Assembly (NCBI GenBank): GCA_022651385.1
Contig: JALCQR010000002.1
Location: forward strand, 62,001-126,000
Source of the DNA: Clostridia bacterium
GTDB lineage: Bacteria; Bacillota; Clostridia; Lachnospirales; Anaerotignaceae
Reading direction: 5' to 3'
DNA: 64,000 bases
Part shown: piece by piece, positions 1 to 64,000 of the stretch
Layout: the number at the start of each line of letters is the position of its first letter
Numbering within the stretch: position 1 is the stretch's first letter
Translations under genes and position numbers: made by a program
Notes under the pieces: generated by a model
Seen by the model: the letters and a program-made list of their open reading frames with translations, nothing else
What the model was told of the DNA's origin: nothing
Database searches by the model: none

Positions 1-766
1 GAGAATCTATCTGATGAGCTGTGTCAAGTACGTTTTTTATATCTTTGCTGTTAACTTTTATGGTTCCTCCCGGCTTGAAGTTTCTGTCAAGAATCATAGG
101 CACTTTATCATGGAGCACCTGGCTTCCGGCAAGGCCACCTTTAATAGCGTTATAAACTTTTTCAGGGTCCACTCCGGCTTTGGCTGCAAATGTGAAAGCC
201 TCGCCTACTGTGGCAATGTTTAAGTTAACAATAGCCTGATTTACAAGCTTTGTAACAGAGCCGCTTCCAGTACCGCCTATGAGCACAGCCGAACCTCCCA
301 GGATATCAAAATACGGCTTAACAGCGTTAAAATCTTCTTCTTCGGCGCCTACCATTATTGAAAGAGTGCCGTTAATTGCTCCGGGTTCTCCTCCTGAAAC
401 AGGAGCATCAATAAATTTTACACCTGTTTTGGCAAGTTTTTCGGCATGGTCTTTGCTTTGGCCCGAAGTTTCGGAGCTGAAATCAACAAAAATCGTGCCA
501 GGCTTCATTGTTTTTGCAAGGCCGCCTTCTCCAAAAAGTATGTTGTCAACTATGCCTGCCGAAGGCAGTATGCACATTATGACTTTGCACTCGGCACCAA
601 TAGTCTCTTTGTCGGCAAATTTTACAAGTCCCTTAGAGGCAGTTTCAATCTCTTTTGCTATATTTTCATCCAAATCGTTTACCATTACTTCTAATCCGGC
701 CTTGTATAAATTGCTAACCATAGGTTTTCCCATTATGCCAAGTCCTATAAATCCAACTTTCTCCAT
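1..766 (-). CDS. NAD-dependent 3-hydroxyisobutyrate dehydrogenase / 2-hydroxy-3-oxopropionate reductase family protein (3' end outside window)
   Basis: Beta-hydroxyacid dehydrogenase that would interconvert a 3-hydroxy acid and its semialdehyde with NAD(P). The first 255 residues are present; the C-terminus runs off the window edge. The N-terminus carries the Rossmann motif GFIGLGIMG (residues 5-13). The substrate-binding DAPVSGG is at about 120-126, and the catalytic lysine is K173 in GSGSVTKLVNQ. The start ATG at 766 has an AGAGGA ribosome binding site. It lies just downstream of the aldolase gene, so it is probably the next gene of that operon. It is a paralogue of the complete gene at 3454-4317. 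The exact substrate (tartronate semialdehyde, hydroxyisobutyrate or other) cannot be read from sequence. Confidence 0.88.
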   Translation of the reverse strand, partial: MEKVGFIGLGIMGKPMVSNLYKAGLEVMVNDLDENIAKEIETASKGLVKFADKETIGAECKVIMCILPSAGIVDNILFGEGGLAKTMKPGTIFVDFSSETSGQSKDHAEKLAKTGVKFIDAPVSGGEPGAINGTLSIMVGAEEEDFNAVKPYFDILGGSAVLIGGTGSGSVTKLVNQAIVNLNIATVGEAFTFAAKAGVDPEKVYNAIKGGLAGSQVLHDKVPMILDRNFKPGGTIKVNSKDIKNVLDTAHQIDS

Positions 767-782
767 TATTAACATCCTCTCA

Positions 783-1625
783 TTAGTTTCTGTAAAAAAG
801 CCTGATATATTCGCTTACGGATTCACTTACAAACTCAGTTTCCAAAAGTGCCAGTTTTGAAAGATGTATATTTGGTTCATCTTCAATTGCTTTATACATT
901 TTTCTAACCGTATAGCGCGATATTTCAGTATTTACATTTATTTTGCAAATTCCGTTTTTAATACAGTCAATCAGTGTTTTCTTAGGTGTTCCGCTTCCCC
1001 CATGCAAAACAAGAGGAATATCAGTTGCCGCGTTAATTTCCTTTAAAATGTCAATCCTTATGTTCGGCTCGCCCTTATACATTCCATGCACGGTGCCTAT
1101 AGATACAGCAAGAGCATCAATGTTTGTTCTCTCAGCAAATTCGGCGGCACTTGAAGGATTAGTAAATGCTTGTTTGCTGTCAATGTCTGTTTCGTTTGAG
1201 TAATCTCCAAGAGCAACTTTCCCAAGCTCGGCTTCAACTGATACGTTTTCAGCATGCGCCATGTCAACAACATCTTTTGTATTTTTTATGTTTTCCTCAA
1301 AATCAAGAGCTGAACCGTCATACATAACTGAAGTAAAACCAGCATCAATCGCAGCTTTTATTATTTTCAAATCTCTGCAATGGTCAAGATGAAGAACCGT
1401 ATCTTCAGGCATATCTTTTACCGCCTCGTCCACAATTGATTTTACACATTCCAGACTCATATTTTTCATATATGAGGCACCAAATGAAATTATGGCCGGT
1501 TTTTCAGTTATTTTTATCGCTTTACATACGCCATGAATAGTTTCATAGCTGTATACATTAAACGAACCAACAGCCCTTTTATCTATATAAGCCTTGGTAA
1601 GCAATGTTTTAAGATTTACAAGCAA
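783..1625 (-). CDS. class II fructose/tagatose-bisphosphate aldolase family protein
   Basis: Zinc-dependent aldolase of the FbaA/GatY/KbaY family, which cleaves ketose bisphosphates to dihydroxyacetone phosphate plus an aldehyde. The 280 residues match the family's usual length. Visible active-site residues are D81 and H82 (LHLDHC), E133 (EAELG), H180 (GTVHGMY) and H208 (LHGGSG). The start is TTG at 1625, placed by a GGAGG site 9 bases upstream; no ATG exists near it. A sugar-isomerase-type RpiR regulator lies immediately upstream on the same strand and an oxidoreductase downstream, which suggests catabolism of a sugar acid or polyol. Whether the substrate is fructose-, tagatose- or another bisphosphate is not decidable here. 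Confidence 0.85.
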   Translation of the reverse strand: MLVNLKTLLTKAYIDKRAVGSFNVYSYETIHGVCKAIKITEKPAIISFGASYMKNMSLECVKSIVDEAVKDMPEDTVLHLDHCRDLKIIKAAIDAGFTSVMYDGSALDFEENIKNTKDVVDMAHAENVSVEAELGKVALGDYSNETDIDSKQAFTNPSSAAEFAERTNIDALAVSIGTVHGMYKGEPNIRIDILKEINAATDIPLVLHGGSGTPKKTLIDCIKNGICKINVNTEISRYTVRKMYKAIEDEPNIHLSKLALLETEFVSESVSEYIRLFYRN

Positions 1626-1641
1626 TTCAAAATTCCTCCCA

Positions 1642-2526
1642 TTATTTTTCTTTTTCTCCGCTATGAATTTTCATTTCTGAAACAGCCATATCGGATACCT
1701 CTATTGCTTCTCTTGTTACAGTATCATCAAGACGAGTGCTGTACGCAACCACAAGCATATCCATTATTACAAGCTGCACAAGCCTTGATACCATGGCTTC
1801 AGTATAATACGCCGCATCATTTGTTGAACTGAATATAGAAATATCTGCCATTTTGGCAAGGTCCGAATTCATATAGCTTGTTACGGCAACCACTTTTGCG
1901 CCTCCCATCTGCGCAAGCCTTGCACATTCTATTACTTCTTTGCTTTCACCTTCATGAGAAATAAGAACAAGCAGGTCTTTTTTGCCGAGGTGAGCTGCAT
2001 GGATAAGCGCTATATGTGAGTTATTTTCATTTATCACATTTTTTCCGCATTTAAGGAATTTATGATAAACATCCATGGCTATAACGCCTGAGCCGCCGGC
2101 ACCGAAAAACATAACTCTGTCGGCTTTCTCTATAAGCTCCGTAACTAAAATAAGTTTATCAGTGTCAACAAGTTTTGATATATCGCTTATGGCAGAAGAA
2201 GCGTTTCTTATGACTTTTCGCTTTATTTCACTCATGCTGTCTCCGGGCTTTATGTCAAAGTCTTCCTCTTCCATAGTACCGCCGTCTTTTATTATGTCCT
2301 GTGCCATGTCAAGGCGAAATGTCTGATATGATGAATAATCCAGTTTATTAATAAACCTTATTATAGTGGTTTCACTAAGTCCGCACTCATGCCCCAAATC
2401 GCTTAAGGTCATTCTTACACATTTTTTGCTGTTTTTAAGTATATAATTTGCTACTGTTTTCTGGTTTTTGGAAAGAGTATTGTATTTAACTCTTATCTCG
2501 GTAAAAACATTCTTTTCCAAAAACAT
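1642..2526 (-). CDS. RpiR/MurR family transcriptional regulator (HTH + SIS domains)
   Basis: Sugar-phosphate-responsive DNA-binding protein of 294 residues. The N-terminal HTH_6 helix-turn-helix covers about residues 20-75, including LGHECGLSETTIIRFINKL. The C-terminal SIS phosphosugar-binding domain starts near residue 130 with MFFGAGGSGVIAMD. I start at ATG 2526 because AGGGGG precedes it; an upstream in-frame codon at 2568 has no such site. It is the first gene of a set with the aldolase and dehydrogenase, so it probably controls them and itself. Three similar AT-rich motifs in its upstream region are candidate operators. Confidence 0.9.
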   Translation of the reverse strand: MFLEKNVFTEIRVKYNTLSKNQKTVANYILKNSKKCVRMTLSDLGHECGLSETTIIRFINKLDYSSYQTFRLDMAQDIIKDGGTMEEEDFDIKPGDSMSEIKRKVIRNASSAISDISKLVDTDKLILVTELIEKADRVMFFGAGGSGVIAMDVYHKFLKCGKNVINENNSHIALIHAAHLGKKDLLVLISHEGESKEVIECARLAQMGGAKVVAVTSYMNSDLAKMADISIFSSTNDAAYYTEAMVSRLVQLVIMDMLVVAYSTRLDDTVTREAIEVSDMAVSEMKIHSGEKEK

Positions 2527-2584
2527 TCCCCCTAATTTAATTATTTTATTAATTATAGCATATAGCAATTGAAAAACATAGTAT

Positions 2585-2813
2585 ATTTTTTACTATAAAA
2601 TAGAATAAAGCGTTTTTTGCGTGTTTAATATTATTTTTTAAACATAATTCGTAGTTAAATTACTGTATTTGACTTTGTCAGTATTTTTTTTACTATTAAA
2701 TTTACAATTCGGCACAGCCAGCAAATTTACCGTCAAAATACTAAATTCATACTATAATGCAAAACGCATGTATATTTTGACTGAAAAACAATATTTTTTA
2801 ACTATAGAATTTT
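2585..2813 (-). promoter_or_regulatory. Three repeated ACTAT-centred motifs, candidate RpiR operators
   Basis: Copies lie at 2585-2603 (ATTTTTTACTATAAAATAG), 2683-2703 (T-rich tract, ACTAT, TAAATTT) and 2793-2813 (ATTTTTTAACTATAGAATTT). Each has ACTAT flanked by a T-tract and an AAT-rich tail, giving an imperfect palindrome. They fall within 60-290 bases upstream of the regulator start. The repetition is seen; assignment to RpiR is inference. The region is very AT-rich, so chance matches are possible. Confidence 0.35.
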
Positions 2814-2971
2814 CATATGTATGTAAATATATTGTGATGTAATTAACATTTTTAAAACAATTTTCAAACTGATAATGAAAAAAATTTGATTATATAAAAA
2901 ATATATTAAATATCTTACAGTATAGCCATAAGCATTGATTATACCACATATCAGAAATTGCTTTAACTATA

Positions 2972-3000
2972 TAAAAATAACCGTTCCTATAAGAACGGTT
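2972..3000 (-). terminator. Rho-independent terminator of the HD-domain gene
   Basis: Perfect 8-bp stem AACCGTTC / GAACGGTT (2979-2986 and 2993-3000) with a 6-base loop. On the minus strand it is followed by a T-rich tail (ATTTTTAT). It sits 20 bases past the stop of the gene at 3022-3441. Confidence 0.85.
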
Positions 3001-3021
3001 ATATAGTACACAAATACATAT

Positions 3022-3441
3022 TTATAAAAGCATGTCAAGTGCCATTTTATATTTCTTTATCCTGTCTTTATCGGTTTTAAACGCAACACGGCTTTCATCC
3101 ATATTATGAATTAAATCCGAAATTTTGACCTTGCGTGCAATATCATTAGAGGCAAGTCTTTTTACATATTCAATATAATCCATGTTTTCTTCTCTTGTCA
3201 GCAGCTTTAAAGCACATATTACTTCTTCTGAGAATCCTTCTTTTTTAAGATAGTCGAAAGTAATGTCAGTATCCTCACAAACATCATGAAGTATAGCCGT
3301 TACTGTCTCATCTTCAGTATCCATTTGTTCAGCCAAATGATAAGGATGAAATACATACGGATACCCACCCTTGTCAAACTGTCCGGCATGAGCCGAATAC
3401 GCTATTAAGAGAGCCTTTTTTATCTTTTCACTGTAAAGCAT
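3022..3441 (-). CDS. HD domain protein, RelA/SpoT-hydrolase-like (small, single-domain)
   Basis: Small 139-residue metal-dependent phosphohydrolase of the HD_4 type, resembling the hydrolase half of RelA/SpoT and MESH1-type small alarmone hydrolases. Visible metal-binding and catalytic residues are H32 (FHPYHLAE), the HD pair at 52-53 (AILHDVCEDT) and E56-D57. A later ISDLIHNMD segment supplies the distal Asp. No synthetase, TGS or ACT domain is present. It lies downstream of the 3-hydroxyisobutyrate dehydrogenase homologue with a 12-base gap, so the two are probably co-transcribed. Hydrolysis of ppGpp is possible but unproven; other nucleotide substrates are equally allowed. Confidence 0.8.
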   Translation of the reverse strand: MLYSEKIKKALLIAYSAHAGQFDKGGYPYVFHPYHLAEQMDTEDETVTAILHDVCEDTDITFDYLKKEGFSEEVICALKLLTREENMDYIEYVKRLASNDIARKVKISDLIHNMDESRVAFKTDKDRIKKYKMALDMLL

Positions 3442-3453
3442 TTAATACCTTCT

Positions 3454-4317
3454 TTATTTTTCATAATATTTGATAAGTGCCTGAGTACCTAAATCTCCGT
3501 AACCGTTATCTTCAAGATTTTGATACATTTTAAGCACAGTATCAAGTGTTTCAAGATTTTGGCCTCTTTTTTCAGCTTCCTCGCAAGCTATTTTCATATC
3601 TTTGATAAAATGTTTTATAAAAAATCCCGGTTCAAAGTCATTCTGTATTACTTTAGCACCGTTGTTAGTCATCTGCCAGCTTCCTGCAGCACCTTTTGAA
3701 ATGCTGTCAAGCATAAGATTTTTGTCAAGTCCGGTCTTGTCAGCATAAGCAATTGCCTCGCATACACCTGCTATTGTGCCCGCTATGGCAATTTGGTTAG
3801 CCATTTTCGTATGCTGTCCGCTACCGGCTTTGCCCTCATAAATAATAGTCTTGCCCATCATTTCAAAAATAGGATAAACCTTGTCAAAAACCTCTTTGTC
3901 ACCGCCTGCCATTATTGAAAGAGTACCGTTTTTAGCTCCGCTGTCACCGCCTGAAACAGGTGCGTCAAGAGCATATAATCCGCGTTCTTTGGCAAGAGCA
4001 TATATTTTTTCCGAAAGTGCCGGGCTGGTTGTCGTCATGTCAATTATAACCGTTCCCCTGTCTGCATTTTGTATTATGCCGTTTTCGCCAAAGTATACTT
4101 CTTCCACATCTTTTGGGTAGCCTACAATTGATATAACAATGTCACGTCCCTTGGCGCATTCTTTTACACTTTCGCACCATTTTGCACCTTCAGAAATAAT
4201 ATCTGCGGCCTTGCTCTTTGTTCTTGTGTAAATGTACACATCACATCCGCTTTTCATAAGGTTTTTGACCATTGGCTTTCCCATTACTCCAACACCTATA
4301 AATCCAATTTTTTTCAT
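3454..4317 (-). CDS. NAD-dependent 3-hydroxyisobutyrate dehydrogenase / 2-hydroxy-3-oxopropionate reductase family protein
   Basis: Complete 287-residue beta-hydroxyacid dehydrogenase. The Rossmann motif is GFIGVGVMG (5-13), the substrate motif DAPVSGG is at about 118-124, and the catalytic lysine is K171 in GSGQHTKMANQ. It starts at ATG 4317 after an AGGAGG site. It is a paralogue of the partial gene at 1-766, with which it shares motif order and spacing. It is followed by the small HD hydrolase. The substrate could be tartronate semialdehyde, 3-hydroxyisobutyrate, succinic semialdehyde or similar; the sequence does not decide. Confidence 0.9.
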   Translation of the reverse strand: MKKIGFIGVGVMGKPMVKNLMKSGCDVYIYTRTKSKAADIISEGAKWCESVKECAKGRDIVISIVGYPKDVEEVYFGENGIIQNADRGTVIIDMTTTSPALSEKIYALAKERGLYALDAPVSGGDSGAKNGTLSIMAGGDKEVFDKVYPIFEMMGKTIIYEGKAGSGQHTKMANQIAIAGTIAGVCEAIAYADKTGLDKNLMLDSISKGAAGSWQMTNNGAKVIQNDFEPGFFIKHFIKDMKIACEEAEKRGQNLETLDTVLKMYQNLEDNGYGDLGTQALIKYYEK

Positions 4318-4425
4318 AATATCCGACCTCCTTTTGAAATTATATTATAACATATCATAAAGTTATATTGCAAAAATTGACTTAAAAATGTTAAGGTGAT
4401 AGTATTAAAAAAGGGAGTGATAAAA

Positions 4426-4749
4426 ATGTTTACATTTAACAAAGAAGTAACGGCAGTAGAAGCAGCACCGGGAATAATGCGAAAAGTGATGTCATATACA
4501 AAAGAGCTTATGGTATGTGAGTTTACGCTTAAAAAAGGCTCGCATCTTCCGGCTCATCATCATCCGCATGTACAAAGCACATATGTAATAAGCGGTCAGT
4601 TAAAATATATAATTGACGGAGAAGAAAAAGTAATAAATGACGGAGACACGGCACTTATGAAGGCAAATCAGGTACATGAGATAATGGTACTTGAAGATAC
4701 AAAAGTAATTGATGTTTTCACACCAATGAGAGATGACTTTATAAAATAA
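4426..4749 (+). CDS. Single-domain cupin protein
   Basis: Protein of 107 residues forming one conserved cupin barrel. Metal-ligand candidates are the histidines of LPAHHHPHVQS (H44-H48) and H84 in NQVHEIMV, and G57 lies in the turn before the barrel strand. I start at ATG 4426, just behind AGGGAG. The protein is a free-standing small cupin of the kind that acts as a sugar isomerase, dioxygenase or metabolite sensor; no specific function can be assigned. It is a single-gene unit ending at a bidirectional terminator. Confidence 0.85.
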   Translation: MFTFNKEVTAVEAAPGIMRKVMSYTKELMVCEFTLKKGSHLPAHHHPHVQSTYVISGQLKYIIDGEEKVINDGDTALMKANQVHEIMVLEDTKVIDVFTPMRDDFIK

Positions 4750-4792
4750 AGCTCCAAATATGCTCTGTAAAGTTTTTAACTTTTTTAATAAT

Positions 4793-4828
4793 AAAACCGC
4801 TTTAACGCAATCGTTAAAACGGTTTTTT
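4793..4828. terminator. Bidirectional terminator between cupin and glnQ-like genes
   Basis: Inverted repeat AAACCG-C-TTTAACG / CGTTAAA-A-CGGTTT with a CAAT loop. It has a T-run on the right and an A-run on the left. It lies between two convergent genes and can serve both. Confidence 0.85.
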
Positions 4829-4841
4829 ATCTTAATAAATA

Positions 4842-5603
4842 TTAAAGCTGGCTGTATCTGCCCAAAAATTCTCTTGTACGCTGATTGTCAGAGTTAAACA
4901 TTTTTTCAGGTGTTGTTTCTTCAACTATTACGCCTTTTTCCATAAATATTATTCTGCTTGATACCTCTCTTGCAAAATTCATTTCATGTGTAACTATTAC
5001 CATTGTCATATGTTCTTCGGCAAGACCGCGTATTACTTTAAGTATCTCAAGAGTAAGCTCAGGATCAAGAGCCGATGTTGGCTCATCAAAAAACAAAATT
5101 TTAGGCTTCATTGCAAGTGCTCTGGCAATTGAAACCCTCTGCTGCTGACCTCCCGATAACTGACACGGGTAATAATCAGCCTTATCCGAAAGCCCCATTT
5201 TTTCAAGCAAATCCTTTGCCGTTTCATAAACTTCTTTTTTATCTCTTTTCTGAACCGTAAGAGGCGCATCCATTATATTTTTTAAAACCGAGTAATGGGG
5301 AAACAAATTGAAATTTTGAAAAACAAGCCCGAAATTTGACTTTATATTCTTCATTTTATCGCCTTTGGCATAAACAACATTTCCGTTATCATCGGTTCGC
5401 ACCGCCTGCTTATCGAGATATTTTATTTCTCCGCCGTTTATTGTCTCAAGCATAGTGGCACATCTAAGTATTGTGGATTTTCCGGAGCCTGAAGGCCCTA
5501 TAATGGAAAGTATCTCCCCTTCTGAAACCGAAAGCGAAATATCTTTTATTACTTCAAGCTTATCAAATTTTTTATTTATATGGTTCATTTCAAGTATATT
5601 CAT
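4842..5603 (-). CDS. Polar amino acid ABC transporter ATP-binding protein
   Basis: ATPase of a polar amino acid importer (GlnQ/HisP family), 253 residues. Walker A is GPSGSGKS (36-43), the Q-loop is VFQNFNLFP (about 94-102), the ABC signature is LSGGQQQR (149-156), Walker B is ILFFDEP (169-175), and the H-loop is VTHEMNFA. It starts at ATG 5603 after AGGAGG and is the last gene of the operon SBP-permease-ATPase. It energises uptake through the permease at 5618-6268. Specificity is set by the binding protein and is not visible here. Confidence 0.95.
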
Positions 5604-5617
5604 AATATTTCGCCTCC

Positions 5618-6268
5618 TTATTTATAGTATTTCATTCTGTTTTCAAGATTTTCCATAACCATAGCAACAACAAAATTAAATATGTAGTAAAATAATCCCG
5701 CAACAATAAACGGAACAAACGTCGTTTCTTTTGCTGCTATCTGTTTTGTAATGCTGAACATCTCAAGATATGCCAATGAAAAAGCAAGAGATGTATCTTT
5801 AACAAGAGTAATTACCTCGTTCGTTATTGCCGGAAGTATTCTCTTTACAACCTGAGGAAGTATTATCTTAAAAAAAGTCTGGTTTTTTGAATAACCAAGT
5901 ATCTGCGCCGCCTCGTATTGACCTTTCGGCATAGATTCAATACCGGAACGGAAAATTTCCGCAAAGTATGCGGCATAATTTACTGAAAAACCTAATATTA
6001 TTGCGATAAATCTGTATGCTCCTCCAATGTGCATTTTAAATAAATAATACGGTCCAAAATATACAACAAGAAGCTGAAGCATAAGAGGAGTTCCGCGCAT
6101 TACGGAAATATAAAATTTTACAACTCCGCCAAGCAGTTTATTAGACGACATTCTGCCGAAAGATACAATTAGTCCGAGAGGAAGTGAAAAAATTAGTGTC
6201 CATGCAAAAATACTTATAGATTTTACCATACCGCCGGCAAGCTGCATGAGCATCATTTGAAAAGACAT
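5618..6268 (-). CDS. Polar amino acid ABC transporter permease
   Basis: Inner-membrane permease of 216 residues, HisMQ/GlnP type. It has five or so hydrophobic segments and the EAA-loop signature [21 protein letters not shown] at about 138-158, which contacts the ATPase. RGTPLMLQL near residue 60 is typical of the family. Only one permease gene is present, so it should function as a homodimer. A terminator-like hairpin lies between this gene and the upstream binding-protein gene. Confidence 0.93.
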
Positions 6269-6286
6269 CCGATCAACTCCAATCCA

Positions 6287-6321
6287 AAAAAAAACCGCCG
6301 CACCAAATTAGTACAGCGGTT
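6287..6321 (-). terminator. Intra-operon terminator/attenuator hairpin between binding protein and permease genes
   Basis: Stem AACCGC / GCGGTT (6293-6298 and 6316-6321) followed on the minus strand by a run of eight to nine Ts. It lies right after the stop of the binding-protein gene. Partial termination here would give excess binding protein relative to the membrane components, as is common in ABC operons. Confidence 0.75.
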
Positions 6322-6328
6322 ATATTTA

Positions 6329-7216
6329 TTATTTTGCTTTAAGGCAAACAAGATCCGATATACCGTATTTATCTGCAAGTTTAGCAACAGTGCCGTCACC
6401 TGCAAGTTTTGTAAGATCTGCGTTAACTATATCACAAAGCTCCGTATTTCCTTTTTTAAACCCAACGCCGTACTGTTCAGTATTAAGAGCCTCATCAAGT
6501 ATTTTATAACCCTCGCCTCTTGATTTTAGCTGATAGTTAGCAACGCCTACATCCATAGCTACAGCATCAATTGAGCCTGACTGAAGCTCAACAAATGCGC
6601 TGTTATAATCTCCGAATTCCTGAAGCTTTGCAAATGTGTCTGCAAGGTCTTTCTGCCCTTTGGGATCCTGAAGAAGCGTAAGAGCTGCCGAAGCCGACTG
6701 AACACCAACTGTTTTGCCCTTAAGATCAGCAAGTGAACTTATGCCTGAGTCATCAGATACAACCATTACCTGACTGTTGTCAACATACGGCTGTGTCCAC
6801 TGATAGTCACTTTCACGTCCGTTTATTGTAAAGCCCGACCAGATGCAGTCTATTGAACCTGAATTAAGCTCCATGTCTTTGCTGTCCCAGTCAATAGGTG
6901 TCTTCACAAGTTCCCAGCCTTCCATATCGCATACAGCCTGAGCAAGGTCAAGGTCAAACCCCACATATTGACCATCGTCATCCATATATCCATATGGCGG
7001 ATATTCAGCATCAAAACCAACTACAAATTTCTTTTTATCCGACATATTTTCGGTGTTTGCTGATGATTTGTTTGCTGAAGCCGAAGCATTTTTTGATGAA
7101 GCCGCGCCTGATGACGGCGCAGAACCTGATGCAGCTTTTGACGCAGATGATGAACCGCAGCCGGCAAGTGATGCAACCATAATTACAGACATTAAAACCG
7201 CCGCAAATTTTTTCAT
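6329..7216 (-). CDS. Polar amino acid ABC transporter substrate-binding lipoprotein
   Basis: Extracytoplasmic solute-binding protein, family 3, 295 residues. A lipoprotein signal ends in LAGC (Cys20), followed by a Ser/Ala-rich linker to about residue 60. The family-3 domain then starts with FVVGFDAEYPPYGYMDDDG and includes GFDLDLAQAV and a GKTVGVQSAS motif. It is the first gene of the importer operon, transcribed from a good sigma-A promoter at 7286-7314. The GGGAGG site fixes the start at 7216. The binding pocket sequence does not let me name the amino acid. Confidence 0.94.
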   Translation of the reverse strand: MKKFAAVLMSVIMVASLAGCGSSSASKAASGSAPSSGAASSKNASASANKSSANTENMSDKKKFVVGFDAEYPPYGYMDDDGQYVGFDLDLAQAVCDMEGWELVKTPIDWDSKDMELNSGSIDCIWSGFTINGRESDYQWTQPYVDNSQVMVVSDDSGISSLADLKGKTVGVQSASAALTLLQDPKGQKDLADTFAKLQEFGDYNSAFVELQSGSIDAVAMDVGVANYQLKSRGEGYKILDEALNTEQYGVGFKKGNTELCDIVNADLTKLAGDGTVAKLADKYGISDLVCLKAK

Positions 7217-7285
7217 AACTATTCCTCCCGTATACCACTTTATTAAATTAGTAGATTAACGCTTTTTCAGACTAAAGCAATATAT

Positions 7286-7314
7286 ATAGTAACATATTTA
7301 ATTAAAAGAGTCAA
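7286..7314 (-). promoter_or_regulatory. Sigma-A promoter of the amino acid ABC operon
   Basis: On the minus strand the -35 is TTGACT (7309-7314) and the -10 is TACTAT (7286-7291), with a 17-base spacer. It lies about 70 bases upstream of the binding-protein start and is divergent to the CGNR gene promoter. Confidence 0.8.
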
Positions 7315-7368
7315 TAATACCTAAACATCACCATTTAATGTCTGAATTTGCTTTTTGTAACTTGCTTG

Positions 7369-7397
7369 TTGACACAATACAGTTACATTGCTATAAT
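7369..7397 (+). promoter_or_regulatory. Consensus sigma-A promoter of the CGNR gene
   Basis: TTGACA at 7369-7374 and TATAAT at 7392-7397 with a 17-base spacer, a perfect consensus. Its position shows the gene start is at 7450 and not at the upstream in-frame ATG at 7348. Confidence 0.9.
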
Positions 7398-7449
7398 TAG
7401 TTTGTTTGGCATTTGTAACTGTCAATATCTTTTATGGGGGTTACTTAAA

Positions 7450-8016
7450 ATGAATATGCTTTTCCTTGATTTTATCAACAGCCAATGGTACATAAATCAT
7501 CAATTATTTAAAGATCCGTTATATGACCAAAAATGGCTTGATGAATTCTGCACAAAATGGAATCTTTCCGAAATAAATATATTAAATACTGAGAATATGA
7601 AAGAATTAATAAAACTGAGAGCTTTTTTAAGCTTCGTGGTAAATAAGCTATGCAAATCAAAAGTCATATCAAAATCAAATATCAATAAATTAAACCAATT
7701 ACTGTTATCTTCTAAATTTCATAAGGAGATAGCGATGGAAGACGGAAAATATAAATTAAATAATGTTCCGGAAAAACTTAATATTGAATGGGACATATAT
7801 CAAATTGTGCTGTCTTTTGCCGACGCTTTAACACAAATAAACATTGACAGAATAAAACTTTGCCAAAATCCAGACTGCGGCTGGGTATTTTATGATGAAA
7901 GCAGAGGATGTACCCGCAAATGGTGCGACAATACATGTGCGTCACTTATGAAAGTCAGAAAATTCAGAGAATCAAAAAAGCAGCATAAATATACAAATAA
8001 GAAGGAGAAAAAATGA
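7450..8016 (+). CDS. CGNR/ABATE-type zinc-finger protein, putative transcriptional regulator
   Basis: Protein of 188 residues with an N-terminal ABATE-like helical domain and a C-terminal zinc finger. The finger is CQNPDCGWVFYD followed by RKWCDNTCAS, giving four cysteines at the spacing of CGNR fingers. The diagnostic CGNR tetrad itself is replaced by CAS-L here. The start is ATG 7450 after GGGGG, downstream of a consensus promoter. The gene overlaps the GNAT gene by 4 bases (ATGA), so the pair is translationally coupled. The family is thought to bind DNA as stress- or metabolite-responsive regulators; no target is evident. Confidence 0.78.
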   Translation: MNMLFLDFINSQWYINHQLFKDPLYDQKWLDEFCTKWNLSEINILNTENMKELIKLRAFLSFVVNKLCKSKVISKSNINKLNQLLLSSKFHKEIAMEDGKYKLNNVPEKLNIEWDIYQIVLSFADALTQINIDRIKLCQNPDCGWVFYDESRGCTRKWCDNTCASLMKVRKFRESKKQHKYTNKKEKK

Positions 8017-8441
8017 AAAATCAAAACGAGAAAAAAATACATATTACTTATAAAACAAGCAAAGTTTTTTTGCCTAAACAATTGGAAGAGCTTTTTTTAT
8101 CGGTAGACTGGGCTTCCGGCCATTACCCTGAAAAACTTTCTGAGGCAATTAAAAATTCCGATACCGTTTTTACGGCTTGGGACGGCGAAACCATGGTTGG
8201 GCTTGCAAATGTACTGGACGACAAAGTTATGACGGCTTACGTACATTTCTTATTGGTTAGGCCTAACTATCAATCATATGGCATAGGCAAAGAATTAATT
8301 AGATTAATTAAGGAAAAGTATAAAGACTTTTTAAGAATTGTATTAATATCATATGACGACAAAATAAAATTTTATCAAAACTGCGGTTTTGAAACCGGAA
8401 AAGACGAAACCCCAATGTTTATTACATCCCTTTGGAATTAA
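8013..8441 (+). CDS. GNAT family N-acetyltransferase
   Basis: Single GNAT domain of 142 residues, using acetyl-CoA to acetylate an unknown amine. The acetyl-CoA pyrophosphate-binding loop is visible in VRPNYQSYGIGKELI (about residues 88-102), followed by the beta-5/alpha-4 region ending FYQNCGFETG. It is coupled to the CGNR regulator by a 4-base overlap. The acceptor substrate is unknown. Confidence 0.88.
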   Translation: MKNQNEKKIHITYKTSKVFLPKQLEELFLSVDWASGHYPEKLSEAIKNSDTVFTAWDGETMVGLANVLDDKVMTAYVHFLLVRPNYQSYGIGKELIRLIKEKYKDFLRIVLISYDDKIKFYQNCGFETGKDETPMFITSLWN

Positions 8442-8448
8442 GGCAAAT

Positions 8449-8500
8449 AAAACGGCTGGTATCGGCATAGTAATTACGCCGCTTTAACCAGCCGTTTAAA
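8449..8500. terminator. Bidirectional terminator after the GNAT gene
   Basis: Long inverted repeat with outer arms AAACGGCTGG (8449-8458) and CCAGCCGTTT (8488-8497) enclosing an inner CGGC/GCCG pair. It lies between convergent genes. It can serve the plus-strand GNAT gene and the minus-strand glutaredoxin-like gene. Confidence 0.75.
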
Positions 8501-8513
8501 TAAGGTTTTTAAT

Positions 8514-8771
8514 TTATTGCTTTAAAGCTTCGTCAAAATCAAGTGTTATTTCTCCGTCAGGCTTTACAAAACACGGTATGCCAATGCCGCCCTCTTCTTT
8601 TACTTTATCAAATATCGGCTCTTTGTCTCGTATGTTTAAAAACACTCTTAAGTTTGCCGAGCTTTCGCAAAAATCAAAAAATTCAAATTTTACACTCATT
8701 TTTTTTAGTTTTTCTACTGCTTCATATGTATCCTCACAGTTATTTGCTCCGTATACTTTTAAAATTCCCAA
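8514..8771 (-). CDS. Glutaredoxin-like thioredoxin-fold protein, probably monothiol
   Basis: Small 85-residue thioredoxin-fold protein. The N-terminal strand VYGANNCEDT places a single cysteine where glutaredoxins have CPxC, and the cis-proline region is GIPCFV near residues 65-70. The resolving cysteine is absent. The start is TTG 8771 after AAAGGG. It is a lone gene between a terminator and the PLP-enzyme operon. It may be a redox or metal-binding protein; no substrate can be inferred. Confidence 0.75.
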   Translation of the reverse strand: MGILKVYGANNCEDTYEAVEKLKKMSVKFEFFDFCESSANLRVFLNIRDKEPIFDKVKEEGGIGIPCFVKPDGEITLDFDEALKQ

Positions 8772-8858
8772 ATGTTTTCACCCTTTCTATTATTTTGATT
8801 TTATAATAGACTACATTTGTCTTTTATTCTGTGACTTAAATACATTCCCTTATGTTTT

Positions 8859-9941
8859 TTAGAACTTCATTACACCGCCGACCTTATAATCTTTCCAGAA
8901 TAAGTCATTGGCAAAATCAAGCTGTTCTTTGCCCCAAAGCCCCGGAGCTCCGCCTGTATTTACAAATATGGCATTTTTGTCCTTTTCAAATTTTCCGCGT
9001 TTAACCATATCTGCAAATCCATGGAACACTTTGCCGGTATAGCAAGGGTCAAGTATTATGGCTTCTTTATCGGCCATAAGCTTAACATAATCCCACGTTA
9101 CCTCATCAGGCATATTATAGCCTGTTCCGCCGTAGGGCTCATTTTCCGGCCCCGACTCTATATCCAATTCGTCTGCTGTGCATTTAAACCCAAAACCGTA
9201 AAAGTCACTTATTTTATTTATAAAGTCTGCCGTTTCATTTGGATTTACATAATCCGGTTCTATTGTAACGCCAATAACCTTAAATGGTGCATTATAGTAT
9301 TTTGCTCCAGCCCAAAGTCCGGAAAACGTTCCTGTTGAGCCATAACCGCATACAACATAATCAGCCTTAATATTTGAAGCTTTCATTTGCTCCATTATTT
9401 CTTTAACCGCCTGTATATATCCGGCAGCCCCTATTATTGTCTGGCCTCCCACAGGAATGTCGAGCACTTTCTCACCCTGTTTTTCTTTTTCGGCTATTAT
9501 TTTTTCAGAACATTCCTTTAAAAATTTTTTAGCTTTTATGTCTTTTTCAGGGTCCCCATCAAGAGATGTAGTATCAACAAAATAAAGTTCAGTTCCCATA
9601 AGCCTGTCAAGAAGAAGATTTCCTGACAAATAATCAGGTTTTGCGCCTTTTAAAACAAGTATGCTTTTAAGTCCGAATTTCTTTGCCGCCGCAACTGTAA
9701 GCCTGCCGTGGTTTGTCTGTACTCCGCCGTATGTAAGCAAAGTTGTATAGCCGTTATCAAGGGCATACTTTACTATATAATCAAGTTTTCTTGTCTTGTT
9801 TCCCCCAAGAGCAAGGCCTGAAAGGTCATCCCTTTTTATATATAACTTTCCTCCTCCCAAATACTTTGTCATATACGGCATATACTCGATAGGCGTACCC
9901 GTAATACCTACATTTACTTTTTCAAGTTCCTCAATTTTCAT
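8859..9941 (-). CDS. PLP-dependent D-cysteine desulfhydrase / ACC deaminase family protein
   Basis: Fold-type II PLP enzyme of 360 residues, related to D-cysteine desulfhydrase (DcyD) and 1-aminocyclopropane-1-carboxylate deaminase. The PLP lysine lies in GGNKTRKLDY at about residues 48-57. YGGVQTNHGR follows at about 74-83 and the PLP phosphate-binding glycine-rich loop is CGYGSTGTFSG. I start at ATG 9941, preceded by AAAGGAAG; a TTG six codons upstream lacks a site. It is the third gene of an operon with a MalY-type C-S lyase and an NhaC-type transporter under a sigma-54 promoter. That context favours breakdown of a sulfur or D-amino acid to pyruvate-type products, but the substrate is not proven. 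Confidence 0.85.
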   Translation of the reverse strand: MKIEELEKVNVGITGTPIEYMPYMTKYLGGGKLYIKRDDLSGLALGGNKTRKLDYIVKYALDNGYTTLLTYGGVQTNHGRLTVAAAKKFGLKSILVLKGAKPDYLSGNLLLDRLMGTELYFVDTTSLDGDPEKDIKAKKFLKECSEKIIAEKEKQGEKVLDIPVGGQTIIGAAGYIQAVKEIMEQMKASNIKADYVVCGYGSTGTFSGLWAGAKYYNAPFKVIGVTIEPDYVNPNETADFINKISDFYGFGFKCTADELDIESGPENEPYGGTGYNMPDEVTWDYVKLMADKEAIILDPCYTGKVFHGFADMVKRGKFEKDKNAIFVNTGGAPGLWGKEQLDFANDLFWKDYKVGGVMKF

Positions 9942-9993
9942 TATATTACTTCCTTTCAAAAGGTAAGATGTGTATACACAGCTTTTTTAATAA

Positions 9994-11337
9994 TCAGGCA
10001 TTTTCCGATTCTGACTTTAACCTTTCCTTTTCATCTTTTGTTTTAAAAAGTCCCAACTGTATTGTTACACAGGCTGCTATAATGAGTGTAAAAGTATAAA
10101 ATGAATATCTTATTATTGATACAGGTGATACATCAACAAGCCCCGTCATTATAAGCATACCGCCGTCATGAGGCATAATTGAAAGAAATGCACATGCAAA
10201 AATATCTATAAGACTGGCAAGTCTTTTTGGAGCAATATTATATTTTCCTCCCAAAATTTTAGCAATAGGCGCCGATATTATAATAGCTATTGTGTTATTA
10301 ACAAGAGCCGCTGAAAGTACACCTGAAAGAAGTGAGATAACATATTCCGCGCTTCTTCTGCTTCGTATTCTTGCCGTAGCCTTGTTAACTATCCAATCAA
10401 CACCGCCGTTAAATCTTATAAGACCTATTATGCCTGATACAAGTACGGCAACTATAGAAATACTGAACATGTCTTCCATGCCGCTTCCAATTGCCTGTAC
10501 CCACTCAAAAAACGTACATGTCCCGCCTACAAGGCCTATAACGCCTGTCATTATAATCCCTATAAATAATACTACCGCAACATTAAAGCCCATAAGAGCA
10601 GTTATAAGTACAACTATGTAAGGAGCTACTCTTATTATATTAAACGCACCTACATCTCCTATTTGCGCTGCGCCGCCTAAAGCGCCGAAAAGAATACACG
10701 CAACTATAGCAGCAGGAACAGCTATAAAAAAGTTCATTTTAAACTTATCTTTCATTTCGGACCCACAGCCTTTTGCCGCTGCAATTGTTGTATCCGAAAT
10801 CATAGAAAGGTTGTCGCCAAAGTATGCTCCGCCTATTACAGCTGCACATGTAAGCGGTATATTAAGGTTTGCCGTCTGTGCAACGCCTACAGCTATAGGC
10901 GCCATTGCAGCTATCGTACCCATTGATGTACCGATTGCAGTTGATATAAAACAGCACATCATAAACACTCCTGGTACAAGAAGAAAACCGGGTATAAATG
11001 TAAGTCCCATATTTATAACCGATTCCTTGCCTCCCATAACGGCGGCTGCTCCCTGAAAGCCTCCTGCAAGAAGATAAATAAGGACAATCATCATAACACC
11101 GGAATTACCGGCATTTTCACAAAACAAATCGACTTTTTTCGTCATAGGTACTTTTCTGTTATAAATTAAAGCAACTCCTACGCCTACAATGAGCGCTACA
11201 TGACGGGGAAACTGCTTAAAAGGACCGTCAACGCCCATGGACGTGAAAACAAGCCCGCATCCTACATAAAGTCCAAGAAAAACCAAAAGCGGAAAAAATG
11301 CAGAAAAACCATATTTTTTGATTTCGTTTTCGTTCAT
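9994..11337 (-). CDS. NhaC-family Na+/H+ antiporter-like transporter
   Basis: Polytopic membrane protein of 447 residues with about eleven hydrophobic segments. The signature GAYFGDNLSMISDTT (about residues 167-181) is characteristic of NhaC/MleN transporters. It lies between two PLP enzyme genes in one operon, with a good AGGGAGG site. In the family some members exchange Na+ and H+ and others exchange organic acids. Its placement between amino-acid-degrading enzymes suggests substrate uptake or product export rather than simple pH homeostasis; this is inference. Confidence 0.88.
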   Translation of the reverse strand: MNENEIKKYGFSAFFPLLVFLGLYVGCGLVFTSMGVDGPFKQFPRHVALIVGVGVALIYNRKVPMTKKVDLFCENAGNSGVMMIVLIYLLAGGFQGAAAVMGGKESVINMGLTFIPGFLLVPGVFMMCCFISTAIGTSMGTIAAMAPIAVGVAQTANLNIPLTCAAVIGGAYFGDNLSMISDTTIAAAKGCGSEMKDKFKMNFFIAVPAAIVACILFGALGGAAQIGDVGAFNIIRVAPYIVVLITALMGFNVAVVLFIGIIMTGVIGLVGGTCTFFEWVQAIGSGMEDMFSISIVAVLVSGIIGLIRFNGGVDWIVNKATARIRSRRSAEYVISLLSGVLSAALVNNTIAIIISAPIAKILGGKYNIAPKRLASLIDIFACAFLSIMPHDGGMLIMTGLVDVSPVSIIRYSFYTFTLIIAACVTIQLGLFKTKDEKERLKSESENA

Positions 11338-11386
11338 AATTAATCCTCCCTAAAATAATAAGTACCAATGACACAACACAATTTTT

Positions 11387-12559
11387 TTAAATATTATCTA
11401 TGGCATTTTTAAGCTTTTCAAATGCTTTTTTCAAGGTATCTCTTGAAGTTGCGGCATTTACTCTTAGAAATCCCGAACCTCCTTCTCCAAAATCAATGCC
11501 CATACCAAAGGCAACACCGGCTTTATTAACGGTAAACCTCAAAAGTTCCTTATCTGTCATATTAAGTCCTCTTGCATCTACCCAGCAAAGATATGTGGCT
11601 TCCGGAATACGTGTTTTGAGAATAGGTATGTTTTTGTCTATATATTCCTTAATAAATTTCATATTGTCTGAAAGGTATACCAAAAGCTGTTCAAGCCATT
11701 CCTCGCCATATCTGCATGCCGCCATAGTTGCAACAAGGCTGAAGCAGTTATTTCTTGCTATATCCATTTTTTTAAGCTCATCAACATAAATATTTTTTTT
11801 GGTTTCATCATTAAAAATAATAGTAGACGACTGAAGTCCGGCAAGATTAAATGTTTTGCTTGAGGCTGTGCAAGTAGTTGTGATTTTTGCAATTTCAGGT
11901 GAGACTGTGGCCATTACGGTATGCTTGTGTCCGTCAAGCATAAGGTCTGCGTGTATCTCATCGGATATTATTTCTATTCCATATTTTACGCATATGTCTC
12001 CAACCCTTTTAAGTTCGTCTTTTGTCCATACCCTTCCTACAGGATTGTGAGGATTGCAGAGTATAAAATATTTTATGCCCTGCTTTGCTTTTTCCTCAAA
12101 GTCATCATAGTCCATAGTATAGTATCCGTCTTGGCATTTAAGTTTATTTACAACAAGTGTTCTTCCGGTATTTCTTGTTACATCGGCAAACGGATGATAT
12201 ACCGGCTGCTGAATAATGATTCTATCTCCCGGTTTTGAAAAAAGATTTATAAACAATCTCATACCCGGAATAACACCAGGAGCAAACGCCATTTTTTTTA
12301 TGTCCGGCTCATATCCGTTTCTTTTTTTCTGCCAGTCTCTTACGGCTTCAAAATATTCATCAGGACGATATGTATAGCCAAATATCCCCTGGTCCGCTCT
12401 TTTATGTATAGCGTCGATTATAGGTTGGGCTGTTTTAAAGTCCATATCGGCTATCCAAAGCGGAATTACATTGTTTGTGCCGTAATGAAGGTCGGCTTCC
12501 TGAAATTTTGCAGCATAGTTTTCACTTCTGTCCACAATTTCATCAAAATCATACTTCAT
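11387..12559 (-). CDS. MalY/PatB-type aminotransferase class I/II, cystathionine beta-lyase-like
   Basis: Fold-type I PLP enzyme of 390 residues. The N-terminus ends its first motif in VIPLWIADMDF, diagnostic of MalY/PatB C-S lyases. The substrate-side segment is NPHNPVGRVW, ISDEIHADL gives the PLP aspartate, and the Schiff-base lysine is in TASSKTFNLAGLQ at about 230-242. It starts at ATG 12559 after AGGAGG. It is the first gene of the sigma-54-controlled operon. It likely cleaves C-S bonds of cystathionine or cysteine conjugates, releasing pyruvate, ammonia and a thiol. Confidence 0.9.
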   Translation of the reverse strand: MKYDFDEIVDRSENYAAKFQEADLHYGTNNVIPLWIADMDFKTAQPIIDAIHKRADQGIFGYTYRPDEYFEAVRDWQKKRNGYEPDIKKMAFAPGVIPGMRLFINLFSKPGDRIIIQQPVYHPFADVTRNTGRTLVVNKLKCQDGYYTMDYDDFEEKAKQGIKYFILCNPHNPVGRVWTKDELKRVGDICVKYGIEIISDEIHADLMLDGHKHTVMATVSPEIAKITTTCTASSKTFNLAGLQSSTIIFNDETKKNIYVDELKKMDIARNNCFSLVATMAACRYGEEWLEQLLVYLSDNMKFIKEYIDKNIPILKTRIPEATYLCWVDARGLNMTDKELLRFTVNKAGVAFGMGIDFGEGGSGFLRVNAATSRDTLKKAFEKLKNAIDNI

Positions 12560-12616
12560 TAAAATCCCTCCTAAAAATTTAATGTGTATAAATACATATA
12601 TATATCTAATTTGTAA

Positions 12617-12632
12617 AGCAATTTTTGTGCCA
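12617..12632 (-). promoter_or_regulatory. Sigma-54 (-24/-12) promoter of the malY-nhaC-dcyD-like operon
   Basis: The minus strand reads TGGCACAAAAATTGCT. This has the invariant GG and GC dinucleotides separated by exactly 10 bases and matches the TGGCAC-N5-TTGC consensus fully. It lies 58 bases upstream of the first gene of the operon. A sigma-54 activator gene is the next gene upstream. Confidence 0.92.
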
Positions 12633-12731
12633 AAAGTTTAAAAACAAAAAATATATAAATTTAGATTCTTATGTATAAAAAATATCAATATTTTATCTTA
12701 TTATTTAGTAAAAGTTTATGTAAAACAAAAA

Positions 12732-12774
12732 AATGGGATTATACTGGTATTTGATTCAATCCCATTTAATCCCA
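12732..12774 (-). promoter_or_regulatory. Inverted repeat AATGGGATT / AATCCCATT plus a third half-site: enhancer or terminator
   Basis: Nine-base arms at 12732-12740 and 12758-12766, with a third AATCCCA at 12768-12774. It is 100-160 bases upstream of the sigma-54 promoter, the usual place for an activator-binding site. On the minus strand the hairpin is followed by a T-run, so it could instead terminate the activator transcript, whose stop is over 200 bases away. The extra half-site favours protein binding. Confidence 0.55.
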
Positions 12775-12981
12775 ATAATATTAAACACTGTATATTATTT
12801 TATTTATCAACTTTAAAATATAAGTATCAATAAATATAATTTTATCGTATGCATCCGACAGTCATTTATTTGATAAATTTACATCTAATTGATTCAAAAA
12901 ACACATTTACTACTATTCATATATAAATAATATGTTTTATTATACACAAATTTTTCTAAAATTCAATTAATAGCACAGATA

Positions 12982-15033
12982 TTACATTTGAAGTATATCT
13001 TGTCCCATTTTGGTAAGACAGTTTCCGCCTCTGCCCTGAGAAATATTTATATATCCTCCTTCAAAAAGCAGACTCAGAATATTTCTTATTTCAGATTCAG
13101 AAATGCTTATGCCTTCTTTTTTAAAACAGCCGTATATACTTCTGCGGCCGTTTCTTCCTGGATTTTGCCTTATAAAATCCATTATTTTAATTGCCTTTTC
13201 AGTATAAATATCCATTATTTTCTCAAAATCCGTCCTATTGCAAGGTTTTGTATTTTCATTTTTTATAGAGTTTGAAAACATTACGTCCGGCAAATCAGAA
13301 GGCAATATTTCTTTTTTATCAAGAAATTTTAGGTACTCAAGTATGTTTTTCAGCTCTCTTACATTTCCGTCCCAGTAATATTTTCTGAAGACCTCTTTAG
13401 TATCAGGTGACAAAACATATTCAGCGCCAATTTGAGAGCATATATTTTCTGCAAGAAGAAAAATATCATCGCCTCTTTCTCTTAAAGGCGGTATTACTAC
13501 CGGCAGTGTGTTTATCCTGTAATAAAGGTCTTTTCTGAACTTTCCGCATTTTACCATTTCATATATATTTTCGTTTGTAGCGGCAATAATCCGTACATCT
13601 ATAGGAATTATTCTGTTTTCACCTATGCGCATTATTTCCTTTTCCTGCAATACCCTTAAAAGCTTTATCTGCAAGTTTTTGCTCATTCCCTCAATCTCAT
13701 CAAGAAAAAGCGTACCTTTATGGGCATATTCGAAAAGCCCCATTTTTCCGCCTTTTTTAGCACCTGTAAAAGCACCCTCACCGTATCCGAAAAGCTCGCT
13801 TTCAAGCAATGTCTCAGGCAGAGCGGCACAGTTTATGGCAACAAACGGCATGCTGCTTCTTTGTGAGGCATGATGTATTGAATGTGCAAAAAGTTCTTTT
13901 CCCGTTCCGCTTTCACCTGTAAGAAGTATGGAAGCGTCCGTTACAGCCATTTTTTGGGCAATCGCCTTTGCCTTTACAATCTGTCTGCAGTTCCCTTTAA
14001 TATCATCAAATGTATATTTGCTTCTGTATCCTCTTTCATAAAACTGCATACGAAGATTCTGCTGTCTTTTTTCTTCTTCAGTAAATTTCTGAAGAAGTAT
14101 AAAATATCCATTGAAATTTTTCTTCCAAATAATAGGCGCTTTTGTCACGCTTATAGCCATTTTATTTATGTATATAAGTTTTGACGCTTTTTGGTCAACA
14201 TCGTTTTCCCATCTTTCAATACCGTGAAACTGCTTGTTAACTTCCCACAAAAACTCGCCTATAATATTGTCTTTAGTTATTGAAAGCATATTTTTTGCGG
14301 ATTTATTGCAAATAAATATACGTCTGTCGGCGTCAATGCCTATTATGCCTATATCCATAGACTCAATTAATATTTCAAGACGATTTTCTATGTTTACCGT
14401 TTCGTCTGCAAGGGCATGAATGCTGTAGTTGTCCTCCGAAAGCTCATTTATGTAATTTTTATACTTGTCTGATTTTAAAAACCATTGAAAGCCAAGTTTT
14501 AGCGCAATTTCTACAACAACTGAAACAGAAAAAACCCTGTATCCGATATCAATTACTTTTTTTACCGTTTTAGGCACGTATCTGCTTTCGGCAGGAGTAA
14601 TTGCCAAATCAATATCCGGATAATCCTCAGAATCCGGACCGATAGGAAAAAAATCAATGTTTGTAATATCATTTCTGTGTAAATCCGCAACTGTCTCAAT
14701 AGCCATGTTATAGCTTAAATTTACAAGCAGCGCCTTTGTGCCTTTTGGATATTTCCTTAGTTTATCTATAACTGCCTTTTTAAAAGTAAGCCTGGATACA
14801 ACTATCTTTTCTCTGTCGGGAACAAGAGAAAGCACATACTCAAAAAAATCCGATGAGTCTGAGGCAGTGGCTCCTATAAAATACAAATCTGCATTGTCAA
14901 GATAACTGAACACTCCATGCTCAAAGCTCAATGTCTCAACTTCTATAAGATTTCCGAAAAAATCAAACAGCAGGTTTTTATAATATATCCCTGATTCGTT
15001 TGACATTGTAATTACTATAATTTTTTTCTTCAT
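12982..15033 (-). CDS. Sigma-54-dependent transcriptional activator (PrpR-like N-terminus, PAS, AAA+)
   Basis: Enhancer-binding protein of 683 residues. Residues 1-190 form a sensory region resembling PrpR_N, and a PAS-like domain covers about 215-330. The AAA+ domain follows with Walker A GESGTGKE, the sigma-54-contact loop GAFTGA, Walker B LFLDEIEGM and the arginine segment LRERGDD. The C-terminus (about 600-683) looks like a winged helix rather than the usual Fis-type HTH. I start at ATG 15033, seven bases after GAGG. It is located beside the only sigma-54 promoter seen in the window, so it very probably activates the malY-nhaC-dcyD-like operon. The ligand is unknown. Confidence 0.9.
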   Translation of the reverse strand: MKKKIIVITMSNESGIYYKNLLFDFFGNLIEVETLSFEHGVFSYLDNADLYFIGATASDSSDFFEYVLSLVPDREKIVVSRLTFKKAVIDKLRKYPKGTKALLVNLSYNMAIETVADLHRNDITNIDFFPIGPDSEDYPDIDLAITPAESRYVPKTVKKVIDIGYRVFSVSVVVEIALKLGFQWFLKSDKYKNYINELSEDNYSIHALADETVNIENRLEILIESMDIGIIGIDADRRIFICNKSAKNMLSITKDNIIGEFLWEVNKQFHGIERWENDVDQKASKLIYINKMAISVTKAPIIWKKNFNGYFILLQKFTEEEKRQQNLRMQFYERGYRSKYTFDDIKGNCRQIVKAKAIAQKMAVTDASILLTGESGTGKELFAHSIHHASQRSSMPFVAINCAALPETLLESELFGYGEGAFTGAKKGGKMGLFEYAHKGTLFLDEIEGMSKNLQIKLLRVLQEKEIMRIGENRIIPIDVRIIAATNENIYEMVKCGKFRKDLYYRINTLPVVIPPLRERGDDIFLLAENICSQIGAEYVLSPDTKEVFRKYYWDGNVRELKNILEYLKFLDKKEILPSDLPDVMFSNSIKNENTKPCNRTDFEKIMDIYTEKAIKIMDFIRQNPGRNGRRSIYGCFKKEGISISESEIRNILSLLFEGGYINISQGRGGNCLTKMGQDILQM

Positions 15034-15054
15034 AGGCACACCTCAGATTCGGCA

Positions 15055-15738
15055 TCAGTATGATTTTATTACGAAAACTACATTTTCATGCTCCACTATT
15101 TTTTTCATCACTTTTTCAATATCCTCATTTTTTCCAAGAGTCATTTTGGTAATAATTCCAATGTGGTTAGGCAAAGCGCTTCTTGCCGAAAACACCTCAA
15201 AATCCCTGAAATTATTGTTTAATTCTCTCAAAAAATCTATAACATAATTTGCTTTATATGAGTCATCTATTTCAATATACAGCCGGCAGTCGGGGCCTTC
15301 CAAAAGCTTGGATTTTTCCAATTTCACAAAAAGCTTAAGTGTGACAAATGACATAGCAAAACATATAAACGCTCCCGCATAAAATCCGGCACCGATAGCA
15401 AGCCCAATAACAGCCGAAAGCCAAAGTCCGGCAGCTGTTGTAAGCCCTATTACTTTTGAACGGCTTTTAACAAGTATAGTTCCTGCACCTATAAAACCAA
15501 TACCGCTTACAACCTGAGAAGCTATTCTTAATGCATCGGTGTTCATTTTCAAAACAACGTTGCAGTACACACCTATCATAGTTGACAGTGCCGCACCCAA
15601 ACATACTATTATATGAGTTCTAAATCCAGCAATCTGTCCGCGCTGTTCTCTTTCAAGACCGATTATACCACTTAACAAAGCTGAAAGCATAAGTCTTAAA
15701 AGTACGGAATAAATATTCAGACCATGTACCATATCCAT
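15055..15738 (-). CDS. MgtC/SapB family membrane protein
   Basis: Protein of 227 residues. The N-terminal MgtC domain has four hydrophobic helices and the family signatures SGIIGLEREQRGQIAGFRTH, spread over about residues 19-38, and GIGFIGAGTILV at about 86-97. A soluble ACT-like C-terminal domain follows from about 150. MgtC proteins modulate membrane ATPase activity and cation homeostasis under magnesium limitation in other bacteria; the role here is unknown. The gene ends 21 bases before the sigma-54 activator starts, so the two may be co-transcribed. Confidence 0.88.
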   Translation of the reverse strand: MDMVHGLNIYSVLLRLMLSALLSGIIGLEREQRGQIAGFRTHIIVCLGAALSTMIGVYCNVVLKMNTDALRIASQVVSGIGFIGAGTILVKSRSKVIGLTTAAGLWLSAVIGLAIGAGFYAGAFICFAMSFVTLKLFVKLEKSKLLEGPDCRLYIEIDDSYKANYVIDFLRELNNNFRDFEVFSARSALPNHIGIITKMTLGKNEDIEKVMKKIVEHENVVFVIKSY

Positions 15739-15902
15739 TATTTGTTCGTCCTTTTCTCAAAAATTTGTCTTTTATCCTAATATTTCAAAAAATGCACACA
15801 TTTACACCTGTTTTATATAATATGTTTAATTATATATCCTGTGAACTAACCGGTCAATAATCTAAAAAAACTCCTTTTTATTTGCTTACCTTTACTTATA
15901 TA

Positions 15903-15957
15903 ACAAAAAAACAGGTATTTATAAGACACAAGGAGATTATAAATACCTGTTTTTTTA
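15903..15957 (-). terminator. Terminator of the aldolase/acetaldehyde dehydrogenase operon
   Basis: Long near-perfect stem with arms AACAGGTATTTATAA and TTATAAATACCTGTT, followed on the minus strand by a T-run. It lies just downstream of the aldolase stop at 15984. A T-run on the plus side makes it potentially bidirectional. Confidence 0.88.
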
Positions 15958-15983
15958 ATTTTTTGTCGCTTACATATTTGTGT

Positions 15984-16988
15984 TTATTTTTGAGATAGCT
16001 GATAAGCCACGTCTACAATCATGTCTTCCTGACCGCCTACCATTCGTCTTTTGCCAAGCTCAACAAGTATGTCTCTCGGATTCAGGCCGAATTTTTCAGC
16101 TGCTCTGTATGTATGAAGAAGAAATGACGAGTAAACTCCTGCATATCCAAGCATAAGAGGCGCCGTCCTAATAACCTGCGGTCTTTGCATAATAGGTTCT
16201 ACTATGTTTTCAGCCACATCCTGAATTTTATACATGTCAACTCCAGTATCAACGCCCATTCTGTTAAACACTGCCGCCAAAACCTCACCCTGACAGTTTC
16301 CGGCACCAGCCCCAAGACCGCGGCATGTTACATCTATATATGTTGCTCCGGCTTCAACGGCCGCAATTGAGTTTGCTACAGCAAGGCTAAGGTTATTATG
16401 AGCATGGAATCCCACCGGAATGTCAAGGCCTTCCACAAGCGCTTTTACTCTTGCAGTTACATCTTTTGGAAGAAGATATCCTGCCGAGTCTGCAAGATTT
16501 ATATAATCGGCTCCGGCTTCCTGAAAAATTTTAGCCTGTTCAAGCAGTTTTTCAGGCGATGCCATATGTATCATCATAAGAAATCCGACAGCCATCATTC
16601 CCATTTTTTTAGCTGCCTGTATGTGCTGAATACCTGTATCGGCTTCCGTACAGTGAGTTGCAACACGCACAACTCTTGCTCCGTTTTTGTAAGCTTCTTC
16701 GAGGTCTTCTATTGTTCCGATGCCCGGAAGAAGAAGTATAGCCTGTTTTGCATTTTTTATAACTTTGCTTGCAGATTTAATCAAATCCATTTCATTATAT
16801 TTTGAAAAACCATAGTTGTATGAAGAACCGGTAATACCGTCACCATGAGAGCATTCTATTATAGCAATGCCTGTTTTATCAAGACCTCCGGCAATTTCTT
16901 CAACCTGTTTAGGAGAAAAGCTGTGGCTTACGGCGTGGCTTCCGTCACGAAGAGTAGTGTCAACAAAGTTAATTTTGTGTTTTTCCAT
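15984..16988 (-). CDS. 4-hydroxy-2-oxovalerate aldolase
   Basis: Class II pyruvate aldolase (DmpG/BphI/MhpE type) of 334 residues that splits 4-hydroxy-2-oxoacids to pyruvate and an aldehyde. The N-terminal TIM-barrel start FVDTTLRDGSHAV carries the metal-binding Asp and catalytic Arg. GFHAHNNLSLAVANS gives the metal-binding histidines, and RGLGAGAGNC follows. A C-terminal helical dehydrogenase-contact domain covers about 270-334. It is encoded directly after the acetaldehyde dehydrogenase with a 14-base gap. In known systems the two form a complex that channels the aldehyde. Confidence 0.95.
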   Translation of the reverse strand: MEKHKINFVDTTLRDGSHAVSHSFSPKQVEEIAGGLDKTGIAIIECSHGDGITGSSYNYGFSKYNEMDLIKSASKVIKNAKQAILLLPGIGTIEDLEEAYKNGARVVRVATHCTEADTGIQHIQAAKKMGMMAVGFLMMIHMASPEKLLEQAKIFQEAGADYINLADSAGYLLPKDVTARVKALVEGLDIPVGFHAHNNLSLAVANSIAAVEAGATYIDVTCRGLGAGAGNCQGEVLAAVFNRMGVDTGVDMYKIQDVAENIVEPIMQRPQVIRTAPLMLGYAGVYSSFLLHTYRAAEKFGLNPRDILVELGKRRMVGGQEDMIVDVAYQLSQK

Positions 16989-17002
16989 TTTTCGAGTCCT
17001 CC

Positions 17003-17869
17003 TTATTGTATATCAAGCATTTTATCGGCAAGCTTTTCGGCAACGGCAATTGCAGCCGAATTTATTATATCAAGATTCCCTGAAAACTTAGGCAGGAAGT
17101 CTCCGGCGCCCTCTACCTGTATAATGCATGTAACTTTGTCGCCGTCTATTATAGGCGGAACTCTCAGCTTATATCCCGGTACATATGCCTGGACTTCTTT
17201 TATTCTTTTGTTTACGGCGTCAATTATTGCCTTTTCATCAGGATTTTTAACTTTTGTATATATTGTGTTGCACATCATTATAGGCGGCTCTGCGGGATTA
17301 AGAATAATAATAGCTTTTGCTTTGTCGGCATGTCCTATTATCTCGAGGCCTTTTTTGGTAGTCTGTGTAAATTCATCAATATTGGCCCTTGTACCCGGAC
17401 CGGCACTTTTTGACGACAGGCTTGCCACAATTTCGGCATATTCAACATCCGCAACCTCATTTATAGCATTTACGATAGGAATAGTTGCCTGTCCGCCGCA
17501 TGTAACCATATTGTAATTATCAACATATCCGAGCTTATCAAGGTTGCAGCACGGAACAACATACGGTCCTACAGCGGCAGGAGTCATATCTATGGCAATT
17601 TTGCCTGCTGCTTTAAGAATTGGTGCGTTTTGGAGATGTGCGCTTGCCATTGTAGCATCAAACACAATTTTAATTTCGGAATCTTCGGCAACGGCTTTCA
17701 CGCCTTCAAGAGAAGTTTCAATGCCGAGGCCTGCTGCTCTCTTAAGTCCTTCGGATTCAATAATACCGGTCATTGTTTTCATTTCGAGATTTTTGCTTCT
17801 CATTACTTTGTACATTAAATCCGTACCTATATTGCCGGGTCCTATAATACCAACTTTGATTTTTCCCAT
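17003..17869 (-). CDS. Acetaldehyde dehydrogenase (acylating)
   Basis: NAD- and CoA-dependent acylating aldehyde dehydrogenase (DmpF/BphJ/MhpF type) of 288 residues. The Rossmann motif is [12 protein letters not shown] (8-19), and the catalytic cysteine lies in [12 protein letters not shown] at about residue 126. It starts at ATG 17869 after GGAGGG. It converts the aldehyde made by the partner aldolase to acyl-CoA. The gene follows iclR with a 20-base gap, forming iclR-AcDH-aldolase. No hydratase or upstream meta-cleavage gene is nearby. Confidence 0.95.
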
Positions 17870-17889
17870 GTTCTTAATCCCTCCGTTTT

Positions 17890-18669
17890 TTATGAATTAC
17901 CTCTTTTATAGCCAAGTCTCGCCGATATTTCATCAGCGCATTTAATAACATCACCTGCAATGGCAGATGTTGAAATTTTTTCCATTTTTGCAGCCATTCC
18001 AGAAAGGCTTACAGCTGCAACAGGCTTGCCGTTTTTGTTAAATATTGGCACAGCTATGCATTTAAGCCCCTGTTCTATTTCCTCATTATCAATGGCATAG
18101 CCTCTTTTTCTGACATCTTCAAGGTCGGCATACAGTTTTTCGGCAGTATCAATTGATTTTTCCGTTTTTTTAGGAAAGCCTTTAGGTATGATATATTTTT
18201 CAATATAATCTTTTCCAAGATACGCAAGCATTGCCTTGCCTACGCCTGTACATGTCATAGGTGCACGTCTTCCCACCTGTGAGTATACAATAAGAAAATC
18301 CGGTACATCGAATTTATCAATATACACAACTTCACCTTCGCTGTGTGTTGCAAGATGCACGGTCTGAACATATTTTTCGGAAAGCTCAATGCAAAAAGGC
18401 TTAGCCTCATCTCTTAAATCCATTCTTTTTTCAACTATTCGTCCAAATTCAAAAAGCTTCAGTCCAAGACGATATTTTTTGCTTTCGCCGTCTTGTTCCA
18501 ACAAACCGGTTTCAACAAGTGTATTTACAATACCGTAAATAGTGCTTTTGCTTATACCCATTTGTTTTGAAATATCTGAAATTCCCAATTCTTTCTTATT
18601 TTCAAAACATTCAAGAACATTAAATGCTTTTATGACCGATTGTACGGTCACTCCTTGTGTATTTGCCAT
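17890..18669 (-). CDS. IclR family transcriptional regulator
   Basis: Regulator of 259 residues. The N-terminal winged HTH (about 5-65) includes [21 protein letters not shown]. The C-terminal effector-binding IclR domain includes [18 protein letters not shown] and ends with a VAAVSLSGM segment. It is the first gene of an operon with acetaldehyde dehydrogenase and hydroxy-oxovalerate aldolase, and probably responds to a hydroxy-oxo-acid or aromatic-derived ligand. A long palindrome lies directly upstream of its start and suggests autoregulation. Confidence 0.93.
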
Positions 18670-18690
18670 AATAACTCCTTACATGTCTCT

Positions 18691-18733
18691 TGTATGTTCG
18701 TTATTAACGAACTTGTTTCGTTATTTCCATACA
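18691..18733 (-). promoter_or_regulatory. Palindromic operator upstream of iclR
   Basis: A perfect 17-base palindrome GTTCGTTATTAACGAAC lies at 18696-18712, with a third half-site TTTCGTTA at 18716-18723. The whole is framed by TGTATG at 18691-18696 and CATACA at about 18729-18734. It is about 25-65 bases upstream of the regulator start. AT-centred palindromes of this kind are typical IclR operators; the assignment is inference. Confidence 0.75.
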
Positions 18734-18834
18734 TATATTATTACTCATGTCTTTACTAAAAGTCAATAGTATATATTGTTTTATTTTTAAAACATAATAT
18801 GTCACTGCGAGGTACGTGTATAAAAAAGCAAAAA

Positions 18835-19270
18835 AATAAACGGTTCATTACACCGTTTATTCTTGGGAAGGATAGTTATGAAATTTTAGTGTTTTTAGGG
18901 TTTTTATTTTTTATAGTTATTATTATATATTCACTTTGTGTATTTTTCTTTTTCTTTTTGTTAATTTTCTATGAATTATATATGTTTGTTTTGTGTATTT
19001 TTTATTTTAATAAAAAAAATAAACGGTTCATCACGCCGTTTATTTTTTTGAAGGTTAATTATGAAAGTTTTAGGGTTTTTATTTTTAGGGTTTTTTGCTT
19101 TTTATGGTTATTATTATATATTCACTTTGTGTATTTTTCTTTTTCTTTTTGTTAACTTTCTATGAATTATATATGTTTGTTTTGTGTACTTTTTATTTTA
19201 ATAAAAAAAATAAACGGTTCATCACGCCGTTTATTTTGAGAAGGATAATTATGATTTTTTAAGGGGTTTT
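18835..19270. repeat. Tandem direct repeats (183 and 191 bp periods), each with a terminator-like hairpin
   Basis: The hairpin AATAAACGG...CCGTTTATT recurs at 18835-18861, 19018-19044 and 19209-19235. After each comes an AAGG-x-TAATTATGA segment, and after the first two comes about 130 nearly identical T-rich bases. The third unit is cut short. Hairpins have T-tracts on both sides, so they can terminate in either direction, including holA transcription. The first hairpin has a T:A closing pair that is T/G in the other two, pairing as a wobble only in plus-strand RNA. Confidence 0.9.
19061..19165 (+). CDS. Possible 34-residue hydrophobic peptide inside the repeat
   Basis: An ATG at 19061 preceded by GAAGG opens a 34-codon frame beginning MKVLGFLFLGFFAFYGYYYI. 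It consists almost entirely of Phe, Leu, Tyr and Ile, enough for one membrane helix. The corresponding frames in the first and third repeat units stop after three codons, so only this copy is intact. Size and composition resemble type I toxin peptides, but T-rich DNA gives such frames by chance. Treat as speculative. Confidence 0.22.
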   Translation: MKVLGFLFLGFFAFYGYYYIFTLCIFLFLFVNFL

Positions 19271-19363
19271 GTATTAACTGTGTTGTTATCACCTTTTTAT
19301 GCTTTTATTATACATATAAAATATGTACAGAATATATTTAAAATTTAAACATTTTATGAATTC

Positions 19364-20362
19364 TCAGCTGCTGTGGCTAATTATAAGCATTTCAACAGCA
19401 AGGTCGTCTTTTACAGCTCCGGTCTTAATTGCAAAATCTGTATTCAGACAATCTTTAAGCGCCAACTTAAGCATTTCCGGCGTAAAATTTTTGCCTTGTG
19501 CTATGCAATCCCTTACGACAAAATCTCTCAGTCCTGTAAAAGATACTATTTCAGACCGAGTTTTACCCTCTTTCGTAAGATTTTGGCATTGCAGTATGCT
19601 CCTGAACTGCCGGGCAACCATCGAAAGTATCATAAAAGGTGCTTCCCTTGCAGTTAACAGCTCATGATATATTCTCACGGCTTCAGCGCTTTTTCGTTTT
19701 CCTATCATTGCTACAAGGTCAAAAACTTTTGATTCAAGCGTTTTGGTACATATAGCATCAATATCATTTTTTGTTATTTCACCGCCGTTTAATTTATATG
19801 ATATAAGTTTTTCAATTTCCCTTAGGGCATTTTCCATATCAGTACCGACTACAGAGAAAAAATAGCTCAATACACCGTTTTTACATGCAATTCCCTTTCT
19901 TCTAAAAATTCCGGCTGCCCATTTTATAAGGTCAGATTCTTTTAACGATGTGCAGTTTTCCGCAAGTCCTGTTTTGTTTACTATTTTATATAGACTGCTT
20001 CTTTTATCCACGTCATTTTCAACAAAAAGAAGACATATGTTTTCGGAAAGCGACGGTATATACGCAGTCATTTTTTCGCTGTCACTTTTTCTTCCGGCTT
20101 TAAAAAGGCCGCTGTCTTTTACAATCACAAGCCGCCTTTCACACATAAACGGCAGTGTATCACAGGCATCAGTCACCTTATTTATATCTGAAGCACCGTC
20201 AAATATATCCATATTCATCTCAGGTGACAGGCACCCCTTCATTACAGAATCCGTTATTCTTTTCTCATTAAGTTTTTTAAGGTACGCTTCATCACCGTAT
20301 ATAAGATAACATTTTCTTATTCTTCCGATTTTCACATCTTCTTTTATTGTGGCAATACCCAT
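19364..20362 (-). CDS. holA: DNA polymerase III subunit delta
   Basis: Clamp-loader delta subunit of 332 residues, which opens the sliding clamp. The N-terminus has the family motif YLIYGDEAYLKK (about 19-30), then a partial AAA+ fold. GTDMENALREIEKL and VFDLVAMIGKRKSAEAV (about 215-231) are typical HolA segments. Starts at ATG 20362 after AGGTG, overlapping the 3' end of comEC by 19 bases. The comEC-holA order is a standard Firmicute arrangement. Confidence 0.92.
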   Translation of the reverse strand: MGIATIKEDVKIGRIRKCYLIYGDEAYLKKLNEKRITDSVMKGCLSPEMNMDIFDGASDINKVTDACDTLPFMCERRLVIVKDSGLFKAGRKSDSEKMTAYIPSLSENICLLFVENDVDKRSSLYKIVNKTGLAENCTSLKESDLIKWAAGIFRRKGIACKNGVLSYFFSVVGTDMENALREIEKLISYKLNGGEITKNDIDAICTKTLESKVFDLVAMIGKRKSAEAVRIYHELLTAREAPFMILSMVARQFRSILQCQNLTKEGKTRSEIVSFTGLRDFVVRDCIAQGKNFTPEMLKLALKDCLNTDFAIKTGAVKDDLAVEMLIISHSS

Positions 20363-22410
20363 GTTTTGTCACCTCTCATTTTTATATCGTCGCTTCCGTC
20401 AAACACCAATCTATTTTTAACATTATCCTTATTTTTTACAACAGTGGCTTTGCACTTATCTTCCGGAACAGCCTCAATAAGCTTCGCCTCATTTTCGTCA
20501 GCCGAAGTTATATCGATAAAGTCAAAATCTTTGTCTTTTATCATATACACAGCATGTCCCGTTTTATCTGTTTCATTTCCCGTAGGATAAAGACATGTTA
20601 CCTCAATTCCGCCGCCAAGTTTTGCTTTTTTGGCACATACCGCCTTTATAACTTTTGCTCCGTTTTCATTAGCTTTATATTCAATTGCAGATACGTCATC
20701 ATCATCGCAGTTGTAAGGCATTATTATTGTTCCAATTTTTATATGATTCATCAAATTCAATATAAAATCACATTTTTCGGAATCAGTTACAAATACGGCA
20801 TCTGCTTTTGTTTTACCCATTGACAGCAAAAAATCGGATGTTTTGCCCGCATAATCCGTGCGCGAGTTATATTCCCTGCCGCCTATTATATATACGTGTC
20901 CGTCATAAGAAGAAATAATCTCGCTTTGGCCTTTACGTTCAGACAAAAAATAATATGTATTTTCTTTAAATATCAATCTGTTTGAAAACAAAACGCAAAA
21001 TACAGCAAATATATCGGCAGCAATAAATATTGCCTGCTTTCTGACATTGCGAATCATAACTGGAGTCATTAAGCCCAAATAATAAAAAGCTATAAACATT
21101 ATTGGCAGTTTTCCCGTCTGTACAATATTGTAAGGCAATGTTGACACAAAATCACAGGCATATTCCATACACTTCAAAATAAAATACGCCGGTCCGGCAA
21201 AAAACATGCCGACAGCATAGCTTATTATTCCGCCTATGCAGCTTAGCATTGCAAAACCTACTAAAAATCCCGCCGACGGAATCACAAGCAAATTTGTTAT
21301 AAACCCGTAAACAGAAAAACCATAAAAATGATATGCTAAAATCGGAAATGTAAATACAGTTATAAATAAAGACGCAAGCACAATATCAAAAATGTTTCCC
21401 CAAAATCCGTTTATCGGTTTAAAAAGTTTACCAAGTATAAAAAGCGAAAATACCGACATAAAACTCAGCTGAAATCCTGCCTGAAAAAGTTCATATGGCT
21501 GAAAAAGCAATATAAGCATACCGGCAAAAGCCAGACTGTTTATTCCGTCATTTCTTTTATATATCAACTGGCCGAAAAGCACTGTCTCAAGCATTATAAT
21601 CGCTCTAATGCAAGGTGCTCTGCCGCCTATAAATATTCCGTATAATACTAAAAACGCCATTAAAAAAACAGTTCGTTTTCTTGCATTTATTTTAAGAAGC
21701 TTTAAAACAAACAAAAACATTGCTGCAATAAGCGCAGTATGAAGCCCCGAAACCGCAAGTATATGCGAAATTCCTGCGGCAGAATAAAGCTGTTTTGTTG
21801 AGGGATTTATGAAAACGGTTTTGCCTGTTACCAAAGCCTTTATCGTACCAGCTTCATTTTCAGGGAAAAGTCTGTCGGCTGAATCGCTGATTTTATCTCT
21901 AAGTTTATAAATAATTTCAAAAAGTCCGCCTTTATTATGTCCGCAGTAATATATTTTATTTGCAAACATAATGCCGCCTATATTACTATATCCTTCCTGT
22001 ACATTTCCGGAAAATATACATGTATCATTTCTTTTTACATAAACTCCCGGATTAGTATATACTTTGAATATAATATTGTCTTTTTCAAAGGCTCCGTTTT
22101 TAAAAACTTCGGATGTGTCAACAGTAAGAGTTTGCCTTTTGCTGTACATTATTTCGGCATCTTTTACAACACCTTTTATAGCCGTAATATTGCTGACATC
22201 TTTTTGACCATATAAAAAAGCACCCATAAGCAGAGTTCCGGCAACTGCCGCTACGGGTATTATAAAAGCTGCATGTGTTTTCTTTTTTGCTAATACAGCG
22301 CCTATGGCAAAAGAGATAAAAACTATAAAAACTGCAAATATTATACCGATTTTTACAGCCGCTATCCCTGCTGCCAAAGACACGAAAAACCATAACGCCG
22401 GCCTTTTCAT
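20344..22410 (-). CDS. comEC: ComEC/Rec2 family DNA-uptake channel protein
   Basis: Polytopic competence protein of 688 residues that carries single-stranded DNA across the membrane in transformable relatives. The N-terminal DUF4131-like region with two helices is followed by the Competence domain, recognisable from ISHILAVSGLHTALIAAMFLF and GGRAPCIRAIIM. A C-terminal region (about 500-688) aligns in position with the usual metallo-beta-lactamase-like domain. It lacks a recognisable HxHxDH motif. ATG 22410 is chosen because AGGTG precedes it; GTG 22419 is an alternative. It overlaps holA downstream. Confidence 0.88.
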   Translation of the reverse strand: MKRPALWFFVSLAAGIAAVKIGIIFAVFIVFISFAIGAVLAKKKTHAAFIIPVAAVAGTLLMGAFLYGQKDVSNITAIKGVVKDAEIMYSKRQTLTVDTSEVFKNGAFEKDNIIFKVYTNPGVYVKRNDTCIFSGNVQEGYSNIGGIMFANKIYYCGHNKGGLFEIIYKLRDKISDSADRLFPENEAGTIKALVTGKTVFINPSTKQLYSAAGISHILAVSGLHTALIAAMFLFVLKLLKINARKRTVFLMAFLVLYGIFIGGRAPCIRAIIMLETVLFGQLIYKRNDGINSLAFAGMLILLFQPYELFQAGFQLSFMSVFSLFILGKLFKPINGFWGNIFDIVLASLFITVFTFPILAYHFYGFSVYGFITNLLVIPSAGFLVGFAMLSCIGGIISYAVGMFFAGPAYFILKCMEYACDFVSTLPYNIVQTGKLPIMFIAFYYLGLMTPVMIRNVRKQAIFIAADIFAVFCVLFSNRLIFKENTYYFLSERKGQSEIISSYDGHVYIIGGREYNSRTDYAGKTSDFLLSMGKTKADAVFVTDSEKCDFILNLMNHIKIGTIIMPYNCDDDDVSAIEYKANENGAKVIKAVCAKKAKLGGGIEVTCLYPTGNETDKTGHAVYMIKDKDFDFIDITSADENEAKLIEAVPEDKCKATVVKNKDNVKNRLVFDGSDDIKMRGDKTWVLPQ

Positions 22411-22422
22411 TTCAAACACCTG

Positions 22423-23367
22423 TCAGGGCGAAACATCCTTAGCCTCAAACGGTTGGCTAAATTCCATATGTCCTTTAAATTCGTCCTGTTTTTCTCCTTC
22501 TATAAGAAACTGTACTTTGTCTATATTATCAAGAGCAGTAAGCGAATCCACAATAGAATATACTGTAAGCGTCTCGCCTGTTGTTCCTCCGTTATGCTTT
22601 GTTACAAAATCGGAGCTTAAATCAACGTAGCATATTCCGTCAGTGGTGCTTATGTTTCTAATTTTTGTTTCACTCGGAACAGTTGCCACATTGCCTTCGT
22701 CATAAGGACCTTTTATTAATTCTTCCATTACGTATTTCTCAAGAGGCTGATTTTTATTAACTTCAATTTTTCTTTCTTCTTTATTAAGCCCTGTACCGTC
22801 GGCATTTGAAAAATACAAATCAATAACTTTAACCGTAGTTGCCGGATCGGCAACAATACTTGCCGAAATAATTGTATTTTCCCTGTTTGCATCACCATAT
22901 TTTTCACCGTCTGTTTTTAAAAGCGGAGAACCTTCTATAGTAATGTCAACATTATCAACAAAATAAAGCCCCGTAAGCGTCCATACCAATGCACCTCTAA
23001 GGCACATTTCCTCAGATTTTCCAAGCTCATAATAGCCTGACGAAAAATCCACATATGCCGTTTGGTTTGTAGCCTTTATACTCAAAACATCCACGTTATC
23101 CGGTATTGCCGAGTGAAGTTCCTCGTCATTTGGTTTAGATTTCATAGCTTTAATTGCATTATTAAGTATTTCATCCGGCGAGGCACCGTCAACATTTTCC
23201 TTTTCCGATTTTATTTCAAGTGTATCCGTATTTACATAATATATATCTAAGCCCTGATTTTGGCTCGTCTTGCCTGAGTTATCTTTAAAATTTGCAGTAA
23301 GCGCCGCCACAAGCACAATTGCAGCACAAAAACAGAAAACTATAATTACAAGTTTAAATTTTCTCAA
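22423..23367 (-). CDS. GerMN domain protein, GerM-like sporulation/germination protein
   Basis: Protein of 314 residues with one N-terminal transmembrane anchor (about 5-25). Two GerMN repeats follow, at about 45-160 and 185-300. Each contains the pattern IKA..TAYVDFSSGY or IRN..ICYVDLSSDF. GerM is needed for spore formation and germination in Bacillus. The start is TTG 23367 with GGAGG seven bases upstream. It lies between the histidine kinase and comEC genes on the same strand. Confidence 0.87.
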   Translation of the reverse strand: MRKFKLVIIVFCFCAAIVLVAALTANFKDNSGKTSQNQGLDIYYVNTDTLEIKSEKENVDGASPDEILNNAIKAMKSKPNDEELHSAIPDNVDVLSIKATNQTAYVDFSSGYYELGKSEEMCLRGALVWTLTGLYFVDNVDITIEGSPLLKTDGEKYGDANRENTIISASIVADPATTVKVIDLYFSNADGTGLNKEERKIEVNKNQPLEKYVMEELIKGPYDEGNVATVPSETKIRNISTTDGICYVDLSSDFVTKHNGGTTGETLTVYSIVDSLTALDNIDKVQFLIEGEKQDEFKGHMEFSQPFEAKDVSP

Positions 23368-23393
23368 ATATAAGCCTCCTTAAAAGCATTACG

Positions 23394-24818
23394 TCAGTCA
23401 ACATGTGTTAGCGGTATCCTAACAACAAATGTAGTGCCTTCGTTTTCATGGCTTGTAACCTTTATGCTTCCGTTATGAAGCATTACTGTAGATCTGGTTA
23501 TAGAAAGTCCAAGGCCTGTTCCGCCTGTTTCTCTCGCCCTCGTTTTATCAATTCTATAAAATCTCTGGAAAATATTCTGCAGTTCATCTTCGGCCATTCC
23601 TATTCCGTTATCTGCAACAGTTATAAATGTATTTTGATGATCACAGTCAAGCGTTACTTTAACATTTCCGCCGTTATCAGTATATTTTATAGCATTTTCA
23701 ACAAGATTTGAAATAGCAAGAGTAATTTTTGTCCTGTCAATATCGGCCTCTACTTCTTTTACGGCATTGTATTGTAGGTCGATTTCCTTGTTATCGGCAA
23801 GAGGTCTCAGACGCTTTATAATATCCTCCAATACATCATTTATACTTTCAGTCTTAAAGTTAAGCGGAACTTCTTTTTGGTCAAGACGGACAAGTGTAAG
23901 AAGATCATTTATCATCTCATTCATTCTGTCAACCTCTGAATTAATATCTTTAAGAAATTCTATATACATTTCCTTCGGTGCTTCAGAGTTAAGCAAAATA
24001 GACTCACTGAGCACTTTTATTGAACTTAAAGGCGTTTTAAGCTCATGACTGACATTAGACACAAAATTTTGTCTTGAAGTTTCTACCTGTTCAAGAGCGT
24101 CAGCCATGTTGTTTACCGCTACGGCCATCTGCATTATTTCATTGTTAGAGCACTCGTCGACAGGCATTCTTGTGTCAAGATGTCCCTCGGACATACTTCT
24201 TATCACTTCAAGCAGTTTGCTTAAAGGCCCCGTTATTGTCTGGCTCATAACAAGCACAAATGCAAGCACAATAAATGAAATAAGAACATTCATAACATAA
24301 ATCGGTTTTTTTATGCCGTTTACCATGTCTTCTATATCAGTGGTTTCCTCTGCTACAAGCACAGTGCCTATTTTTTTGCCGTTTTCATCCACAACGCTCG
24401 TTACTGCATAAATATTTCCGTTTTTTTGTTCAGTGGCAACATCTTTTTTCTCAAGAGCCTCCATTATTTCCGGCAAAAGAACAGTCTTTCCAATTTCCGT
24501 GCCATTTGAGTCGTTAACAACAGCTCCCATATCGTCAGTTACAATTATACGGTATCCGCTTTGCTCGCTTGTAAGCTCTATATCACGGTCAAAAGCACGC
24601 TTATTTGACGAATCCGACATATATCCGGAAATCGTTATATGTCCGGAATATACATTTGCCTGATTAAGCAGTTCTTTTTTTCTCTCATCTATAAAATAAT
24701 TTTCCGTCGTTTTAAAAACTACTACAGTAAAAAGAAGAAGAGGTATAATACCTGCGCAAATATAAGTTATAATCAGCATAAGACGTATCTTATAGCTGCT
24801 GTGTCTAATCTTACCCAA
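23394..24818 (-). CDS. Membrane sensor histidine kinase
   Basis: Sensor kinase of about 474 residues. Two transmembrane helices (about 15-38 and 175-198) flank an extracytoplasmic sensor. A HAMP linker follows, then HisKA with the phospho-acceptor in VSHELKTPLSS. The HATPase_c domain has N-box LVENAIKYTDNGG, G1 DNGIGMAEDE and G2 GGTGLGLSI. The start is uncertain: TTG 24818 overlaps the regulator's stop and follows GGGGAG, whereas a GTG at 24863 lies deep inside the regulator. It pairs with the response regulator at 24811-25503 and resembles the PhoR/WalK group. The signal is unknown. Confidence 0.92.
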   Translation of the reverse strand: MGKIRHSSYKIRLMLIITYICAGIIPLLLFTVVVFKTTENYFIDERKKELLNQANVYSGHITISGYMSDSSNKRAFDRDIELTSEQSGYRIIVTDDMGAVVNDSNGTEIGKTVLLPEIMEALEKKDVATEQKNGNIYAVTSVVDENGKKIGTVLVAEETTDIEDMVNGIKKPIYVMNVLISFIVLAFVLVMSQTITGPLSKLLEVIRSMSEGHLDTRMPVDECSNNEIMQMAVAVNNMADALEQVETSRQNFVSNVSHELKTPLSSIKVLSESILLNSEAPKEMYIEFLKDINSEVDRMNEMINDLLTLVRLDQKEVPLNFKTESINDVLEDIIKRLRPLADNKEIDLQYNAVKEVEADIDRTKITLAISNLVENAIKYTDNGGNVKVTLDCDHQNTFITVADNGIGMAEDELQNIFQRFYRIDKTRARETGGTGLGLSITRSTVMLHNGSIKVTSHENEGTTFVVRIPLTHVD

Positions 24819-25503
24819 AATAATATCCAACTCCCCATTTTGTGAATATATACTTAGGCTCACTTGGCTTTTCTTCTATTTTCTCTCTAAGGCGTCTTAC
24901 ATGTACATCCACTGTTCTGGCGTCTCCCGGATAGTCATAGCCCCAAATAGTATCAAGAAGGTTTTCTCTGCTGTATACTTTTCCCGGATTTTCCATAAAC
25001 AGTACAAGCATATCAAATTCTTTTGCCGTAAGATTTGTTTCTTTTCCGTTTATAAATACGCGTCTTGAATCAAAATTAACTTTAAGGCCCCTAATTTCAA
25101 GCATGTTTTCTTTTTTTGTATCTTTTATATCTATCTTTCTTACACTTCTTCTTAATATTGCTTTTATTCTTGCTTTAAGCTCAAGTATATTAAACGGCTT
25201 GACTATATAGTCGTCGGCACCGTATTCAAGTCCCATTATTTTATCCATATCTTCGCCTTTAGCTGTTACCATTATTATAGGTACCTGTGAAAATCCCCTT
25301 GTCTGTTGGCAAACTTCAAGTCCATTCATTTTAGGCAGCATAACATCAAGCACAACAAGGTCAAATTTGTTTGTTTTTATAGCTTCCAACGCTTCCTCGC
25401 CGTCATATGCAGCTTCAACGCTCATGCCGTCCTGCTCAAGACTGAATTTTATCCCCTTTACAATAAGTTTTTCATCATCAACAACAAGTATCTTGTAAGG
25501 CAT
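24811..25503 (-). CDS. OmpR/PhoB family response regulator
   Basis: Response regulator of 230 residues. The receiver domain (1-120) has acidic DD at 9-10, phospho-acceptor D53 in LVVLDVMLPKMNG and the conserved K in IVKPF. A linker leads to a winged-helix DNA-binding domain (about 130-230) with REFDM-like NLTAKEFDMLVLFMEN and DVHVRRLREKIE. It starts at ATG 25503 after AGGAGAG. Its last codons overlap the kinase start, so the pair is coupled. Regulated genes cannot be inferred. Confidence 0.94.
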   Translation of the reverse strand: MPYKILVVDDEKLIVKGIKFSLEQDGMSVEAAYDGEEALEAIKTNKFDLVVLDVMLPKMNGLEVCQQTRGFSQVPIIMVTAKGEDMDKIMGLEYGADDYIVKPFNILELKARIKAILRRSVRKIDIKDTKKENMLEIRGLKVNFDSRRVFINGKETNLTAKEFDMLVLFMENPGKVYSRENLLDTIWGYDYPGDARTVDVHVRRLREKIEEKPSEPKYIFTKWGVGYYFG

Positions 25504-25517
25504 GCAACTTCTCTCCT

Positions 25518-25895
25518 TTAATCCGCAATTGAAATTCTGTCCTTTATTTTCTCAAATTTTCCTTTCCCAACTCCCTTAACATTCATTATCTCATCTAAAG
25601 AGGCAAACCCTCCGTGTTCGTTTCTGTAATCTATAATAGCTTCAGCTGTTGTTTCGCCAATGCCTTCCAAAGTTTCAAGGCTATGTAAGTCTGACGTGTT
25701 TATGTTAACCAATTGTTTATCATCAGACCTGCTATAAAAGTCTTTCTCATTCTCAACAGTATCATAGTATAATTTTCGGTCTTGTGCAAATAGAATTTTG
25801 CTGTTTTCAGCAAATTTGCTGTACTCAAATGCTGAAAATACCACGACAACAAACGTCAGCATAATAAATGCTGTACTTTTTTTCAAAAAAATCAT
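25518..25895 (-). CDS. comEA: ComEA-type helix-hairpin-helix DNA-binding protein
   Basis: Short 125-residue protein with an N-terminal membrane anchor (about 8-24) and a C-terminal tandem helix-hairpin-helix. The motifs are VNINTSDLHSLETLEGIGETTAEAIIDYR, spread over about 64-92, and LDEIMNVKGVGKGKFEKI. It would bind double-stranded DNA outside the membrane before ComEC-mediated uptake. It lacks the long N-terminal SLBB-type domain of larger ComEA proteins. It lies upstream of the two-component genes, close to but not next to comEC. Confidence 0.87.
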   Translation of the reverse strand: MIFLKKSTAFIMLTFVVVVFSAFEYSKFAENSKILFAQDRKLYYDTVENEKDFYSRSDDKQLVNINTSDLHSLETLEGIGETTAEAIIDYRNEHGGFASLDEIMNVKGVGKGKFEKIKDRISIAD

Positions 25896-26001
25896 CGCCT
25901 TTATACTCTTTGTATTTATAAAGCTCGTTTTTTTTGATATAATAACAAATGCTATGTTTTATTGTAGCACGATTATTAAAAAAAATATACAGGAGATAAC
26001 G

Positions 26002-27423
26002 ATGAAAAATAAAATACTTTTTCTTATTATAACTATAATTTTATGTATTCCAAATATAAATGCTTCGGCAACTGAAATACCGGATAACCTCAAAAAACAA
26101 GCTGACGAAATGCAGCTTGATGCAGATGCGGCAATAGTAATGGACGCCAAAACGGGAGAAATACTTTTTTCCAAAAACATCAACAAGCAGGAGTATCCGG
26201 CAAGTATAACAAAGCTTATGACCGTACTGCTTGCTTTTGAAAACTGTAAACTTGACGATGTTGTGACTTTTTCACATAATGCCGTTTACTCAATTGAGCC
26301 GGGAAGCAGCAATATAGGCATTAATGAAAACGAAAAGCTGACAGTTGACCAGTGTCTTTATGCAATACTCTTTCGGTCGGCAAATGAGGTGGCAAACGGC
26401 ATAGGCGAACATATAGACGGAAATCTTGACACATTTGCCAAACACATGACAGAGCGTGCAAAAGAATTGGGAGCCAAAAACACAAATTTTGTAAATGCCA
26501 ATGGTCTGCATGACAAATCGCATTATACATCAGCTTACGATATGGCGCTTATAGCTAAGGAGATTCTTAAATACCCTCATTTCAAAGAGATACTTGCTAC
26601 AAGAAATTATGAAATTCCGCCTACAAATCTGTGCAATGAAACGCGTTATCTTCATAATCAGACACAGCTTATAAATCCTTCATCTATATTTTATTATAAG
26701 GACAGTGAGGGCGGAAAAACTGGCTATACAGATCAGGCAAGAAACACCCTTGTTTCATATGCCAAAAGAGGCGACACTGAGATAGTATGTGTTGTGCTTC
26801 ATTCGTCAGGCTACGGAGAATATTATGACACAATGAAGCTTTTTGATTATGCCCTTAATAATTTTAAAACACAAAAACTTTGCTCGGCAGGCGACAAATG
26901 TACCACAATAACGCTTGAAAAACCGCCTGCAGAAAACAAGAAATCTTTTTTGTTTTTCAATAAAAATGAACCGGAAACAACCGAAGAACCTAAAACAGTT
27001 GACCTAAACTTCAAAGATGACGTATACGCAACTTTACTATCATCAGATAAAGCTGAAAACATAACAGCCAAAAAGACAATAAAAGACGGCCTTGCACAGG
27101 TACACTGCGGAGATATATGCGGCAGTGTAGTTTATGAGTATAAAGGCACCCAATTAGGCAAAACCGATCTTTTGGCAGCATGCGATGCCGGAATACCTGC
27201 TCCTGCAGCAAAAGATGATAAATCCAAGTCTAAGGCAATAAATATTTTAAAAATAATAGCTGCCATAGTGCTGATTTTAATTTTCATTTTCGGCATGTAT
27301 CTTTTTGTCGGACACATTAAATATTCACGTAAAAAAAGACTGCGTCAAAGGAGACTCAGGCGTTATCGTGAAAGCGGTTACCAAAATATTTACAGTTTAG
27401 ACAGAAAGAAAAGAAAAGAATAA
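26002..27423 (+). CDS. D-alanyl-D-alanine carboxypeptidase (peptidase S11, penicillin-binding protein 5/6 type)
   Basis: Cell-wall carboxypeptidase of 473 residues that trims the terminal D-Ala of peptidoglycan stem peptides. A signal peptide (1-23) ends near NASA. The catalytic serine-lysine motif SITK is at about 65-68, then SANEVAN and KTGYT. A C-terminal region (about 260-390) precedes a transmembrane helix at about 407-428 and a basic cytoplasmic tail rich in Arg. I start at ATG 26002 after AGGAG, since the preceding in-frame codons lack a site. DacF/DacB-like enzymes in Firmicutes act in vegetative wall or spore cortex maturation. Confidence 0.92.
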   Translation: MKNKILFLIITIILCIPNINASATEIPDNLKKQADEMQLDADAAIVMDAKTGEILFSKNINKQEYPASITKLMTVLLAFENCKLDDVVTFSHNAVYSIEPGSSNIGINENEKLTVDQCLYAILFRSANEVANGIGEHIDGNLDTFAKHMTERAKELGAKNTNFVNANGLHDKSHYTSAYDMALIAKEILKYPHFKEILATRNYEIPPTNLCNETRYLHNQTQLINPSSIFYYKDSEGGKTGYTDQARNTLVSYAKRGDTEIVCVVLHSSGYGEYYDTMKLFDYALNNFKTQKLCSAGDKCTTITLEKPPAENKKSFLFFNKNEPETTEEPKTVDLNFKDDVYATLLSSDKAENITAKKTIKDGLAQVHCGDICGSVVYEYKGTQLGKTDLLAACDAGIPAPAAKDDKSKSKAINILKIIAAIVLILIFIFGMYLFVGHIKYSRKKRLRQRRLRRYRESGYQNIYSLDRKKRKE

Positions 27424-27502
27424 TAAGACGCTGATAATCATTCTATTTACTTTACTTGATTTGCAATAAGCAATATAATATAACAATAGGAGGGATGATT
27501 AT

Positions 27503-28099
27503 ATGAAAAGAATAATTAAATATATTATACTTGGAGTTTTTGTTTCAGCAATTTTTACATGCGTATCTTACGCAAATCCGGTACGTTCATATTTGATACC
27601 AGATGAATATGCACAGATGGACAACGCTGAATCATTTACTCAATTATATAATTATTGTGTGTCACAGGAAGACGACAACTCTATTCCTGTAATAACCGAT
27701 CTCAAAAAGGTTGACACAAAGCTTACCAACTCAAATGTATATATGGGTAACTTTGGTGATTACTCATCTGTTGTTTTTCAGGAAGACGCTTCAAACAACA
27801 GATTAATGGCCATTGCTGTAGCAACTCCTGATACATTGTTTTCAGATAGCTATTTAAACGAATATGGCACCGAGCCAGCTTCCCAGTTTATAACTGAGGT
27901 TTCAACACTGGAGGGTTTTTTTGGGTCTATGAATGAGATTGATAGCACTAATAATGAATCAGCCGCTGAAAAAAGTATAGATTGTATTACAAACGGCGGT
28001 ACAGGTTCCTTCTGTGCAGGAAATCTGCGTTACGATATAAATTGTGAAAACAATGCTATTTCTTATACACTTTCAGCTTATACCGATGACGGGAAATAA
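27503..28099 (+). CDS. Secreted protein of unknown function
   Basis: Not recognised. Protein of 198 residues with a signal peptide (1-24, ending SYANP), an acidic mature part and no clear domain. It contains two cysteines close to the C-terminus (IDCITNGGTGSFC and a later INCEN), which could form a disulfide. It follows the carboxypeptidase with an 80-base gap and its own AGGAGGG site, and ends at a strong terminator. It may be an extracytoplasmic accessory or surface protein; no function is proposed. Confidence 0.75.
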   Translation: MKRIIKYIILGVFVSAIFTCVSYANPVRSYLIPDEYAQMDNAESFTQLYNYCVSQEDDNSIPVITDLKKVDTKLTNSNVYMGNFGDYSSVVFQEDASNNRLMAIAVATPDTLFSDSYLNEYGTEPASQFITEVSTLEGFFGSMNEIDSTNNESAAEKSIDCITNGGTGSFCAGNLRYDINCENNAISYTLSAYTDDGK

Positions 28100-28105
28100 T
28101 ATAAG

Positions 28106-28141
28106 ACCGTATGCCAGAAACTATTGGCATACGGTTTTTTA
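28106..28141. terminator. Strong terminator, CCGTATG-type stem
   Basis: Arms ACCGTATGCCA (28106-28116) and TGGCATACGGT (28125-28135) followed by six Ts. It lies between convergent genes. Its stem core recurs in terminators at 45023-45054 and 59753-59780. Confidence 0.93.
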
Positions 28142-28158
28142 ATTTTAAATTTAAAAAT

Positions 28159-29211
28159 TTATTCAGCTATATAATAGAAATCATCAGAAGGAACTTTTCC
28201 TCCTACAGATGCCGGATTCGCATCATAAAGTATCTTATAGAAATTAGACAGCATTGCTTTCATATCTTTTCCGTCAAAATATACAATATTGCAATTAGGT
28301 ATTGCCTTTTCAGCAGCAGCCGCACTGGCCATTATTTGATATTTCTCAACAAGTTTTGCTACATTCGATGCATTTTCGGTATAATCTATTGAATTTTCAT
28401 ACTCTGCAAGAAAATCTTCAAATGCCTTTTTATTGTTATTTATAAAATCTTTTCTTGCCACAATGCATCCCATGGCTAATCTGCTGTCTTCAATTCCATT
28501 CTTCTTGCACGCGTTTTCCCATTCTTTATTAAGGTCAATAGCTGTAACTATTTTTGAGTTCTTCATTTCAACCGCTGTAACCTGCGGCTCCGGAAGCACT
28601 GCCAATGTAACTGAGCCTGATGCTAAGGCCTGCGCAACCTCAGCATGTTCCGACATAAATTCAAGATTTGCCTTTACGCCATATGCATTTAATATATATT
28701 CCAAAGCATATTCAGGTACAGAGCCCTGTCCCGAAAGTGCTATAGTTTTACCTTCAAGATCCGAAACAGATTTAATATTTTGCGTTCCGTCTTCAAGCAA
28801 ATATAAGACACCAAGGGTATTAACAGCAGCTACCTGTATTTCTCCCTTTGTTTTATTGTAAACCACTGATGCAAGGTTTGTAGGTATTGCCGCAATATCA
28901 ATATCTCCCGAAATCAGTTTGCCCGTTATTTCGTCAGGACTTGCTGCAATATCAAAATTATATTTGTTTTTGCTCTCATTATTTATATTCTCGTCTATGA
29001 GCCTTGCAGCTCCTATTCCCGTAGGCCCCTTTAAAACAGCTATATTTATGTTGGTTCTACTATCTGTATCTTCAATTCCTGATGACTGCAAAACAGAAGC
29101 AGAACTTCCAACAGATTCTGAAGCTTCATTTTGTGATGAATTTCCACATCCGGCAAACATTGCTGCTCCTAAAACAGCAGTCAACATCAATGCCATAAAT
29201 TTCTTTCTCAT
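28159..29211 (-). CDS. ABC transporter substrate-binding lipoprotein (NMT1/SsuA-like)
   Basis: Extracytoplasmic binding protein of 350 residues. A lipoprotein signal ends at AGC (Cys22), and a Ser-rich linker reaches about residue 50. Two-lobe NMT1/TauA-type fold with INIAVLKGPTGIGAARLI, GDIDIAAIPTNLASV and GKTIALSGQGSVPEYAL. These segments are typical of NitT/TauT-like importers common in clostridia. No ATPase or permease gene is adjacent, so it is an orphan or its partners lie elsewhere. It has a consensus promoter and a roughly 240-nt leader. Confidence 0.88.
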   Translation of the reverse strand: MRKKFMALMLTAVLGAAMFAGCGNSSQNEASESVGSSASVLQSSGIEDTDSRTNINIAVLKGPTGIGAARLIDENINNESKNKYNFDIAASPDEITGKLISGDIDIAAIPTNLASVVYNKTKGEIQVAAVNTLGVLYLLEDGTQNIKSVSDLEGKTIALSGQGSVPEYALEYILNAYGVKANLEFMSEHAEVAQALASGSVTLAVLPEPQVTAVEMKNSKIVTAIDLNKEWENACKKNGIEDSRLAMGCIVARKDFINNNKKAFEDFLAEYENSIDYTENASNVAKLVEKYQIMASAAAAEKAIPNCNIVYFDGKDMKAMLSNFYKILYDANPASVGGKVPSDDFYYIAE

Positions 29212-29452
29212 TTTTAAATTCCTCTCTTTTTAAATGTATTTTTTCAGCCCTGATACATTTTTAACATATATGTTTCAGCTGTCTTTTGTAAAATTTCTCG
29301 GCTGTAAATAACATCGCCCCTTTTAAATCTGCATACCTCTCCATTATCATCGGATATATTCGGATATATTTTTTATTTCACAAGAACGAATCAAATTTTT
29401 ATGTATGTTATTCATAGCTTTTGCTTTCACATATTAAAATTTTGTATCATTT
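29212..29452 (-). other. Long 5' leader of the orphan binding-protein gene, candidate regulatory RNA
   Basis: A consensus promoter at 29459-29487 predicts a transcript beginning near 29452, giving about 240 nt of untranslated leader. On the minus strand the leader holds GGAGAGGTATGCAG, then AAAAGGGGCGATG and ACAGCCGAGAAA blocks, then a hairpin ACAT...ATGT between CTGAA and TCAGGGCTG. These look like structured-RNA elements. I could not match them to a known riboswitch class. Confidence 0.4.
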
Positions 29453-29458
29453 CATACA

Positions 29459-29487
29459 ATTATAGTAACGTTAATATACTTTGTCAA
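29459..29487 (-). promoter_or_regulatory. Consensus sigma-A promoter of the binding-protein gene
   Basis: On the minus strand TTGACA (29482-29487) and TATAAT (29459-29464) are separated by 17 bases, a perfect consensus. The gene starts about 250 bases downstream. Confidence 0.9.
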
Positions 29488-29824
29488 CAAATACGCATTA
29501 AAAAAAAGACGGCGCCGATTCCGTCTTTTTCGAGGGGTAAAACTAAAAAAATTAATAAGGGTAAATGGATGGATAATTTAATATCCGGGGGATTAAAAAA
29601 TCTCAGTAACTTAGTAGTGTAGTATTCATTATATTAAAATGACATATTATCTATCTAACAAATACTATGTATTTATATTAGCACAAAATAAGTTTTTGTC
29701 AACATGTAGCATAGAAGTATACTTTATACTTGAAAAAACTATAAGCCTTTGCACAAATGCAAAAGTCTCGACAAATTTATTCTTTTCCTTTAAACTTAAA
29801 TAAAAAACAATACAGGAGAAAACA
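29488..29824. other. Intergenic interval with an orphan terminator-like hairpin
   Basis: The hairpin AAAAAGACGG / CCGTCTTTTT lies at 29503-29530 between divergently transcribed genes, where neither annotated gene needs a terminator. To its right is a 17-codon frame (29569-29622) with an AAGGG site. These may belong to an undetected small transcript. Otherwise nothing is seen. Confidence 0.45.
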
Positions 29825-30727
29825 ATGGAAACAATTAAGCAAAAATACTTTGATTCTTTTTCATGCACTGCCGAAAAATGCTCTTTTACCTGCTGCAGCG
29901 GATGGGACATAAATGTAGATTTTAAAACATACAGACTTTGGAAAAAAGAAAATCTATCATATGAAAAACAAGTAAAAAAGACAAAAAACGGATACATAAT
30001 CAAAAAACGCACATTTGAAAATTGCCCGTATATTAAGAACGGGCTTTGTAAAATAATACTTGAAAAAGGTGAAAAATATATTTCAGGTACATGCCGTAGT
30101 TTTCCCAGAGTAGAAAATATGCAAAACGGATACACAGAGCTTTCTCTTTCATGTGCCTGTATTGAGGCAGCCAAAATAATTGCAGAAAATAATTTTGAAA
30201 TTTTAGGAGAATATGCCAAAAACAGAACAAAAATACTTGAAAAATTAAAGTCAATGCCTTATATTGAGCATGCAGACCTATTTAACGAACCCAGAAATGA
30301 AAATGTAAATTCGAAGCTAAAAGAAATAAACATACTTTTTTATGACATTATTCAAAACTATAAAAAAGTACCTGTATTTAAACCTTTTTTATGCAGATTT
30401 AAAAATTATAAATATACAGATTGGGAAAAATTTTCAGCCAAATTAAAATTAAGTTCTGAAACAATTAAACGTCTCTACATGTCAAAATTCTTTGAATACT
30501 GTCCTGATGACACATTGGCCAAGGAACGGCTTTTATTTATACTGCTTGAGTATATTCTTATGCGTCATGCTCTTTTTTTAAGCAGCATTACAAAAGAAAA
30601 CATAATAATATATACTGCTGTTTTCTCAAGAATAATAGGCAATAACGAAGAAGCCGTAAGAGATTATTTTAAAGAAATATTCGGCAATGAAATTCCCGAT
30701 AAAAAATATATATGTGCCCTTTTATAA
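29825..30727 (+). CDS. FliB-like lysine N-methylase family protein
   Basis: Cysteine-rich protein of 300 residues. The N-terminus has the FliB pattern SCTAEKCSFTCCSGWDINVD (about 13-32). NCPYIKNGLCKI and GTCRSFPR add more cysteines that could form an Fe-S or zinc site. FliB proteins methylate flagellin lysines; members are usually closer to 400 residues, so the C-terminus is short. No flagellar gene is nearby. The last 6 bases overlap the convergent ATP-grasp gene. The family assignment is good; the substrate is uncertain. Confidence 0.75.
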   Translation: METIKQKYFDSFSCTAEKCSFTCCSGWDINVDFKTYRLWKKENLSYEKQVKKTKNGYIIKKRTFENCPYIKNGLCKIILEKGEKYISGTCRSFPRVENMQNGYTELSLSCACIEAAKIIAENNFEILGEYAKNRTKILEKLKSMPYIEHADLFNEPRNENVNSKLKEINILFYDIIQNYKKVPVFKPFLCRFKNYKYTDWEKFSAKLKLSSETIKRLYMSKFFEYCPDDTLAKERLLFILLEYILMRHALFLSSITKENIIIYTAVFSRIIGNNEEAVRDYFKEIFGNEIPDKKYICALL

Positions 30728-31549
30728 TCCTGCAATGCGCCTGCAAATTTCTAAAAGAGGATTACCGTCTTTAAAATATTCCGTATATTTTACTCCCGGC
30801 ATACCGTTTGCCTCACAAAAAATAAGACCGTTGTCACCGCATAAAAAATCAACGCTTCCCAAATTTATACCTAAAATGCCGCCTATATTTTCAGCTAAAT
30901 CTATTTCTTCCATTTTAGGTGTATAAAGCTTAATACTTGCACCCTCTGCAATATTGGAACGAAAATCCGATTTATTTATACGTATAAACGACACTACATA
31001 CTTTCCTCTGCAAAGTATAAACCTAATATCTTTACCAAATGATGATGAAATGTACTCCTGAATAAGTATTTCGTCATCAAACATCCTTTTAAGTTCACGT
31101 GATTTTTTAACGGCTTCCTCAAAATTATTTGCTGTTAAGACGCCCTTACCCTGACTGCCCTTGTTTATTTTTAGTACAGCCGGAAACCCGATACTTATAT
31201 TTTTATTTTCATTAAATTTCTCTGTTTTTGGGATGGGAATTGTGCTGTCGGCATTTTCAATCATTTCAATGCTTTTTGCTTTGTCAAGCACATTTTCAAT
31301 GCATTCGGCTGTATTTATAACGTCAACTCCAAGCCTTTCCAAATATCTTGTTCTTGCAAGACTTTCACTGTCAATATTACCGAAATACGCAGTTATTACA
31401 AAGTCCGGTATTTTATTTTCAATTTCTTTAAACACATCATTAACATGCACCTTTTTAAAATCCACAGCCAAAGACTTAAAAATTTCCTCATATTTTTTTA
31501 TGTCCTTAAGTCCAAAGCTTACATCACCCACAAGTATCCAGCCAGTCAT
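30722..31549 (-). CDS. ATP-grasp family ligase (RimK-like)
   Basis: ATP-grasp protein of 275 residues. The N-terminal pre-ATP-grasp domain (1-90) is followed by a central ATP-binding part with FPAVLKINKGSQGKGV. The phosphate-binding and metal sites are in ILIQEYISS, DIRFILCRG and the terminal LGSVDFLCGDNGLIFCEANG. Such enzymes join a carboxylate to an amine through an acyl-phosphate. It resembles RimK-type alpha-L-glutamate ligases and lysine-biosynthesis LysX more than D-Ala-D-Ala ligase. It starts at ATG 31549 after GAGGTG. The substrate is unknown. Confidence 0.82.
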   Translation of the reverse strand: MTGWILVGDVSFGLKDIKKYEEIFKSLAVDFKKVHVNDVFKEIENKIPDFVITAYFGNIDSESLARTRYLERLGVDVINTAECIENVLDKAKSIEMIENADSTIPIPKTEKFNENKNISIGFPAVLKINKGSQGKGVLTANNFEEAVKKSRELKRMFDDEILIQEYISSSFGKDIRFILCRGKYVVSFIRINKSDFRSNIAEGASIKLYTPKMEEIDLAENIGGILGINLGSVDFLCGDNGLIFCEANGMPGVKYTEYFKDGNPLLEICRRIAGL

Positions 31550-31699
31550 TATTTTTCACCTCGCTTAAAATTTATAGACATTTTATCATAGTCAAGGTAT
31601 TTATAAAAGCACAATTAAAAGTACAATATTTCCATTTACATAAAGTATTAATACTGGTATTATTTGTTCAGAAAAAAATTACATTTAAGGGGAAAATTT

Positions 31700-33319
31700 A
31701 TGATTTTAAAAAGGATAGAAAAAGGTAATTTGGCTCTTGAGCGTATCAAAAAAGCATCTGAAAATGGTTACAGTGAAAACCTTAAAACTCTGTTTAAACT
31801 TATAAGCGAAAACAAAAATACCGTATTCGGTACTAAGCATAACTTCAGTAATATAAAATCATACAGTGAATATATAAAAAATATTCCTCTTTATACTTAC
31901 AATGATTATGAAAAATATATAGAAAGAATAGAAAACGGTGAAAAAAACATTCTCTCATCCCATGATATAATTCATTTTGCCATAAGCTCCGGCAGTCAGG
32001 GAAAGCCCAAAAAAATTCCCATGGTTCAGGAGGCATCAGACCTTTTTGCTCTATACACACATGCCGCAGCCTTTGCCGTAATGTACAAAGAACGTCCATG
32101 GAAAATAAGCCGCGGTGTATCATTTACCGAGGTACGGTTTACTGCCAAAGAAAACGGCTTCACTTATGGTGCCGTATCAGGCAAAGTTCGCGAAAAATAC
32201 AAGGACTTTGAACATTTAGTATATACCACTCCAAAGTGTATATCCTACCCCGAAAGCGAAATGGATTTTTATTATCTGCATCTGCGTTTTGCTGTCGCTG
32301 AAAAAAATCTTTCTTTTATTACATGTGCTTTTATTTCATCTGTATTTTCAATGATGAAATACCTCGAGAAAAATTGGCAGGTAATTACAGACGATATTGA
32401 AAACGGAACAATAAATAATTCAATAAACATACCTGAAAATATAAGAAATGAAATATCCCCTCTTCTTAGACCCGACAAAAAGCGTGCCGACGAGCTGAGA
32501 CATGAATTTAGCCAAGGTTTTTACAATATAATGCCGAGGATATGGAAAAATTTAAGTTTTATATTTGGTATTTCCGGCGGCAGCTTTCAGATGTATTGTT
32601 CAAAACTTCGGAGATACTCGGGAAATGTCCGTATACATTTCAGCGTTTATTCGGCCTCGGAAGGCATTTTTGCTTTTCCGCTGGAGTCAGAAAGCCAATC
32701 TATGGTGCTCATACCGTTCAGCGCATTTTATGAATTTATGGATGTAAACACAAACGAAATTGTAACAATGGACAAAGTAAAGATAGGCAAAGAATATGAG
32801 CTTATAATAACAAATATTTCGGGTTTTTACCGTTACAAAATGGGCGATGTCATAAAAATAACAGACTTTTACGGCACCCTTCCTATGATAAGGTTTATGT
32901 ACAGAAGAAGTCAGGTGCTTAGCCTTTGCGGAGAAAAAACAACTGAGGACTGCATGAATGAAGTATTCAAAAGTCTTGTTATGGAAACCGGCATCGACAT
33001 AACAGATTATACTCTTGCCGCAGACACTGAATTATTTCCGCAGCGGTATATAGTTTTTATAGAAAGCAGTACTGAAATGCCGGTTTTAAAAATACGTGAC
33101 ATAATTGAGGACAAACTCTGTGTATTTAATTTTTCATATGCCGAAAAAATAAAAAACGGAAAATTAGGAAAACTTGAGGTTTGTATGCTGAGTCCCGGTA
33201 CTTATATAAGATACAGAAATTTAGTGGCAAAAAAAGGCGCATCACCAAACCAGATAAAGCCTTTGCGAGTTGCCGATACCGAGGAAAAGAAAAAATTTCT
33301 TATGTCAAATATTATTTAA
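31700..33319 (+). CDS. GH3-like acyl-adenylate-forming enzyme
   Basis: Protein of 539 residues related to plant-type GH3 acyl-acid amido synthetases of the ANL superfamily. The ATP/AMP-binding P-loop is ISSGSQGKPKKIP (about 96-108). SVYSASEGIFAFP carries the second ATP motif, and YRYKMGDVIKI is the hinge motif. GH3 enzymes adenylate a carboxylic acid and conjugate it to an amino acid. I start at ATG 31700 after AAGGGG. The gene is divergent from the ATP-grasp ligase and upstream of an O-acyltransferase pair. Bacterial GH3 proteins are little characterised, and the substrate is not inferred. Confidence 0.82.
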   Translation: MILKRIEKGNLALERIKKASENGYSENLKTLFKLISENKNTVFGTKHNFSNIKSYSEYIKNIPLYTYNDYEKYIERIENGEKNILSSHDIIHFAISSGSQGKPKKIPMVQEASDLFALYTHAAAFAVMYKERPWKISRGVSFTEVRFTAKENGFTYGAVSGKVREKYKDFEHLVYTTPKCISYPESEMDFYYLHLRFAVAEKNLSFITCAFISSVFSMMKYLEKNWQVITDDIENGTINNSINIPENIRNEISPLLRPDKKRADELRHEFSQGFYNIMPRIWKNLSFIFGISGGSFQMYCSKLRRYSGNVRIHFSVYSASEGIFAFPLESESQSMVLIPFSAFYEFMDVNTNEIVTMDKVKIGKEYELIITNISGFYRYKMGDVIKITDFYGTLPMIRFMYRRSQVLSLCGEKTTEDCMNEVFKSLVMETGIDITDYTLAADTELFPQRYIVFIESSTEMPVLKIRDIIEDKLCVFNFSYAEKIKNGKLGKLEVCMLSPGTYIRYRNLVAKKGASPNQIKPLRVADTEEKKKFLMSNII

Positions 33320-33334
33320 ATATTACACACACAC

Positions 33335-33381
33335 AAACCGTATTTTCCAAGAAATTGTAGTTTTATGGGAAATATGGTTTT
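33335..33381 (+). terminator. Terminator after the GH3-like gene
   Basis: Imperfect stem AAACCGTATTTTCC / GGGAAATATGGTTT followed by a T-rich tail. It is 16 bases past the stop codon. Two mismatches make it weaker than the others. Confidence 0.6.
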
Positions 33382-33520
33382 TATTTTGAAGGGAATATTT
33401 TACAAATAATTAAGACAATATTTCAAATTTTTAATTTTCATTACATTTGTTTTAAATCCATTGTGGAAAAGCATATGTTTATATATAATTGTTTCATATG
33501 ATTTTTTTCTGGAGGATAAA

Positions 33521-34849
33521 ATGCAATTTACCAATCTTAATTTTATGTTTAGGTTTTTACCTGCATTTTTTATAATATACCTTATTTTCCCACCAAAATA
33601 CAGAAATAAAGTTTTATTTGCCGGAAGTATTGTATTTATAGCCATAGGTGACCTTAAATACACACCATTGCTTCTTTTATTTATAACCGTCAGCTTTTTT
33701 TCAGCAATTGCTATATCAAATCTGCGCCGAAAAGAAAGCTTATCGCGTACAGTTTTTGTCGCAACAGTTATATTTTTTTCGGCAGTTCTTTTGTATTTTA
33801 AATACGTGTCGCCAAACATGCCTTTAGGTATAAGCTTTTACACATTCACATGTATTTCATATATAAGTGATATATATATGGGAAACATAACCATAGAAAA
33901 ATCTTTTATTAATCTTGGTGCATATATTTCATGTTTTCCAAAACTTATATCCGGACCTATAGCACTGTACAGCGATATGCGTGCCAAAAAAAGAAGAATT
34001 TATCCGGAATATTTGGAAGAAGGAATGTCTATATTTATTATTGGACTTGCTTATAAAGTTATAATAGCCGACCATTTGGCTGTGCTTTTTAACGATTGTA
34101 AAATCATAGGTTTTGAAAGCCTGCCTACGGCTTTGGCTTGGCTTTGCGCATATGGTTTTTCTATGCAGCTGTATTTTGACTTTCAGGGCTACTCTCTTAT
34201 GGCTATAGGCATAGGCAAAATGCTTGGTTTTAATCTGCCGAAGAATTTTGACCATCCTTACAGGTCACGTTCCGTAAGTGAGTTTTACAGAAGATGGCAC
34301 ATGACTTTAGGCACATGGTTTAAAAAATATCTGTACATTCCTCTCGGAGGCAACAGAAAAGGCATTTCACATACGGTGTTTAATCTGTTTGTGGTATGGA
34401 TAGTAACCGGAATGTGGCACGGCGCAACAATGAACTTTGTATTATGGGGCTTTGTACTGTTTTTGTTTATAGCGGCGGAAAAATTAGGTCTTAAAAACAT
34501 ACTTTACAAACACCTGCTGTTATCTAAAATATACATATACATAGTAATGCCCGTAACATGGGTAATATTTGCCGTATCAAATACAACCGATATGATTTCA
34601 TGGCTTTCAAGCATGTTTTTTATGCCGTCTGATACCGCTGTTGATACACACATATTTTTTACATATATAAAAACCTACTGGATGTTTTTTGCGGCAGGAG
34701 CAATTGTAAGTCTGCCGTTTTTTGAAAAGATATGCTTTAAATTAAAGGGCCGTATGATTTTCAAGCTCTTGCTTTTGGCAGTTATGTTATTATGTGTTTA
34801 TGATATGGCAGGACAAAGCGGCAGTCCGTTTTTATATTTTAAATTCTGA
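33521..34849 (+). CDS. MBOAT family membrane-bound O-acyltransferase (AlgI/DltB-like)
   Basis: Polytopic acyltransferase of 442 residues. It moves acyl groups, often acetyl, to exported polysaccharide or wall polymers. About ten hydrophobic helices are present. The family signature SVSEFYRRWHMTLGTWFKKYLYIPLGGNR, spread over about 253-281, and WHG with the catalytic histidine (GMWHGATMNFVLWG) are intact. It starts at ATG 33521 after GGAGG. The SGNH protein gene follows 13 bases later, the usual AlgI-AlgX/J-type pairing. Confidence 0.93.
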   Translation: MQFTNLNFMFRFLPAFFIIYLIFPPKYRNKVLFAGSIVFIAIGDLKYTPLLLLFITVSFFSAIAISNLRRKESLSRTVFVATVIFFSAVLLYFKYVSPNMPLGISFYTFTCISYISDIYMGNITIEKSFINLGAYISCFPKLISGPIALYSDMRAKKRRIYPEYLEEGMSIFIIGLAYKVIIADHLAVLFNDCKIIGFESLPTALAWLCAYGFSMQLYFDFQGYSLMAIGIGKMLGFNLPKNFDHPYRSRSVSEFYRRWHMTLGTWFKKYLYIPLGGNRKGISHTVFNLFVVWIVTGMWHGATMNFVLWGFVLFLFIAAEKLGLKNILYKHLLLSKIYIYIVMPVTWVIFAVSNTTDMISWLSSMFFMPSDTAVDTHIFFTYIKTYWMFFAAGAIVSLPFFEKICFKLKGRMIFKLLLLAVMLLCVYDMAGQSGSPFLYFKF

Positions 34850-34862
34850 CGGAGGAATTAAA

Positions 34863-35747
34863 ATGAAATTGTTTAAAAAATGTCCTTTATTTATTCTGGT
34901 TTTTGCGGTATTTGCCATAATTGCGGTTATAGGTATAATCGGAAAAAACGGCATTTACAGCAAATTCAGCAAAAAGGAAATGACTCCCGTATCTTATGTT
35001 TTCGAGGGCGCGAAAGACAAAATATATCCATGGAACAATCTTAAAAGCAAAGAAACATATGAGCCTGAGATATCAAAACCGGACACATCAGAACAAACAT
35101 CCGCCGTATCGTCAATTATGTCTCTCCCGCCCAAGGCTCAGGAAAAAACGTACGATTTTACACAGGTAGATAAAAGTTATTTTGACGATGCTCTATTTAT
35201 AGGAGACTCCCGTACAGTCGGGCTTTCAATGTATTCAGACCTTGACAACGCAACTTATTACGCCGATGTAGGTGAAAGCATTTACCGTATATTCAATGAC
35301 AAAATAGCCGTAGTTGACGGAAAAAGCATGACAATTGACGCCGCTCTTTCAAAAAAGAAATTTGCCAAAATATATTTTTCAACAGGTATAAACGAGCTTG
35401 GCACAGGCACAGCCGAAAGTTTTGGGAAAAAATACAGCGAAGCCATAGACCGAATTAAAGAACTTCAGCCGGATGCTATTATTTTCGCCGAAAGTATAAT
35501 TGCAGTCGGACCTGAGCTTAATGCAAAAGATTCAGTATTTAATAATAAAAATATAAATGAAAGAAATGCCGAAATCAAAAAAACAGCCGATAATAAGACG
35601 GTGTTTTATATAGATGCAAACGAGGCTCTTGCCGATAAAAACGGCAATCTTTCTGAGCAGTATTCAAATGACGGCCTGCATCTTAAAGCAAAATATTACG
35701 ATGTATGGACTAATTTTTTAATGACAAAGGGAATTGTTAAAAACTAA
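34863..35747 (+). CDS. SGNH/GDSL hydrolase-fold protein, partner of the MBOAT acyltransferase
   Basis: Protein of 294 residues with an N-terminal membrane anchor (about 8-28) and an extracytoplasmic SGNH domain from about 100. The catalytic serine lies in FIGDSRTVGLS. The block V Asp/His pair is SNDGLHL near residue 280, and STGINELG supplies the block III Asn. It is 13 bases downstream of the MBOAT gene. By analogy with AlgJ/AlgX and DltD it probably hands an acyl group to an exported polymer. Confidence 0.88.
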   Translation: MKLFKKCPLFILVFAVFAIIAVIGIIGKNGIYSKFSKKEMTPVSYVFEGAKDKIYPWNNLKSKETYEPEISKPDTSEQTSAVSSIMSLPPKAQEKTYDFTQVDKSYFDDALFIGDSRTVGLSMYSDLDNATYYADVGESIYRIFNDKIAVVDGKSMTIDAALSKKKFAKIYFSTGINELGTGTAESFGKKYSEAIDRIKELQPDAIIFAESIIAVGPELNAKDSVFNNKNINERNAEIKKTADNKTVFYIDANEALADKNGNLSEQYSNDGLHLKAKYYDVWTNFLMTKGIVKN

Positions 35748-35763
35748 AACATTTACAGTCAAC

Positions 35764-35796
35764 GGGATACTTTTAAAAGTATCCCATATTTTTTAT
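35764..35796 (+). terminator. Terminator after the SGNH gene
   Basis: Perfect palindrome GGGATACTTTTAAAAGTATCCC followed by ATATTTTTTATG. It is 16 bases past the stop. Confidence 0.85.
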
Positions 35797-35919
35797 GCAG
35801 ATTTATTTTGATATTAAATTTTTAAGTATAAAATATAACTATATTTCGGTTGCTGAATATAACCGTATGTGATATTATTAAAAATAATATAGTTTTAATT
35901 TGAAAAAGAAGGTGTTTTT

Positions 35920-37125
35920 ATGCAGAATATAAGGAAAGTAACAAATGATATCTACTATGTTGGAGCAAGTAACAGACGCCTTTCGCTCTTTGAAAACGTC
36001 TACCCTATTCCGAGAGGAATATCGTACAACTCATATGTGCTTGTAGATGATAAAACCGTACTATTTGATACTGCCGATAAAATTGTTGAACTTCAGTTTC
36101 TTGAAAATGTTGAAGCCGCTCTTAACGGCAGAAATCTTGACTACATTGTAGTAAATCATATGGAGCCTGACCATTGCGCTGTCTTGGAAGAAATAATACG
36201 CAGATACCCTGACATAAAAGTAGTCTTAAATGCAAAAACAGTTAATATGGTAAAGCAGTTCTTTGATTTTGACATAGACAGCAGATCCGTTATAATAAAG
36301 GAAGGCGATAAGCTGGAAACAGGAAGACATACTTTAACATTTTTCATGGCGCCTATGGTACATTGGCCGGAAGTTATGATGACTTATGACATAACGGAAA
36401 AAATTCTTTTTTCAGCCGACGCTTTTGGTACTTTCGGGGCAATAAACGGAAATCTTTTTTCAGATGAGGTTGATTTTGAACATGAATGGCTTGATGATGT
36501 AAGAAGGTATTACACAAATATAGTAGGAAAATACGGCGGTCCGGTACAGACAGCACTTAAAAAAGCGTCTGCTTACGAAATAGACATTATAGCACCCTTG
36601 CACGGAGTTTTATGGAAAAAGGATATTATACCGGAATTAATCGAAAAATATACAAAGTGGGCTACCTACACTCCTGAGGATAAAGCGGTTATGATTGCCT
36701 ATGGTTCAGTTTACGGCAATACTCAAAACGCCGCAGAGATACTTGCATCAAAGCTTTCTGAAAAAGGAGTTAAAAACATAAAGCTTTATGATGTTTCAGT
36801 CACACATCCTTCATATATTCTGTCTGAGGCTTTTAGGTGCAGCGTTCTTGTATTTGCCTCTGCAACATATAATAACGGCATTTTCATAAATATGGAAAAC
36901 CTTCTTCATGATATTGCCGCTCACTGCCTCCAAAACAGAACTGTTGCCTTCATACAAAACGGTTCATGGGCTCCTGTAGCCGGAAAGAAAATGGAAGAAA
37001 TAATTTCTTCTCTTAAGGGAATGAACATCATAGAAAAGAAAGTCACAATTAAATCTTCCCTTAAAGAATCCCAGCTAAAAGACATTGAGGAGCTTGCAGA
37101 TGCAATTGTTGAAAGCCTGAAATAA
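35920..37125 (+). CDS. FprA-family A-type flavodiiron protein
   Basis: Flavodiiron protein of 401 residues that reduces O2 or NO to protect an anaerobe. The N-terminal metallo-beta-lactamase domain has the diiron ligands HMEPDHCA (about 80-87), then a later APMVHWPE and DAFG. The C-terminal flavodoxin domain from about 255 begins VMIAYGSVYGNTQNAAE, which binds FMN. Single gene with terminators on both sides. Electron donor genes such as rubredoxin are not nearby. Confidence 0.95.
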   Translation: MQNIRKVTNDIYYVGASNRRLSLFENVYPIPRGISYNSYVLVDDKTVLFDTADKIVELQFLENVEAALNGRNLDYIVVNHMEPDHCAVLEEIIRRYPDIKVVLNAKTVNMVKQFFDFDIDSRSVIIKEGDKLETGRHTLTFFMAPMVHWPEVMMTYDITEKILFSADAFGTFGAINGNLFSDEVDFEHEWLDDVRRYYTNIVGKYGGPVQTALKKASAYEIDIIAPLHGVLWKKDIIPELIEKYTKWATYTPEDKAVMIAYGSVYGNTQNAAEILASKLSEKGVKNIKLYDVSVTHPSYILSEAFRCSVLVFASATYNNGIFINMENLLHDIAAHCLQNRTVAFIQNGSWAPVAGKKMEEIISSLKGMNIIEKKVTIKSSLKESQLKDIEELADAIVESLK

Positions 37126-37147
37126 AACAGAATAAATTTTGAATTTT

Positions 37148-37199
37148 AAAATAAGTGTAATTGTTTGAGTATAATGTAACAGTTACACTTATTTTTTTT
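37148..37199 (+). terminator. Terminator after the flavodiiron gene
   Basis: Arms AAATAAGTGTAA (37149-37160) and TTACACTTATTT (37183-37194), followed by a run of eight Ts. The loop is long at 22 bases. Confidence 0.8.
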
Positions 37200-37269
37200 C
37201 GAAATATTATGGTTTTGTTTAATTAACTTGTTTAAAAAAACACATGCTAAAATTAATTTTATGATTCTG

Positions 37270-37293
37270 TGTAACGTTTTTATAAATCGCGTC
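37270..37293 (+). promoter_or_regulatory. Candidate ECF-sigma promoter upstream of the sigma factor gene
   Basis: TGTAAC at 37270-37275 and CGTC at 37290-37293, with 14 bases between, resemble the -35 and -10 elements of ECF-type autoregulated promoters. It lies 30 bases upstream of the start. The spacing fits ECF promoters, but the match is short. Confidence 0.5.
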
Positions 37294-37319
37294 ACTAATT
37301 TACAGAAAGGAGAAAAAAT

Positions 37320-37814
37320 ATGGATTCCATAGATGAAATATATGCCAAACATTCAAAAATGATATACTATTTCCTCTTATCTAAAACAAGTGACCGCGAT
37401 ACCGCAGAAGAATTAACTCAGGAAACATTTTATCAGGCAATAAAATGTATAAAATCATTTAAGGGAAAAAGCAGTGTTTCAACTTGGCTGTGCGGAATTG
37501 CCGAAAACGTATGGCATTCATGGCTTAGAAAACAGAAAAACACAATAAATACTTTAGATGAAGAAGCCTCAGCGGATTCAGTTGAGGACAAGCTGATAAT
37601 TAAATGGGATGCCAAAGAAATACTTAAATATCTGCATTCGTTAAATGAGCCCATAAGAGAAGTAATTTATCTAAGGCTTATTGGAAACTTATCTTTTAAA
37701 GATATAGGAGATATTATGGAAAAAAGCGAAAATTGGGCAAGAGTTAATTTTTACCGCGGCAAGGAAAAAATAATTAAGGAGGTTAAGAAAGATGAAAGAA
37801 AGGATACCCTGTGA
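37320..37814 (+). CDS. ECF-type RNA polymerase sigma factor
   Basis: Sigma-70 family ECF factor of 164 residues. Region 2 (about 10-75) includes DRDTAEELTQETFYQAI and STWLCGIAENVWHSWLR. Region 4 (about 105-160) includes LRLIGNLSFKDIGDIMEKSENWARV. It starts at ATG 37320 after AAGGAG. The anti-sigma gene overlaps its end by 23 bases, so the two are coupled. The signal and regulon are unknown, but the downstream DUF1287 gene is likely part of it. Confidence 0.93.
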   Translation: MDSIDEIYAKHSKMIYYFLLSKTSDRDTAEELTQETFYQAIKCIKSFKGKSSVSTWLCGIAENVWHSWLRKQKNTINTLDEEASADSVEDKLIIKWDAKEILKYLHSLNEPIREVIYLRLIGNLSFKDIGDIMEKSENWARVNFYRGKEKIIKEVKKDERKDTL

Positions 37815-38745
37815 AATTATTCAGGATTTACTGCCTTTATATATTGACGGCCTTACACAGGACAAAACAAATGAATATATTAGAGAGCACCTTAACAGCT
37901 GTGAAATATGTAAAAACAAATATAACAATATGACAGATAAAATCAGAAATGAGGAAAAAGAAAAGGAAATTTTTCCGGAAATCGATTACCTTAAAAAGGT
38001 AAAAAAGAAAAATCAAAAAAAAGTCGTTTTTTCAGCATTGGCTTCTTTTGCTATACTTATAGCAATTGTATTAAGCAAGCTCTACGTTTTTGGCTTCCCT
38101 ATAACCGATTATCATACACAAATGTCGGTTGCAGAACAAAACGCAGAAATAAAAGGACAAATATATAATCCTTCTTACGTATACAGTCATTATAAAATAA
38201 AAAACGGTAATATTATTATATACGGCTGTCTGTCATCCGTTTGGAATAAAAATCAAGATTTTTTAATAAATTATGACTGCTCATATGGCAATATTAATAT
38301 AAACAGAGAAACAATAACATCAAGCGGAAAAGTGATTACGGCTTTGGCAAATAAATTATACAGCATAAGAAATCCATATATAGGCGATATGCCGGCAAAC
38401 GGTGAAATTTCGGAAGCTCTCGGAATATGCAAAAATCTGGGAAATTATACAAATTCACTTCAGACAACAAAAGAGCCTTACGGCTGGACATTGGAATTTA
38501 CTGGGAATGTAACAAAATTTAATGAGACAAAATTTAATTCCACAATGCAGTCTTATGCATGTGTATTATTGGCAATGATAGATAACTGCGGCGAAATATC
38601 ATGGAACTATGTCTGTGACGGCAAACTGTGCACCAAAACATTTACTGCCGAAGACGCAAAGCAAATTACAGGCAACGACATAAAATCATATTCATCAAGC
38701 TCAGAAAACGTACAGAATTTGCTTAACTTGGTTAACATAAAATAA
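37792..38745 (+). CDS. Membrane-anchored anti-sigma factor with zinc-binding zf-HC2 domain
   Basis: Protein of 317 residues. The N-terminal zinc finger has C7, H33, C37 and C40 (EHLNSCEIC), typical of ZAS anti-sigma domains. A single transmembrane helix covers about 83-103, followed by an extracellular domain of about 210 residues with no recognised family. It holds the ECF sigma factor at the membrane until a wall or envelope signal arrives. The gene starts inside the sigma gene. Confidence 0.9.
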   Translation: MKERIPCEIIQDLLPLYIDGLTQDKTNEYIREHLNSCEICKNKYNNMTDKIRNEEKEKEIFPEIDYLKKVKKKNQKKVVFSALASFAILIAIVLSKLYVFGFPITDYHTQMSVAEQNAEIKGQIYNPSYVYSHYKIKNGNIIIYGCLSSVWNKNQDFLINYDCSYGNININRETITSSGKVITALANKLYSIRNPYIGDMPANGEISEALGICKNLGNYTNSLQTTKEPYGWTLEFTGNVTKFNETKFNSTMQSYACVLLAMIDNCGEISWNYVCDGKLCTKTFTAEDAKQITGNDIKSYSSSSENVQNLLNLVNIK

Positions 38746-38767
38746 AAATACTACGGAGGCGGTAAAA

Positions 38768-39460
38768 ATTAAGAAAAAAAATATTATTATTTTAATAATT
38801 GTTGTTTACGCAATTATTCGGCTGTTTTTCCTTTATCAGACCTTACACCAAAAACAGAAGTTTTATACCGCAGAAGAGCTTAACATAACTGAAACAAAAA
38901 GCGGTAATGATGAAGATAAAGACGGCATAGACGACTATACGGATATCTGTCTTGGCGCCAGAGAATACATCGAAACAAAACCTGTATACAAGAGTAAATA
39001 TTATGAAGGCGGTTACCCAAATGACAAATACGGCGTATGCACTGATGTAATTTGGCATGCTTTTTCCGCTGCCGGGTATGACTTAAAAAGCCTCGTTGAC
39101 ACAGACATTTCCAATAACAAGGACGCTTACGGTATTGAAACCCCTGACCCTAATATAGATTTCAGACGTGTGAATAATCTTAAAATATTCTTTGACCGAA
39201 ATGCGGAAAGCCTTAATACAAGCCTTGACAATCCTAAGGACTGGCAGGCCGGTGATATAGTGGTGTTTACAAAACATATTGCTATTTGCTCTGACAAACG
39301 AAATTCAAACGGTATTCCGTTTATAATCCACCACAGCAATATTGTCGAAGGCGCAACTGAAGCAGACGAAATGGGTAAATACACAATAGTCGGGCACTAC
39401 CGCTGGAATAAGGAAGCAAACGACGCCAAAAATTCTTGGGATGCCGTATCAAACCATTAA
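38768..39460 (+). CDS. DUF1287 family protein, membrane-anchored, with apparent ATT start
   Basis: Open frame of 230 residues with N-terminal transmembrane helix (about 6-23). The DUF1287 domain follows from about 60, with YEGGYPNDKYGVCTDVIWHAF, WQAGDIVVFTKHIAIC and IIHHSN. These contain the Cys and His residues of the NlpC/P60-like family. No ATG, GTG or TTG exists between the upstream in-frame stop and the first helix. ATT at 38768 sits eight bases after a strong GGAGG site. A GTG at 39170 would remove the helix and half the domain. It is 22 bases downstream of the anti-sigma gene, so is probably in the same operon. DUF1287 proteins may act on peptidoglycan. Confidence 0.8.
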   Translation: MKKKNIIILIIVVYAIIRLFFLYQTLHQKQKFYTAEELNITETKSGNDEDKDGIDDYTDICLGAREYIETKPVYKSKYYEGGYPNDKYGVCTDVIWHAFSAAGYDLKSLVDTDISNNKDAYGIETPDPNIDFRRVNNLKIFFDRNAESLNTSLDNPKDWQAGDIVVFTKHIAICSDKRNSNGIPFIIHHSNIVEGATEADEMGKYTIVGHYRWNKEANDAKNSWDAVSNH

Positions 39461-39800
39461 CTGCCCTATTAAACCGATCCCATAGTCTTATATCTTTTTG
39501 AAAAAAGCGCAGCCCAGCATGTAGAAAAACCTATATCAAAATAAAATTGCGCAAAAGAATAATTTAGGGGAGCTTTTTCACTTGCAAAAAGCTCCTAACC
39601 CTTTAAAAATGCGCTTATTGGCAAATTAAGACCTTGAGACTCTGTCCCAAACCCTGCCAGCCTTTAAAAAGGCCGGCTCTAAACTTTAATAGGCTTCGCA
39701 CAAGTAATTACTTTTGTACAAAATTAATTTTGACGATAACTTTTTCGACAGCCTGGTGCAGACATATTATGGTTGCATTTTTTATTTAATTTTTATTCCT
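39461..39800. repeat. Intergenic region with nested palindromes, dispersed-repeat-like
   Basis: No gene. A hairpin at 39548-39614 has outer arms TGCGCA/TGCGC and an inner perfect stem GGAGCTTTTT / AAAAAGCTCC (39569-39578, 39586-39595). A second inverted repeat CCAGCCTTT / AAGGCCGG follows near 39657-39676. The block ATTAAGACCTTGAGACTCTG near 39626 has a diverged partner ATTAAGACCTTGGGCCTTTG near 59812. It resembles decayed copies of a dispersed intergenic element between convergent genes. Confidence 0.6.
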
Positions 39801-40487
39801 TTATTCAAGAGCCGGGTCCTTAACACCGTTTAGCTCAAATGCCCTTGCTCTGTCTATACATGTACCGCATTTTCCGCAAGGCTTGTCTCCGCCTTCATAA
39901 CAGCTCCATGTAAGCTCATATGGCACCTTTAGCTCAAGGCCCTTCTTTACAACATCGGCTTTTGTTTTATTTACAAAAGGAGCTTCAACTCTCAGTTGCT
40001 TTCCGCTTCCTATAAAAATTGCCTGATTAATAGCCTTATTAAATTCATCCGAACAATCAGGATATGCGTTTCCTGCTGCATCGTCGCTGTGAGCGCCGTA
40101 ATAAATTACATCGCAGCCTTTTGAAAGTGCAATGCTTGCGGCAGATGATAGAAAAAGGCCGTTTCTGAAAGGAACATATGTTGATACAGGTTTTCCGCCT
40201 GTTTTCTTAATCTGCTCTGCATAAGACTGCTCCGGGATGTCTTTATTAGAATGACTTAAAAGAGAGCAGTCGCTGTACTTGAAAATCTTAGCCAAGTCAA
40301 GATACAAATGCTCAATTCCATAATATTTTGCTACGTTTTTGGACGCCTCAATTTCTTTTACATGCTTCTGGCCATAAGAAACAGAAAGCGCAACCACATT
40401 TTCTTTTCCGTATTTATCTATTGCAAGAGCAAGGCATGTTGTGGAATCAACACCTCCGCTGAATAATACCAATGCTTTTTTACTCAT
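39801..40487 (-). CDS. queC: 7-cyano-7-deazaguanine synthase
   Basis: Converts 7-carboxy-7-deazaguanine to preQ0 with ATP and ammonia. The protein has 228 residues. The N-terminal PP-loop is LVLFSGGVDSTT (about 5-16). A C-terminal zinc site is formed by CYEGGDKPCGKCGTCIDR. It starts at ATG 40487, eight bases after AAAGGAG; an upstream GTG overlaps that site. It is the last gene of the queD-queE-folE-queC operon. Confidence 0.96.
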   Translation of the reverse strand: MSKKALVLFSGGVDSTTCLALAIDKYGKENVVALSVSYGQKHVKEIEASKNVAKYYGIEHLYLDLAKIFKYSDCSLLSHSNKDIPEQSYAEQIKKTGGKPVSTYVPFRNGLFLSSAASIALSKGCDVIYYGAHSDDAAGNAYPDCSDEFNKAINQAIFIGSGKQLRVEAPFVNKTKADVVKKGLELKVPYELTWSCYEGGDKPCGKCGTCIDRARAFELNGVKDPALE

Positions 40488-40501
40488 AATTTTCACTCCT
40501 T

Positions 40502-41077
40502 TTACGCCTTAAGCCTCATTTGAAGCATAACATCTGTTTTAAACCTTCCGCGCAGCGTACTTGTATATGTTTTTGCCGCTGGTTTTTTTATGCCTCTTGC
40601 CGTCATACAGCTGTGGCAGCCTTCTATAAGTACAGCCACATCATCGGAACCGGTTATTTTCTGCATAATCTCCGCTATATCCGTACCTATTCTTTCCTGA
40701 AGCTGCAGGCGTTTCGAAACCATATCGGCAATTCTGGCAATTTTGCTAAGACCAATAACTTTTCCGTTAGGCACATACCCAACTGTAACCTTCATATCAT
40801 ACATAAGCGCCATATGATGCTCACAGTAGCTGAAAACATCTATATCACGCACTACAACACAGTCTTTTGAGTCGGTCTCAAAATCCAAATCATCATCAAA
40901 TGTCTTATTAAACATCTCGGCTATCTCAGTATTGCTGTAATTCATACCTTCAAATACTTCAAGGCACATCTTTGCAACTCTCTCAGGTGTGTCTTTAAGA
41001 CCTTCCCTACCGGGATTTTCGCCGAGAGCTATTAAAAGGCCTCTTATATGTTCTTTTACTTTTTCTTTATCTATCAT
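40502..41077 (-). CDS. folE: GTP cyclohydrolase I
   Basis: Makes dihydroneopterin triphosphate from GTP, the first step toward queuosine and folate. The protein has 191 residues. Zinc ligands are visible in [12 protein letters not shown] (Cys and His) and [11 protein letters not shown] (Cys). It starts at ATG 41077 after AAGGGG, one base after queE stops. Placement inside the que operon suggests a copy dedicated to preQ0 synthesis, or shared with folate. Confidence 0.96.
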
Positions 41078-41078
41078 T

Positions 41079-41747
41079 TTACACACCCCTTTTATTGGGG
41101 TCCCAAATAAATTTGTGCATCTGAAGCTGCAAATTAACCCCGTTCATCTTGTTTTTAAGCATAAAATCCACTATTTCCGAAGGCTCAATACTTCCGAAAA
41201 CCGGACTTATATATACATGGCATTTTCCCACAAGTTTATATTTTTCTATTATTTCCAATGCTTTTTCCAAGTCATTTTCACTGCCGGAAACAAATTTTAC
41301 TGTGTCTTTTTCCTCAAGCAAAGTGAAATTTTTAGCACACATATGTTCTTCCATTTTGCTTGAAGGCAGTTTATAATCCATAGTAAAAGACGGTCTGTTT
41401 TTTATGTCACAAAAAGGTTCAATATCAATGCTCCCGTTTGTTTCTATTTCTGCACTTAAATCCTTATCTGATGCTATAAGCTCTAAAAAATCTTTTATGC
41501 CTTCGCGCCAAAGAGGTTCTCCGCCTGTAATTGTTACATTTTCTATACCGCTTTTTTTTATTTCGTCATATATTTGCATAGCCGTTAAAACTTTGCATGG
41601 GGCATTTTTGTCATTTGCCCATTTTGTGTCACAGTATGAACATCTTAAATTACAGCCCGCAAACCTGACAAAAAAAGCCGGCTGACCTGCCCTGTAACCT
41701 TCTCCGTTTATGCTTACAAACATCTCAGTCACATTATATAATGTCAT
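41079..41747 (-). CDS. queE: 7-carboxy-7-deazaguanine synthase (radical SAM)
   Basis: Radical SAM enzyme of 222 residues that contracts 6-carboxytetrahydropterin to 7-carboxy-7-deazaguanine. The [4Fe-4S] motif is [15 protein letters not shown] (CxxxCxxC), and a SAM-binding VTITGGEP follows. I start at ATG 41747 after GAGAGG; earlier in-frame codons overlap queD and lack a site. It is between queD and folE. Confidence 0.95.
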
Positions 41748-41757
41748 TTTAAGCCTC

Positions 41758-42177
41758 TCATTTCTCAAACACGGCACAGTTATCAGGCGTTTCATATACA
41801 ATAGTACGCTTTACACTGTACCCCTTTTCTTCCATTTTTTTAAATATAAAAGATGCCAGATTTTCGGCAGTCGGCCTAAAATCAAGCTCTGTAATTTTAA
41901 AATTCTCATCTTTTAAAGCCGTTAATGTGGAAGGTTTAAGCGAATTTTTTTCTATAATAAGAGAATGGTCGAAAAAATCGGCAATTTCTTTCAAATCTTT
42001 TTTGAGGTCTCCAAAGTCAACCACCATTCCGCGTTTTTCGCCTTTTTCCTGAACTGTTTCGGAATATATTTCCGCCTCAATTGTCCACCTGTGGCCGTGG
42101 ATGTTCTTGCATTTACCCACATAACCGAACAAAAAATGTGCAGCATCAAAGTTTTGTCTTGTTTTAAGTATATACAT
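41758..42177 (-). CDS. queD: 6-carboxy-5,6,7,8-tetrahydropterin synthase
   Basis: PTPS-family enzyme of 139 residues. It forms 6-carboxytetrahydropterin from dihydroneopterin triphosphate. The zinc histidines are in FDAAHFLFGYVGKCKNIHGHRW (His15, His29, His31), with catalytic Cys25. The later DHSLIIEKN segment is typical. First gene of the operon, directly downstream of a probable preQ1 riboswitch and terminator. Confidence 0.95.
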   Translation of the reverse strand: MYILKTRQNFDAAHFLFGYVGKCKNIHGHRWTIEAEIYSETVQEKGEKRGMVVDFGDLKKDLKEIADFFDHSLIIEKNSLKPSTLTALKDENFKITELDFRPTAENLASFIFKKMEEKGYSVKRTIVYETPDNCAVFEK

Positions 42178-42189
42178 TTTTATTTCCTT

Positions 42190-42219
42190 TCAAAAAAATA
42201 AGCGGCTCTAAAAGGCCGC
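42190..42219 (-). terminator. Terminator of the que-operon leader
   Basis: Stem GCGGC / GCCGC (42202-42206, 42215-42219), followed on the minus strand by TTATTTTTTTG. It lies between the aptamer and queD and would serve as the expression platform. Confidence 0.85.
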
Positions 42220-42240
42220 ACAAATAACAATTTGTTTTAG

Positions 42241-42284
42241 CCCTGGTTTTATTTATAGACAGGATGGTACAAACGAACTGTCTT
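42241..42284 (-). ncRNA. Probable preQ1-I riboswitch aptamer
   Basis: On the minus strand P1 is AGACAG / CTGTCT (42278-42283 and 42257-42262). The P1 loop starts TTC and contains GTTTGTACCATC, and P1 is followed by the A-rich tail ATAAATAAAAC. The GTTT of the loop can pair with AAAC of the tail to form the P2 pseudoknot. This is the compact preQ1-I layout, placed before queD-queE-folE-queC. A terminator follows. Ligand binding is inferred from architecture and context. Confidence 0.78.
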
Positions 42285-42333
42285 TATTCATTTTTATTCA
42301 ACTAAACAAATATAACATTTAAGACATACATAG

Positions 42334-43119
42334 TCAAGTTTCTTTTATATCAGATTTAAGCCTTGTTACCATACTTTTATAGGTGTCTATAAGCACAGCT
42401 ATATCAAGACCATAAAGCACACCGTCAAAGCCTCTTAAAAGCATATTTTTCGCCTCATCATGAGTAGAAGCAAAATTAATTGCAATTTTTTTATTGTCTT
42501 GGCAGGCTTTAAGCACACGTGCAACAGATTTTATAAAATTAGGATTTCCAAACTCTCCCGGTATGCCCATATTCATTGAAAGGTCATAAGGCACAATAAG
42601 TATGCCGCCAACTCCTTCCATTGCCGCGATTTCTTCTATATGTTCAACACAGCCAATTGTTTCACACTGAGGTATAATAAGCGTTTCAGCATTGCACGTT
42701 TTCATATATCCCTTAAGACCATATTTATGCTTGGAGTCGTAACCCCAGCCGCCGTCTCGCGTCATACAGTAACCGCGGTTTCCGAGAGGATAAAACTTTC
42801 CCCATTCTATTACTTTTTTTACCTGTTCTGTGCTATCTATTCCCGGCACAACAATAACCTGAGCTCCGGCGTCAAGACATTTCAAAACAGGTGTTCTTGC
42901 TGCCTCATTTACTCTTACAAAAGATGTAATGCCTGCTGCTTTGCATGTTGTGAAGTAATCGGTTATTTCTCCTATATCGGCAGGCGAATGTTCAATGTCA
43001 AACATTACAAAATCAAGGCCTGTATACCCGTATGCCTCAACAGAAGCGGCATTTCTTATATGACATAAAGTACCAATAGTTTTTTCTCCGTTTTTGAATT
43101 TTTCAATTACTTTATTCAT
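42334..43119 (-). CDS. HpcH/HpaI family aldolase
   Basis: Class II-type pyruvate-dependent aldolase of 261 residues (HpcH/HpaI/GarL superfamily). FVMFDIEHSPADI, VVPGIDSTEQVKKV and PQCETIGCVEHIEEI contain the metal-binding Glu and catalytic residues. VGGILIVPYDLSMNMG follows. I start at ATG 43119 after AAAGGTG. Such enzymes cleave 4-hydroxy-2-oxo-acids such as 2-dehydro-3-deoxyglucarate to pyruvate plus aldehyde. It is preceded by an uncharacterised gene on the same strand, separated by a terminator. Confidence 0.9.
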   Translation of the reverse strand: MNKVIEKFKNGEKTIGTLCHIRNAASVEAYGYTGLDFVMFDIEHSPADIGEITDYFTTCKAAGITSFVRVNEAARTPVLKCLDAGAQVIVVPGIDSTEQVKKVIEWGKFYPLGNRGYCMTRDGGWGYDSKHKYGLKGYMKTCNAETLIIPQCETIGCVEHIEEIAAMEGVGGILIVPYDLSMNMGIPGEFGNPNFIKSVARVLKACQDNKKIAINFASTHDEAKNMLLRGFDGVLYGLDIAVLIDTYKSMVTRLKSDIKET

Positions 43120-43146
43120 TCGTGAGCTCACCTTTCAGATTTGCCA

Positions 43147-43177
43147 TAAAAAATGACGCAATTGAAAAAACGTCATT
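43147..43177 (-). terminator. Terminator of the unknown-protein gene
   Basis: Arms AATGACG (43152-43158) and CGTCATT (43171-43177), followed on the minus strand by six Ts. It overlaps the stop region of the gene at 43176-43685. Confidence 0.75.
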
Positions 43178-43685
43178 ACATTTTTAACTTATATTTTATA
43201 TCCTCAAAATCGGCATAAGCATCGGCAACGTCTGTTACATATTCTCCCACATTTTTGATTGCAGCTGCAATCATTGAAAAATAATCGCAGATATCCATAA
43301 CTGTTTTATTCATTTCTTCGGTAAGGTCAATTAGTATGCTGTCACGCATAAAAATATGTTTGTTGCCTCCGAAAATGTTGAATTGGCCTACTGGAAGAAG
43401 ATTATTAAGCATCATTATTGTTTTATTAACTTCATCTTTTCTATCTTCTTTAAAGTCGGTTTTAAGAACGGCATAAAACTGAAAAAGCTGTTTTTCTTCC
43501 CTCGGAGTTTTAGACTTTATAAAATACATTTCAATAGGTATATCATTTTCAAGATTTAATTTTTTCCCGATATTTACACGAAGCACGTCCGGATGCGTAT
43601 CATCACCGTTAAAAACAACAACATCAAAATCATTATGTTTTATAACTTTTGCTGTTGACATTAGTATATCTCTTTTATTCTCCAT
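43176..43685 (-). CDS. Conserved hypothetical protein, possibly YbjN-like fold
   Basis: Not confidently recognised. It has 169 residues and is soluble, acidic in its C-terminus, with no signal peptide or transmembrane segment. The alternation of beta-strand and helix segments and its length suggest a YbjN or secretion-chaperone-like fold, but this is a guess. It starts at ATG 43685 after AAAGAGG, ends at its own terminator, and is likely a single-gene unit. Confidence 0.65.
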   Translation of the reverse strand: MENKRDILMSTAKVIKHNDFDVVVFNGDDTHPDVLRVNIGKKLNLENDIPIEMYFIKSKTPREEKQLFQFYAVLKTDFKEDRKDEVNKTIMMLNNLLPVGQFNIFGGNKHIFMRDSILIDLTEEMNKTVMDICDYFSMIAAAIKNVGEYVTDVADAYADFEDIKYKLKM

Positions 43686-43845
43686 TAACGAACCTCTTTC
43701 TATAAGATTTTGTTAGACATAGTAATATAATATAACTTTTATATCAAAAATTCAATCTTTAAGTTTATTATGTATATTTAAAATAGATTTTAATTGATTA
43801 AAATTTGTGATATCATTATTTTAATAAATAAAAGGAGGTAATGAC

Positions 43846-44982
43846 ATGCAGTACAGAAAATTCAAAGACATTAATCTTTCAGCTATAGGATTAGGCATGA
43901 TGAGGCTTCCGGTAGCGGAAAGCGGCGGCTTCGGCAAAAGCGGAACAGACATCGAAAAAACAACCGAAATGGTTAGATATGCCGTTGAAAACGGCGTAAA
44001 CTATATAGATACAGCTTTTAATTATATGTCAGCTGAAAGCGAAAAAGTGACAGGCATTGCTCTTGATGGCATAAGGGACAAAGTTTATATAGCTACAAAA
44101 GCTCCGACTTGGCTCTTTAAAGAAAGCTCTGATTTTGACACGATACTTGCTAAACAGCTTAACAGGCTTAAAACAGACCATATTGATTTTTACCTCCTTC
44201 ATTCAATGAACAAAAAAACATGGAAAAAGACTGTGGTAGATTTGGGTATAATTGAAAAGCTGTTTCAGGCTAAAAAAGACGGCAAAATAAAATACGCAGG
44301 CTTTTCATTTCATGATGATTACGATACGTTTAAAGAAATAATTGATACCTGTGACTGGGATTTCTGTCAGATACAGTTAAATTATCTCGACACTAAAAAT
44401 CAGGCAGGTATAAAAGGACTTGAATATGCCTTCAGCAAGAACATTCCTGTAAATATAATGGAGCCTTTAAGAGGCGGGTATCTTGCAGATATTCCGGAAA
44501 GCGTAAAGAAAGTGTTCGATACCTCAGAACATAAAAAATCCCCGGTTGAATGGGGCCTTGACTATCTTTGGAACAGAAAAGAGGTATGTGTGGTTTTAAG
44601 CGGCATGAGCAATATTGAGCAAGTTAAGGAAAACATAGAATACGCGTCACGTGCATCAATAGGCATGATTGATGAAAAAGGCGCTGTGCTTTACGATAAA
44701 GCATGTAATGAATTTGGCAAACTGCATACAATACCATGCACCGGCTGCAGCTACTGCATGCCGTGCCCTAAAAACGTAGCAATACCATATAACTTTAACG
44801 CTTACAACCAATACAAAACAAGTCATGACTATGCTGCCAATAAAAGATTATATGATAACTGGGTACCAATGTTCGGCGAAAAATCAAGCGCCTGTGTCGG
44901 ATGTAAAAAATGTGAGGAAATATGTCCACAGCATATAAAAATCAGCGAATGGATGCCGAAAATAACTGAATTGTTTAAGTGA
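43846..44982 (+). CDS. Aldo/keto reductase with C-terminal 4Fe-4S domain
   Basis: Protein of 378 residues. The N-terminal (beta/alpha)8 aldo/keto reductase domain contains YIDTAFNYMSAE (catalytic Asp and Tyr), VYIATKAP and HIDFYLLHSMN. The C-terminal region has two cysteine clusters, CTGCSYCMPCPKNV and CVGCKKCEEICPQHI, as in ferredoxin-type AKRs of anaerobes. It starts at ATG 43846 after AAAGGAGG and ends at a bidirectional terminator. Electron donor and substrate are unknown. Confidence 0.92.
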   Translation: MQYRKFKDINLSAIGLGMMRLPVAESGGFGKSGTDIEKTTEMVRYAVENGVNYIDTAFNYMSAESEKVTGIALDGIRDKVYIATKAPTWLFKESSDFDTILAKQLNRLKTDHIDFYLLHSMNKKTWKKTVVDLGIIEKLFQAKKDGKIKYAGFSFHDDYDTFKEIIDTCDWDFCQIQLNYLDTKNQAGIKGLEYAFSKNIPVNIMEPLRGGYLADIPESVKKVFDTSEHKKSPVEWGLDYLWNRKEVCVVLSGMSNIEQVKENIEYASRASIGMIDEKGAVLYDKACNEFGKLHTIPCTGCSYCMPCPKNVAIPYNFNAYNQYKTSHDYAANKRLYDNWVPMFGEKSSACVGCKKCEEICPQHIKISEWMPKITELFK

Positions 44983-45020
44983 TTAATTTTAAGAGCTTGT
45001 TAACTAAATTTTTTTAGATA

Positions 45021-45056
45021 AAAAAGACCGTATGTTTTTACACATACGGTCTTTGT
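45021..45056. terminator. Bidirectional terminator, CCGTATG-type stem
   Basis: Arms AAAGACCGTATGT and ACATACGGTCTTT with a TTTTAC loop, flanked by A-tract and T-tract. It lies between the convergent aldo/keto reductase and DUF4340 genes. It shares its core with two other terminators in the window. Confidence 0.9.
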
Positions 45057-45068
45057 ATTTATTCTATT

Positions 45069-46409
45069 TTATTTTACAGCTTTAATAAGATTGTCTATGT
45101 TCCTCTTTCCTGTTAAAAACTCAATATATCCATTTCTCGAAACAGCATAATAGTTGCTGTCATATTCAAGGAACTGGTATATAGTGCTTTCGCCGTCGGA
45201 TTTTGTAAGAACCATCCTTAATACAGGCTCGCCTGCTTTGCTTTCATCAGCTTCGCCGTCTATAGTAAGACCGGCAATATTACGGTACATATCTTTAAAA
45301 GTATCTATATCTATATTATTGCCGTTTAAAGATACTTTATTGTTCTTGCCGTCTATTTCAAATTTAGAGCTTACACCGCTTCCGGCAAGCTCAATCTCCG
45401 AAAAGGCATTTGCATCATCATTTATAAAATACTTGCCTATTATATCAAATAAATTTACATTCATTATTTTATCTGATTTTTCTTTAAGCACTGTACAAAC
45501 GTAATTTTTACCGCTGAATTTAGCATAAACTGTATTTGCCCCGGCGCTATTGCCTATTGTAATAGTACAGCTTCTGCCCGCTTTATCAACTATCTGACAT
45601 ATAAGCTGCGGATCATCAAAACCGTATGCACTGTCATCTTTAGGATCGTCAATGAAATCATTTGCAACAATTTCATAAAGAGGACCGCCTATATTTTTCG
45701 ACAATTTATCTGTAAGTATAGGTATTGACCAGCTATATGCTCCGGTAAGCAGATATTCTCCGTATCCGTCTGTTATTTCGCCAGTCGGATTTGGTGTTAT
45801 ACGAAATGATTTACCGTTCTTACGCTTTATGTCAATATAATTTATATTTGAATAATCAACATATTCAGGATATTTGTTTCTGAAAAGTGACGGAGTATAG
45901 CTAAGTGCTTTTCCGCATTCGGCATCAATTACATATACATTTGGATCGCCGTCTTTTAATATATAATATCCTTTTTGGTCAACAGTAGTGTTTCCAACAG
46001 TTACTTTCATAGTACGTCCGTCATCTGCAACAGCCTCTGCCGTTATTCCTCTGTCAAGTCCAAAGTCAGATAAACGCTCGGAACCATTATCTATTACTTG
46101 GGTATATTCAAGAGTTTTAAGATATTCCACTGCTTGATCTATTGAAAGCTGCATAAGCTCAACTTTTTCCTGTCCCTGAATATGCCAGTTGGTATCACTT
46201 TCTTTTTTAAGCGTTATTTTCTCACTGTCATCAGAAATAATATATTTGTTTACTTGTGCGTCTTCCATCTGATAAAGATATTTTTCGGATTCTTCAGCTT
46301 TCTTCTCATTATTCTTTTTTGTACCTGCACCTTTAAGAACAAAGAAAAATACACAGGCTATTATTAAAAGAATAATGCCTATTAAAAGATTTCTTTTTTG
46401 TGTACTCAT
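45069..46409 (-). CDS. DUF4340 domain protein, Gld-like ABC system component
   Basis: Membrane-anchored protein of 446 residues. An N-terminal transmembrane helix (about 8-24) precedes repeated DUF4340-type beta domains, recognisable from LKTLEYTQVID and LSDFGLDRG..ITAEAV in the first copy and YGFDDPQLICQIVDKAG in the second. I start at ATG 46409 after GGAGG. It overlaps the stop of the upstream gene by ATGA, so it is coupled to it. It is the last gene of a four-gene ABC operon. The domain's role is unknown. Confidence 0.85.
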   Translation of the reverse strand: MSTQKRNLLIGIILLIIACVFFFVLKGAGTKKNNEKKAEESEKYLYQMEDAQVNKYIISDDSEKITLKKESDTNWHIQGQEKVELMQLSIDQAVEYLKTLEYTQVIDNGSERLSDFGLDRGITAEAVADDGRTMKVTVGNTTVDQKGYYILKDGDPNVYVIDAECGKALSYTPSLFRNKYPEYVDYSNINYIDIKRKNGKSFRITPNPTGEITDGYGEYLLTGAYSWSIPILTDKLSKNIGGPLYEIVANDFIDDPKDDSAYGFDDPQLICQIVDKAGRSCTITIGNSAGANTVYAKFSGKNYVCTVLKEKSDKIMNVNLFDIIGKYFINDDANAFSEIELAGSGVSSKFEIDGKNNKVSLNGNNIDIDTFKDMYRNIAGLTIDGEADESKAGEPVLRMVLTKSDGESTIYQFLEYDSNYYAVSRNGYIEFLTGKRNIDNLIKAVK

Positions 46410-47836
46410 TTGTTCCTCCTTCTTAAAAAGACTACAAATCCGGCAATAAGTATTGCAAGCGGTATTATTATAACACATACAAACATTATAATTATTGCTT
46501 TGCTTTGCGTAAGATTAAGATATTCCTGAGCTCCAATGCTCTTAGAACGGTCTGCACCCTGATAACCGCTCAGCCAGTTAAGAGAATTCATTATAAAAGC
46601 AAAGTTTCCGCCGTTTACAATGCTGTTTATATCGTCTTCATCAATTGTGTTGCTGCCGCATACAATAAGTTTTGTACCGGCTTCATTGCCGCTTGAATCG
46701 GTATCCGATATTGCTACCGCAAGGTCCATAGGGCCTTTTGGGTCTGAATCAGTTTTTGATGAATCCGTATTCAAAGTTGCTATATCTTTAGCATATGATG
46801 ATGACGACGACTGTGCAAGAGTTTCAATTTTTACACTGTTACGTACAGTTTGAAGACGTGAAATCATTTCGCATGCCGGTATAAATACTTTTGTTCCGGC
46901 CGAAACAAGTTTTGAACATATTTCATGGTCTGCGTTAAGCTGAGGAAGAAGATATACGGCATTGTTATTAAGTACATAATCAGCACTGCCCTCTATTACA
47001 ACTTTTCTGCTGTCAGCTATGCCATAGTCTGCAAGAAGCGAAGCAAAATTTGGCATATCGGCTATAGTCATTCCGATTGTAATAAACGCCTTGCCTCCGT
47101 TTTCAAGAAATGCTTTTATAGAATCAAGCTCGGCTGATGAAAAATCGGATGTAGGTCCGTTTATAATAAGTATTGAACAGTCATCCGGAACTGCTTTTTC
47201 AGTAAGCAGGTCAAGGCTTTTTACATCAATATTACTATAGCCCATTTCCGTTTTAAGGTTGTCGCCGATAACAGTTTCGCCATGCCCCGTAAGTTCATAG
47301 GCATATTCATTAAGTCCGCTTGTAAGCTTTCTTATAGTGCCTGTAAGAGAGCTTTCCACCTTGACTCCTGTATAGTATGCCGTCTGTGAATTTGAATCAA
47401 CTTGTACATCCATTACCTCGCTTTGAGGTATTACGCTTGAGCCTTTTGCTGTTGTAACCACAAGTGAGCCAGCAGTCACATTATTTCCGTTTTGTGAGTA
47501 TTTTGTGGCAAATGTAGGGTCCTTATAAGGGTCCACATTCGATACATGAATGTGTTTTGAGTATGAAGCATATTTATCAAGTATTTCAGTAACAACCTGT
47601 ACTTCTTCGCCATCCGGATATAAAGAGTAAATACTAACATCTTCATTAAGATTTTTAAGAAGCGATACGGTATCTTCCGAAAGAGTATAGAGTTTGTTTT
47701 TTGTAAGGTCAAATTTTATGTCAAACTGGCTTACGGCAAGATTGATTATTACTATAACCACAAGCACTATGGCAGTCATAATCGAAGCATATCCGCCATA
47801 TTTAAGCAGCGGGTCGTTTTTATCTATTTTCTTCAA
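46406..47836 (-). CDS. GldG-like ABC-type auxiliary membrane protein
   Basis: Protein of 476 residues with transmembrane helices at both ends (about 15-37 and 445-467) and a large extracytoplasmic part. DITIDGP-like strings are absent, but the GldG/ABC_transp_aux pattern FDLTKNKLYTLSEDTVSLLK near residue 40 is clear, followed by VLIINGPTSDFSS-type motifs. The start is TTG 47836 after GGAGG. It belongs with the ATPase (48718), permease (47855) and DUF4340 protein. Gliding genes of Bacteroidetes use the same set, but non-gliding clostridia also carry it, so the exported substrate is unknown. Confidence 0.85.
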   Translation of the reverse strand: MKKIDKNDPLLKYGGYASIMTAIVLVVIVIINLAVSQFDIKFDLTKNKLYTLSEDTVSLLKNLNEDVSIYSLYPDGEEVQVVTEILDKYASYSKHIHVSNVDPYKDPTFATKYSQNGNNVTAGSLVVTTAKGSSVIPQSEVMDVQVDSNSQTAYYTGVKVESSLTGTIRKLTSGLNEYAYELTGHGETVIGDNLKTEMGYSNIDVKSLDLLTEKAVPDDCSILIINGPTSDFSSAELDSIKAFLENGGKAFITIGMTIADMPNFASLLADYGIADSRKVVIEGSADYVLNNNAVYLLPQLNADHEICSKLVSAGTKVFIPACEMISRLQTVRNSVKIETLAQSSSSSYAKDIATLNTDSSKTDSDPKGPMDLAVAISDTDSSGNEAGTKLIVCGSNTIDEDDINSIVNGGNFAFIMNSLNWLSGYQGADRSKSIGAQEYLNLTQSKAIIIMFVCVIIIPLAILIAGFVVFLRRRNK

Positions 47837-47854
47837 TTTCTTCTCCTCCTTTAT

Positions 47855-48718
47855 TTAAGACCATCTGCGTTTTTCTACAACTCGTATTGTGAAATACAGA
47901 AAAACCGAGATGAACGATACAAAGTATACCACAGATGCAATATCAAAAAGCCCCATGGCAAAATTGTTGAATCGTGTAAGGACTTCAAACATTTCTGCAA
48001 ATTTACCTGCAAAACCTATAAACAGTCCTCTTTTAAGGAAGAAAAGAACCAATATAACGGCAGCTTCCGCTATGAAAACAATTATAGATACTTCTGAATT
48101 TTTTGTGTTGCTGTATACATAAAGTGCTACAAGAAAAGCAAGTATACCAGCAAACATAAGAGAAAAACTTTGATTGCCCGAAGCAGCTGATACTATTGTC
48201 TTAACCATAAGCAGAAGGAATATGGCAACAAATGTTGCTACAGCCGATACTATCTGATTATCGGCAATAGATGATATCCAAAGCCCAACAGCAATAAAAG
48301 CGCTTCCCAAAAGGAAAAAGCCTACATATGAGCCTATTATCTGCGCTGTCGCAAGAGTCCCGTAAAATGAAATTATAATAGGAAATATTATAGTTATCAA
48401 AAGAGATATAAGAAAAACCGTAACAGCCGCAAAATATTTTCCAAGCACAATACCCGGCACACTTACTGGAGATGTCAAAAGCAATTGATCGGTTTTCTGT
48501 TTTTTCTCCTCTGACAGTAAGCGCATAGTAAGCATAGGCCCCAAAATTAAAAACATCATTATCACAGAGCTGAATACATTTTGGAAATCCGGACTCATCT
48601 GAAGAATGTTTTGTATAGAAAAATATATAGCGGTTATGAGTACGAAAAAGGCAATAAATACATAACCTATCATGGAATTGAAGTACATCTTTATTTCTCT
48701 TTTATAAATGGCCTTCAT
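47855..48718 (-). CDS. ABC-2 type permease (GldF-like)
   Basis: Membrane protein of 287 residues with six or seven hydrophobic helices and no soluble domain. The N-terminus IYKREIKMYFNSMIGYVFIAFF and MRLLSEEKKQKTDQLLLTSP are typical of GldF-type permeases. Its ATG overlaps the ATPase stop by one base (TAATG), so the two are coupled. Confidence 0.9.
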   Translation of the reverse strand: MKAIYKREIKMYFNSMIGYVFIAFFVLITAIYFSIQNILQMSPDFQNVFSSVIMMFLILGPMLTMRLLSEEKKQKTDQLLLTSPVSVPGIVLGKYFAAVTVFLISLLITIIFPIIISFYGTLATAQIIGSYVGFFLLGSAFIAVGLWISSIADNQIVSAVATFVAIFLLLMVKTIVSAASGNQSFSLMFAGILAFLVALYVYSNTKNSEVSIIVFIAEAAVILVLFFLKRGLFIGFAGKFAEMFEVLTRFNNFAMGLFDIASVVYFVSFISVFLYFTIRVVEKRRWS

Positions 48719-49911
48719 TATTCTCTCTCCTTTTCGTTTTCGTTTGATTTTATTTCATCGCTGTCTTCATCAGCATTTGTTTCGGCAGCTGCAGTATCTG
48801 TAGTATCTTCGGTATCTGCAGTCTCATCCTCAGATGTTTCTGTATTTTCGTCCGATGCAGTTTCTTCTGTAACTTCTGTATTTTCTTCTGTTTCAGAATT
48901 GCTTTCATCTTCGTCTATTTCAAAATCAGGAGTGTCTGAATCTTGCTGTTCACCCTGAGCTTCGTCTGGCATATCGGCAGCATCCATTTCCGTAACCTGA
49001 AGGAATACTTCCTCAAGAGAAAGTTTTTCAGATTTAAGAAGAAGCAGTTTAAATCCGTTTGAGACCGCCGTATCAAATATATCTTCCCTTGTATCACGGT
49101 CTTTGTTTCCCTCTATAACAAGATCAACAGTGCCGTCTTCGTTAGTCTCATTTTCAGTAACGGAAACAATGTTCTCATTAACTTTAAACGCAGATACAAC
49201 CGCTTCTCTTTCGCCCTTTATTCTGGCACGGAAACGGTTTTGGCTGAGGCTTTCAGACAGTCTGTCAGGCGTATCGCTTGCCACCAAAACACCTCGGTTT
49301 ATTATCATTACATGGTCACATACTGCGCTTACCTCTGAAAGAATATGAGAACTTAATATAATAGTATGGTTTTTGCCCAGTTCTTTTATAAAATCCCTTA
49401 TCTCAATAATCTGCTTGGGATCAAGACCTACAGTAGGCTCATCAAGAATAAGGACTTCCGGGTATCCTACAAGGGCCTGAGCAAGACCGACTCTCTGACG
49501 ATATCCTTTTGAAAGATTCTTTATAAGTTTGCCGGAAACGTGAGATATTTTTATGCGTTCTTTTATATCTGCAAGCATAGGTTTGATTTCGGCTTTTTTT
49601 ACTCCTTTAAGTTCCGCTACAAAATGCAGGTATTCATCAACGGACATGTCCGGATATACCGGCGGTATCTCTGGCAGATAACCTATGCGTTTCTTAGCTT
49701 CCTTTGGATTTTTAAGTATGTCAAAACCATCAATAAGCACTTCTCCGGATGTTGCGGAGATATATCCTGTTATTATGTTCATTGTGGTGGACTTTCCGGC
49801 GCCGTTAGGTCCAAGAAAGCCAAGCACCTCACCTGTTTCCACTTTAAAGGAAATATCATTGACGGCCTGATATTTTCCGTAATTTTTTACAAGATGTTTG
49901 ATCTCTATCAA
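48718..49911 (-). CDS. ABC transporter ATP-binding protein with long acidic C-terminal tail
   Basis: ATPase of a Gld-like export system, 397 residues. Walker A is GPNGAGKST, the ABC signature is LSKGYRQRVGLAQAL, Walker B is VLILDEPTVGLD and the H-loop is ILSSHILSEV. The last 80 or so residues (about 318-397) are almost only Glu, Asp, Ser and Thr, lacking structure. The start is TTG 49911 after GGAGGG. First gene of the four-gene operon. The tail is unlike normal GldA-type ATPases. Confidence 0.92.
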   Translation of the reverse strand: MIEIKHLVKNYGKYQAVNDISFKVETGEVLGFLGPNGAGKSTTMNIITGYISATSGEVLIDGFDILKNPKEAKKRIGYLPEIPPVYPDMSVDEYLHFVAELKGVKKAEIKPMLADIKERIKISHVSGKLIKNLSKGYRQRVGLAQALVGYPEVLILDEPTVGLDPKQIIEIRDFIKELGKNHTIILSSHILSEVSAVCDHVMIINRGVLVASDTPDRLSESLSQNRFRARIKGEREAVVSAFKVNENIVSVTENETNEDGTVDLVIEGNKDRDTREDIFDTAVSNGFKLLLLKSEKLSLEEVFLQVTEMDAADMPDEAQGEQQDSDTPDFEIDEDESNSETEENTEVTEETASDENTETSEDETADTEDTTDTAAAETNADEDSDEIKSNENEKERE

Positions 49912-50098
49912 ATCTATCCCTCCAAAAATTGATTTTTGTGAACTTTTTAATTATACCGAATCTTATTGAATTTTACTATATTAATGTGAACAAAATATGA
50001 ATTTTCGGTATTTGGTTAAGGTTTATAGAAGTTTTTAACGCAATATAGATAAAACAGTATGAAATTAAAAGTAATACCTTAGTGATAAAAAATTAACT

Positions 50099-50617
50099 TT
50101 AGTTTGAAATTTTATTCATATCAAAAATATATCGCACATCAACTAATTGTTTTTGCATAATCTCGCAAGTACATTCGTCATTATTGCAAACAAAATCATT
50201 GTATTCATAAAAATCACGTGCATTGCCGTTTTCTTTCAGCACCCACAAATAACAATTTTTATATCCTTTTGTTTTCATATCAGTAAGAGCAGCCTTAAGC
50301 AATATTTGCCCTAAGCCTTTTCTGTAATAGTCCGGCAGCAAATATATAGAAACTATTTCGCCCCAGTCGGCAAACCTTTCATCTCTTGCTTTACCGTAAG
50401 CAACACATCCCACAGGCACCTCATTTACAAATATAAGCTGTGCGGTTACGTTTTTGTTTAACCATTTTTGAAATGACGGAACCCAAAAATCATATTTTAA
50501 TTCATCCAAATATTTTTGCGGCACAATGCCCTTGTATGCGGATTTCCAGCTTAAAGCATAAATGCGGCTGATAGTATAAACATCTTCTAAATCTGCCTGT
50601 CTAATTTTTATATTCAT
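50099..50617 (-). CDS. GNAT family N-acetyltransferase
   Basis: Single acetyltransferase domain of 172 residues. IRQADLEDVYTISRIY starts the fold. The acetyl-CoA loop is LLPDYYRKGLGQILLKAAL (about 94-112), and CYLWVLKENGNARDFYEYNDF closes it. Starts at ATG 50617 after GAGGG. Acceptor unknown. It is a monocistronic gene bordering the decayed molybdopterin region. Confidence 0.88.
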   Translation of the reverse strand: MNIKIRQADLEDVYTISRIYALSWKSAYKGIVPQKYLDELKYDFWVPSFQKWLNKNVTAQLIFVNEVPVGCVAYGKARDERFADWGEIVSIYLLPDYYRKGLGQILLKAALTDMKTKGYKNCYLWVLKENGNARDFYEYNDFVCNNDECTCEIMQKQLVDVRYIFDMNKISN

Positions 50618-50954
50618 TTTTTAGCCCTCTTTCAATATGATTAATAAAATGCCAACAGTACATCGGCATAGGGATTTTTGTAAATATATATAGTATGGTT
50701 ATACCAAAATACTCCAAAAATATCAATTCTTAAACGTTTACATATGTATAGTTTTTTGGGCAAAACATGAAGTATTGGTGCCAAAGGTATTAATTTAGGT
50801 CAAGCCTTTAAGCAACGCAAAACCTTGACCGCCCCAATGGTCAGTAATTTTCTGCAAAAAACTTCATACTTATGTTTAAAGATGACAAATAATACGTTTT
50901 GAGGTATTATAAAAAGATATTAATAATTTGGATGGATATTGATTGTTTGAGAAA
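50618..50954. other. Intergenic region with a multi-stem inverted-repeat element
   Basis: No gene is visible. Between 50763 and 50877 three nested complementary pairs occur: ATGAAGT/ACTTCAT (50767-50773, 50861-50867), ATTGG/CCAAT (50774-50778, 50834-50838) and GGTCAAG/CTTGACC (50798-50804, 50824-50830). The element lies in the leader position of the decayed moaC gene. It may be a relic riboswitch or a small palindromic element; it does not match a class I can name. Confidence 0.5.
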
Positions 50955-51320
50955 ATGAATCATTTTGACAGAAGAGGAAACGCTGAAGCAATAATAAAAC
51001 GGTACCGGGAAAAAAGGCGATGTACTTTCTGTAGCAAGAATAGGCGGAATAATGGCAGTTAAAAAGACAGCCGATATTATTCCTCTTTACCATACAATAC
51101 TTATTACAAAATGCGGTGTGGAATTTGAATGTGACAGCGAAAAAAACGAAGTAAAAGCCATATGTACCGTTAAAACCGACGGCAAAACCGGAGTTGAAAC
51201 GGAAGCTCTTACAGGTTATCAGCAGCTTTACTTACAGTATATGACATGTGCAAAGCAATAGACCGCTCAATGGTAATAAAAAATATTCACCTAAACGAAA
51301 AATACGGCGGAAAAAGCGGC
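50955..51320 (+). pseudogene. Decayed moaC (cyclic pyranopterin monophosphate synthase)
   Basis: Starts as ATG-AAT with NHFDRRGNAEAI, typical of MoaC, then loses a block of about 35 codons. In another frame it continues GKKGDVLSVARIGGIMAVKKTADIIPL (about 51009-51090), and a further segment EALTG. A second shift yields [19 protein letters not shown] and KYGGKSG. At least two frameshifts and one deletion make it non-functional. The intact enzyme makes cPMP in molybdenum cofactor synthesis. Confidence 0.85.
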
Positions 51321-51362
51321 ATTAAGCACATACGGCTTACAGGCGGAGAACCATATAGGAGA
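51321..51362 (+). pseudogene. moaA fragment
   Basis: Only 14 codons, [14 protein letters not shown], remain. The string RLTGGEP is a well-conserved internal motif of MoaA radical SAM cPMP-pathway enzymes. It is fused in frame to the moaC relic, with everything else of the roughly 320-residue gene deleted. Confidence 0.7.
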
Positions 51363-51541
51363 CAAATTGCAATGCGGACATGTATGTTTGTCTTGAGATA
51401 ACGCAGATATGGAAAAAATGTCACAATGAATGTGAAATATTTAAAAAAATGGGAAAATGTATAATGCATACAAACGGCGTTTTTGCCCGAGTTATTAAAG
51501 GAGGAATAATAAATGTCGGGGATGAAATGCAACTGCTTTAA
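51355..51541 (+). pseudogene. Decayed MOSC-domain protein gene
   Basis: Frame pieces [11 protein letters not shown] and, after a one-base shift, [20 protein letters not shown] continue to a VFARVIKGGIINVGDEMQLL end at a TAA at 51539. This is the C-terminal half of a MOSC domain, which handles molybdenum cofactor sulfur transfer. The N-terminal half is deleted, so the gene is dead. Confidence 0.78.
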
Positions 51542-51571
51542 ACCGAAAAAGAAAGTAGGCCTAACAAAATA

Positions 51572-52702
51572 ATGGATATCTATTCTCTGTTAAAAAACTC
51601 CGGCAAATACAGATTAACAATAATTTTGCCAGTTCTGGCAGTTTTATTGTTCATTTTTAATTTAATTGTTTATAATGACTGCAGCATTTATAAGACCTCG
51701 ATTGTAAAAGTTGTCTCAACAAAAATTAGCAATACGACGACTGTTTCCGGAGACCTTGGGATTGAAGAACCGCAATATGACCAAAACTTGAATTGCATTT
51801 TTAAAAACGGAGCTTATAAAGGTAAAACCGTAATAATTACAAATACATACACCTATACCCGAATGAATAATGAAGCGTATCATAAAGGTGATTTTCTGTT
51901 TGTTAAAAACATCAATGAAGAAAACGGCACTTTATCTGCTGCAATTTCCAGTCAAAAAAGAGATTATTTTTTGTCTTTTTTACTTAGCCTGCTTTTATTT
52001 TGTGCTGTAGCCGTGGCCGGAAAACGCGGATTTTTGTTTTTTATAGCTCTTTGTATAAACATAGGCATTTTAATACTTGGTTTTATTTGTTTTCAAACCG
52101 GCATAAGCTTTATACTGCTTACAATTATTATGATATTGCTTTTTTCAATACTGTCTCTTGGAATTTGTATAGGCTGGAACCGTAAGATGATTGTGACACT
52201 TATAGATACACTTTTTTCCATCAGTATTTTAGCGGCAATATATTGCATTGCTTTGAAAGTAACTCCTGAGGTTGACTATATATTGATGAACTATGTAAGC
52301 AACGGCACACTTAACTTGGAAGTTATGTTTACATGCGGAATGTTAATAGGCAGTCTTGGAGCAATTATGGATGTAGCAGTTTCAGTTACAAGCGGAGTAT
52401 CGGAAATTTTACAAAAAGAGCCGGATATTTCCGATGAAAGCCTGTCAAAGTCTGCCCGGCAGATTGGCTATGATGTAATGGGAACTATGATAAATGTGCT
52501 TTTTTACTCATACATTGTTGGCAGAATTCCCATTTGTATTGCGCAGCTGGTAAACGGAATTCAAATAGGAATCATATTAAAATATTACATGGTTTATGAA
52601 GTTTTAAGATTCTTGGCCGGAGCAATCGGCATTGTGCTGTGTATTCCTATTTCTGAATTCATAGCAAAAAATTACTATAGGAAGAAGGTAAATGTAAAAT
52701 GA
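51572..52702 (+). CDS. YibE/F family membrane protein
   Basis: Protein of 376 residues with one N-terminal helix, an extracytoplasmic part (about 45-120) and then about seven helices. GSLGAIMDVAVSVTSGVSEI (about 262-281) is the YibE/F signature. Function is unknown; the family is assumed to transport something. The last bases overlap the next YibE/F gene by 4, so the two are probably a heteromeric pair. The ribosome binding site is weak. Confidence 0.85.
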   Translation: MDIYSLLKNSGKYRLTIILPVLAVLLFIFNLIVYNDCSIYKTSIVKVVSTKISNTTTVSGDLGIEEPQYDQNLNCIFKNGAYKGKTVIITNTYTYTRMNNEAYHKGDFLFVKNINEENGTLSAAISSQKRDYFLSFLLSLLLFCAVAVAGKRGFLFFIALCINIGILILGFICFQTGISFILLTIIMILLFSILSLGICIGWNRKMIVTLIDTLFSISILAAIYCIALKVTPEVDYILMNYVSNGTLNLEVMFTCGMLIGSLGAIMDVAVSVTSGVSEILQKEPDISDESLSKSARQIGYDVMGTMINVLFYSYIVGRIPICIAQLVNGIQIGIILKYYMVYEVLRFLAGAIGIVLCIPISEFIAKNYYRKKVNVK

Positions 52703-53505
52703 CACTGTTTTTGTTGCTTCTTCTTTTGGTTTTGCTTGCTATAGTAGGAAGGTCGCAAAGCGAAAAAATTGTCGTTACACTGCTTTTAAATTCGTTGATT
52801 CTCATATCCTCCATGGTGTTTATGATTATGGGATTTAACATAATTTTCATCGGCTGGTTATGCTTTATCAGTATGTCCTTATTGACTTTGTTTTATCAAA
52901 ACGGCATCAATCAAAAAACAGTGTCAGCTTTTATTTCTTTCCTTATCGTGACAATATTGATGTCCGTCTTAATTTGGTTTTTGTGTGTTCGTTCAGGAAT
53001 TTACGGTTTAAATGAGAGGTCGTGGCAAGATGAGGATGCTGTGCTTCTTAACTTCAATATTAATATCAATATGGTTAGGGTAACATATGTGGTTCTTGTG
53101 TTTGGACTTTTAGGCGCCGTAAAAGACAGTGCAATGGCAGTTGCAACCGACACGTATGAAGTTTTCTGCAATCATCCTGATATGACTTTTCGTGAATTAT
53201 TTCAATCCGGCATGAATATAGGAAAAGACATACTTGGTGTTACCATTAACACATTGCTTTTTGCAGCAATAGGCGAATCTATTCTGATGTGTCAGATGTA
53301 CTTTGACTGCGCATATTCTCTTGCGGAATTAGTAAACTCAAAATCGCTTTTTCAGGCGGCAGCGGTTGTAATTATAGGCGGAATTGGTGTTGAAATATCA
53401 ATTCCTATTACATCTGCGGTTCTTGGATTTCTATGCACCACATATCATAAAAAAACAAATTTCTGGCCGCTAAATAATTCTGGAAATAAAAAAGGCCTGG
53501 AGTGA
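52699..53505 (+). CDS. YibE/F family membrane protein
   Basis: Protein of 268 residues with about seven helices. FGLLGAVKDSAMAVATDTYEV repeats the family motif seen in its neighbour. It lacks the N-terminal extracytoplasmic domain of the first protein. ATGA overlap with the upstream gene indicates coupling. The substrate of this pair is unknown. Confidence 0.85.
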   Translation: MTLFLLLLLLVLLAIVGRSQSEKIVVTLLLNSLILISSMVFMIMGFNIIFIGWLCFISMSLLTLFYQNGINQKTVSAFISFLIVTILMSVLIWFLCVRSGIYGLNERSWQDEDAVLLNFNININMVRVTYVVLVFGLLGAVKDSAMAVATDTYEVFCNHPDMTFRELFQSGMNIGKDILGVTINTLLFAAIGESILMCQMYFDCAYSLAELVNSKSLFQAAAVVIIGGIGVEISIPITSAVLGFLCTTYHKKTNFWPLNNSGNKKGLE

Positions 53506-53525
53506 TTTCCACCGCAGGTCTTTAT
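53488..53525 (+). terminator. Terminator after the YibE/F pair
   Basis: Stem AAAGGCCTG / CAGGTCTTT with one wobble pair, overlapping the stop codon at 53503-53505. A short T-rich tail follows. Confidence 0.6.
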
Positions 53526-53571
53526 ATATTTAAGTAAACTTTGCTATCCTCTAGTTAATCAAACTTTTAGT

Positions 53572-54330
53572 CTATTTAAAACTTAATATCACTTTTACTA
53601 TAAGCACAACAAGCACTATTAAAACAATAGGTTTTATTACTTTTGTACCGTTTTTAAGCACCATTCCGGAGCCAACGTAATGTCCAGCGATACTGAATAC
53701 AGATGCTGTCAATCCCAAAATAATAAACACTTGGCCATGAAGCAAAAACGCCGAAAGTGCCGATACATTTGACGTAAGGTTTATGACCTTAGTCATTCCT
53801 GCCGCTTTCATTGCATCTACACCAGCAATGCTTATTAAAGCAATAAGAATAAATGTGCCTGTTCCCGGGCCATACAAACCATCATAACACCCTATAACAA
53901 GCGCAGCCGTCATTGTAATTATTCCCGTAGCCTTTCTTGAACGCTGCTTGCCGGAATTTATAAAAGTACCCTTCTTAAGTACAAAAAACGCAACTATAGG
54001 CAAAACTACCAAAAGTATGCCTTTTAATATGTTTTCATTCAGTCTTAATGAAATTCTCGCTCCAAAGGAAGAACCTATAAACGATAAAACAATAGCCGGA
54101 AGCGTTATGCCCCAGTCAATTTTTGCATGTTTTAAATATCTGAGTGTGGATACTGTTGTTCCGGTTGCTGATGAAAGTTTATTTGTTGCAATAGCATTGT
54201 GCATAGGTATTCCTGCAATAAAATACGCCGGAAGCGATATAAGCCCTCCCCCGCCGCCTATAGAATCCACGAATCCCGCAAGAAACACCATTGGACATAC
54301 AATAAGAAACGTGATTGCGTTAATCTCCAT
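53572..54330 (-). CDS. TSUP family transporter (TauE/SafE)
   Basis: Membrane protein of 252 residues with about eight hydrophobic segments. The N-terminal GGGGGLISLPAYFIAGI and the duplicated GCYDGLYGPGTGTFILI give the TauE/SafE repeat. Family members export or import organosulfonates or anions such as sulfite. I start at ATG 54330 after GGGGG. Single-gene unit; the substrate is unknown. Confidence 0.9.
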   Translation of the reverse strand: MEINAITFLIVCPMVFLAGFVDSIGGGGGLISLPAYFIAGIPMHNAIATNKLSSATGTTVSTLRYLKHAKIDWGITLPAIVLSFIGSSFGARISLRLNENILKGILLVVLPIVAFFVLKKGTFINSGKQRSRKATGIITMTAALVIGCYDGLYGPGTGTFILIALISIAGVDAMKAAGMTKVINLTSNVSALSAFLLHGQVFIILGLTASVFSIAGHYVGSGMVLKNGTKVIKPIVLIVLVVLIVKVILSFK

Positions 54331-54351
54331 TTTAAAACCCCCACATAACAT

Positions 54352-54512
54352 ATTTTATCATTTTAACATTTAACTGCAATTTGTCAAGGTTTAGACAATT
54401 TTTGATGTTATATGATGATTCTTTATTAAACTTCACGTATTGCAATGTTGGTCTCACAATTTTTTCATTTAGGCAAAAACAGAGAGTTTTAAAAAAAATA
54501 CATAAAAAACTA
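54352..54512. other. Intergenic region between the TSUP gene and the ilv promoter
   Basis: AT-rich spacer between divergent transcription units. No further feature is recognised apart from the promoter and attenuator listed next. Confidence 0.5.
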
Positions 54513-54541
54513 TTGACATATTTTTTCATGTAATATATACT
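54513..54541 (+). promoter_or_regulatory. Sigma-A promoter of the ilv operon
   Basis: TTGACA (54513-54518) and TATACT (54536-54541) with a 17-base spacer. Transcription should start near 54548, some 33 bases before the leader peptide. Confidence 0.9.
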
Positions 54542-54580
54542 CACGCTTAACTAATTCATTACGAAAGGAATAAAATAATC

Positions 54581-54697
54581 ATGTCGAATCTTTCATTTGC
54601 AAACGTCATTATTAACATTATTAACCTCATCATTGATGAGGCTATTTGTGTTGATAATAAGCGATTTTGCAAACGAAAAGCGGCAATGGTTTTATAA
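54581..54697 (+). CDS. ilv leader peptide (Ile/Val/Leu-rich, 38 residues)
   Basis: Starts MSNLSFANVIINIINLII and ends at TAA 54695-54697. It has seven Ile, three Val and three Leu in 38 residues, and six of the Ile fall in residues 10-18. AAAGGAA lies 10 bases upstream of the ATG. It sits between a consensus promoter and a terminator directly before ilvB. Ribosome stalling at Ile codons would be the sensor of an attenuator. Confidence 0.85.
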   Translation: MSNLSFANVIINIINLIIDEAICVDNKRFCKRKAAMVL

Positions 54698-54761
54698 TAA
54701 AGACGTATAAAAGCGTATAAAACTTCAGGCCCTCGCAGCAAATCGCTGCGGGGGTTTTTTT
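54596..54761 (+). promoter_or_regulatory. Ribosome-mediated attenuator of the ilv operon
   Basis: Three mutually exclusive pairings exist. Segment 1, TTTGCAAA near 54596-54603, can pair with segment 2, TTTGCAAA near 54665-54672. Segment 2, AGCGATTT (54660-54667), can pair with segment 3, AAATCGCT (54740-54747). Segment 3 is part of the terminator stem CCCTCGCAGC / GCTGCGGGGG (54730-54739, 54745-54754). A further hairpin CCTCATC-ATT-GATGAGG lies at 54625-54641 in the Ile-codon region. A ribosome stalled on Ile codons would free segment 2 and prevent termination. Confidence 0.82.
54730..54761 (+). terminator. Intrinsic terminator of the ilv attenuator
   Basis: Ten-base stem CCCTCGCAGC / GCTGCGGGGG (one wobble), loop AAATC, followed by seven Ts. 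It lies 36 bases before ilvB and ends transcription when isoleucine, valine or leucine are ample. Confidence 0.93.
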
Positions 54762-54797
54762 ATACTTAAAATCAACATATCGAGGGGGATTTTTGAT

Positions 54798-56453
54798 ATG
54801 AGTTTAAAAAATGGATGCGAAATAATTGTTGAAATACTTGTCGAACAAGGCGTTGACACAGTATTCGGGTATCCCGGCGGACAGGTGCTTAACATCTACG
54901 ATGCTTTATACAAAAATCAAAACCGTATTAAGCACGTACTTACAGCACATGAACAAGGAGCGGCACATGCCGCAGACGGCTACAGCAGAGCCAGCGGAAA
55001 AGTTGGTGTATGCATAGCAACAAGCGGACCCGGTGCCTGCAATCTTATAACAGGAATCGCAACAGCTCACGCCGATTCAATACCGCTTGTTGCCATTACC
55101 GGTAATGTGCCTACCGATATGATAGGCACCGACAGCTTCCAGGAGGTTGACACAATAGGCCTTTCAATACCTGTAAGCAAACACAGTTTTCTTGTAAAAG
55201 ACATTAAATCTCTTGCACCTACAATAAGAGAAGCATTTAAAATAGCAAAAAGCGGACGTCCGGGACCTGTGCTCGTTGACATACCGAAAAACGTTCAGAT
55301 TGCCGAAACTGAATTTACGCCTATGCCAGAAGTTAAAAAAGTGCCTGACCCGGTGCCGAAAACAGAACTTCTTGACAAAGCCGTTAAATTAATAAACGCA
55401 AGCTCACGGCCTTTGATATATTGCGGCGGAGGCGTAATTAACGGAAACTGTTCCGATTTAATTGAGCCGCTTGCCGAAAAAGCCGACGCTTATGTGGCAT
55501 TTTCAATGATGGGGCTTACTTCAATGGATTCGGAAAGCTTCAGATACTTGGGAATGAGCGGAATGCACGGAAGATTTGCCGCCACAAATGCTTTTACAAA
55601 AACCGACCTTGTAATTGCCGCAGGCGTAAGATTTACAGACAGAGCTACCGGAAACAAAAAGCATTTTGCTGAAAACGCCAAAATAATTCATATTGATATT
55701 GATTCTGCCGAGCATGACAAAAACATAACCGCCGACATAAAAATATGCGGAAGCCTGCAATATTCTCTTAAATACATACTTGAAAACATAAATAAGAAAA
55801 ACAATGCTAATTGGCATAAAGAAATGGAAAATATTAAAAGCAAAGAAACATATCCTCACTCGCCTGTAATGACCGCACAGGATGTAATAAGAGCCGTAAA
55901 CAAATATACATCTCCTGATACCATAATAGCCACCGATGTAGGCCAGCATCAAATGTGGGTTGCTCAGGAATATAAGTTTAAAAAACCAAGAACACATCTT
56001 ACAAGCGGCGGCCTCGGCACAATGGGTTTTGGTCTTGGAGCCGCAATAGGCGGATGCATGGCAACAGGCAAAAAAACAGTTCTTTTCACAGGAGACGGAA
56101 GTTTCGGTATGAACTTAAACGAGCTTGCCACGGCAGTATCGCAAAAACTGCCTATAACAATAGTGGTTTTAAACAACAGCCGGCTCGGAATGATACGTCA
56201 ATGGCAAAGTTTATTTTTTGAAAACAGATATATGGCCACAATACCAGACAGAAAAACGGATTTTGTTAAGCTTGCCGAAGCCTTCGGCGCCCACGCTTTC
56301 AGAGCAGAAAATATGTCTGAGCTTGAAACAGCACTTGATAAAGCTTTTAAAATAAATACACCTGTAGTAGTTGAGTGTATAATACCGCCGGAAGAAAATG
56401 TGCTTCCTATGGTTCCGCCAAACGGAACAGCAGAAGACATAATACTCAGATAA
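54798..56453 (+). CDS. ilvB: Acetolactate synthase large subunit
   Basis: Thiamine-diphosphate enzyme of 551 residues that condenses pyruvate to acetolactate, or with 2-oxobutyrate. VFGYPGGQVLNIYDAL starts it, AHEQGAAHAADGYSRASG carries the catalytic Glu, and the ThDP/metal motif is GDGSFGMNLNELATA..LNNSRLGMIRQWQ. It starts at ATG 54798 after GAGGGGG. First enzyme of the ilv operon. FAD-binding residues are expected in the central domain. Confidence 0.97.
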   Translation: MSLKNGCEIIVEILVEQGVDTVFGYPGGQVLNIYDALYKNQNRIKHVLTAHEQGAAHAADGYSRASGKVGVCIATSGPGACNLITGIATAHADSIPLVAITGNVPTDMIGTDSFQEVDTIGLSIPVSKHSFLVKDIKSLAPTIREAFKIAKSGRPGPVLVDIPKNVQIAETEFTPMPEVKKVPDPVPKTELLDKAVKLINASSRPLIYCGGGVINGNCSDLIEPLAEKADAYVAFSMMGLTSMDSESFRYLGMSGMHGRFAATNAFTKTDLVIAAGVRFTDRATGNKKHFAENAKIIHIDIDSAEHDKNITADIKICGSLQYSLKYILENINKKNNANWHKEMENIKSKETYPHSPVMTAQDVIRAVNKYTSPDTIIATDVGQHQMWVAQEYKFKKPRTHLTSGGLGTMGFGLGAAIGGCMATGKKTVLFTGDGSFGMNLNELATAVSQKLPITIVVLNNSRLGMIRQWQSLFFENRYMATIPDRKTDFVKLAEAFGAHAFRAENMSELETALDKAFKINTPVVVECIIPPEENVLPMVPPNGTAEDIILR

Positions 56454-56468
56454 AAAGGAGGATTAAAA

Positions 56469-56981
56469 ATGGATGAAAAATTTGCTTTATCAATAATAGT
56501 TACTAATCAATCGGGCGTGCTTACAAGAATTTCTTCACTATTTAGTCAAAGAGGATTTAATATAGACACCTTTACATCCGGAGAAACAGAAAATCCAGAA
56601 TATGCCAGAATTACAATAACTGCAAGCGGCGACCAGCACAAAAAAGACCAGCTTATAAAACAGATTTCAAAGCTTTATGATGTTAAAAAAGTTGAAGTAA
56701 TGGAGCCTGACAACACAATTCTCCGCGAACTGCTTATTGTAAAAGTAAGCGCAAAAGGCGAAAAGCTCCGTGAAGTGCTTGACGCGGCATCAGTTTTCAG
56801 AAGCAATGTCGTTGACATGTCACCGGAATCAGTATGTATTGAGATAACCGGAGAAACAAGCAAACTTGATGCTTTTTTAAACTTTGTTAAGGCATACGGC
56901 ATACTTGAATACTGCCGCACAGGCTTAATTGCTGTAAAACGCGGCAAAAACTGCCTTTTTAAAAACACACAAACAGTATAG
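56469..56981 (+). CDS. ilvN: Acetolactate synthase small (regulatory) subunit
   Basis: Regulatory subunit of 170 residues that confers valine feedback. The N-terminal ACT domain is LSIIVTNQSGVLTRISSLFSQRGFNIDTF, spread over about 7-35. A C-terminal ALS_ss_C domain (about 85-160) includes ELLIVKVSAKGEKLREVL. Starts at ATG 56469 after AGGAGG, 15 bases after ilvB. It forms a complex with IlvB. Confidence 0.96.
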   Translation: MDEKFALSIIVTNQSGVLTRISSLFSQRGFNIDTFTSGETENPEYARITITASGDQHKKDQLIKQISKLYDVKKVEVMEPDNTILRELLIVKVSAKGEKLREVLDAASVFRSNVVDMSPESVCIEITGETSKLDAFLNFVKAYGILEYCRTGLIAVKRGKNCLFKNTQTV

Positions 56982-57018
56982 AAATCTTCCAATTTCTCAT
57001 ATATGCAGAAATTGATAA

Positions 57019-58044
<1,026 letters not shown>

Positions 58045-58057
58045 AGGGAGGCAGAAT

Positions 58058-59728
58058 ATGCTAAGTGATTCAGTAAAAAAAGGCTTAGACGCTTCACCAC
58101 AAAGAGCATTATTTAATGCTTTGGGGTTTACAGAAGAAGAAATGAAAAAGCCTCTTGTAGGAATAGTAAGCTCGCATAATGAAATAGTACCGGGACACAT
58201 GAACCTTGATAAAATCGTTGAAGCTGTAAAAATGGGAGTTGCCATGTCAGGCGGTGTGCCTGTTGTGTTTCCGGCAATAGCAGTATGTGACGGCATAGCA
58301 ATGGGGCATGTGGGAATGAAATACTCGCTTATTACAAGAGAGCTTATAGCCGACTCAACAGAAGCCATGGCAATAGCACATGCTTTTGACGCTCTCGTAA
58401 TGGTTCCAAACTGCGACAAAAATGTACCGGGGCTTCTTATGGCAGCAGCAAGAGTAAATGTTCCTACGGTTTTTGTAAGCGGCGGCCCTATGCTTGCCGG
58501 AAAAGTTAACGGTGAAAAAACAAGTCTTTCAAGCATGTTTGAAGCCGTGGGCGCATATCATGGCGGTCTTATTGATGAGTCAAAATTACTTGAATTTGAG
58601 AATAAGTCATGCCCTACCTGCGGCTCATGTTCGGGAATGTATACCGCAAACAGCATGAACTGCCTTACGGAAGTTTTGGGAATGGGGCTCAAAGGCAACG
58701 GCACAATTCCTGCTGTAAAATCGGAAAGGCTGCGACTGGCCAAAAAAGCCGGCATGGCTGTAATGGAGCTTTACAGAAAAAATATCCGGCCGAGAGATAT
58801 AATGACAAAAGAAGCTTTTATTAACGCTATTACAATTGATATGGCTTTGGGATGCAGCACAAACAGTATGCTTCATCTGCCGGCAATAGCCCACGAATGC
58901 GGCATTGAGCTCAATCCTGAAACGGCAAACGAAATAAGCGAAAAGACACCTAACCTCTGTCACCTTGCACCTGCCGGACACGCATACATAGAAGAACTTG
59001 ACGAAGCCGGCGGAATATATGCCGTAATGAACGAGATAAATAAGCTTGGGCTTTTAAACACCGATTGTATGACTGTAACAGGAAAAACAGTAGCAGAAAA
59101 TATAAATGGCTGTGTAAACAAAAACACAAACATAATTCGTCCCGTTGAAAATCCTTACAGCAAGACCGGAGGTATTGCCGTTCTTAAGGGAAATCTTGCT
59201 CCTGACACATGTGTTGTAAAGCGTTCCGCAGTAGTACCTGAAATGCTTAAGCATGAAGGTCCCGCAAGAGTATTTGACTGTGAGGAAGACGCAGTTTCAG
59301 CAATAAACAGCGGCAAAATAAAAGCCGGAGATGTGGTTGTAATACGTTATGAAGGACCAAAAGGCGGCCCGGGTATGAGAGAAATGCTCTCACCTACATC
59401 GGCAATATCCGGCCGCGGGCTTGGAAGCAGTGTTGCTCTTGTAACCGACGGACGTTTCAGCGGTGCAAGCCGCGGAGCATCAATAGGGCATGTATCCCCT
59501 GAGGCAGCAGTCGGCGGAAACATTGCTCTTATTGAGGAAGGCGACATTATAAAGATTGACATAAACAATCACAGCATAAATATTGACATTTCAGATGATG
59601 AATTGGAAAAAAGAAGAAAAGCTTGGAAACCGAGAACCCCTAAAATAACAACAGGATGTCTGGCGAGATACGCTTCACTTGTTACATCCGGAAATAAAGG
59701 CGCTGTGCTTGAAAACAAATTAGTTTAG
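58058..59728 (+). CDS. ilvD: Dihydroxy-acid dehydratase
   Basis: Fe-S dehydratase of 556 residues that makes 2-oxo acids from 2,3-dihydroxy acids. The N-terminus has [17 protein letters not shown] (cluster Cys), then [20 protein letters not shown], and the C-terminal [21 protein letters not shown]. Starts at ATG 58058 after GGGAGG, 13 bases after ilvC. Last gene of the ilv operon, closed by a strong terminator. ilvE and leu genes are not here. Confidence 0.97.
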
Positions 59729-59752
59729 TAAAATATTAAATAAAATCTTTTA

Positions 59753-59786
59753 AGCCGTATGCCATTTTTGGCATACGGCTGTTTTA
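59753..59786. terminator. Terminator of the ilv operon, CCGTATG-type stem
   Basis: Arms AGCCGTATGCC (59753-59763) and GGCATACGGCT (59770-59780) with a short T-rich loop and GTTTTA tail. Lies between ilvD and the convergent trmL. Confidence 0.9.
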
Positions 59787-59839
59787 TCGCAAAGCACTGT
59801 TTTTTTTACGATTAAGACCTTGGGCCTTTGTCAAATACA

Positions 59840-60328
59840 TTACCAGCGATATTTATGAAGCTGTCCCTGTGTCTTTAAGCCTTTAAAATCCTGCTGTCTT
59901 AATGCCTCATAAAGCACGATAGCTACAGAGTTTGAAAGATTAAGGCTTCGTGACTCGGCATACATCGGTATTCTTACAGAAGTATCTTTATAATCAAGTA
60001 ATATTTCCTCAGGTATTCCGGCTGTTTCTTTCCCAAACATTATAAAATCGTTTTCATCATATTCAACATCGCTATATACTTTTTTTGCCTTTGTGGTTGC
60101 CATCCATATTTTGGCATTTGGATTCTTTTCAATAAAATCCTCAAAGTTTTCATAATACTTTATATCAAGCTCTTTCCAGTAATCGAGCCCGGCTCTTTTT
60201 AGATATTTATCCTCAAGAGAAAATCCAAAAGGCTTTATCATGTGAAGCGTTGTATGTGTACAAGAACATGTCCTTGCAATATTTCCTGCATTCTGCGGTA
60301 TCTCAGGCTCATGAAGCACTATATTCAT
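59840..60328 (-). CDS. trmL: tRNA (cytidine(34)-2'-O)-methyltransferase
   Basis: SPOUT-class RNA methyltransferase of 162 residues. EPEIPQNAGNIARTC starts it, then FGKETAGIPEEILL, and SLNLSNSVAIVLYEALRQ is the knotted SAM-binding part. It modifies the wobble base of tRNA-Leu. Starts at ATG 60328 after GGAGAGG; single gene. Confidence 0.93.
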   Translation of the reverse strand: MNIVLHEPEIPQNAGNIARTCSCTHTTLHMIKPFGFSLEDKYLKRAGLDYWKELDIKYYENFEDFIEKNPNAKIWMATTKAKKVYSDVEYDENDFIMFGKETAGIPEEILLDYKDTSVRIPMYAESRSLNLSNSVAIVLYEALRQQDFKGLKTQGQLHKYRW

Positions 60329-60441
60329 ATTAAAAACCTCTCCCTTTTTTAAACTTTATAAAAATAATATCATATTACAAATAAAAAACAATGTTTTTAT
60401 GTTTTATGTTATGAATTTTTTAAATTTGGTTAAAATTTCCA

Positions 60442-60490
60442 TTGACATTTTAACAAATTAATATTATTATCAAATAAGAATTATTATCAT
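60442..60490 (+). promoter_or_regulatory. Promoter and candidate Fur/PerR box of the Fur-family gene
   Basis: TTGACA (60442-60447) and TATTAT (60465-60470), 17-base spacer. The repeats TTATTATCA near 60464 and 60481, with TGATAATAATTCTTA on the other strand, resemble a PerR/Fur box. It overlaps the -10 region, so it would allow autorepression. Confidence 0.7.
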
Positions 60491-60507
60491 TGTGAGGAGT
60501 AAAGCCT

Positions 60508-60930
60508 ATGAAAGAGATAGCAGAAATTTTAAAGGAAAAAGGGCTAAAGGTCACGCCTCAGAGGCTTGCCATATATTCCATGCTGAAGAACACAACTTCT
60601 CATCCTACAGCTGAAAAAATTTATAATACCATAACACAGTGCAATCCATCAATTAGCCTTGCTACGGTTTATAAGACTCTTGATTGTTTTGTAAGCTGCG
60701 GTCTTATTAAAGAGCTTAATATAACGTGTGAATATTCAAACTATGATGCAAATACCATTAATCACCAACATATTATGTGTACTTGCTGCAAAAGAGTATT
60801 CGACCTTGACACAATTGACGACAGCGCAATAAAAAAGGCCGTTGCTAATAAAACTGGATTTATTGTAAATGATGAGCAGGTAGTTTTTTATGGTATATGT
60901 CCAGAATGTCAGAAAAAAAATTCCAATTAA
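60508..60930 (+). CDS. Fur family transcriptional regulator, PerR-like
   Basis: Metal-dependent repressor of 140 residues. The winged HTH is VTPQRLAIYSML..TAEKIYNTI (about 15-60). The structural zinc site has C91, C94, C131 and C134. Sensor-type residues D80, H86 and H88 in YDANTINHQH, and D101, resemble PerR more than Fur, which suggests peroxide or metal response. It starts at ATG 60508 after GAGGAG and is monocistronic. Confidence 0.88.
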   Translation: MKEIAEILKEKGLKVTPQRLAIYSMLKNTTSHPTAEKIYNTITQCNPSISLATVYKTLDCFVSCGLIKELNITCEYSNYDANTINHQHIMCTCCKRVFDLDTIDDSAIKKAVANKTGFIVNDEQVVFYGICPECQKKNSN

Positions 60931-60955
60931 ATTTCCCTTATAAAACATATTAAAA

Positions 60956-60992
60956 AAACTCCTATTACATTTTTTTGTAATAGGAGTTTAAT
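60956..60992. terminator. Bidirectional terminator between the Fur-family and CoA-transferase genes
   Basis: Twelve-base stem ACTCCTATTACA / TGTAATAGGAGT with a T6 loop, flanked by A- and T-rich tails. Convergent genes share it. Confidence 0.92.
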
Positions 60993-60998
60993 TTTTAA

Positions 60999-62303
60999 TT
61001 AAATAAGTATATTTCTCTTTTTGGCCTCAAACAACAGTTCTTCTCTGAATTTAGGATGAGCAATATTTATAAGAGCTTTTGTACGCTCTCTTACACTCTT
61101 TCCCATAAGCTGTGCTACACCGTACTCCGTAACAATACAGTTCACTTCGTTTTTATGCGTTGTTACCGCAGCGCCATATGTAAGACACGGCTTTATTCTT
61201 GAAATGGTATCGTTTTTAGCCGTCGAATTCATAGCTATAAAGCTTATTCCGCCCTTGCTCATTTTGGCGCCTTTTACATAATCAAACTGCCCTCCCGAAC
61301 CGCTGTAAGGCACATCACCTATTGATTCAGAACATACCTGTCCGAGAAAATCAACTTCAAGGCCTGCATTTACAGATATAAAATTATCATTTTTTGCTAT
61401 TATATACGGATCGTTTACATATTCTATAGGAAGCATAGCAAGCGAAGGATTGTTATTTATATAGTCGTAAACTTTTTTTGATCCGAAGCAGAAAGTTGAA
61501 ACACTTTGACGCCTGTTTATATTTTTCTTTTCATTTGTAACGGCTCCCATTTCTATAAGGTCAACCATGGCGTCTGAAAACATCTCCGTATGTATGCCGA
61601 GATCTTTTTTATCTTTAAGCGCTTCTCCCATAGCACCCGAAACACCGCCTATGCCAAACTGCAGTGTTGCTCCGTCAGGCACCATATCCGCAATATAATT
61701 GCCTATTTTATAATCCTTTTCAGTAGGAGCTCCCACCTGTAGGTTATATATAGGCTCATCTTTTTCACAAATTGCCTCAACCTCGGAAATATGTATAAAA
61801 TTTTCACCGAATGTTCTCGGCATAAATTTATTTACTTCTACATATATGTGTTTTGCTTTGCGCATTATGCCCATTGCTTCGCCCACATACGCACCCATTG
61901 AGAAATATCCGTGTTCATCCATAGGCGAAACAACAAGGAAAAATCTGTCTATATCTCCCCTCATATCAAAAAATCGAGGAAAATCATTGTAATTTGCCTG
62001 CATATAATCAAAGCGCCCGTCCTGTCCGCCTTTTCTTGTGCTTGCGCTGAAAAACCATGATATATAATCAAATTTTCCGAACATCTCAGGTTTTTCATAA
62101 CATTTCCCCGGTGCCACAAAATTGCAGTTTTGAACTATATTGGTAATCTCGCCTTTCTCAACCCTATCGCCTATGGCATTTATAATATCAAGAGGTTCTC
62201 CCATACACATAGGTGAAGCACATACATCTCCGGTTTTTACAAGAGAAGCAATGCCTTCCGCTGTAGTAAGTTTTTCTTTATAGCTATTCTCAAACTTTCC
62301 CAT
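60999..62303 (-). CDS. Acetyl-CoA hydrolase/transferase family protein (4-hydroxybutyrate/butyryl-CoA:acetate CoA-transferase-like)
   Basis: CoA-transferase of 434 residues that moves CoA between an acyl-CoA and acetate. The N-terminus begins KLTTAEGIASLVKTGD, a central LQFGIGGVSGAMGEALKDKKDLGIHTEMFSD matches the family (spread over about 214-245), and the catalytic Glu is in GLEVDFLGQVCSES. The C-terminus has GAAVTTHKNEVNCIVTEYGVA. Starts at ATG 62303 after AGGAGG. Butyrate or 4-hydroxybutyrate metabolism is likely in an anaerobe, but the substrate is not decided. Confidence 0.88.
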   Translation of the reverse strand: MGKFENSYKEKLTTAEGIASLVKTGDVCASPMCMGEPLDIINAIGDRVEKGEITNIVQNCNFVAPGKCYEKPEMFGKFDYISWFFSASTRKGGQDGRFDYMQANYNDFPRFFDMRGDIDRFFLVVSPMDEHGYFSMGAYVGEAMGIMRKAKHIYVEVNKFMPRTFGENFIHISEVEAICEKDEPIYNLQVGAPTEKDYKIGNYIADMVPDGATLQFGIGGVSGAMGEALKDKKDLGIHTEMFSDAMVDLIEMGAVTNEKKNINRRQSVSTFCFGSKKVYDYINNNPSLAMLPIEYVNDPYIIAKNDNFISVNAGLEVDFLGQVCSESIGDVPYSGSGGQFDYVKGAKMSKGGISFIAMNSTAKNDTISRIKPCLTYGAAVTTHKNEVNCIVTEYGVAQLMGKSVRERTKALINIAHPKFREELLFEAKKRNILI

Positions 62304-62501
62304 AAATCTGTCCTCCTCTGCATGTAATAACTTACTCTTTTAAGTAAACTATATCACAGATTCAGTATTTTTTGTGGACTTTTTTGTATACAATATTTTT
62401 CGTACTAAAAAAGATACAATGTTTACATAATCAATCCTAAAATTTTTGTAAACTAATTCTTACTACATTAAAATTTTTTAAATAATAACTAAAATTTTTT
62501 A

Positions 62502-63257
62502 TTAAAGTTCTATATCTAATTCTATTGGGCAATGGTCGGAACCAAAAATATCGGTATGTACTTTCGCGTCTGTCATTTTTTCGGCTATTCGTTTTGACAC
62601 CAAAAAATAATCTATACGCCATCCGGCATTATGCTCACGAGCATGAAAACGGTAGCTCCACCATGAGTACACACCTGTCATATCCGGATAAAAATATCTG
62701 AATGAATCGATAAATCCACTTTGCAAAAGCTCGGACATCTTGCCTCTTTCCTCATAAGTAAAGCCTGCCTTGCCAATATTAGGCTTAGGGTTTTTTAAGT
62801 CTATTTCCTCATGTGCAACATTAAGGTCGCCGCAAAACACAACTGGTTTTTTATTGTCAAGCTCACAAAGATATTTACGTATATCGTCTTCCCATTTCAT
62901 GCGGTATTCAAGTCTTGCGTTTTTTTCCTGAGAATTAGGTACATACGATGTTACATAATAAAAATTCTCAAACTCAAGAGTTATTAAACGGCCTTCTTTA
63001 TCATGTTCTTCAATTCCAAGTCCGTATGAGACATTAACAGGCTTGATTTTTGAAAATACGGCTGTTCCTGAATAGCCTTTCTTTTCGGCATAGTTCCAAT
63101 ACCTATAGTAACCTTCTGTTTCAATGTTTATCTGGCCTTCCTGAAGTTTCGTTTCCTGAACCGAAAACAAATCTGCGTCGGCGCTCTTAAAGTAATCCAT
63201 AAAGCCCTTGCCTACAGCGGCACGGAGACCGTTTACATTCCAAGAAATCATTTTCAC
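62502..63257 (-). CDS. xthA: Exodeoxyribonuclease III
   Basis: AP endonuclease / 3'-5' exonuclease of 251 residues for base excision repair. Motifs are [12 protein letters not shown] (metal Asn), [10 protein letters not shown] (catalytic Glu), [12 protein letters not shown] and the terminal [11 protein letters not shown]. The start is GTG 63257 overlapping the comEB stop, since AAGGGGG lies ten bases upstream; ATG 63251 is an alternative. Confidence 0.95.
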
Positions 63258-63715
63258 TTATTTTCGTCCCCCTTATCCATAACTGTAAGCGTTACTCCTG
63301 CCTCATTTAACATCTCTATAGCAAATTTATCCGGATATACGCCTTTAAACACAATGCGCTTTATACCTGCGTTTATCGCCATTTTTGCACATATTACACA
63401 TGGCTGCAAAGTCACGTACATTGTGGCATCTTCAGTGCTTACACCAATTTTGGCAGCTTGTATTATAGCATTTTGCTCTGCATGAAGAGCACGGCACAGC
63501 TCATGGCGTTCACCGGAAGGTATATTAAGTTTTGTCCTAAGGCATTCCCCCGTCTCCGTACAGTGGCGAGTCCCTGTAGGCGCACCATTGTAGCCTGTAG
63601 TAATTATTCTGTTTTCTCTGACTATCACAGCGCCCACCTGACGTCTTAGACATGTGGAACGCGTTTTAACTATTTCAGCTATCTGCATGAAATATTCATC
63701 CCAGCTTGCACGCAT
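63254..63715 (-). CDS. dCMP deaminase family protein (ComEB-like)
   Basis: Zinc deaminase of 153 residues that turns dCMP into dUMP for dTTP synthesis. The catalytic motif is LHAEQNAI and the zinc cysteines lie in [21 protein letters not shown] and TGYNGAPTG are family signatures. Starts at ATG 63715 after GGAGG; overlaps xthA. In Firmicutes the homologue is comEB, but it is not next to comEA or comEC here. Confidence 0.92.
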
Positions 63716-63784
63716 AAAAAAATCCCTCCCGGAATAAAAATTTGCTTTGATTATAGCATATTTATTCCGAAAAGGGAAATTCGT

Positions 63785-64000
63785 TTAAGGTATTATTATT
63801 TTCTGGCCTACATATAATATATCGTTTTCGTTTAAATTATTTGCAGCTAAGATATCCTGAAGTCTGTTTTCAGAACCGTAAAACCTATGGCACAAATCCC
63901 ATAATGTATCGCCATACTGCAATGTATATTCTCCCAAAGGCTTCTTTTCATCTTCGTTTTTATTTTCGCTTTTATTCTGATTTTCAGTAGTATCTTTCTT
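63785..64000 (-). CDS. LysM domain protein (5' end outside window)
   Basis: Only the last 71 residues are in the window. A Lys/Glu/Asn-rich linker (about the first 20) precedes one LysM repeat, with YTLQYGDTLWDLCHRFYGSE and ILYVGQKIIIP. LysM repeats bind peptidoglycan and are common on wall hydrolases and spore-coat proteins. The N-terminal function lies outside. Confidence 0.88.
   Translation of the reverse strand, partial: KKDTTENQNKSENKNEDEKKPLGEYTLQYGDTLWDLCHRFYGSENRLQDILAANNLNENDILYVGQKIIIP

Follow-up and report, generated by a model that had tools for sequence, protein, structure and literature searches.

The locus lies in a window of 64,000 nucleotides, which is the whole stretch of DNA analysed, and comprises three genes on the forward strand. 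The first (37320-37814) encodes an ECF-type sigma factor (Sigma70_r2, E 8.5e-15; Sigma70_r4_2, E 5e-6), and the second (37792-38745) encodes a zf-HC2/DUF4825 protein, the presumed anti-sigma factor (DUF4825, E 8.1e-24; zf-HC2, E 1.9e-7). Both genes start with ATG behind strong Shine-Dalgarno sequences. The third is a DUF1287 gene (38768-39460), and its product of 230 residues is presumed to be a membrane-anchored NlpC/P60-like protein from the PF06940 match, the residue conservation and a structure model. The stop of the zf-HC2/DUF4825 gene is located 22 nt ahead of ATT 38768, the codon in the start position of the DUF1287 gene. Before the sigma factor gene, the forward strand at 37270-37293 reads TGTAAC, 14 nt, CGTC; this resembles what we take to be an ECF-type promoter, as one would presumably expect of a sigma factor driving the operon in which it lies. 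At 37153-37190, behind the gene ending at 37125, the inverted repeat AAGTGTAA/TTACACTT precedes a T run and looks terminator-like by eye.

The DUF1287 frame extends over 38741-39460 of the forward strand (239 codons, uninterrupted), and the in-frame stop preceding it is TAA 38738-38740. The codons after this stop are AAT AAA AAT ACT ACG GAG GCG GTA AAA ATT. They contain a Shine-Dalgarno GGAGG (38755-38759, forward strand), which is separated by a gap of 8 nt from ATT (38768-38770), the sole near-cognate in-frame codon workably spaced from it. A canonical codon is first reached in frame at GTG 39170-39172, which lies 134 codons beyond ATT and has no Shine-Dalgarno. No ATG, GTG or TTG was found in the frame between the preceding stop and this GTG, and none begins at 38729-38798 in any of the three frames; within 38700-38830 the only such codons in any frame are TTG 38719, 38728, 38799 and 38802, all of them out of frame. 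A single indel therefore supplies no start, and the rescue of a normal start by a frameshift was ruled out. The observation of a DUF1287 gene without a canonical start and with ATT in the start position is confirmed. The preliminary description had stated that the frame and the domain continue upstream of GTG 39170, that ATT is the codon workably spaced from GGAGG, and that canonical codons are absent from the preceding stop to the start region; all three statements held, and the last one extends to every frame.

The duplex energy with the anti-Shine-Dalgarno (the standard sequence was assumed; the 16S gene of this genome was not found) is -10.4 kcal/mol at ATT 38768, compared with +0.1 kcal/mol at GTG 39170. 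The Shine-Dalgarno at ATT is somewhat stronger than the genome median (-9.8, from 372 Shine-Dalgarno-supported canonical starts), and weaker than that of infC in the same genome (-13.9). The mRNA structure around ATT is unremarkable, with a mean unpaired value of 0.48; the median of 26 other starts is 0.47 (range 0.35-0.84).

The encoded protein and its relatives

The PF06940 match of the DUF1287 protein scores 169.6 bits (curated cut-off 25) and covers positions 3-163 of the 163 in the profile (E 6.1e-50); the domain occupies residues 63-213 counted from ATT 38768. The N-terminal helix at residues 3-27 (38774-38848, forward strand) is seen in the model and as a hydrophobic stretch after lysines; it is the presumed anchor and presumably inserts in the membrane. 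The alignment A1 included 37 of the 43 proteins (L003, L006, L019, L023, L025 and L035 were omitted on account of their length, a truncation or a start in doubt), and the residues C91, G162, D163, H170 and H188 are invariant in it. Cys91 (39038-39040, forward strand) is presumed to be catalytic. The DUF1287 proteins were grouped with NlpC/P60-like enzymes having a Cys-His-His triad in the account of PMC10318531, which called their function unknown. After that account, we infer that C91, H170 and H188 form the triad and have the catalytic roles.

The structure model (pLDDT 93.0, pTM 0.85) could be superposed on the NlpC/P60 domain 8er5_A with Z 11.4 and rmsd 2.8 over 117 aligned residues; the Foldseek E-values were weaker, the best being 2.1e-3 and none below 0.001. 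A PDB search by sequence with the DUF1287 protein gave no result. In a leave-one-out test on 43 aligned proteins, none of 42 near-invariant columns is altered in the window protein. Another 15 proteins are likewise without departures, whereas L023 departs at 6 of 43 columns and L024 at 5 of 42. The 230 codons from ATT contain no stop, frameshift or near-invariant change that might mark a pseudogene. The protein looks intact, and the conserved residues, the GD motif and the predicted fold point to an NlpC/P60-like member; the product is presumed to be a membrane-anchored cell-wall hydrolase. The full domain, the invariant Cys and two His, the GD motif and the NlpC/P60-like model are shared with the PF06940 family as presented in PMC10318531. 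The protein itself is no different from that family; the gene is set apart only by its start codon and by its position after the sigma/anti-sigma pair.

Homologues of the DUF1287 gene were searched in three overlapping sets of 40, 392 and 58 whole genomes and in public genome contigs; the searches of plasmids and viral contigs gave no result. Another 42 loci (L002-L043) were read, some of them near relatives of one another, and duplicate genomes between the collections may remain among them; the matches in G177 and G042 and the second copy in G341 were left unread. In G341 there are two tandem DUF1287 matches (G341:C5:18314-18739 and 19406-20041), and the DUF1287 domain of L006 stands at the head of a frame of 846 codons that encodes further domains after it.

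A canonical start is available in all 42 other loci, and none of them depends on ATT. The canonical start of most relatives stands near the place of ATT or upstream of it. When starts are chosen by Shine-Dalgarno strength, L003 and L019 receive an internal one, but both have canonical codons upstream. L032 has an ATG without a Shine-Dalgarno (59-60% identity over the matching part), and seven loci (L006, L011, L012, L013, L015, L026 and L037) have weak Shine-Dalgarnos of -3.0 to -4.9. The best-scoring genome match (G016/L002), from another genus of the same family with 57-59% identity, has GGAGG, 8 nt and ATG. The preliminary description had proposed to inspect orthologues for an ATG at the same position, and this relative has one at the same distance from GGAGG. 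Since the 42 other loci all have a canonical start, the ATT is, on this comparison, derived and private to this genome among the 43 loci read. Conservation of the non-canonical start was seen in 0 of the 42 relatives' loci, none of which is from the same genus; the genus is represented by one genome only, so the private ATT may not be fixed.

The DUF1287 matches are found in 11 of the 58 family genomes. Outside the 42 loci, G123 has a DUF1287 remnant (L044/L045, G123:C1:1494947-1495206) in which the N-terminal part is missing and the frame is broken. This patchiness together with the remnant indicates that loss of the gene is not rare in the family, where it is dispensable.

The gene neighbourhood was also compared. 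A sigma/anti-sigma pair in front of the DUF1287 gene was found at none of the 42 other loci in the sequence compared, which is short for some of them; L033 has one weak sigma match, behind the DUF1287 gene. Adjoining sigma and zf-HC2/DUF4825 genes were read in five other genomes of the order (L098-L102; G111, G206, G151, G188 and G103), and no DUF1287 match was found near them in the stretch compared. The arrangement of sigma, anti-sigma and DUF1287 genes is, by this comparison, special to this genome among those read. The GC3 of the DUF1287 gene (0.387) is just above the range of 10 sampled window genes (0.264-0.377), an excess too small to argue from for a foreign origin.

Near-cognate starts in this genome and in other bacteria

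The genome survey took in the window and a further 400 kb (464 kb in all, roughly 18% of the genome), in which 404 ORFs that do not overlap and are 120 aa or longer were scored. In 372 of them a canonical codon occurs no more than 70 codons from the frame opening and is backed by a Shine-Dalgarno scoring -6 or better; chosen by strength, these starts are 307 ATG, 43 TTG and 22 GTG. ORFs were flagged if a near-cognate codon with a strong Shine-Dalgarno stood ahead of any canonical codon, a rule that misses near-cognate starts if the frame offers a canonical codon earlier on or up to three codons later. Two of the 404 ORFs were flagged. In one of the two, an ATG follows shortly downstream behind a good Shine-Dalgarno of its own, and the DUF1287 gene is the only one of the 404 ORFs that depends on a near-cognate codon. 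The infC gene, which lies outside this sample, is flagged by the same rule, as it should be. Widespread unusual starts were not seen, with one convincing case among the 404 ORFs from about 18% of the genome. Among 26 ordinary window genes, 12 have a near-cognate in-frame codon at most two codons from their start. An ATT near a Shine-Dalgarno is unremarkable by itself; the absence of a canonical start is the unusual part.

The infC gene of this genome has an in-frame TGA followed by GCT ATT ACT GAG TTA ATG. Because the TGA stands directly before GCT-ATT, only this ATT or the ATG four codons later remain as starts, and the duplex energies are -13.9 at the ATT vs -1.9 at the ATG. This infC most likely begins with ATT, which makes ATT a plausible start in this genome and for the DUF1287 gene. 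The infC search matched 54 of 57 genomes and returned 30 loci; ATT stands at the same codon in all 31 family loci read (L046-L076, 30 relatives and this genome). A TTG or GTG is located between or within the Shine-Dalgarno and the ATT in 17 of the 30 relatives (12 with TTG two codons before ATT, and 5 with GTG three codons before). These codons were judged too close to the Shine-Dalgarno, and ATT is the likely start there, though not a forced one.

Several AUU and other non-canonical starts have been described. The infC of E. coli uses ATT with IF3 autoregulation, and that of B. subtilis also uses ATT (as given in PMC5472188 and PMC6097659). Outside infC, S. aureus cvfC1 is reported to have an AUU start with a strong Shine-Dalgarno and about 10% of the output of an AUG reporter; Staphylococci conserve both this AUU and the extended Shine-Dalgarno, and the two were seen by ribosome profiling (PMC13009471). 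The regulatory non-canonical starts presented in that paper (the infC, cvfC1 and ccpN group) are conserved. In Streptomyces, sigR has a GTC start that is repressed by IF3 within a sigma/anti-sigma system, according to PMC5472188; a reconstituted system is reported in which AUU decoded by a CAU anticodon yields less as IF3 rises (PMC10158994). The preliminary description had supposed an ATT start, with infC as the known case. The first part is supported by the infC of this genome and by the ATG at the same spacing in G016/L002; the second part is too narrow, given the AUU of cvfC1 (PMC13009471) and the GTC of sigR (PMC5472188).

The DUF1287 gene shares with infC, including that of its own genome, the layout of an ATT behind a strong Shine-Dalgarno without a usable canonical start. 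However, infC keeps its ATT at one and the same codon across all 31 family loci read, whereas the DUF1287 ATT occurs in 1 of 43, and infC autoregulation has no counterpart in the DUF1287 gene. As with cvfC1 in the account of PMC13009471, an AUU follows a strong Shine-Dalgarno in a gene unrelated to IF3; the cvfC1 AUU is conserved and its initiation was profiled, whereas the DUF1287 ATT occurs in one genome only among the loci read. The sigR case, as described in PMC5472188, also has a non-canonical start in a sigma/anti-sigma neighbourhood; but in that case it is on the sigma gene itself, and here the ATT is on the third gene, behind two regulators that have ATG.

Interpretation of the ATT codon

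The best reading, and a reasonably probable one, is that a derived and weak AUU start is in use on an intact DUF1287 gene. ATT 38768 would initiate the gene; in this lineage it would have replaced a canonical start, the simplest route being a change of the third base of an ATG. The initiator tRNA would pair imperfectly with AUU and would be held by the strong Shine-Dalgarno. IF3 would discriminate against this codon, and we infer from the known cases that the start is probably IF3-sensitive. The output would be low, perhaps a tenth of that from ATG if the S. aureus cvfC1 case as reported in PMC13009471 carries over. The gene would be transcribed together with the preceding sigma/anti-sigma pair, and the weak start would keep down the amount of the product, presumably a cell-wall hydrolase anchored in the membrane. 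The lack of any other start, the Shine-Dalgarno and its spacing, which are as in a normal gene and in the close relative G016/L002, the conserved protein, the ATT of infC in this genome and the reports on cvfC1 and on IF3 argue for this reading. Against it stand the dispensability of DUF1287 in the family (11 of 58 genomes), a Shine-Dalgarno only somewhat above the median and weaker than that of infC, and an ATT that, unlike the regulatory starts presented in PMC13009471, is not conserved in the relatives; by this comparison it is not a conserved regulatory start of the infC, cvfC1 or ccpN kind.

A rather unlikely alternative is that the start was recently lost: an ancestral ATG would have become ATT, the residual translation would be useless, and decay would be beginning. 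This would agree with an ATT that is derived and that no other locus read shares, with the patchy distribution of the gene, and with its decay elsewhere, as in the N-terminally deleted and frame-broken remnant of G123 and in L023, where the departures at 6 of 43 columns are lost conserved C-terminal positions. The clean run of 230 codons and the intact Shine-Dalgarno and spacing speak against old decay, but not against a very recent loss. What separates a weak start in use from a lost start is not so much the biochemistry as the importance of the remaining translation.

An error of the sequence or assembly at 38770, the real codon being ATG, is unlikely and a little less credible than a lost start. 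One base separates ATT from the start codon of the relatives, and the assembly (G000) is a draft of 19 contigs in which the search for 16S rRNA gave no match. However, its completeness is 99.88 and its contamination 0.55, and no other such case is seen in the 404 ORFs; errors might hit any base, and a start would be removed by only very few of them. Nor can the error be an indel, as no start is available in any frame at 38729-38798.

The weak AUU start might further be an adaptive brake on a hydrolase gene that came to lie behind an ECF-type sigma/anti-sigma pair in this lineage, with the output set by sigma release and the IF3 level; this is quite doubtful. Translation of a 96-residue protein from GTG 39170, the first canonical codon in frame and the outcome of an ATG/GTG/TTG-only start rule, can hardly be credited and was rejected, as this codon has no Shine-Dalgarno (+0.1 kcal/mol), would give a product lacking Cys91, the N-terminal helix and the beginning of the domain, and is needed as a start by none of the 42 relatives.

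If the DUF1287 gene is translated from the weak AUU start, a rare AUU-initiated gene outside infC is gained; AUU starts are already known, and this case would add one more. A gene finder limited to ATG, GTG and TTG would trim the gene to a fragment without the membrane helix and the cysteine, and therefore AUU-initiated genes may be under-counted. The ATG in the relative and the ATT here, with the same GGAGG and spacing, also offer a natural comparison for AUU initiation. Moreover, if the reading as an adaptive brake were true, there would be an IF3-sensed gene beyond infC in Anaerotignaceae.
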